DNA from: a virus
IMG/VR virus record: IMGVR_UViG_3300042565_000201
Location: 1 to 27,219 of that record
Length of the DNA stretch: 27,219 bases
Direction: 5' to 3' (one strand)
Of the stretch, positions 1 to 27,219 are shown piece by piece (position 1 is the first letter of the stretch; each line of letters begins with the position of its first letter). A program made the translations under genes and the position numbers. The notes beneath the pieces were generated by a model. That model was not told the DNA's origin, searched no databases, and saw only the letters and a program-made list of their open reading frames with translations.

Positions 1-1
1 C

Positions 2-1354
2 GTACCTTCTGGCTTCAAATCCCGCGGGTTGAAGATTTCACGCAACGATGACCCCATCCAACCGGGCGAGTTCCGTGATATTGAGACGATCGACGGGTCT
101 AAAATTGGCGACCATATCCAGTTTATGCCCTCAAAACCTGTCGATTCCACGTCTTTGCAATTGCTGCAAGGCTTGACAGAGATGGGGCAGAAACTCGCCT
201 CTGCCGCCGACATTAAAGCCTCAGACGCCACAGGTTCTGCAACTGGCGCGATGATGGCTGTGCTTGAACGTGCGCTTTCAGTCATGAGCGCCGTACAAGC
301 TCGTGCTGCCGACGCCGTTGCTACCGAACTCAACATCATGGCACGCCTGATTGGCGAGCATGAGAGCGGTCCTTACGCTTACGAGACTGAAGGCGGGCAG
401 TTCGACAAGGGTGAAGACTTCCGCATCCCTGTCGGTATCGTCTGCGTCGCTGATCCATCTGCCTCGACCCAGGCTATGCGTATCTTGCGCGACCAAGCTA
501 TCACAGCACAAGCCGCACAGAAGCCAGACCTCTACGATCAGGCAGAACTTCACCGTCGCGTGATGCGTAACCTTGGCGTTGAAGATGTAGACACGCTTAT
601 CCCGCGTGCCGGCGATACGCCCAAGCGCGATCCGATCAGCGAGAACCAAGCCTTGCTTATGGGACAATCGGTTCAGGCTTACATGGATCAAGACCACGCC
701 GCGCACATCGCTGTTCACATGATGGCGATGGAGAACCCAGGCATTCAGGCGTTCGTCGGCCAATCACAGAATGGTCCTGCAATCATTGCCGCAGCACAAG
801 CCCACTTGGCTGAACACATTTCGTTCCAATACCGTCAGATGATGGCAGAGCAAATGGGTATGCAGCTTCCACCACCTGGTGAGCCGCTACCCGCCGACAT
901 CGAAAACCAGTTGGCGCAGATGGCTGCTCAAGTTAAGCTGCCTCCACTTGGTCAAGCCGCGCAACAGCAAGAGCCGCAGCCCGATCCAATCGTCGAGCTA
1001 CAGAAGCAAGAGTTGGCGCTCAAGGAAGCTGATCTCCAGCTTAAGGCGGAAAAGCTCAAGCAGCAAAACCAAGCTGACCAGCTTCGTGCAGAGATCGCAC
1101 TGCGTCAAGACGAGACCCGTGGCGATGCGGCACAGCTTTCTGCGCAAGTCGAGATGATGCGTATTCAATCGGAGAACGCAAATGCTGCCGCAGACAGACA
1201 GGTTCAGATTGGAATTGAGGCTGAGAAAATTCTCCAGACCGACCGCGTTGAGGGAACAAAAGCGGGTATTCAAGCTGCAAAAGTTCAGCAGGCCGCTGAA
1301 CAGCTTAAAGAACGCACTGCTTCGGTCAAAGATATTAAAGGAGATTCTGAATGA
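2..1354 (+). CDS. Portal protein, P22-like (5' truncated by window start)
   Basis: The frame is open from the first bases of the window, so the start lies upstream and only the C-terminal about 450 residues are seen. The N-terminal third has the portal signature of an FRDIE segment, a stretch near codon 60 resembling QLLQGLTEMGQKLA, then a helical GSATGAMMAVLERALSVMSA block, as in portals of P22-like and marine podoviruses. The last about 130 residues are Gln/Glu/Lys-rich and predicted to be one long helix, resembling the extended barrel that P22-type portals project into the capsid. Portals form the dodecameric DNA channel at one vertex, and terminase normally lies just upstream, outside this window. 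The stop overlaps the next start (ATGA). A TTG at 29 is not needed as a start. Family call is from remembered sequence pattern. Confidence 0.82.
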   Translation, partial: VPSGFKSRGLKISRNDDPIQPGEFRDIETIDGSKIGDHIQFMPSKPVDSTSLQLLQGLTEMGQKLASAADIKASDATGSATGAMMAVLERALSVMSAVQARAADAVATELNIMARLIGEHESGPYAYETEGGQFDKGEDFRIPVGIVCVADPSASTQAMRILRDQAITAQAAQKPDLYDQAELHRRVMRNLGVEDVDTLIPRAGDTPKRDPISENQALLMGQSVQAYMDQDHAAHIAVHMMAMENPGIQAFVGQSQNGPAIIAAAQAHLAEHISFQYRQMMAEQMGMQLPPPGEPLPADIENQLAQMAAQVKLPPLGQAAQQQEPQPDPIVELQKQELALKEADLQLKAEKLKQQNQADQLRAEIALRQDETRGDAAQLSAQVEMMRIQSENANAAADRQVQIGIEAEKILQTDRVEGTKAGIQAAKVQQAAEQLKERTASVKDIKGDSE

Positions 1355-1551
1355 GCCTAGCCACTGACAAGTTGCGTAAACATATCGAAGAACGCAAAGC
1401 CAGCATGGAACAAGTTATCTTGGCGGGTATCACAGACCTGAACAAGTATCACTACATGTGCGGCCAATACAAAGAACTTCTCTCGCTTGAACGAGAGTTG
1501 CACGAGATCATCTCTGATCTCCAATTAGCAGAAGAAACAGAGGACGAATAA
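1351..1551 (+). CDS. Small acidic alpha-helical protein, unknown function
   Basis: A 66-residue protein translated from an ATG that overlaps the portal stop codon, preceded by AAAGGAG, so it is probably translationally coupled. It looks almost wholly helical, with charged heptad-like stretches (KLRKHIEERKASMEQ; ELLSLERELHEIISDLQ) and an acidic C-terminus ending EETEDE. No signal peptide or membrane segment is visible. I do not recognise the family. Its place between portal and co-chaperonin suggests a head-assembly accessory role, but that is inference from position only. Confidence 0.75.
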   Translation: MSLATDKLRKHIEERKASMEQVILAGITDLNKYHYMCGQYKELLSLERELHEIISDLQLAEETEDE

Positions 1552-1553
1552 AC

Positions 1554-1958
1554 ATGCTGACTTCCGCAGCTAATACGCGGGACGTGCCAGATATTGATTC
1601 TGTCACGCGAGACCCGCGCATCCCTAAACCTGTCGGGCATAAACTCCTTGTGATGGTTCCGACCGCAGAAGAAAAAACACGTGGCGGTATCCTGTTACCG
1701 GATAAAGAACGTGACCTCAGCCAAACAGCTTCACCCGTCGTCTACGTTGTCGCCCTTGGCCCTGACGCATACGACGATCATCGGCGTTTCCCGAGTGGTC
1801 CACGCTGTGCTGCGGGACAGTGGGTCATCGTTCAATCTTTCTCGGGAAGCCGCATGAAGATCAAGGGTGATGACGGGGTTGAATATGAGTTCCGTCTTAT
1901 CAATGACGACGCAGTACAAGCAACGGTCGAAGACCCCTCTGAAATCAGAAAGGCGTAA
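1554..1958 (+). CDS. GroES-like co-chaperonin (Cpn10 fold)
   Basis: A 134-residue protein, longer than bacterial GroES (about 97). After a 25-residue N-terminal extension, residues 26-36 (PVGHKLLVMVP) match the first GroES strand. Residues about 38-54 correspond to the mobile loop, with the hydrophobic tripeptide ILL at 46-48 preceded by RGG, equivalent to the GroEL-binding GGIVL of GroES. A VVALGP segment and an AAGQWVIVQSFSGSRMKI stretch follow the roof and barrel pattern. GroES homologues cap GroEL, and phage versions such as T4 gp31 let the host chaperonin fold phage capsid protein. The position among head genes fits that role. The ATG at 1554 follows a GAGGA motif 2 bases after the previous stop. 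The family is clear, the client is inferred. Confidence 0.8.
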   Translation: MLTSAANTRDVPDIDSVTRDPRIPKPVGHKLLVMVPTAEEKTRGGILLPDKERDLSQTASPVVYVVALGPDAYDDHRRFPSGPRCAAGQWVIVQSFSGSRMKIKGDDGVEYEFRLINDDAVQATVEDPSEIRKA

Positions 1959-1966
1959 GTGCTCAC

Positions 1967-2944
1967 ATGGATGACATCGACGATTTTGAAAACGACACCC
2001 AAGAAGCGGACTTCGAACTAGACGATATTCAGGTCGAAGTCGGTGAAAGTGCCTTTAGTCAAGGCGAAGCTGACGAAGGTAAACCGGTCGCGGAACCGGA
2101 CTCGACAGACGAAGACCCGACCGAAGACGAACTAGCCAGGTATGACATGAGCGTACAAAAACGCATCAAGTCTGCGCACGCTAAAGCCAATGCCGAACGT
2201 CGTGCCAAAGAGTTGGCGCAGCAAGAAGCTAAAGCCGCAATCGACTTTGCGAAGATGATGAAAGAGCGTTTGGCGCAAGAGCGAGAACAGCGCTTGCAAT
2301 ATACGCGGGCTGCGGTGTCTTCTGGTCGAGCCAGCCTTGAGAATGAGACCAAGATTCTCACGCAAGAGATTCGCGAAGCCAACGAGAGTGGCGATCTCGA
2401 CAAGCAGATTTTGTTACAGACAAAATTAAATACTGTAGTGCAACAACTCAACGGTCTACCAAATGCGGAAACGCTTGACCGGGATATTGAGACTGCGCGC
2501 AATCAACCTTTGCCCGAGCTTGCGCCTGCACAGAGCATAGACCCAGAAGCCGACGCCCACACGCAAAAGTGGATCGCTGAAAACGAATGGTTCAGTAAAG
2601 ACGCACAGCTTCGCCAGACGGCTATTCAAGCAGAAGACCTGCTCGTGACCCAATACGGCATGGCGCGCGGCGGTAAAGATACTCTTGATCGCATTTCGGC
2701 CATGGTTCGCGCTGCGTTCCCTGATAAAGTAGGAGCCGCACCTATGACAGTCAGTCCTCCACCACCCCCTGCCGCACCTCCGCCACCTAAGGCACCTGCG
2801 AAGTCAGCTTCGACTATGCCTGTCATGCGGACTGCGCCAAACGGTAAGAAAGTTATCCGTTTGACGCCTGCACAAATCAACTTGGCGCATGAGTTAGGTA
2901 TCACACCTGAAGCCTATGCAGCCGAATACGCAAAAACTCTTTAA
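1967..2944 (+). CDS. Putative capsid scaffolding protein
   Basis: A 325-residue soluble protein. Residues 1-60 are very acidic. Residues about 65-165 are rich in Lys, Arg, Glu and Gln with long heptad-like helices, probably coiled coil. Residues about 258-275 are a proline/alanine linker. The C-terminus has a compact basic helical segment (KKVIRLTPAQINLAHELG, then an EAYAAEYAKTL end). An acidic and coiled-coil body with a basic C-terminal helical domain, encoded between portal and major capsid genes, is the usual build and place of phage scaffolding proteins, which bind coat subunits through the C-terminus during procapsid assembly. No protease motif is seen in or beside it. The role is inferred from architecture and position. 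Confidence 0.65.
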   Translation: MDDIDDFENDTQEADFELDDIQVEVGESAFSQGEADEGKPVAEPDSTDEDPTEDELARYDMSVQKRIKSAHAKANAERRAKELAQQEAKAAIDFAKMMKERLAQEREQRLQYTRAAVSSGRASLENETKILTQEIREANESGDLDKQILLQTKLNTVVQQLNGLPNAETLDRDIETARNQPLPELAPAQSIDPEADAHTQKWIAENEWFSKDAQLRQTAIQAEDLLVTQYGMARGGKDTLDRISAMVRAAFPDKVGAAPMTVSPPPPPAAPPPPKAPAKSASTMPVMRTAPNGKKVIRLTPAQINLAHELGITPEAYAAEYAKTL

Positions 2945-2958
2945 TAAGGAAAGTCCAT

Positions 2959-3510
2959 ATGACCCGCAAAAAGAGCCTAGATGAACTTTTGGCAGAAGAA
3001 AATGACGCATTGGCACTTGACAATGTTGGCGAAGTAGAAGATGACGACGATAGTTATCTTCTATCCCGCGATGCCACTACCCGCGATGCCGAAGAAGAAT
3101 ACATTTACACCCCTCAGGCGCATCTCCCTGAGATCAAGGTTGAGGACGGTTACGTCGCTCGCTGGGTAAGGTCTTCCATCTTTGGGACACAGGATGCTGC
3201 TAACGTATCATCTATGCTTCGTGAAGGTTGGGAACCGCTTGACGCTTCCGACAGTCAGTACCGTGATCTAGCCCGCCAATGTGGGTTGCATGGACGGAAC
3301 GACAGCACTTCAAATCTCATCGAACTAGGCGGTCTTATCGCCTGTAAGATGCCGAGAGCTAAAGCTGAAGCCCGAGCCCGCTATTACGACCAGCAAGCAC
3401 GCAACAAGATTCGCGCCGAAGACGCACGTATGCGGGGTGAGAGCAACTCGAAGATGCCATTGGCAGTCGAGGAGCGCAAGTTTCGAACTTCAACTTCTAT
3501 GGATGGGTGA
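2959..3510 (+). CDS. Conserved phage head-module protein, unknown function
   Basis: A 183-residue hydrophilic protein starting at ATG 2959 with AAGGAAAG upstream. The first 50 residues are acidic (EVEDDDDS; RDAEEEYIY). The middle has a globular segment with VEDGYVARWVRSS and MLREGWEPLD. The C-terminal 60 residues are basic and helical (RAKAEARARYYDQQARNKIRAEDARMR). The middle pattern recurs in proteins encoded just before the coat genes of many podoviruses, but I cannot name a defined function. A minor head protein or assembly factor is likely from position. Its stop codon lies inside the hairpin at 3502-3526. Confidence 0.7.
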   Translation: MTRKKSLDELLAEENDALALDNVGEVEDDDDSYLLSRDATTRDAEEEYIYTPQAHLPEIKVEDGYVARWVRSSIFGTQDAANVSSMLREGWEPLDASDSQYRDLARQCGLHGRNDSTSNLIELGGLIACKMPRAKAEARARYYDQQARNKIRAEDARMRGESNSKMPLAVEERKFRTSTSMDG

Positions 3511-3526
3511 TAGGCACCCATCTTTT
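3502..3526 (+). terminator. Hairpin plus short T run before capsid genes (attenuator or weak terminator)
   Basis: GATGGGTG (3502-3509) pairs perfectly with CACCCATC (3515-3522) around a 5-base loop, followed directly by TTTT (3523-3526). The left arm carries the TGA stop of the upstream gene. The U run is short, so it is more likely a partial terminator or an mRNA processing or stability element than a full stop. It sits 14 bases upstream of the putative decoration protein start. Confidence 0.55.
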
Positions 3527-3540
3527 GATGGAGCACTATC

Positions 3541-4122
3541 ATGGCTTTGACCGCCGCACCATACGGGCTCATCCCCGTCAAACAGGCCAACGATGCCCCA
3601 AGCGCTGGCGTACAGCGTGAGTTCCCAATTGCATCCGGCGCTGCCGGTATGTTCAAGGGTACTCCCGTTCGCGTCAACGCTGGCAACTTGGTTCCAGTAT
3701 CCAGCGCCACTTTCGGTTCTTCGAAAGCTGACTTGTATGTCGGCGTGTTCCAAGGTTGTTCCTACGTGGACGCCTCGGGCAACCGTCAATATGCAGACTC
3801 TTGGCCAAACGGCTTGGCAGTAACCGGCGCAGTTGGTTATGTGGCCCACGACCCTGAAACTTTGTTCCGGGTTCAGGCTTCGACCGCCAGCTTCAACGCG
3901 GTTGCCGCTGTCGGCACCAGCTACGGCTTGCTGAACTTCGGTTCAGGTAACACTGCAACTGGTCGTTCAACTGCTGCTCTCGACATTGCTTCGGGTGCCG
4001 CAACGACCAACCCGCTTAAGGTTGTTGATATTGCTACCTTGCCCGACAACACCAACGCATCCGGTTTTGTGGACGTTCTCGTTCGCATCAACCAAGGTTG
4101 CCACATCTTTGAACGCGCATAG
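3541..4122 (+). CDS. Putative head decoration / capsid-associated protein
   Basis: A 193-residue protein rich in Ala, Gly, Ser, Thr and Val with predicted beta strands, no membrane segment and no signal peptide. The N-terminus (MALTAAPYGLIPVKQAN) and the phrase ASGAAGMFKGTPVRVNAGNL resemble structural proteins that precede the coat gene in marine and freshwater podoviruses. GGAG lies 8 bases before ATG 3541. With the capsid gene 13 bases downstream and a hairpin just upstream, these two genes form the most likely highly expressed pair of the head module. Decoration or cement role is inferred from position and composition. Confidence 0.65.
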   Translation: MALTAAPYGLIPVKQANDAPSAGVQREFPIASGAAGMFKGTPVRVNAGNLVPVSSATFGSSKADLYVGVFQGCSYVDASGNRQYADSWPNGLAVTGAVGYVAHDPETLFRVQASTASFNAVAAVGTSYGLLNFGSGNTATGRSTAALDIASGAATTNPLKVVDIATLPDNTNASGFVDVLVRINQGCHIFERA

Positions 4123-4135
4123 GGAGTATTGATCA

Positions 4136-5047
4136 ATGGCTTTTTCACGCGCCGACCAACAGAAACAACTTGTACCCGGACTGAACGTACTGTTCGGTGC
4201 TGACTACAAGACCTATGCTCCAGAGCATCAGCAGTTTTACGAAACCTCGACTTCGAAGAAAGCCTTCGAAGAAGACGTGAAACTGGTGCTCTTGGGCAAC
4301 GCCGAATTGAAGCAAGAAGGTGCCGCCGTCAGCTATGACGATGCCGCAGGCGAAGCCTTCACTGCTCGCTACGATCACGTCACGATCGCCATGGGCTTCC
4401 GTATCACGGAAGAAGCTCTCGAAGACAACTTGTATGTCTCGATGGCCCAACGCATGACGAAAGCTATGGCGCGTTCGATGGCGAACACCAAGCAAATTCG
4501 CGCTATGGACCCAATCAACCGCGGCTTCACCAGCTTCAACGGCGGCGACGGTGTGACTTTGTTCAACACCGCTCACCCAACCGCATCTGGTGCGACCAAT
4601 GCAAACCGCCCAACCACTCCTGTTGACTTGAACGAAACGGCTCTCGAAGCTGCTGCCATTCAAATCGCTGGCTGGGTTGACGAACGTGGTTTGCTTATCC
4701 AAGCCGTCGGCAAGCAACTGATTGTGCCGACCGCACTTCAGTTCACCGCCAAGCGCGTCCTTGGTTCTGATCTCCGCGTCAGCACTGCTGACAACGACAT
4801 CAACGCCATCAAGGCGATGGGCACCTACGGTCAAGACTTCCGTATCAACCACTTCTTGACCGACCCAAATGCTTGGTTCGTAAAGACCGACGTTCCAAAC
4901 AGCTTGCGTCATTTTGAACGTGTTGCCTTGAAGACCGCCAGTGAGGGCGATTTTGACACAGGCAACTTCAAATTTAAATGTCGCACCAGATATTCGTTTG
5001 GAGTTAGCGATCCGTTGGGTGTTTGGGGTTCTCCGGGTTCCACCTAA
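4136..5047 (+). CDS. Major capsid protein, Mu gpT-like
   Basis: A 303-residue protein that matches the Mu-like major head subunit family. Signatures seen: an N-terminal NVLFGADYKTYAPE segment, TARYDHVTIAMGFRITEEA near 85, MTKAMARSMANTKQI near 105, a loop with DGVTLFNTAHPTASG near 140, and a C-terminus with GNFKFKCRTRYSFGVSDP. The fold expected is HK97. The length fits a mature coat without a cleaved delta domain. RBS GGGAG precedes ATG 4136. Immediately downstream is a strong intrinsic terminator, consistent with the end of an abundant capsid transcript. A 306-codon open frame on the opposite strand is a shadow of this gene. Confidence 0.88.
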   Translation: MAFSRADQQKQLVPGLNVLFGADYKTYAPEHQQFYETSTSKKAFEEDVKLVLLGNAELKQEGAAVSYDDAAGEAFTARYDHVTIAMGFRITEEALEDNLYVSMAQRMTKAMARSMANTKQIRAMDPINRGFTSFNGGDGVTLFNTAHPTASGATNANRPTTPVDLNETALEAAAIQIAGWVDERGLLIQAVGKQLIVPTALQFTAKRVLGSDLRVSTADNDINAIKAMGTYGQDFRINHFLTDPNAWFVKTDVPNSLRHFERVALKTASEGDFDTGNFKFKCRTRYSFGVSDPLGVWGSPGST

Positions 5048-5070
5048 AAACCTCAACCAAAACAAAGAAA

Positions 5071-5099
5071 AGGCCTCGGAAACGGGGCCTTTTTATTTT
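5071..5099 (+). terminator. Intrinsic terminator after major capsid gene
   Basis: AGGCCTCG (5071-5078) pairs with CGGGGCCT (5083-5090) as an 8-base stem with one G-U pair, closed by a GAAA tetraloop (5079-5082) and followed by TTTTTATTTT at 5090-5099. This is a textbook rho-independent terminator. The A-rich stretch before the stem could let it act on the reverse strand as well. Confidence 0.92.
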
Positions 5100-5104
5100 G
5101 CCTA

Positions 5105-5133
5105 TTGACGTTAGGTGGGTTTACGATTAAATT
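5105..5133 (+). promoter_or_regulatory. Candidate sigma70-type promoter for the homing endonuclease unit
   Basis: TTGACG (5105-5110, five of six matches to TTGACA) is separated by exactly 17 bases from TAAATT (5128-5133, four of six matches to TATAAT) in an AT-rich stretch directly after the capsid terminator. An AAGGA ribosome site lies at 5151-5155 before the GTG start at 5163. Predicted only. Confidence 0.6.
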
Positions 5134-5162
5134 AGTTTTGTATTTAAAATAAGGAAAACCCC

Positions 5163-6131
5163 GTGGTCTCGTGCATCTATAAAATCATTAATCTGGCAAA
5201 CCGTAAATTCTATATCGGTAGCACAAAGTACTCTAAAGATAGGTTCCGTCAGCACCGAAAATTACTGCGGAACAATCGCCACCATTGTAAGCACCTACAA
5301 GCCTCTTGGAATAAACATGGCGAGGACGCATTTGTTTTTGAGATAGTGGAGCGGTTAGAACCACATTTACTGGAAGCACGAGAAGACGAATTACTCAAGC
5401 AGTGGTACGGAGATAGACGCCTCTACAACACGGGTTCCTCCGCTCGCGCGCCGTTTCGCGGTGTCTATGGAGCTAAGCATCCGCAATTCGGTTTGCCAAA
5501 GAGTGAGCAACATCGCGCCGATATATCTCGGACTCTTAAAGAGTTTTACGCTGAAGATTATTTTAATCATCCACGCGTAGGTAAAAAGCACAGCGAAGAA
5601 TCGAAAGAAAAAATGCGGCGCAACGCTGCTTCGTTTAAAGGGGAGAACCACTACCGCTATGGTCAAACCGTATCTGAAGAAGTCCGCAAAAAGATTGGCG
5701 ATACCCAACGTGGCGTAAAGAAAGGTCCGCGAACACTTACGCCTGAAGGGTACCGGAAGATATGCGACGCCGCGGCTAAACGCCGTGGACTACCAGGTAC
5801 GCCAATGTCGGCAGAACTACGGGAGAAGCTAAGTAAGCGCGTGCGTGTCGTCGGCCCGGAGTTCAATCAAATCTTCCATAGCGTCACCGCAGCCTCCGAG
5901 CATTTGAAGGTTCCGTCGTCTGCGATATTTCCACACTTGAGTAAAGATTCATGCCACTGGCGCGGCAAGTTGAAAGGTTGGTTTTTCTCCTATGATCTTT
6001 CTGAAGAAAAAGCCCTTGAAATGTGCGATCCACTGTGGCAGGATCAGAAGATACTAGCCTGCAAAAATCGGCCAGATAAGAAGCGGTGCGGGCGAAAGCC
6101 TCTTGACGCTCTTACCCTTTTGTGCGTATAG
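5163..6131 (+). CDS. GIY-YIG homing endonuclease with NUMOD-type DNA-binding repeats
   Basis: A 322-residue protein. The GIY-YIG nuclease domain fills residues 1-90: CIY at 4-6 (a variant of GIY), YIG at 17-19, Arg27, His31 and His40, a downstream Glu near 76 and Asn89, in the spacing of I-TevI catalytic residues. Residues about 100-215 hold several NUMOD3-like elements (GLPKSEQHRADISRT, VGKKHSEESKEKMRRN, GQTVSEEVRKKIGDTQRG). About 225-275 resembles a NUMOD1/HTH module (FHSVTAASEHLKVPSSAI). Such free-standing enzymes cut a site in intron- or gene-less relatives and spread by repair. The start is GTG with AAGGA 7 bases before it. It is not inside an intron or an interrupted gene. All key nuclease residues appear intact. 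Confidence 0.9.
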   Translation: MVSCIYKIINLANRKFYIGSTKYSKDRFRQHRKLLRNNRHHCKHLQASWNKHGEDAFVFEIVERLEPHLLEAREDELLKQWYGDRRLYNTGSSARAPFRGVYGAKHPQFGLPKSEQHRADISRTLKEFYAEDYFNHPRVGKKHSEESKEKMRRNAASFKGENHYRYGQTVSEEVRKKIGDTQRGVKKGPRTLTPEGYRKICDAAAKRRGLPGTPMSAELREKLSKRVRVVGPEFNQIFHSVTAASEHLKVPSSAIFPHLSKDSCHWRGKLKGWFFSYDLSEEKALEMCDPLWQDQKILACKNRPDKKRCGRKPLDALTLLCV

Positions 6132-6180
6132 GAAGTAAAGTAATTCTACTTGCTTTTACACGCTTTTGCAGGAGCCTTCC

Positions 6181-6594
6181 ATGGCCGCAACTAACTTCTC
6201 CGGTCCTATCATCGACCACGACGGCGACACTGCACTGCCAGGTAACTTGGTTGCTGTTCAGAAAACTGTTCCTGTTACCATTGTTGACGGTGCTGCTGCC
6301 GGCACCTTCCGCCTCCCTGCGGGCGCTTTTGTCCAGCACCTCTGGGCTGAAACACCTGTCGTAATCCCCGGCACTCCGACCAACACCAACTTGCGTCTTG
6401 GTTCTGCGGCTAACGGCAACCAATACGTCGCTGACGTAGACGTCAAAGCAGCGGGCGTCATCGCGACTACCCTGACCTTGGCAGGTCGTCGCGCTTCTGG
6501 TGTTGTCCACTTCACCGTAGCGTCTTCGGGCGGTACGGCTGCGTCGCAAGACGGGACGGTAAATCTTATTGTCGCTTACGCATACCCTGCGTAA
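6181..6594 (+). CDS. Putative decoration / virion structural protein
   Basis: A 137-residue beta-rich protein, low in charged residues, with LPAGAFVQHLWAETPV, a polar turn at GTPTNTNLRLGSAANGNQ, and a C-terminal VNLIVAYAYPA. The ATG at 6181 with GCAGGAG at 6168-6174 is preferred over an in-frame TTG at 6166, which lies inside the ribosome-binding region. It is the only structural-type gene in the unit bounded by terminators at 5071 and 6622, and probably followed the coat gene before the endonuclease arrived. A head decoration role is inferred; I do not recognise a named family. Confidence 0.65.
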   Translation: MAATNFSGPIIDHDGDTALPGNLVAVQKTVPVTIVDGAAAGTFRLPAGAFVQHLWAETPVVIPGTPTNTNLRLGSAANGNQYVADVDVKAAGVIATTLTLAGRRASGVVHFTVASSGGTAASQDGTVNLIVAYAYPA

Positions 6595-6621
6595 GTTGAC
6601 TAGCCCGCAGTAAATCGAAGC

Positions 6622-6657
6622 AGGCCGTAGATCAACATGGTCTGCGGCCTTTCTTTT
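6622..6657 (+). terminator. Intrinsic terminator after second decoration-like gene
   Basis: AGGCCGTAGA (6622-6631) pairs with TCTGCGGCCT (6641-6650) through ten positions with one G-U pair and a 9-base loop, followed by TTCTTTT. The T run ends next to the AGGAG ribosome site of the gene at 6669. A good rho-independent terminator separating the capsid unit from the lysis module. Confidence 0.88.
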
Positions 6658-6668
6658 AGGAGCCACCC

Positions 6669-6995
6669 ATGGCTGATGCCAGAATTACACGCGACGAACG
6701 GTCTTTAGTCGAAACTCTCGGTGTACCGGGCTTAGCTCGCCAACTTACCGCGGGGGCTGTCAGCGCAAATACCCCGTTGACGGTCGGTTGTAACCGTGTT
6801 TCGCTTTTAGCGGTAGGCGCAGACATTCGGTATGCGGTAGGGTCCGCTACCCAAATCGCGAGCGCTACGTCGCATTTGCTTCTAGCAAACACCCGCCTTG
6901 ATATTGCGCTACCGTTGACTGCAAACATAGCAGTACAGCGCGCTGGTGGAACAGACGGCACCTTGCACGTCACCGAATGGCTACAGGCACAGTAA
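6669..6995 (+). CDS. Small hypothetical protein at the head of the lysis module
   Basis: A 108-residue protein with AGGAG 7 bases before ATG 6669. A short charged N-terminus (MADARITRDERSLVETLG) is followed by an Ala/Val/Thr-rich, mostly beta body with few charges (NTPLTVGCNRVSLLAVGADIR). The body looks like a virion-surface or fibre-type beta domain rather than a membrane protein. It is the first gene after the 6622 terminator and its TAA overlaps the next ATG. I do not recognise it; minor structural protein is a guess from composition. Confidence 0.6.
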   Translation: MADARITRDERSLVETLGVPGLARQLTAGAVSANTPLTVGCNRVSLLAVGADIRYAVGSATQIASATSHLLLANTRLDIALPLTANIAVQRAGGTDGTLHVTEWLQAQ

Positions 6996-7294
6996 TGACC
7001 GCGCGGCGCATTACGCTTTCTGAAGCAGAACTCGAAGCCATGATGGAGCGCGCGGCTAAGTCGGGCGCACATGAAGCCCTGTCAGAACTTGGACTGTTCG
7101 ATATTGACGATCGACCAGCCGCAGCACGTGACATAAAAGATTTACGTGATATACTTAAGATATTCAGAGACATTCAAACCGACGCCGTAAAGGGGTTGTT
7201 TGCTTGGCTCGGTAGAGGGGTTATCACCGTGATAATTTTTGGCGCAGTTGTCTGGATGGCTCGCGGCGGGATTGTAATCGAGGCACCAAAATGA
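6995..7294 (+). CDS. DUF6127-like single-pass membrane protein
   Basis: A 99-residue protein from ATG 6995, which shares TAATG with the preceding stop. An upstream in-frame ATG at 6977 would add six residues and overlap more. Residues 8-66 are charged and helical (ALSELGLFDIDDR; DIKDLRDILKIFRDIQTD), and residues about 74-90 form one hydrophobic membrane helix, ending in a short tail. This order (helical cytosolic part, arginine, C-terminal membrane helix) and the wording resemble DUF6127 proteins of alphaproteobacterial phages and prophages. It lies directly before the holin with an ATGA overlap, so it may be a second holin, antiholin or pinholin-type partner. That role is inference only. Confidence 0.65.
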   Translation: MTARRITLSEAELEAMMERAAKSGAHEALSELGLFDIDDRPAAARDIKDLRDILKIFRDIQTDAVKGLFAWLGRGVITVIIFGAVVWMARGGIVIEAPK

Positions 7295-7542
7295 CAGAGG
7301 TTACAACAAAGCCCCGCTGGGTCTGGCGTCGCGTATTAACCTACTTCGGCTTCACGGCTCTGTTAGCCATCGCTGCCGTCGGAGTGTTCCGTACTCCTGA
7401 TCCTCAGTGGGTGGCTATCGCGGCTATCATTAGTGCCTGGCTCATGCACACAGTATATGTGACGTCGGCAACCTTTGAAGACTTCACTCGTTTGACGCGC
7501 GCAGCGGCAGAAGGTATTCAGGCCGCACGAGGAGATGGCTGA
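7291..7542 (+). CDS. Holin, two membrane helices
   Basis: An 83-residue protein with a basic N-terminus (KPRWVWRRVL), a hydrophobic helix at about 15-33, a short polar turn (RTPDPQ), a second hydrophobic helix at about 40-60, and a charged C-terminal tail. Two helices, small size and position immediately before the lysozyme (TGATG overlap) are the class II holin pattern. Holins form lesions in the cytoplasmic membrane at a set time and let the endolysin reach peptidoglycan. Sequence family not identified beyond this. Confidence 0.75.
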   Translation: MTEVTTKPRWVWRRVLTYFGFTALLAIAAVGVFRTPDPQWVAIAAIISAWLMHTVYVTSATFEDFTRLTRAAAEGIQAARGDG

Positions 7543-7982
7543 TGACTGACATCAAACGAATCGGTAAAGCAGGTCTTGACCTTATCAAAGAATTTGAAGG
7601 TCTGAAGCTACGCGCGTATCTGTGCCCTGCAAAAGTGTGGACTATCGGCTACGGCTCGACAGGTCCGCACGTCACTGCCGGAAAAGTCATCACGAACGCT
7701 GAAGCAGAAGACTTGCTCAAGGAAGACTTGGCTCGATTTGAACGCGCTGTCACGGGTTTTGTTACCGTCCCGCTTACCCAGAACCAGTACGACGCTCTGG
7801 TATCGTTTGCGTTCAATGTCGGCATCTCGGCCTTGGAACGTTCCACCTTGCTGAGGCGCGTAAACGCCAAGCGGTTCGACGACGTACCCGCGGAGTTTCT
7901 TAAATGGAACCGCGCGGGAGGCCGTCCTCTTGCGGGCCTGACACGCCGTCGGGCTGCTGAAGCCGCGTTGTTCAAGTCATGA
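7542..7982 (+). CDS. Endolysin, GH24 lysozyme (muramidase)
   Basis: A 146-residue GH24 lysozyme that hydrolyses the MurNAc-GlcNAc bond of peptidoglycan. The catalytic region is residues 17-40: Glu19 in EFEGLKLRAY, Cys28 in YLCPAK, and Thr34 in WTIGYGST. The spacing of 9 and 6 residues equals T4 lysozyme Glu11, Asp20 and Thr26, so the Asp position is occupied by Cys, a substitution known in several phage members of this family. The C-terminal lobe has LTQNQYDALVSFAFNVG and the typical end WNRAGGRPLAGLTRRRAAEAALF. No signal-anchor is seen, so export depends on the holin. The stop overlaps the spanin start. Confidence 0.93.
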   Translation: MTDIKRIGKAGLDLIKEFEGLKLRAYLCPAKVWTIGYGSTGPHVTAGKVITNAEAEDLLKEDLARFERAVTGFVTVPLTQNQYDALVSFAFNVGISALERSTLLRRVNAKRFDDVPAEFLKWNRAGGRPLAGLTRRRAAEAALFKS

Positions 7983-8356
7983 ACAAATATCTAATCGTCG
8001 CGATCGCTATACTCACAGGCGTATCATCTGCCCTTGGCTGGTTCTTATATAACCAAATCCAAGAAAACGGTATGTTGAGTAAAGAACTCCAAGATATGGC
8101 TGGTGAGTTAGAAGCGCAAAGACTGGCGGCTAAGCTCGACCAACAAGAAGCGCGTGACAATTACGAAGCCTCCAGTCGATCTTGCCAAAACGCTATTAGG
8201 TCTGCGGTGGAAGCCGTGCGCCTTAAACCAATCGAGGTTCCACGATATGTTGAGAATGGCGATCCTAATCCCTTGTGCCCTGCTATCAGCTTGCGCGACG
8301 CCCAAAATTCTGGAGTTGGACCGTTCGTGCCCACCGGCCCTGACAGCAAAGATTGA
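7979..8356 (+). CDS. i-spanin (Rz-like inner membrane spanin)
   Basis: A 125-residue protein with one N-terminal membrane helix (about residues 4-24, YLIVAIAILTGVSSALGWFL), a periplasmic coiled-coil-like stretch (ELQDMAGELEAQRLAAKLDQ) and a proline-rich C-terminus. Rz proteins anchor in the inner membrane and bind the outer-membrane lipoprotein Rz1 to fuse the two membranes in the last lysis step. Position right after lysozyme and the overlapping lipoprotein frame support the call. The family has little sequence conservation, so it rests on architecture. Confidence 0.82.
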   Translation: MNKYLIVAIAILTGVSSALGWFLYNQIQENGMLSKELQDMAGELEAQRLAAKLDQQEARDNYEASSRSCQNAIRSAVEAVRLKPIEVPRYVENGDPNPLCPAISLRDAQNSGVGPFVPTGPDSKD

Positions 8357-8492
8357 GCCCGAACCTGTAGCTCCTGCGGATGCGCTTATGAACGAAGTGG
8401 CTACGGTGTTCATAGCCTCCGAGTTGATACCGTATATGCGCCGGAACATCGAACGACTTGATCAAGGTCGTGCGTGGTGTCTTAAAAAATGA
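8247..8492 (+). CDS. o-spanin (Rz1-like outer membrane lipoprotein), overlaps Rz
   Basis: An 81-residue lipoprotein in a different frame, overlapping the last 110 bases of the i-spanin gene. ATG 8247 is chosen because GAGG lies at 8234-8237, 9 bases upstream. The frame is open further upstream but that part only encodes Rz shadow sequence. The signal peptide MLRMAILIPCALLSAC ends in a lipobox LSAC with the lipidated Cys at residue 16, followed by a Pro/Ala-rich periplasmic part and two charged helical segments. It pairs with the i-spanin across the periplasm. The TGA overlaps the ATG of the next gene. Confidence 0.82.
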   Translation: MLRMAILIPCALLSACATPKILELDRSCPPALTAKIEPEPVAPADALMNEVATVFIASELIPYMRRNIERLDQGRAWCLKK

Positions 8493-9682
8493 TCCGCTCT
8501 GTTGATCCGGTTGAAGACGCCAAGGATGACCTTGACGCGCTTAAGCCATTTGCGACAGACCGTCAGCGTGAATATATCGACGCTATTCTGACCTATGGCG
8601 GGATGAAAGCGGCAAGCAAAGTCCTCGGCGTTTCGCATACAACAATCAGTAAAGCCATCAAAGCCACCCGAATTAAAGCCGCCATGCAGGGCCACTCGCC
8701 CAAGCATGACATGGTTCATGACGTTCCAAATCCGTTTATCGTCAAGGGCGTCTCGACCTATTATAATCGCGATGGTGTAGCGGCTGGGCAGTGGGTTAAG
8801 TCCACCTTAGACCAATCCGCCTATCAAGCCGCATTGCAGGCGATGGCTGACGGTATATCGGCAGGTATCACGCCGCGGGCTACGATACCAAAACCGACAG
8901 AGGTAGATACTGATCTACTTACGATTTATCCATTAGGAGACCCCCACTCGGGTCTTTACTCGTGGATCAAGGAGACGGGTCACACGTTCGATCTAGCCGA
9001 GTATGAGCGTATCAATACGCTCGCTATCGACGCGATCATGTTGGGTTCTCCTAAGAGTGACACTGCTTTGTATATCGACCTTGGTGATACCGTTCACGCG
9101 CATGACGATAAGAAGCGAACGCCAGGATCAGGGCACTATCTTGATGTCTCGGGCCGTATCTGTGAAGCCATCGAAAGCTCCTTCAAACTTAAAACCTATC
9201 ATATCGACAGATTATTAGAGCATCATAACAATGTGATCTTCAGGCTTAACCGCGGCAATCACGATCCCGTTACAGCCGTCGCAATCTCGGGTATGGTTCG
9301 TGAGCGTTACAGGCTTAACCCACGCGTCACTGTCGTTGATCCATACAACCCGTACTGGTATTACGAGTTTGGTAAAGTCATGATCGCCACTGCCCATGGC
9401 GATGGGGCGAAGGCTCCTCAGATGGGTCCGGTCATGGCAAACGATCAAGCCGAGATGTGGGGGCGGACTAAACATCGCTACTGTTTCTTGGGCCACGTTC
9501 ACCACTGGAAGGGTGAGAATTTCCCCGGCGTCACGGTAGAATACTTCGGAACCTTAGCTGCACCAGACTTCTACAGCCACCATGCTGGGTACAGATCGAC
9601 GCGAGAAATTAAGTCGATTACGCTCCATAGAGAACACGGCAGATGGGGCAGCGTAGAACGGAACGTTTCTGCATTTGCGTAA
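8489..9682 (+). CDS. Calcineurin-like metallophosphoesterase with N-terminal HTH
   Basis: A 397-residue protein. Residues about 25-62 form a helix-turn-helix (GGMKAASKVLGVSHTTISKA), probably DNA binding. The metallophosphoesterase domain from about 140 has all core motifs: GDPH at 150-153, GDTVH at 199-203, GNHD at 256-259, HGD at 303-305, GHVH at 335-338. These bind two metal ions and hydrolyse phosphodiesters. Comparable phage proteins are often annotated as SbcD-like or metallophosphatase, but the real substrate is unknown. It sits between the lysis and fibre genes and shares an ATGA with Rz1. Its last 17 bases are the first copy of the downstream intergenic repeat. Confidence 0.85.
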   Translation: MIRSVDPVEDAKDDLDALKPFATDRQREYIDAILTYGGMKAASKVLGVSHTTISKAIKATRIKAAMQGHSPKHDMVHDVPNPFIVKGVSTYYNRDGVAAGQWVKSTLDQSAYQAALQAMADGISAGITPRATIPKPTEVDTDLLTIYPLGDPHSGLYSWIKETGHTFDLAEYERINTLAIDAIMLGSPKSDTALYIDLGDTVHAHDDKKRTPGSGHYLDVSGRICEAIESSFKLKTYHIDRLLEHHNNVIFRLNRGNHDPVTAVAISGMVRERYRLNPRVTVVDPYNPYWYYEFGKVMIATAHGDGAKAPQMGPVMANDQAEMWGRTKHRYCFLGHVHHWKGENFPGVTVEYFGTLAAPDFYSHHAGYRSTREIKSITLHREHGRWGSVERNVSAFA

Positions 9683-9854
9683 CTTATCAGGTAGTCATAG
9701 TCACGGTATGAACCTATGATAAAATATGAAAACCACCTATCTGCATTTGCGTGATTACCTCAGACGGTAAAATTTGCAGGTAGAGCCGGTATAAAGCCCC
9801 CTGTTTATCGCGAACAGTAAGATTTATGGACAAATCATTTCTGCATTTGCGTAA
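9666..9854 (+). repeat. Three spaced copies of CTGCATTTGCGT, first in the end of the phosphoesterase gene
   Basis: CTGCATTTGCGT occurs at 9669-9680, 9741-9752 and 9841-9852. Copies one and three agree over 17 bases, TTTCTGCATTTGCGTAA (9666-9682 and 9838-9854). Spacings are 72 and 100 bases. After copies one and two the sequence also shares CAGGTAG and CGGTATRAA, so the unit may be a longer diverged module. I found no other copy elsewhere in the window by eye. Not CRISPR-like: three units, uneven spacing. Confidence 0.85.
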
Positions 9855-9922
9855 TTCCAACTATAGCTTTATCTGCGTGGCTGGTGTAGTAGGGACTTGA
9901 CAAACTAAATCGGGAGATTCCC
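9683..9922. other. Noncoding gap between phosphoesterase and fibre region
   Basis: The longest stretch without a gene. It is AT-richer than its flanks and holds two of the three repeat cores, a candidate promoter, and short hairpins such as TTACC/GGTAA near 9755-9770 and CTGTT/AACAG near 9801-9817. None is followed by a T run, so no terminator is called. A CGGGAG ribosome site at 9911-9916 serves the small gene at 9923. Confidence 0.6.
9692..9720 (+). promoter_or_regulatory. Candidate sigma70-type promoter with overlapping dyad
   Basis: TAGTCA (9692-9697, four of six) and TATGAT (9715-9720, five of six) are 17 bases apart. A 6-base inverted repeat, TCATAG (9695-9700) and CTATGA (9714-9719), overlaps both boxes and could be an operator. 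It lies in the 240-base gap before the fibre genes. Predicted only. Confidence 0.45.
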
Positions 9923-10048
9923 ATGCCTATGAACCGTGCATCCATGAACAAGCAAATGACCAAATCCCCTATGCCAGCTAAAGGCAAAAAGGGTAAAGCA
10001 GCTATGCCTGCTCCGATGAAAATGAAAAAGGGTGGCAAGGTCTGCTAG
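9923..10048 (+). CDS. 41-residue Lys/Met-rich basic protein
   Basis: A short frame from ATG 9923 with CGGGAG 6 bases before it and TAG at 10046-10048, two bases before the next ATG. It contains 8 Met, 10 Lys and 1 Arg and no Asp or Glu, with a repeated pattern of Met-Pro-Ala-Lys and a C-terminus MKMKKGGKVC. Disordered and nucleic-acid-binding by composition. The KKGGKV ending resembles short segments found in other podovirus small proteins, but I do not know the family. The strong ribosome site, tight spacing and lack of stops support a real gene. Possible roles: DNA condensation, scaffold cofactor or virion minor component, all speculative. Confidence 0.65.
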   Translation: MPMNRASMNKQMTKSPMPAKGKKGKAAMPAPMKMKKGGKVC

Positions 10049-10050
10049 GC

Positions 10051-10311
10051 ATGGATAAGTATCGTCGGTTCAAGCGCGCAGAAATGCTGATACCCGGTCT
10101 TGCGATCAAGCACGAGCTTGCTCAACGAGACCGAGATATGCTTGAGCAGAGAACTGGCGAAGTGTCCGACCCTTATCTTAGACGGAAGCAGATGTTAGAG
10201 TCTGCTTACCAAGAGATTGCAGGAACTAAAGGTCTGGCCCGCATGGCTCGGGCAGACCACAAGTACAAAACTGGCACGCACCGTTTGCGTCTGCTAGAAC
10301 GTAAACTCTAA
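10051..10311 (+). CDS. Small basic helical protein, unknown function
   Basis: An 86-residue protein rich in Arg, Lys, Glu and Leu and predicted helical throughout (AIKHELAQRDRDMLEQRTGE; YLRRKQMLESAYQEI), with a basic end (HKYKTGTHRLRLLERKL). It starts two bases after the previous TAG and is probably coupled to it. No signal or membrane segment. I do not recognise it. Between the repeat region and fibre genes it could be a regulatory or assembly protein. Confidence 0.65.
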   Translation: MDKYRRFKRAEMLIPGLAIKHELAQRDRDMLEQRTGEVSDPYLRRKQMLESAYQEIAGTKGLARMARADHKYKTGTHRLRLLERKL

Positions 10312-10321
10312 GGAGACCGCT

Positions 10322-10765
10322 GTGTCTAAAACCGACGCTTGGGAAAACGCCCTACTTCTGTTGTTGTTCAATAACACCAACGCCGCAAACATTGGCGATG
10401 CGACAGGCTTGCGCGGTTCTTCGACTGCCGGCACCTTGTTCTTTTCGCTGCATACAGCAGACCCTGGTGAAGCAGGAAACCAGACCACGAACGAGGTTTC
10501 TTACGGAAGCTATGCCCGTGTGTCAATCAACCGCGCTTCAGGCGCAGGCGGCTTTACTGTAACGGGCGCTAGTGTTTCTCCAACCACGCAACCTGTCAAC
10601 TTCGCGGCTTGTACCAGTGGCTCTGCAACCGCTACTCACTTTGGTATCGGCACTGCTTCGAGCGGTACGGGAGTGCTGTTGTACAAAGGTGCGCTAAGCG
10701 CTTCTATCGCTATTTCCTCTGGCGTTACGCCCCAAGCGCAGACCGTTACCGTTACGGAAGACTAA
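10322..10765 (+). CDS. Virion / tail-fibre-associated protein
   Basis: A 147-residue protein starting at GTG 10322 with AAGGAG upstream. The N-terminal part (LLFNNTNAANIGDATGL, SLHTADPGEAG, YARVSINR) is a pattern shared by many phage proteins annotated as tail or fibre structural proteins, and the C-terminal half is Ser/Thr/Ala-rich beta sequence. It opens a run of appendage genes. Probably a virion surface or fibre-linked component; exact role unknown. Confidence 0.7.
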   Translation: MSKTDAWENALLLLLFNNTNAANIGDATGLRGSSTAGTLFFSLHTADPGEAGNQTTNEVSYGSYARVSINRASGAGGFTVTGASVSPTTQPVNFAACTSGSATATHFGIGTASSGTGVLLYKGALSASIAISSGVTPQAQTVTVTED

Positions 10766-10768
10766 TCC

Positions 10769-11584
10769 ATGACGGTTCTCGTCGATCTCGTTCAGCAAAC
10801 TACGGCCACTACGGGCACTGGCACCATCACACTTGGCGCGGCGGTAACGGGCTTCCGCACGGTTGCGGGGGCTGGGATTGCTGATGGCGTTGTCGTGTCC
10901 TATGCCATTCAAGACGGTACTAATCGCGAGACCGGAACGGGCACGGTCGGCAGCTCTGGCACGACCCTGACGCGAACGCTTCTGGCCTCTAGCACGGGTT
11001 CGCTCTTGAACCTTAGCGGCTCGGCTGTGGTTGGGATCGCGCCTAATGCAGTGGACTTTGTTTTCACAGGCAAACAAACGATCTTCATCCCAGCCTCGGC
11101 AATGCTTCCGCGCATCACCAATGGGCCAAGCCTTGGTTCGCTGGAGACCGCCACCAATCGCGTCAACGTCTCAACGCTGGACTTCGATCCAACCACACAA
11201 GAGTTCGCGCAGTTCCAGATCGCCATGCCTAAGTCATGGGATGAAGGCACGGTGACTTACGAGGTTATTTGGTATCATCCAGCTACGACGACTAACTTCG
11301 GCGTGGTTTGGTCTCTAGCAGGCGTTGCCCTGTCAGACACCAATGCTCTGGACACGGCTTTTGGAACAGCGGTTCAGGTCACTGATGCCGGCGGCACGAC
11401 AAATGCGGTCTATGACAGCCCCGAAAGCGGCGCGGTTACGATTGGCAACACGCCTGCCGAGAACGACTATGTGATATTCCAGATTGCGCGTGTTCCGGCT
11501 GACGGCTCTGACACAATGGCTGTCGATGCACGGTTGTTGGGTATTCGTCTATTCTACACGACTAACGCAGGGAATGACGCCTGA
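10769..11584 (+). CDS. Tail fibre / virion structural protein
   Basis: A 271-residue beta-rich protein. Residues 1-95 (TATTGTGTITLGAAVTGFRT, then SYAIQDGTNRETGTGTV and LTRTLLASSTGSLLNLSG) form an N-terminal module I have seen in many phage virion proteins. A middle strand-rich part (FIPASAMLPRI; FQIAMPKSWDEGTVTYEV) precedes a C-terminal jelly-roll-like domain with FQIARVPADGSD. The second half resembles head-fibre or receptor-contact domains. The TGA overlaps the start of the glycine-rich gene. Confidence 0.7.
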   Translation: MTVLVDLVQQTTATTGTGTITLGAAVTGFRTVAGAGIADGVVVSYAIQDGTNRETGTGTVGSSGTTLTRTLLASSTGSLLNLSGSAVVGIAPNAVDFVFTGKQTIFIPASAMLPRITNGPSLGSLETATNRVNVSTLDFDPTTQEFAQFQIAMPKSWDEGTVTYEVIWYHPATTTNFGVVWSLAGVALSDTNALDTAFGTAVQVTDAGGTTNAVYDSPESGAVTIGNTPAENDYVIFQIARVPADGSDTMAVDARLLGIRLFYTTNAGNDA

Positions 11585-12426
11585 TGTTGCGGGTCAATAA
11601 CCTTAATGGTTTTGGGGCGCGGCGCCTGCCAATCATTAACTATCTGCTTGTCGGCGGCGGTGGTGGTGGCGGCGGTTTCGGCGGCGGCGGTGCTGGTGGG
11701 CAGGTTCAGACTGGAACCGTAACCCTAACAGCCGGACAAGTACTTACTATTGAAATAGGTACGGGTGGTAACGGCGGATCGTCCTCGCGTACATCTGGGA
11801 CAGCAGGCGGTGTAACAACCGCGACTGGTCTACCTTCCGCGCTAGGTGGAACGGGCGGCGGCGGGCTTGATATTAACGGCTTCAACGCGAACGGGACAAC
11901 GACCGCCAACGGTTCTGGTGCGGGTCTTTATGGCGGCGCGACGGGCGGTAGCGGTGCGGCTGGCGGCTTTGCTGGCGGCGGCTCCCCAAGCAATGGCGCT
12001 GGCGGCGGCGCTGGTGCGGGTGGCGCAGGGTCCAATGGCGGAGCGGGGGTTTCGGGTGCTGGCGGCGCAGGCATCGACTCGCCAATCTCTGGCACCTTAA
12101 CAAATTACGGCGCAGGCGGTGGTGGCGGCGGCAACGGGGATACCGCTGACCTGATCACGGCAGGCGCGGCTGGTGGCTCATCTGGGGGCGCAGGACAACA
12201 AGCTGCCGCAGGGGGTAACGCCCCGGCAAACCGAGGCGGCGGTGGCGGCGGAAGCGGTCAAGATGCGTCGTTAAACAACTTTGCGGGCGGAAACGGCGGT
12301 AGCGGTGTGACGATTTTCACCTACCCAACTGGCTCAATGACCGCGACGGGCGGCACAATCACCACGAGCGGCGGTAATACTATCCACGCATTTACGTCAA
12401 ACGGCACCTTCACGAGGACGGCGTGA
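11584..12426 (+). CDS. Glycine-rich tail/fibre protein
   Basis: A 280-residue protein with a short lead, then NYLLVGGGGGGGGFGGGGAG near residues 20-39 and long stretches of Gly, Ala, Ser and Asn up to about 235, ending in a beta-rich tip (GSGVTIFTYPTGSMTATGGT then FTSNGTFTRTA). This is the glycine-rich domain type found in phage fibre ends, where polyglycine helices can pack into a receptor-binding tip as in the S16 gp38 adhesin. Related domains also occur in other secreted proteins, so adhesin function is inference. G+C is high partly because of glycine codons. Confidence 0.75.
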   Translation: MLRVNNLNGFGARRLPIINYLLVGGGGGGGGFGGGGAGGQVQTGTVTLTAGQVLTIEIGTGGNGGSSSRTSGTAGGVTTATGLPSALGGTGGGGLDINGFNANGTTTANGSGAGLYGGATGGSGAAGGFAGGGSPSNGAGGGAGAGGAGSNGGAGVSGAGGAGIDSPISGTLTNYGAGGGGGGNGDTADLITAGAAGGSSGGAGQQAAAGGNAPANRGGGGGGSGQDASLNNFAGGNGGSGVTIFTYPTGSMTATGGTITTSGGNTIHAFTSNGTFTRTA

Positions 12427-12881
12427 CCCAACTACAAGAATACGCACTGATCCAAAACAACCAGATCATCCGCACCGAGTGGTTCAAGCGGCCTAGCCTT
12501 GTGCCTGCCGGTGACTGGTGCGTGGTTGGTGAGGTCACGCCTGACTTTGATCCTGCGACGCACCAACTCGGCAGCAAAACCTTGCAGGTGCTGGAAGACG
12601 ATACAGTGGCCTATGTATGGTCTGTCGTTGAATTGCCGCCTCCGCAAGTGCCAGATCAAATCCAAATGTGGCAGGCTCGTGCAATCCTGTTTCGGTCTGG
12701 CTTACTCGGCCAAGTCGAGCAGGCGGTAAAGGCGGCAACCAATCCCGAAATCGAAATTGCGTGGGAATATGCGCCAAACGTGGTGCGGCAGTCTGCTTTC
12801 GTCTCGGCAATGGCTGCGGCCATCAATCTCGACAACGCAACAATCGACAACCTGTTTATCGAGGGGGCTAAGATCAGATAA
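12423..12881 (+). CDS. Tail fibre assembly-like protein
   Basis: A 152-residue protein from GTG 12423, overlapping the stop of the glycine-rich fibre gene. The N-terminal half is short strands with a QEYALIQNNQIIRTEWF opening and a proline hinge (ELPPPQVPDQ). The C-terminal half is helical (MWQARAILFRSGLLGQVEQA, then AWEYAPNVVRQSAFV and INLDNATIDNLF), the build of small proteins encoded after phage fibres that act as fibre assembly chaperones. Position right after a fibre tip gene supports this. Function in this phage not proven. Confidence 0.6.
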   Translation: MTQLQEYALIQNNQIIRTEWFKRPSLVPAGDWCVVGEVTPDFDPATHQLGSKTLQVLEDDTVAYVWSVVELPPPQVPDQIQMWQARAILFRSGLLGQVEQAVKAATNPEIEIAWEYAPNVVRQSAFVSAMAAAINLDNATIDNLFIEGAKIR

Positions 12882-13321
12882 TGGCTGACATCATCGCTGA
12901 AAAAGTTGCGGAGTTCGATGCCGCGCTTCCAGATTGGGAGGTCGCGCGCATCCTCAACGAACCCGACGAGACGCTCCCAGAAATCGTCGAGATCCAGTCG
13001 AAACTGATTGGGCCGGGGCTAATCATGGAGACGCTCGGAGCGGACGCAGGGGCGGCTGTGCTCGACGCGCTGGAGGTTCTGGCCCAGAGCATCCCGCGCG
13101 TGAAGTGGGCGATGCTCCTCATCAAGGGTGCAGGCGCGGATGCCGGGTCGGAAATGGTGCGCGATCAGATGGACGCACTGGCGACCCAAGGCGTGATTAC
13201 CGCCGCACAAGCTGACGCGGTAAAGCGGCTTGGCGAAATTCGACGTCAGCCTTCTTGGGCGGAACATAACAATATCGAGGTCACGGCGCGAACCGTTGGC
13301 TTGGCGCGAGGAGGTGTATAA
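12881..13321 (+). CDS. Hypothetical helical protein in fibre cassette
   Basis: A 146-residue, mainly helical, slightly acidic protein (LPDWEVARILNEPDETLPEI; TLGADAGAAVLDALEVLAQ) with IPRVKWAMLLIKGAGADAGS in the middle. No membrane segment or signal. Both ends overlap neighbours by one base (TAATG type). Coding bias is strongly GC-rich. I do not recognise the family well enough to name it; an assembly factor or minor virion protein would fit its neighbours. Confidence 0.65.
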   Translation: MADIIAEKVAEFDAALPDWEVARILNEPDETLPEIVEIQSKLIGPGLIMETLGADAGAAVLDALEVLAQSIPRVKWAMLLIKGAGADAGSEMVRDQMDALATQGVITAAQADAVKRLGEIRRQPSWAEHNNIEVTARTVGLARGGV

Positions 13322-13740
13322 TGGCAGTCGCAAAATGGGCTTCACCCGGGTCTCGCTCGTCGAACCTCGCTGGCACCGCGCTCAATTCGCTGGCCAACGG
13401 CTCGGCATCATCGCTGATCAGTTATGACAACAGCAGCAACCGTGACCTCTACGCGGCGGTGGCCGTCAAGCTTGGGTCGATCACTCCGGGCACGGGCGGC
13501 AGCGTCACGCTGCGGGTCTATGCGGGCGACGGGACGGACCTGCCGAACGCGAACGGCGGGGCCTTTGACAGCTACACGGCGGCGTTGGCTTCTGGCGCGT
13601 CTGCGAAGGTTGTCACGTTCCCGATGGTGCGGCTCTACCCCTTTCCCTGCCGCTTGCAGATTGTGAACAATGCTGGCGTGTCGTTCGCCGCGAGCGCGAA
13701 TGAACTGTACGTCCGCACGTATAATGAGGATGTCAGCTAA
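13321..13740 (+). CDS. Virion structural protein, beta-rich
   Basis: A 139-residue protein with a very good GGAGGTG ribosome site overlapping the previous gene end. It is low in charge and beta-rich (DLYAAVAVKLGSITPGTGGS; VTLRVYAGDGTDLPN), ending NNAGVSFAASANELYVRTYNED. The end pattern is shared by small proteins in tail regions of alphaproteobacterial phages and prophages as I recall them. Probably a fibre or baseplate-type small subunit; uncertain. Confidence 0.65.
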   Translation: MAVAKWASPGSRSSNLAGTALNSLANGSASSLISYDNSSNRDLYAAVAVKLGSITPGTGGSVTLRVYAGDGTDLPNANGGAFDSYTAALASGASAKVVTFPMVRLYPFPCRLQIVNNAGVSFAASANELYVRTYNEDVS

Positions 13741-14570
13741 TGCCGCGCGGCGTCTCGCCTGTCGATGAGGCGCGGTTGCAGGGACGGCTCTGGACGCCTG
13801 CGCAGGTGCCATTATCGCTGTGGCTGGACGGCACTGACCTATCCACGCTGTCCGCCAGCGGGAACAGCGTCACACAGTGGCGGGACAAAAGCGGATTTGG
13901 TAGGAATGCCACTACAAGCGTGCGTGCCCCGGCATTTTTGGGTAATGCCACCAACAACCTTTCAGCCGTAAACTTCACGGCTTCGTCTGCTACGTTACTG
14001 GACACGCCCGATTTTAACATTGCTCCTAACCGTCAGTTCTGCTCCTTCGCGGTTGTGTCCGGGGCGGGGCTTCTCGGTGGCTTCACGTTCCCGCGCATTT
14101 GGGTAGCCAAGGGTGCCGGGGATGGTTCCGGCACAGGGTCAACATACTCACAAGGATATTTTGGTGCTGGCCCTAATGCTGGAAATGCACTGCAGATTGC
14201 AGGTGGGGCTGGCATATCAGCGCCTATCGTCACGGGCCTTGACACCGGCCCGCAATTGCTGACAGGCGCTTTCGGGACGGCGGGCCTCGCGGCAGACGAA
14301 AACTCCCTCTCTGCAAATGGTGGAACTCGTGCAACGCTGACAGGTCAATCGGGTGCACTCAGCACCACGGGGATAAGAATTGGGTCAGACGTAAGTTCTT
14401 CAAATGTTAGTTCGTGGAACTCGTGGATAGGCGAAATCATCATGACGCTTGCCCTTTCATTCCCGCAAGTTCAGGCCATTGAAGGCTACCTCGCCCATAA
14501 GTGGGGCCTGACCGCCAACCTGCCCGCCGCGCACCCGTTCAAGAACCGACCGCCGTTGATCGGAGACTAA
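13740..14570 (+). CDS. ConA/LamG-like lectin-fold receptor-binding protein
   Basis: A 276-residue protein. Residues about 25-55 (PLSLWLDGTDLSTL, VTQWRDKSGFGRNAT) and the C-terminal IEGYLAHKWGLTANLP, AAHPFKNRPP motif bracket a jelly-roll domain of the concanavalin A/LamG type. This bracket is common in phage and bacterial surface adhesins. The middle is Gly/Ala/Thr-rich strands. Most likely a carbohydrate- or surface-binding tip, so a host-range determinant. Sits in the GC-rich cassette. Confidence 0.75.
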   Translation: MPRGVSPVDEARLQGRLWTPAQVPLSLWLDGTDLSTLSASGNSVTQWRDKSGFGRNATTSVRAPAFLGNATNNLSAVNFTASSATLLDTPDFNIAPNRQFCSFAVVSGAGLLGGFTFPRIWVAKGAGDGSGTGSTYSQGYFGAGPNAGNALQIAGGAGISAPIVTGLDTGPQLLTGAFGTAGLAADENSLSANGGTRATLTGQSGALSTTGIRIGSDVSSSNVSSWNSWIGEIIMTLALSFPQVQAIEGYLAHKWGLTANLPAAHPFKNRPPLIGD

Positions 14571-14571
14571 C

Positions 14572-15321
14572 ATGGCACTCCGTGTCCGCGTTCCAATACT
14601 GGCGGCACCCTCTGCTCCAGCACCTCCTACTACGGTCGTCTATTCCGGCGTTGTCGGGGGCGCTCCCATTGGCGTGCTTACTCTTGGTGATCTAGGTATA
14701 GCTACAGCGCCCGCAGGCCCCACGGTAGCAATCGCGGGTACTAGTTCGGCGTCTGCTACATCAGGAGCTATCGTTTCTCGGACCGTTACGATTAACGGTA
14801 CGTCTACCGCGGCGGCGACTTCAGGCGCTAGCGCTTTGGTTAGTGTGAGTATAGCGGGCACCGCTACGGTAACAGCAACACCTGGCGCAATCGTAGCGCG
14901 CACGATCTCCATCGCAGGATCGTCTACGGTTTCAGTAACCGCCGCTGCGGTTTCAGCTTTCAGTGTTAATATCGCGGGCACATCTGCCCTAGTAGCTACG
15001 GCGGGAGCAATCGTATCCCGTTCTGTAAGTATTGCCGGGACGAGCAGCCTAGTTGCCACGGTTAACAACAACAACCCTGTTGTCGTTATATCGGGTTCTT
15101 CGACGGCATCGGCTACTTCAGGGTCTATCGCTTCTGTAAATGTCGCTATCTCGGGCACGTCTACCGCAGTTGCACAAGTCTTTGTCGCACGGTATAAGCC
15201 TACGATTACGACTTGGAATGGGACAAAATACGTAGACAAGCCTGTTCAGACATGGAATGGGACTAAGTACGTCGATAAACCTGTCGTGACTTGGACCGGC
15301 GCTAAGTACGAGGTGGAGTGA
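14572..15321 (+). CDS. Tandem-repeat fibre-like protein
   Basis: A 249-residue protein. After a proline/alanine lead, residues 52 to about 210 are eight copies of a degenerate 20-residue repeat built on V-x-I-x-G-T-S with A-T and G-A-I-V further on. Then residues 214-249 hold three copies of a 12-residue unit based on TWNGTKYVDKPV, the last one degenerate. The first block would give regular two-strand turns, as in a fibrous stalk; the second resembles the W-N-G-x-x-Y repeats seen at ends of phage structural proteins. Repeat number could change by slippage. Function as a fibre or spacer is inferred. Confidence 0.7.
   Translation: MALRVRVPILAAPSAPAPPTTVVYSGVVGGAPIGVLTLGDLGIATAPAGPTVAIAGTSSASATSGAIVSRTVTINGTSTAAATSGASALVSVSIAGTATVTATPGAIVARTISIAGSSTVSVTAAAVSAFSVNIAGTSALVATAGAIVSRSVSIAGTSSLVATVNNNNPVVVISGSSTASATSGSIASVNVAISGTSTAVAQVFVARYKPTITTWNGTKYVDKPVQTWNGTKYVDKPVVTWTGAKYEVE
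14725..15201 (+). repeat. Eight degenerate 60-base repeats (20 residues each)
   Basis: In-frame tandem units of the gene at 14572. Unit starts share GTNNNNATHNCNGG-type codons for V-x-I-x-G. Unit six is one residue short and carries an NNNN run. Conserved more at protein than DNA level, suggesting age and selection on structure. Confidence 0.8.
15211..15318 (+). repeat. Three 36-base repeats encoding TWNGTKYVDKPV-type units
   Basis: Units at 15211-15246, 15247-15282 and 15283-15318. The first two differ mostly at synonymous positions; the third is altered (TWTGAKYEVE) and runs into the stop codon. Confidence 0.85.
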
Positions 15322-15322
15322 G

Positions 15323-15991
15323 ATGGCTACTAGCGGAACGACAAACTTCTCTGTTGACGTCATCACGGCTCTCGAAGAAGCCTTCGAGCGGGCAGGCCGT
15401 ACCTTCCGTACAGGTTACGATTACGAGTCTGCGGTTCGCTCTATGAACTTGATGTTCAACGAATGGGCCAATAGAGGTATCAACCTTTGGACGATTGATC
15501 AAATCAACATTGATCTCGTCGATACCTACGGCGTCTACGATCTACCGCCTGACACGGTAGATGTGGTCAGCGCAGTCATCACGACGCAAGAGAACGACTA
15601 TCAGATCGAACGTATGCCCTTTGGGGAGTACGCAAACATCGTTGATAAGAATAAACCGGGTCGGCCAAACAGATATTGGATCGAACGTCTGACGGGTAAT
15701 AACCTGATCAACCTTCACCCCGTACCAAACGCATCATTCATCCTGAAGCTCTGGCGATTACGACGCATCCAAGATGCAGGTAGTGCCTCGAACACGCTTG
15801 ATACGCCTTTCCGTTTCAATGAAGCGTTGATCGCAGGCGTCGCGTTACGTGTCGCAGAGAAGAACCCGAACCTCGATACGACACGGCTCCAGCTTTTGAA
15901 AGAACGCTATAACGAAGCGATCAATTTGGCTCAAGGTGAAGACCGCGACCGTTCCTCTTTCTATATTCGTCCTAACGCGAGGGCTCGCTGA
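15323..15991 (+). CDS. P22 gp4-like tail accessory factor
   Basis: A 222-residue protein. The N-terminal helices (VDVITALEEAFERAG; SAVRSMNLMFNEWANRGIN) are the hallmark of the P22 gp4-like family, followed by a strand-rich part (YGVYDLPPDTVDVVSAVI) and a C-terminal helical part. P22 gp4 binds below the portal, helps close the packaged head and has been reported to have cell-wall hydrolase activity. No catalytic motif of that kind can be assigned here. Position before the tailspike fits a head-completion role. Confidence 0.7.
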   Translation: MATSGTTNFSVDVITALEEAFERAGRTFRTGYDYESAVRSMNLMFNEWANRGINLWTIDQINIDLVDTYGVYDLPPDTVDVVSAVITTQENDYQIERMPFGEYANIVDKNKPGRPNRYWIERLTGNNLINLHPVPNASFILKLWRLRRIQDAGSASNTLDTPFRFNEALIAGVALRVAEKNPNLDTTRLQLLKERYNEAINLAQGEDRDRSSFYIRPNARAR

Positions 15992-15992
15992 C

Positions 15993-16238
15993 ATGCCTAA
16001 GACCCCTGCTTGGACCCGAAAAGCTGGAAAAGACCCGACGGGCGGGCTCAATGCTAAAGGCCGTGCGTCTTATAACAAGGCGAACCCGGGTAAGCCAGGG
16101 CTTAAACCGCCACAACCCGAAGGCGGACCGCGCAAGAAGTCGTTTTGCGCCCGCATGTCGGGAGTACCCGGACCAATGAAAGACGATAACGGTGAGCCGA
16201 CGCGTAAGGCACTAGCCCTCAAGAAGTGGAAATGCTGA
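15993..16238 (+). CDS. DUF6321-like small basic protein
   Basis: An 81-residue protein starting at ATG 15993, two bases after the previous stop; an earlier in-frame ATG at 15936 lies inside the gp4-like gene and is rejected. Sequence features are MPKTPAWTRKAGKDPTGGLN, KGRASYNKAN, RKKSFCARMSG, and a C-terminal ALKKWKC. This closely follows the DUF6321 pattern common in marine and freshwater phages and some viruses of eukaryotes. Function is unknown. Very basic, with Cys in SFCARM and at the C-terminal end, so nucleic acid binding is possible. Confidence 0.8.
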   Translation: MPKTPAWTRKAGKDPTGGLNAKGRASYNKANPGKPGLKPPQPEGGPRKKSFCARMSGVPGPMKDDNGEPTRKALALKKWKC

Positions 16239-16239
16239 C

Positions 16240-16458
16240 ATGGGTTTCGCCACTGGAAAACATGCCCTTGGTATATGCGACCGCTGCGGCTTTTCGTTCA
16301 AGCTGAACAGCCTGCGGTTCCAGTCCGTTGACGGTAATCTGACAAAGATAAAAGTCTGTTCATCGTGTATGGATGTCGATAACCCGCAGTGGCAGTTGCG
16401 TCTGTTAGACCTGACTGATAACGAAGCTCTGCGCGATCCTCGCCCTGATACTGACTAA
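16240..16458 (+). CDS. Zinc-ribbon small protein
   Basis: A 72-residue protein with two CxxC knuckles, CDRCGF at residues 13-18 and CSSC at about 40-43, separated by about 26 residues, the spacing of a zinc ribbon. The C-terminus has VDNPQWQLRLL and an acidic end. Similar small zinc proteins lie next to gp4-like and DUF6321 genes in other podoviruses as I recall. Role unknown: structural zinc protein or transcription factor are both possible. Confidence 0.75.
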   Translation: MGFATGKHALGICDRCGFSFKLNSLRFQSVDGNLTKIKVCSSCMDVDNPQWQLRLLDLTDNEALRDPRPDTD

Positions 16459-16467
16459 GGGTCGAGC

Positions 16468-18540
16468 ATGTCGAACGTAACTATTCCTGTCTTACCTGCT
16501 TCGCCTCCCGAATATAACGGAGACCAGATCACTCGTAACTTCGACGATATTACGAAGACGATGCAGCAGATCGTAGACGAGATTGACGAGTCTTCCTCTG
16601 GCGGCGTTACCGACGGAGATAAAGGCGACATTACGGTCTCCGGTTCAGGCACGACGTGGACAATAGACGCGTCGGCTGTCACTAACGCAAAGCTCGCGAA
16701 TGTGCCTACTGCGACATTAAAAGGGCGTGCGGCAAGCGGGACAGGCGAGGTTACTGATTTAACAGGTACTCAGGTCACTGCGCTTTTAGATACTTTTACG
16801 ACGACAGCTAAAGGATTGGTTCCGGCTGCGACAGGCGGAAACACTACGACGGAGTTCGTTCGTAAAGACGGTACGTTTGCCGTACCTTTTACAGAAGCAC
16901 AGGTGCGCTCGACACCTCTAACTGGATTTGTGGCAGGCACCGACACCGCGATCGTAGCTACAGATACGATACTTCAGTTTGCTAACAAGACCCAAGGCCA
17001 GATCAACAGGCGGTCTCGGGTTTGGCGTGACTGGGTAGACGCTCGCGACTATGGCCTCTTGATGGACAATCTTCAGTCCAGTGCCGCAGCAAACACGACT
17101 GCGCTACAGAATGCAATCAACACGGGCAAGATCGTTACCATGCCCGATGGCGATTTCTATGCCAATGCCATCACTGTAGACACGCCTTATCAGCAAATTC
17201 TCGGGACAGGGAAGACCCGTTGGCGACAGCCCTCGACGTTTAACGGCAATCTTATCACGATCAACTTAGCCGCAGAAGGTGCGAAGTGGCAAGGTATGCG
17301 GTTCGACGGCAATCGTGGAGCGGTCACTTATAGTTATAACTCTGGTACGTTCGCGGTGTTTGCCGCAGGGTTTACCGCAGACGATCTTGAACTCAAAGAT
17401 ATTCAGTCAATGGGCATACGGGGGCTGGGTACGTGCCATGATTTCCGCGCGACACGTATTAAACTTGAAAACGTTGGCGACTTTCCGATTTTTGTCCAAG
17501 AGATTGGCGGGGTCCAACCTATCAATGGCACTATTCGGGACATTCGTATTAAAGAGTTTGGACTTGCCGGAGGGGGTGGAGGCGTAACTTCGTCTGTAGG
17601 TATCGGCGTCCGATCTGCTACGGGAGGGTGGGTCGTCGATGACTTTAAGATTCAGTGTGACAATGCTTACACAAACGACCAGTTAGGCGTAGAGTTCTGG
17701 ACTAATTCTAATGCCAATACTGTATCAAACGGTCACGTGATCTACCGCGGGGCGGGCACTGGCGAGTTTGGTATCAGCGCGACAGGTCGTAATAACATCG
17801 TTAGCAACATACGGGTTGAAGGTACAGACTCTTACGCCTTTGAGATTATGGACCCAGGCTGTGCAGTCAGTACTTGTGTCGCGCGCGATCCACGCGGCGC
17901 AGGGTTCGCGATGAACGTAAATACCGCTCACCCTAATAGTGTAGACCAACTAGCCCTTTCGGGCTGTGTCGTAGAAAACGCCAATTCGACAAACCCCTCT
18001 TTTGCGGCTTTTGTTATCGACGGGGTATCCGGACCTGTAGCGCGGGGTGTTAGCATCTCTGGCTGCTCGGCATCAGGTTCTGCTACGCTTTTACGCGTAG
18101 GTTCACAGGTAGACGGGTTTTCAATCTCGGGCGGCACATGGCATAAAACGGGCGGCACAAATAACTGGATGATTTTGGCAGGGTCTAACGGAACGGTTAG
18201 CGGCGCTACGATGACACGCGATGCTTTTTCAGGCACGATACCGAATGGCATCTTGATCGCAGGGTCGAACATATCTATCGGCGGGGAATGCCGTATAAAC
18301 GGATTCAACGGCGGTACAGCGGCAGTCACTAACATGATCCTAATCAATGCCGGCCTGACTAATATCAAAATCGGGGATATAAATATCACAGGTTCTATAA
18401 GTAACTCAGTGTTCTGTAACTCTACCGCTACTTCAATTCTGGTCGCAGGCGGTATGCACGATACTGGCGTGGCCTTACAAGCCAACAACCGCGCTAAAGA
18501 CGTTTATAACACTACGACAAATACGTTCTTCAACCAGTAA
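16468..18540 (+). CDS. Tailspike, parallel beta-helix (pectate-lyase-like)
   Basis: A 690-residue protein. Residues 1-45 are an attachment region. About 46-145 hold the recurrent GDKGDITVSGSGTTWTIDAS and NVPTATLKGRAASGTG module found at fibre and spike N-termini. From about 189 (DWVDARDYGLLMDN) the sequence turns into the pectate-lyase-like spike fold with repeated Gly, Asn, Val and Ile ladders (VSISGCSASG; IKIGDINITGS) to the end. Such spikes trimerise and often cut host polysaccharide. Candidate acid pairs cannot be assigned by eye. ATG 16468 has AAGGG upstream. The adjacent adaptor is separated by a 60-base gap. Confidence 0.8.
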   Translation: MSNVTIPVLPASPPEYNGDQITRNFDDITKTMQQIVDEIDESSSGGVTDGDKGDITVSGSGTTWTIDASAVTNAKLANVPTATLKGRAASGTGEVTDLTGTQVTALLDTFTTTAKGLVPAATGGNTTTEFVRKDGTFAVPFTEAQVRSTPLTGFVAGTDTAIVATDTILQFANKTQGQINRRSRVWRDWVDARDYGLLMDNLQSSAAANTTALQNAINTGKIVTMPDGDFYANAITVDTPYQQILGTGKTRWRQPSTFNGNLITINLAAEGAKWQGMRFDGNRGAVTYSYNSGTFAVFAAGFTADDLELKDIQSMGIRGLGTCHDFRATRIKLENVGDFPIFVQEIGGVQPINGTIRDIRIKEFGLAGGGGGVTSSVGIGVRSATGGWVVDDFKIQCDNAYTNDQLGVEFWTNSNANTVSNGHVIYRGAGTGEFGISATGRNNIVSNIRVEGTDSYAFEIMDPGCAVSTCVARDPRGAGFAMNVNTAHPNSVDQLALSGCVVENANSTNPSFAAFVIDGVSGPVARGVSISGCSASGSATLLRVGSQVDGFSISGGTWHKTGGTNNWMILAGSNGTVSGATMTRDAFSGTIPNGILIAGSNISIGGECRINGFNGGTAAVTNMILINAGLTNIKIGDINITGSISNSVFCNSTATSILVAGGMHDTGVALQANNRAKDVYNTTTNTFFNQ

Positions 18541-18549
18541 CTCTTGCAT

Positions 18550-18582
18550 CTAACCCAACGGCTGTGATACAGCAAACGTTAG
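18550..18582 (+). other. Hairpin in the gap after the tailspike
   Basis: GCTGT (18561-18565) and ACAGC (18569-18573) form an inner stem with a GAT loop. AACG (18557-18560) pairs with CGTT (18577-18580), with AAA bulged, or CTAAC (18550-18554) with GTTAG (18578-18582) as an alternative outer stem. No T run follows, so it is not called a terminator; it may affect mRNA processing or stability. Confidence 0.4.
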
Positions 18583-18600
18583 CCTAAAGGATCATAGACC

Positions 18601-19230
18601 GTGACGCGAGCCGAACTCATATCATTCGTGCAAGAGTATCTGGATAACATCAATCCAGATTTCACGGCTATGATGGATACCTTCATCACGACTGCCGAAG
18701 ACAACATCTCGGAAACAGTCCGTCTCCCTTCAGCTAAGGTAAGCACCGCCTTCAACCTGACCATTGGTCAACCTGTCGTTCCGCCGCCCGCAGGTATCTT
18801 GTCGGTCATCTCATGGTCGGTAACTTCTGGCGGGATGCAGACTTTCTTGCGCCCTGTTGAACCAGATTTTATCAGAGCCGCATATCCATCGGCGTCGATC
18901 CTTGGCCTTCCGACACGGTATGCTTACGTTGATAACACTCAGTTCTTGATCGGCCCTGCACCTGACACGGCATACACCTGCAATCTTCAGTACGAAGTCC
19001 ACCCGCCGTCGCTGACTGTAGATACCGCAGGGACATGGCTCTCACAGAACGGTACGTCTGCGCTCAAGTGGGCGACGCTCTACCAAGGTTATCTGTGGAT
19101 GCAGGGCGATAAAGATACGCTCGCTGAATACGAAAAACAACTTGGAATCGCAGTCGGACAATTGCGCACCTTGGTCGAAGGTCGTAGACGTAGAGATAGC
19201 TTCCGCGACGGCGAACCCCGTCTACCATAG
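18601..19230 (+). CDS. SU10-type head-tail adaptor protein
   Basis: A 209-residue protein from GTG 18601 with AAAGGA upstream. The N-terminal helices (LISFVQEYLDNINPDF) and the C-terminal pattern ALKWATLYQGYLWMQGDKDT, with a middle GLPTRYAYVDNTQFLIGPAP, match the SU10-like adaptor family, which forms a ring under the portal and receives the tail proteins. The C-terminus is very basic (EGRRRRDSFRD). A family match by pattern, role from homologues. Confidence 0.8.
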   Translation: MTRAELISFVQEYLDNINPDFTAMMDTFITTAEDNISETVRLPSAKVSTAFNLTIGQPVVPPPAGILSVISWSVTSGGMQTFLRPVEPDFIRAAYPSASILGLPTRYAYVDNTQFLIGPAPDTAYTCNLQYEVHPPSLTVDTAGTWLSQNGTSALKWATLYQGYLWMQGDKDTLAEYEKQLGIAVGQLRTLVEGRRRRDSFRDGEPRLP

Positions 19231-19239
19231 GACACGCCA

Positions 19240-20535
19240 ATGCCATCGTCGTACTCTACCAAATACCGCTTGGAGCTTCCCGCTTACGGGGAGAAGATCA
19301 ACACGTGGGGGCCTATCGTCAACAGCAATGTCGGTACGTTGCTTGAGCAGGCTATTGACGGCTTCCTGTCTATCGCCATGTCTGACGCTAACCTCACACT
19401 TAGCACGGTCAATGCCGGCGATGATCAAGCGCGCAACAAGATGCTGCGCTTTACCGGCACGCTTTCTACCACGCGCGAAGTAATCATCCCCGCCACTAGC
19501 CGCGTCTACATGATGTGGAACAGCACGACCCAGAGCTTGACCTATAAAACGGCAGGCGGCGCGGGTGTTACTTTCCCGTCAGGCGCAAGAGCTTGGGTGT
19601 TCTGTGACGGGACTGACACCTTCGAGCTTGGCACTTACGCGCGCATCACTGGCGGTTCGGTCTCCGGTCTTGCTTCTATCGCCGCGACCGATGTGCTGCG
19701 CGGTTCTGTCAACCTAGCAGACTATGCGCAGAACACCATCACCGGAAACTACACCCTTGTTGACACTGATCGCCATCGGTCTATCTACCGGACAGGCGCG
19801 TCTGCTTGCGCGCTTACGCTGCCAACAAATGCCACGACCGCTTTCCCTCTCGGCACTACGGTTCTTGTAGCTGTTGACAACGCTGCGTCTGATATGACGG
19901 TAGCCCCTGCGGGTGGTGTGACTTTACGCCAAGCAGGTTCAGCTACTTCTGGAACCATTACTCTCACCGCGCGTTCTGCGGTATGGTTGATTAAGGTCGG
20001 GACCGACGAATGGTTCTTGATCCCTACACCAAGTGTTGTGGGTGGCGCACTTCTTGCCGCTAATAACCTCTCAGACCTGACAACTGTTGCGACCGCAAGA
20101 ACCAACCTTGGTCTTACTTCCGCAGCTACGACAGCCATTGGCACGTCAGGCGCTACGATCCCGCTACTAAATGCGGCCAATACCCATACTGATGCCAGAG
20201 GTGTCGCTGCGGCTACTACCTCAAACCTTCAGTTTGGTTTCCGTCGCCTCCGTCCTGCCAGTATAACGACAGGCATACCTGATCCAGCCGATAGCGATAG
20301 TTGCATTTATGCAACAGATTTTGTGTCACTACCTTCTGCGACTTTTGCGCAAGGTGATTGCCTGCTTATCTACAATAATACGTCTGCCGCGATAACTATC
20401 TTCGAAGGTTCTGGCCTGACTTTGCGCCAAGATGGTACGACTAATACCGGGAACAGAACGCTTGCGGCGCGCGGGCGGGCCTCTGTTTTATTTATCAGTG
20501 GAACCGAAGCGGTTGTTGGCGGGGCTATCACATGA
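19240..20535 (+). CDS. Tail fibre / virion structural protein with phage tail repeat
   Basis: A 431-residue protein. Residues 1-90 (RLELPAYGEKINTWGPIVNS, LEQAIDGF, AIAMSD-type segment) form a virion N-terminal domain common in podovirus fibres. Residues about 170-260 and 355-430 look like two related beta domains, with VTLRQAGS at 227-234 and LTLRQDGT at 393-400 in matching places. Between them is NLSDLTTVATARTNLGL at 276-292, a phage tail-fibre repeat motif. Overlaps the next gene by ATGA. Likely a fibre or its base. Confidence 0.75.
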   Translation: MPSSYSTKYRLELPAYGEKINTWGPIVNSNVGTLLEQAIDGFLSIAMSDANLTLSTVNAGDDQARNKMLRFTGTLSTTREVIIPATSRVYMMWNSTTQSLTYKTAGGAGVTFPSGARAWVFCDGTDTFELGTYARITGGSVSGLASIAATDVLRGSVNLADYAQNTITGNYTLVDTDRHRSIYRTGASACALTLPTNATTAFPLGTTVLVAVDNAASDMTVAPAGGVTLRQAGSATSGTITLTARSAVWLIKVGTDEWFLIPTPSVVGGALLAANNLSDLTTVATARTNLGLTSAATTAIGTSGATIPLLNAANTHTDARGVAAATTSNLQFGFRRLRPASITTGIPDPADSDSCIYATDFVSLPSATFAQGDCLLIYNNTSAAITIFEGSGLTLRQDGTTNTGNRTLAARGRASVLFISGTEAVVGGAIT

Positions 20536-20879
20536 CCGCACACATGATCGCTATGCAGAGCCTCGGTCTCCCGCCTATAGTGGTCGCACTATCGGATACG
20601 TCTGTGCTTGCGTTGCGATCAGGGTCGGGGTTTGTGCAGACCGCAGAGATCACCGCGACCGCAAGCGGCGGTAATGGCGGGCCATATACGTACTCTTGGT
20701 CGCGTGTATCAGGGGATGTTGAAATCACCGCTCAAAGCCCGAGCCTCGCGACGACACGGTTCCAAGCTACGGTTGGTACGTCAAGTACCTTTAACGCAGA
20801 TTTTAAGTGTACGGCCAGTGATGGCGCGCGGTCAGGTGACTCTGACCTATGCGGCGTAACTATTCAGGAACTCTCATAA
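20532..20879 (+). CDS. Ig/PKD-like small virion protein
   Basis: A 115-residue protein. From about residue 35 it reads as one Ig/PKD-like beta sandwich (TASGGNGGPYTYSWSRVSGD, then TTRFQATVG and FKCTASDGARSG). The GPYTYSWSRVSGD segment recurs in phage structural proteins with polycystic-kidney-disease-type domains, which bind surfaces. It is a single domain, perhaps a decoration of the tail hub. Both ends overlap neighbours. Confidence 0.65.
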   Translation: MTAHMIAMQSLGLPPIVVALSDTSVLALRSGSGFVQTAEITATASGGNGGPYTYSWSRVSGDVEITAQSPSLATTRFQATVGTSSTFNADFKCTASDGARSGDSDLCGVTIQELS

Positions 20880-22753
20880 TGGGCCAGATAACTCCTGGCA
20901 AAGCAGAGGTTGTTCCTGTCGAGATCGCGTCAGGCTTTATCTCTGATACGACCCAATACGCTGCTGGCGGGCGTTGGTGGGACGGCGACGGCGTGCGCTT
21001 TCGCAAAGGTTATCCAGAAAAGATAGGTGGCTGGACGCGCCTGCTACCTGCTTCTTGGTTAGGTGTATGCAGAAACTTGTTCGCATGGGCAGACCTGACA
21101 ACCCAGAAACGTATTGCCCTTGGCACAACGTTACGAGCACTTGTTTATAATTCGTTTGATCTTAGCCTGATCGACGTCACGCCAAATGCCAGTACGACGA
21201 CATTAGGTACAAACCCTCTCGCCGCGACGAACGGTTCACCTGTCGTGACTGTCACCCATACCGCTCATGGTATGACGACAGGCCGCTATGTCCGCTTATC
21301 CGGCGCGACGACTTTCGCGGGTTTGACTGTCGGCGTATTGGCTGGCGAGTTTATTATCACGGTATTGAACGCCAATACCTATACGATTACAGTTTCGGCC
21401 AATGCGACTTCTACCGCCAGTGGTGGCGGAGGATCGGTTGTTGCGTCTTACATTCTCCAGCCGTTTGATATTGCGGCTGGATGGGGCACGGGGGCCTATG
21501 GCGAAGCGGGCTGGGGTGCGTCCGCTTCGCTATCGCTTGCTACGGCAGAGCCGCCTATGTGGTCGTTCGATAACTGGGGCGAAGACCTACTGCTTAATAC
21601 TCGCGGTCTAGGTATCTATTATTACGACGTAACCACACCGACGGTTCCCGCGGTAAACATCACGTCACTTGCGGGCTCGACAGACGCACCTGCCGCAGCT
21701 ATTCAAGTCTTGGTAGATGCAGAACTACGATTTGCCATAGCTTTTGGTGCGTCCCCTATCGGGTCTTCTGTACGTGATCCAATGTTTATTCGTTGGGCAG
21801 ATCGGGGCTCTATCACAAACTGGTCGGTAGGTACTACCTCCACAGCAGGTGGTTTCCGTCTTGCTTCGGGCTCTCGTATCATTCGTGCGATCAAGACACG
21901 CCGCGAGATCATGGTGTTTACTGACGCCACTTTGTACAGCATTCAAGCGGTCGGCGGTTCTTCGATCTTCAAGCCAACTGTGGCGTCTCAAGAGGTCAGC
22001 ATCCTTGGCCCGAACGCGACAACGGTAGACCATGCTGATTCCATTTACTGGATGGGGCGCGGTAACTTCTATCGGTATGATGGGCGGGTTACAACACTCG
22101 CGTGTGATATTACAGATCGCGTGTTCGACGACATAAACTATAATTCCGGAAACAACATTACCTGTGGACATAACCCGCAGTTCGATGAAATCTGGTGGAT
22201 GTATCCGTCCGCCAACTCTGTCGAGAATGATAGGTATGTCGTTTATAACTATGCAGAAAACTCTTGGGTAAGCGGTACGGTCCTTACGCGAAGCGCATGG
22301 CTGTCCACGCCTTTGTATGATTACCCCGTTACGGCGGGCGCTAATGGCGTGTATCTTCAAGAAGATGGTTACGACAATCTTGACACGGGTTCTGCCGCTC
22401 CGATCACCAGCTATATCTATTCTGCTCCAACAGAAGTAGATGACGGCAATTATGTGCTGCGAGTCGACAAGGTGTATCCAGACTTATCGTTTGGCCGAAC
22501 CTCTCCAGCGGTGACACCTATCTTGTCGTACAGTATCACGGGTTCTGATTGGCCGGGATCAACCAGTATCCAAGATCAATTGCGCACAAGTGTCGCAGGT
22601 GTCCAGACCGCAGACACTCGACCCTTCACAGATAAACTTGACTTGCGTGTGCGCGGTCGTAAGTTTGGCATCAGAGTATATAACTCGCAACTCGGCGTGT
22701 TCTGGCGTATGGGTCGGCAACGTGTCCGCGTTAAGATTGATGGCAAGCGCTGA
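20879..22753 (+). CDS. gp10-like packaged DNA stabilisation / tail hub protein
   Basis: A 624-residue protein starting at ATG 20879, which shares TAATG with the previous stop; an earlier in-frame ATG at 20849 lies in the preceding gene. The N-terminal motif GGRWWDGDGVRFRKGYPEKI is typical of P22 gp10-like proteins of podoviruses, with beta-propeller-like strands afterwards (DEIWWMYPS; YVVYNYAENSWV). Residues about 124-195 (VTHTAHGMTTGRYVRLSG, AGEFIITVLNANTYTI) look like an inserted beta domain. P22 gp10 seals the head together with gp4 and gp26. Assignment by motif. Confidence 0.78.
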   Translation: MGQITPGKAEVVPVEIASGFISDTTQYAAGGRWWDGDGVRFRKGYPEKIGGWTRLLPASWLGVCRNLFAWADLTTQKRIALGTTLRALVYNSFDLSLIDVTPNASTTTLGTNPLAATNGSPVVTVTHTAHGMTTGRYVRLSGATTFAGLTVGVLAGEFIITVLNANTYTITVSANATSTASGGGGSVVASYILQPFDIAAGWGTGAYGEAGWGASASLSLATAEPPMWSFDNWGEDLLLNTRGLGIYYYDVTTPTVPAVNITSLAGSTDAPAAAIQVLVDAELRFAIAFGASPIGSSVRDPMFIRWADRGSITNWSVGTTSTAGGFRLASGSRIIRAIKTRREIMVFTDATLYSIQAVGGSSIFKPTVASQEVSILGPNATTVDHADSIYWMGRGNFYRYDGRVTTLACDITDRVFDDINYNSGNNITCGHNPQFDEIWWMYPSANSVENDRYVVYNYAENSWVSGTVLTRSAWLSTPLYDYPVTAGANGVYLQEDGYDNLDTGSAAPITSYIYSAPTEVDDGNYVLRVDKVYPDLSFGRTSPAVTPILSYSITGSDWPGSTSIQDQLRTSVAGVQTADTRPFTDKLDLRVRGRKFGIRVYNSQLGVFWRMGRQRVRVKIDGKR

Positions 22754-22803
22754 TTGACCTAAGTGCCGTAATGCCGTAGTAATCGACATCTTCGGAGACA
22801 ACC

Positions 22804-23859
22804 ATGGCGTATGCTCTAGCCGGTGCGGCTGAACACCTAGCTTCTAAAGGCCGTAACGGCGACACGATGTTGGTTCACATGAACCCGATTGAAGTCGCAT
22901 GGCTGAACGAACAAACGCCAGGGGGTCTCACGACTAACCCTGATACCGGCCAACCAGAAGCATTTGCTTTCTTGTTGCCATTGCTTGCAGGTGCCGTAGG
23001 CCCTTCGCTTATGGGTGCTGCGGGCCTAACAGGTCTCGGCGCTTTGGCAGGTACGGCAGGCTTAACCGCCCTCACTGACTATGCCGTCAACAAAGACCCG
23101 AAGCGTGCGCTTGGTTCGGGCCTCTTGTCGTTTGGCTTGGGTGGTCTCGGTAATGCGTTCAAAGGAACTGCGGGCGCAGCGTCTACGGTTGCTAAAGGTG
23201 CAGACGGTATTAAGATTGCAGGCGGCACGATCGCCACTCCGGGGCTGCTTGCTGCGCCTAAAGCAGGCGGTCTGCTGTCTGGACTTGGTACGGTAGGCCA
23301 AGCCATTCAGAACCCTTCTGTAGCTATGCAAGCCCTCAAAGCTAACCCAATGTCCATCGCCGCACCACTCGCAGCAGGTGCGGCTCTCAGCGTACCACAG
23401 CAAATGCCTTATCGTGGACCAGAAGAAGACGATAAGTACGGGGGTGATTATGCACGTGAACGATTCCCTGGACCCCGCACTCGTAACCAATACACCGGAG
23501 ACATTGGACGATATGGCGTTGACAGCGGAGAGTTCAACTACTTCACCCCCAATAACGACCGCATGGCATCACCCCCAATTCTCGGACCCGCGGGTCTCGG
23601 CGCGTATGGCATGGCAAATGGCGGAGCAGTGCTCGGGGAAGGCGACGGAGTATCCGACAGCATTCCCGCCATCGGCCCCGGTGATCGACCCATACAGCTT
23701 AGTGACGGCGAGTACGTTATTCCGGCAGATGTAGTGTCTATGCTCGGCAAAGGCTCGACCAATGGCGGTATCCGCTATCTGGATGCGATGATTGCCAAGA
23801 CCCGTGACAACCCGCCTCGCCAAGAAAAAGGTAAACCGCCTCGTCGTATGGCGGCGTAA
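22804..23859 (+). CDS. Internal virion protein with tape-measure-like C-terminal motif
   Basis: A 351-residue protein, 50 bases after the hub gene. The N-terminus has GDTMLVHMNPIEVAWL and GGLTTNPDTGQPEAF, a pattern known from podovirus virion proteins. Residues 55-195 are Gly/Ala/Leu-rich, possibly membrane-interacting. The C-terminal part has MANGGAVLGEGDGVSDSIPA (270-289) and IQLSDGEYVIPADVV (297-311), a motif shared with phage tape-measure and ejection proteins. Probably packed inside the head and ejected with DNA. Confidence 0.75.
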   Translation: MAYALAGAAEHLASKGRNGDTMLVHMNPIEVAWLNEQTPGGLTTNPDTGQPEAFAFLLPLLAGAVGPSLMGAAGLTGLGALAGTAGLTALTDYAVNKDPKRALGSGLLSFGLGGLGNAFKGTAGAASTVAKGADGIKIAGGTIATPGLLAAPKAGGLLSGLGTVGQAIQNPSVAMQALKANPMSIAAPLAAGAALSVPQQMPYRGPEEDDKYGGDYARERFPGPRTRNQYTGDIGRYGVDSGEFNYFTPNNDRMASPPILGPAGLGAYGMANGGAVLGEGDGVSDSIPAIGPGDRPIQLSDGEYVIPADVVSMLGKGSTNGGIRYLDAMIAKTRDNPPRQEKGKPPRRMAA

Positions 23860-23861
23860 CC

Positions 23862-24275
23862 TTGTTCTCGCTTGTTCCGGTTGAATATGTCGATCACTTA
23901 GAGCCTAGACTCTATCCAGAATTAGAGCGTGCGGCAGAGCAATCCTTTGGCCGATACACGGCGGATGACATATTTGATCTGGTTCGGTCAGGTGAATGGC
24001 AGTTATGGATAGCTTTTGATAAAGATGTCTTCAGGCCAGACCTTGCTTTTGTCACAGCAATCGTGCAATATCCACGCACCCGTGCCCTCCAAGTCATTGC
24101 CTGCGCCGGGAGCAGGTTCTTTAAGCACTTTCCTGATGTCGATGCTGTGTTTAGACAATACGCACGAGATCAGGGATGCACCATCTTCGAGACCTATGGT
24201 CGCCAAGGTTGGGGCAAAGTGTTGAAACGGTATGGCGACGCATACACGTCGTCAATGATCGAAGGGTTTATCTAA
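23862..24275 (+). CDS. Internal virion protein, GNAT-like (T7 gp13-like)
   Basis: A 137-residue protein starting at TTG 23862, two bases after the previous stop; no ATG or GTG is nearer the pattern, so the weak start may lower its yield. Sequence features ELERAAEQSFGRYTADDIFD, LWIAFDKD, AFVTAIVQYPRTRALQVIA and an EGFI end resemble the acetyltransferase-like internal core proteins of T7-type podoviruses. No CoA-binding motif is clear. Stop overlaps the next start. Confidence 0.65.
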   Translation: MFSLVPVEYVDHLEPRLYPELERAAEQSFGRYTADDIFDLVRSGEWQLWIAFDKDVFRPDLAFVTAIVQYPRTRALQVIACAGSRFFKHFPDVDAVFRQYARDQGCTIFETYGRQGWGKVLKRYGDAYTSSMIEGFI

Positions 24276-25267
24276 TGTCCAGCCCCAAGCAGCCATCAGT
24301 CCAGAAGCAGGAAGTCACGCAGACTAACTTGCCTGAGTATCTTGAGCCGTTTGTAACGCGCATTGCAGGTCGTGCTGAAGAAGCATCGAACCGCCCGTAT
24401 GAGGCTTACGGCAACCCACGTATTTCTGACTTCAACGCTGATCAGACCGCAGCCTTTGGCGCGACCCGTGGATTGGCAGGCACGTATCAGCCGCAGATGA
24501 ACATGGCTGCGAACACGATCAACAGTGCTGCGCAGAACGTCCAAGGCGGTTTGGCTAACGTAAACCCTATCGCGTATAATGCTCCACGCACGTTCGGTAA
24601 CGAGCAAGCACAGCAATACATGAACCCGTTTATCCAAGGCGTTATGGATCGTACACGGTCAAGCGCTTTGCAGACGCTACAAGAACAGCGCGCACGGGCT
24701 AATGCTGATCTAGCAAACTCTGCACCATTTGGCAGCTATGGCGACATTGTGAACAAGTCGATCTTGGAACGTGACTTCGGTAATCGTGTTGCAGACCAAG
24801 ACGCACAGTTGCTGATGCAGGGCTACGGCAATGCGCAGCAACAGTTCAATGCTGATCGTGGCTTCGGCCAAGGTCAGGATGAAGCCACGAACCGCACGAT
24901 GTTCGAGCGCGCAAACCTTGGTCTTCGCGGCGCAGAACTGATGGGCACGCTTGGCGGTCAACAGGCGCAGATGGCTTCGCAGCAACGCGGTCTTGCATCT
25001 GCTGACATTGACGCAATGCAGAAGATTGGCTTGCAGCAACAGCAGCAGAAACAGTCGTCGCTTGATCTGGCCTACCAAGACTTTATCAACCAGCGCGACT
25101 ATGGCGACAACCGCTTGCAGTTCATGTCGAACATCATCCGCGGTCTACCGTCTCAGATGGGTAGCGATACGACGACGTATGCGCCGCCTGCCAATCCTTA
25201 TTCGCAATTGCTCGGCCTTGGTACATCTGCCTTGGGTCTAGCTAAATCGTTCGGTGTCGGCCAATGA
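24275..25267 (+). CDS. Internal virion protein, Gln-rich helical
   Basis: A 330-residue protein from ATG 24275 (shared TAATG with the previous stop); an upstream in-frame ATG at 24176 lies inside the previous gene. It is helical and Gln/Ala-rich, with EYLEPFVTRIAGRAEEASNR, QYMNPFIQGVMDRTRSSALQ, ANADLANSAPFGSYGDI and a Gln run near 270-275. The YMNPFIQGVMD and APFGSYG patterns are recurrent in internal virion proteins of pelagiphage-like podoviruses. Likely part of the DNA-ejection assembly. Overlaps the next gene by ATGA. Confidence 0.72.
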   Translation: MSSPKQPSVQKQEVTQTNLPEYLEPFVTRIAGRAEEASNRPYEAYGNPRISDFNADQTAAFGATRGLAGTYQPQMNMAANTINSAAQNVQGGLANVNPIAYNAPRTFGNEQAQQYMNPFIQGVMDRTRSSALQTLQEQRARANADLANSAPFGSYGDIVNKSILERDFGNRVADQDAQLLMQGYGNAQQQFNADRGFGQGQDEATNRTMFERANLGLRGAELMGTLGGQQAQMASQQRGLASADIDAMQKIGLQQQQQKQSSLDLAYQDFINQRDYGDNRLQFMSNIIRGLPSQMGSDTTTYAPPANPYSQLLGLGTSALGLAKSFGVGQ

Positions 25268-26643
25268 ACCTAATCCAGCTTCAAGACCGCATGAAGGGTT
25301 TGCCCGATACTGCGTTGCAGACGGCTGCGAATATGCCAGGTGAACACCAGTTCTTGGCTGTAGCTGAACTTGCAGAACGTCAGCGTATCCGCAGTGCCTA
25401 TGCTAATCAGGCACAACAAGCGCAGCCCACTGTTGCCCAACGTATCATGGGCGGTAATCCAGTTGCTCCTGTCGAGAGCCCACGTGCTGATATTGGCGGT
25501 CTAGCTGCGGCTTCTAATCGTGGTGATATGCAGCCCGCGTTGAAGATGGCGCAAGGTGGCGCAGTACCTTCGCCTTATTATATGGCAACAGCAGGTCCAA
25601 TTCCTTCGGCAGATGATCCTCCGCAGGAGACAGATGTTGTTGAGGTAAAAGCGCCGAAGCAATTGTCGCTTCCTTCCAACAACATCTTTAATATGATGGC
25701 GGGCCTTGGCGCGTTTCGGAATAGTGGCGGCTACTTTGCCCCAATGCGTGATCAGTACGACGAGCGTATGGATATGTATAAGCAAGGGGTAGAGCAGAAC
25801 CTTCAAGCCAATCCCTACGCCGCCATGATCGCCGCGCAAGATCAAGATCGCGCACGTAATGCAGAGATGGCCAAGCGTGACAACTGGTTGGCTCTGGCAC
25901 AGGCCGGCCTCGGTATGGCGGCAGGTAATAGCTCTGACTTCTTGACCAACGTGGCGGCAGGTGGACAACAAGGTCTTGCAGCCTTGCGCCAAGGTATGAC
26001 TGAAGCCGAGAAGCGCCAAGCTGCGTTGCAACAACGCGGTGATCTACTTCAAGCCGCAGGTTCTACGATCGAAGGAAACAATGCAGCCGCTATGCGGGGT
26101 TTGTATGGGGCGGGGTTCACCTCTGGAACCGCCATGGATCGCGACATTTATACGCAAGCGGGCGGCGCGCTACGGGAAGAACTTACGCGCGAAGCGAACA
26201 TTGCGGAAGCCGCTCGCGAACGCGTGTTCCGGGGTAATGAAAGTGCGGCGGAGCGCACGACTCGCATCCGCATTGCACAGTTGAATGAAGACGGGGCTAA
26301 TTCTCGGGCCGGCACCGAAGCGGCGCTGCGTAGACAAGGTCTAGACGATGCAAGAGTATCTAGCTTCTTGGGTCAGCGTGACAATACTATCAGCGACATC
26401 AACGCTAAATATAAGTTGAGTGACCCTGCCACCCTCGCGTCGGCGGACTATCCCCGCATTCTAGCTGCGGCCCGTAAAGAATTTGTTACACGCACTCTTG
26501 CCGTGGCCAAGGGGATGGGTGTTAATGCGGACATTGTTAAGGATAACCCTTTTGGTACAGGGTTCACGGGTGGTAATAGTCCCGCAGGTAAAAACAGGGG
26601 TGCCCCTACCCAAACACGCAATGATGGTGTTATCAGAGACTAA
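25264..26643 (+). CDS. Internal virion protein
   Basis: A 459-residue helical, Ala/Gln/Arg-rich protein. Residues 1-60 are a helical lead (LIQLQDRMKGLPDTALQTAA). MAQGGAV at 95-101 mirrors the MANGGAV of the protein encoded at 22804. The middle has NMMAGLGAFRNSGGYFAPM and LALAQAGLGMAAGNSSDFL, the second common in podovirus internal proteins. The last 150 residues are charged and helical. Long, flexible, no signal peptide: ejection protein by position and composition. Confidence 0.7.
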   Translation: MNLIQLQDRMKGLPDTALQTAANMPGEHQFLAVAELAERQRIRSAYANQAQQAQPTVAQRIMGGNPVAPVESPRADIGGLAAASNRGDMQPALKMAQGGAVPSPYYMATAGPIPSADDPPQETDVVEVKAPKQLSLPSNNIFNMMAGLGAFRNSGGYFAPMRDQYDERMDMYKQGVEQNLQANPYAAMIAAQDQDRARNAEMAKRDNWLALAQAGLGMAAGNSSDFLTNVAAGGQQGLAALRQGMTEAEKRQAALQQRGDLLQAAGSTIEGNNAAAMRGLYGAGFTSGTAMDRDIYTQAGGALREELTREANIAEAARERVFRGNESAAERTTRIRIAQLNEDGANSRAGTEAALRRQGLDDARVSSFLGQRDNTISDINAKYKLSDPATLASADYPRILAAARKEFVTRTLAVAKGMGVNADIVKDNPFGTGFTGGNSPAGKNRGAPTQTRNDGVIRD

Positions 26644-26658
26644 TAACAGGGTACCTCC

Positions 26659-27219
26659 GTGGCCGAAAAAGACCCATACGATCCTTCGAACTACGAGTAT
26701 ATGTGGCAGCTTCCTCCGCCGCCAACCAAACCCGTGCGCGAAAAGAACTGGTTTGATAAATCTGTAGAGGGTGTAACAGATTTTGTTCCGGCGCTAGGGC
26801 TAGGTGCCTTCAGAGCGGTAACACGCGAGACTCCTGCGACGGCTGCGGTTGGAGCAGGCGCAGTCGTACGCGGGGTGGCAGAAGGTTCCGACAACCCGCT
26901 CCGTGGGTTACTGGCGCTATCCGGCGCGGATAAATACCTATCCACAACTAACCCTGTCCTCGGCTTAGCCGCCGATCTCGGTACGCGGTTTGTTGATCAA
27001 AACATTCAAGACCCTTTATCTGAACAAGCTAAAGGCGGTTTACGTGACTTTGCGAATCGCCAGTTTGTCAATGCTGAAATTGGTCGCCGCCAGTTTGAGA
27101 TAGATAATCCGGTCGATGCTGAAATGCAGGGAAACCTTGGCTACCAGTTTGGTCAGTCGCTCGGGCAGATGGGTGTAGCTCTAGGTGCAGGTCTTGCCAC
27201 CGGTGCCGTGACACGTAAC
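26659..27219 (+). CDS. Large internal virion / ejection protein (3' truncated by window end)
   Basis: An open frame of 187 codons that runs off the window, starting at GTG 26659 fifteen bases after the previous stop, with an ACAGGG stretch at 26646-26650 as a weak ribosome site. N-terminus is hydrophilic (EKDPYDPSNYEYMWQL, PPPPTKP), then FVPALGLGAFRAV and long Gly/Ala stretches such as GYQFGQSLGQMGVALGAGLA at the visible end, possibly membrane-inserting. It sits last in the internal virion gene run, where podoviruses usually carry their largest ejection protein, sometimes with a lysozyme domain, none of which is visible yet. Confidence 0.65.
   Translation, partial: MAEKDPYDPSNYEYMWQLPPPPTKPVREKNWFDKSVEGVTDFVPALGLGAFRAVTRETPATAAVGAGAVVRGVAEGSDNPLRGLLALSGADKYLSTTNPVLGLAADLGTRFVDQNIQDPLSEQAKGGLRDFANRQFVNAEIGRRQFEIDNPVDAEMQGNLGYQFGQSLGQMGVALGAGLATGAVTRN

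Follow-up and report, generated by a model that had tools for sequence, protein, structure and literature searches.

Several directly repeated protein-binding words within one gap are found among the R sites of lambda cosB and in iterons. In environmental phages there is also a recurrent gene order in which a phosphoesterase (PE) gene, an attP and a tyrosine integrase follow one another (loci L184, L197, L212, L169 and L165). The repeats described here lie behind the PE gene of a podovirus-like phage, represented by a record of 27,219 bases that is a fragment of the virus genome; by "window" we mean this whole stretch of DNA. The head genes are similar to the ones in Planktothrix phage Pag-Yong1, DSL-LC04 and Pelagibacter phages HTVC027P/HTVC023P, the capsid identity being 54-61%, and no phosphoesterase annotation was present in the stretches, some of them partial, that were read downstream of the capsid gene in these phages. 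The genes of the window follow the order lysozyme, other lysis-region genes, PE, a gap of 240 bases, two small genes and the fibre module, and the post-PE gap is AT-rich (41% GC versus 54%). The features discussed below are listed by position.

7291-9682, plus strand: lysis-PE block; its relatives in contig L250 are a gene of 83 aa (63% identity), the lysozyme (85%) and PE (82%)
8489-9682, plus strand: HTH-metallophosphoesterase gene (PE), phrog_704, annotated as a DNA repair exonuclease
8549-8674, plus strand: HTH-like segment of PE (aa 21-62), with 45-48% aa identity to L250 and L110 versus 83-93% past aa 62, as if swapped
9666-9682, plus strand: repeat copy 1, TTTCTGCATTTGCGTAA, exact match; the final 17 bases of the PE gene, stop codon included
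9741-9752, plus strand: repeat copy 2, the 12-base core CTGCATTTGCGT, exact match
9805-9820, plus strand: 16-base element TTATCGCGAACAGTAA / TTATCGCGAACRGTAA, between copies 2 and 3, common to the L250 gap at 15 of 16 bases
9838-9854, plus strand: repeat copy 3, TTTCTGCATTTGCGTAA, exact match; 17 of 17 bases the same as in copy 1
9864-9882, plus strand: possible degenerate copy 4, TAGCTTTATCTGCGTGGCT, weak, with a PWM scan score of 7.1 versus 31-32.5 for the true copies
10322-13740, plus strand: fibre module, beginning with a head fibre gene (PF23140, Gp80-like); exchanged separately, with parts 81-91% identical in nucleotides to L025

Elsewhere in the window, a GIY-YIG/NUMOD3 homing endonuclease follows the capsid gene (5048-6131), preceded by an apparent terminator and promoter of its own; this endonuclease is absent from L110, a relative with a 94% capsid match, whose contig stops inside PE. 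Two relatives of PE, L256 and L257, come from circular records catalogued as non-mobilizable plasmids (Methylobacterium and Sulfitobacter), which are possibly phage-plasmids.

Repeated words behind the phosphoesterase gene

The initial annotation of this DNA had noticed that the final 17 bases of PE recur 172 bases downstream, with a 12-base core copy in between, and both observations are exact (9666-9682 and 9838-9854 for the longer word, 9741-9752 for the core). The core occurs three times in the 27,219-base record, to which all copy counts apply, with starts at 9669, 9741 and 9841 and start-to-start spacings of 72 and 100; the whole-record search returned no further exact copy. A word of 13 bases, TCTGCATTTGCGT, is common to all three copies, and beyond 12-17 bases the similarity between them breaks off sharply on either side. 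The possible copy 4 begins 26 bases past copy 3 and ranks seventh among ~54,000 positions in the PWM scan.

Outside the post-PE gap, no stretch of 400 bases in the window contains any 12-mer three times. In 2000 dinucleotide shuffles of positions 9653-9922 the longest word present three times did not exceed 8 bases, as compared to the 13 observed, and thus the repeats are not due to chance; the longest repeated pair was 17 bases, as compared to 14 in the same number of shuffles. The three words are real and non-random, and probably bind protein. The further proposal of a partly duplicated module fared less well: CAGGTAG (9688, 9777) and CGGTATRAA (9704, 9787) both recur, identically ordered, after copies 1 and 2, but CAGGTAG lies 19 bases from the core after copy 1 and 36 after copy 2, and the distance from CAGGTAG to CGGTATRAA is 16 bases in the first case and 10 in the second. 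With such unequal spacings a collinear duplicated module is not supported. A structured RNA in the gap was also considered and rejected, the predicted stability being that of shuffled sequences (z = -0.13), with no match in Rfam.

Relatives of the gap and exchange of modules

The near-identical contig L001 keeps all copies of the repeats, with 3 changes in the 240 bases of the gap and none in the repeats themselves. This conservation says little on constraint because the genomes of the window and L001 are mosaic: in the block 8640-9480 the PE catalytic region is up to 25% divergent (in bins of 120 bases), while the backbone is nearly identical. L250, by contrast, has a related lysozyme-PE block (lysozyme 85%, PE 82% identical) and zero copies of CTGCATTTGCGT. 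The direct repeats that the L250 gap does contain are weak (2 of 40 shuffles score as high).

What the L250 gap does share with the window is the 16-base element, with a single mismatch; in 12 shuffles the best 16-mer had at least 3 mismatches. The element together with the related lysozyme-PE block points to the acquisition of the lysis-PE-gap segment as one module, which judging from these sequences is probably what occurred; the lysozyme and PE genes would then travel together with part of the gap. The fibre module is exchanged separately, since L025 is similar to the window in this module but its upstream genes, in a genome that carries a tyrosine integrase, are unrelated to those of the window. 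The earlier placement of protein-binding-type repeats at a module boundary is borne out by both comparisons, with a relative of the lysis-PE-gap block in L250 on one side and the separately exchanged fibre module on the other.

Other searches for the gap were negative: a scan of IMG/VR with the 17-mer gave 19 contigs, which apart from L001 are apparent coding or chance matches; the capsid relatives searched contain no additional copy; PE is absent from the head-fibre relatives; and blastn of the gap against phages found nothing. Pairs of the core encountered in genomes were rejected, as the repeats are unrelated.

A possible attP-like region and the competing explanations

Direct repeats after the PE stop codon were scored at 82 PE loci, with L001 entered as L163. 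Strong repeats (z from 6.8 to 22) are found in the window/L001 and at L165, L169, L184, L197 and L212; in all five of the latter a tyrosine-integrase ORF begins no more than 320 bases away, although the one in L169 falls below the Pfam cut-off. Among the 8 loci whose integrase lies within 600 bases, 5 have repeats of this strength, as compared to none of 73 others (Fisher p = 2e-6, or 4e-5 when two borderline loci are counted, optimistic values in that the counts include related loci). A tRNA T-arm lies in the repeat-bearing gap of L184, L212 and L169, which identifies an attP, and L184 has a complete tRNA-Val gene. As far as can be seen, post-PE repeats in this gene neighbourhood are attP arms.

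This association with integrases at other loci is the main reason for the explanation that we tentatively favor, with a probability of roughly 0.4, namely that the repeats of the window are the arm-type sites of an attP-like region orphaned by the lack of its integrase. The comparison is an anatomical analogy. The three words would be protein-binding-type sites in a compact region behind PE, carried in as the tail of the lysis-PE module from a temperate-like phage. Their arm-like traits would be the direct words of 9-13 bases from or near the PE stop, the span of ~190 bases and the enclosed central element, TTATCGCGAACRGTAA, which is a candidate core; in a working site, the integrase would contact the arms through its N-terminal domain and the core through its remaining domains. 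The span, orientation and position of the repeats in L165, L169, L184, L197 and L212 resemble those of the window, and sharp edges at 12-17 bases fit binding sites. We infer both the identity of the repeats as arms and the direction of the transfer. No integrase is present in the window, in L001, in the 30-kb contig of L250 or in the genomes of five isolates whose capsids are related, which weighs against attP arms and would leave the site orphaned; it may be a relic, may have been co-opted, or may depend on an enzyme encoded beyond the fragment. The window gap has no tRNA or T-arm end, and inverted core sites were also sought in it, the single match, a weak one, lying away from the shared element. 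Further points against attP arms are the spacings of 72 and 100 bases and the weakness of the direct repeats in the L250 gap; in addition, the copies are identical, whereas a long-dead relic should have decayed, and copy 1 overlaps a coding end, SAFA*, that is retained in L250 without the repeats.

The same word length and sharp edges would also suit operators at which a DNA-binding protein of the phage, perhaps PE itself by way of its HTH, would act, either on the gap or on the fibre genes beyond it. This HTH was read from sequence; no Pfam model matched aa 21-62 of PE. Between the window and L250 no other part of PE has diverged as much (45% identical, versus 85-93% for the segments past aa 62), and the repeats differ along with it; L001 pairs exactly the same HTH with exactly the same repeats despite a different catalytic domain. 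However, only two classes can be compared in this way, the PE loci other than those with a nearby integrase include none with clearly strong repeats and two that are borderline, and there is no good promoter beside the copies. We consider operators possible but doubtful.

A functionless scar, in which slippage, template switching or recombination at a module boundary placed two copies of the 3' end of PE downstream, is unlikely, even though seeding of the repeats from the gene end is in itself plausible on sequence grounds. PE ends in SAFA* in both the window and L250, with each codon spelt differently, and the exact spelling in the window has p ~0.004 under its codon use; this suggests either that the copies in the gap derive from the end of the gene or that the end of the gene converged on the motif, and the conservation of SAFA* in L250 with different codons makes copying from gene to gap the simplest direction. 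The region also sits between exchanged modules and adjoins a mosaic PE. The seeding in the original recombination-scar suggestion is plausible, but the sharp stop at 12-17 bases in both directions and the two separate exact copies downstream are unusual for a duplication that is not under selection.

We attach very little weight to a scheme in which the HTH-phosphoesterase would be a site-directed nuclease at TTATCGCGAACRGTAA, recognising phage-specific repeats beside its own gene, with HTH and repeats swapped together. Slightly less credible still are the tandem phage promoters proposed early on, with a TTGCGT -35-like box per copy: the AT richness of a gap upstream of fibre genes and two weak sigma-70-like matches past copy 1 are in their favor, but no consistent -10 lies at 16-18 bases from the three boxes or at any fixed distance from the copies, and other gaps of the window read as ordinary terminators/promoters without the word. 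Least likely of all is a cosB- or iteron-like packaging or replication site, for despite direct repeats in an AT-rich gap beside a gene with an HTH-like domain, the portal gene is >8 kb upstream, no packaging or replication gene adjoins, and the spacings, judging from the anatomy, are not helically phased.

Comparison with known systems

If the favored explanation holds, a lysis-phosphoesterase cassette passes from one phage to another, across temperate-like and apparently virulent types, with an end-of-operon site attached, and this would help to mark where modules meet. The PE-attP-integrase order is a practical aid for annotating temperate phages, and a real pairing of HTH and repeats would offer a handle on the function of a widespread phage phosphoesterase.

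As in the lambda cosB R sites and iterons, the window gap holds several directly repeated words predicted to bind protein; it differs in that no terminase or initiator gene adjoins it. The post-PE gap of L250 has in common with the window the related lysozyme-PE block and the TTATCGCGAACRGTAA element, but it contains no CTGCATTTGCGT; its PE closes a late operon and faces, past a hairpin, a leftward RecT operon. With respect to the attP of L184, L197, L212, L169 and L165, the window is without an integrase and a tRNA core, and the repeats of the first three are tandem pairs of 11-12 bases rather than words spaced by 72 and 100; the likeness to all five consists of direct repeats (9-12 bases in these attP) right behind the PE stop, a similar span and a central element.
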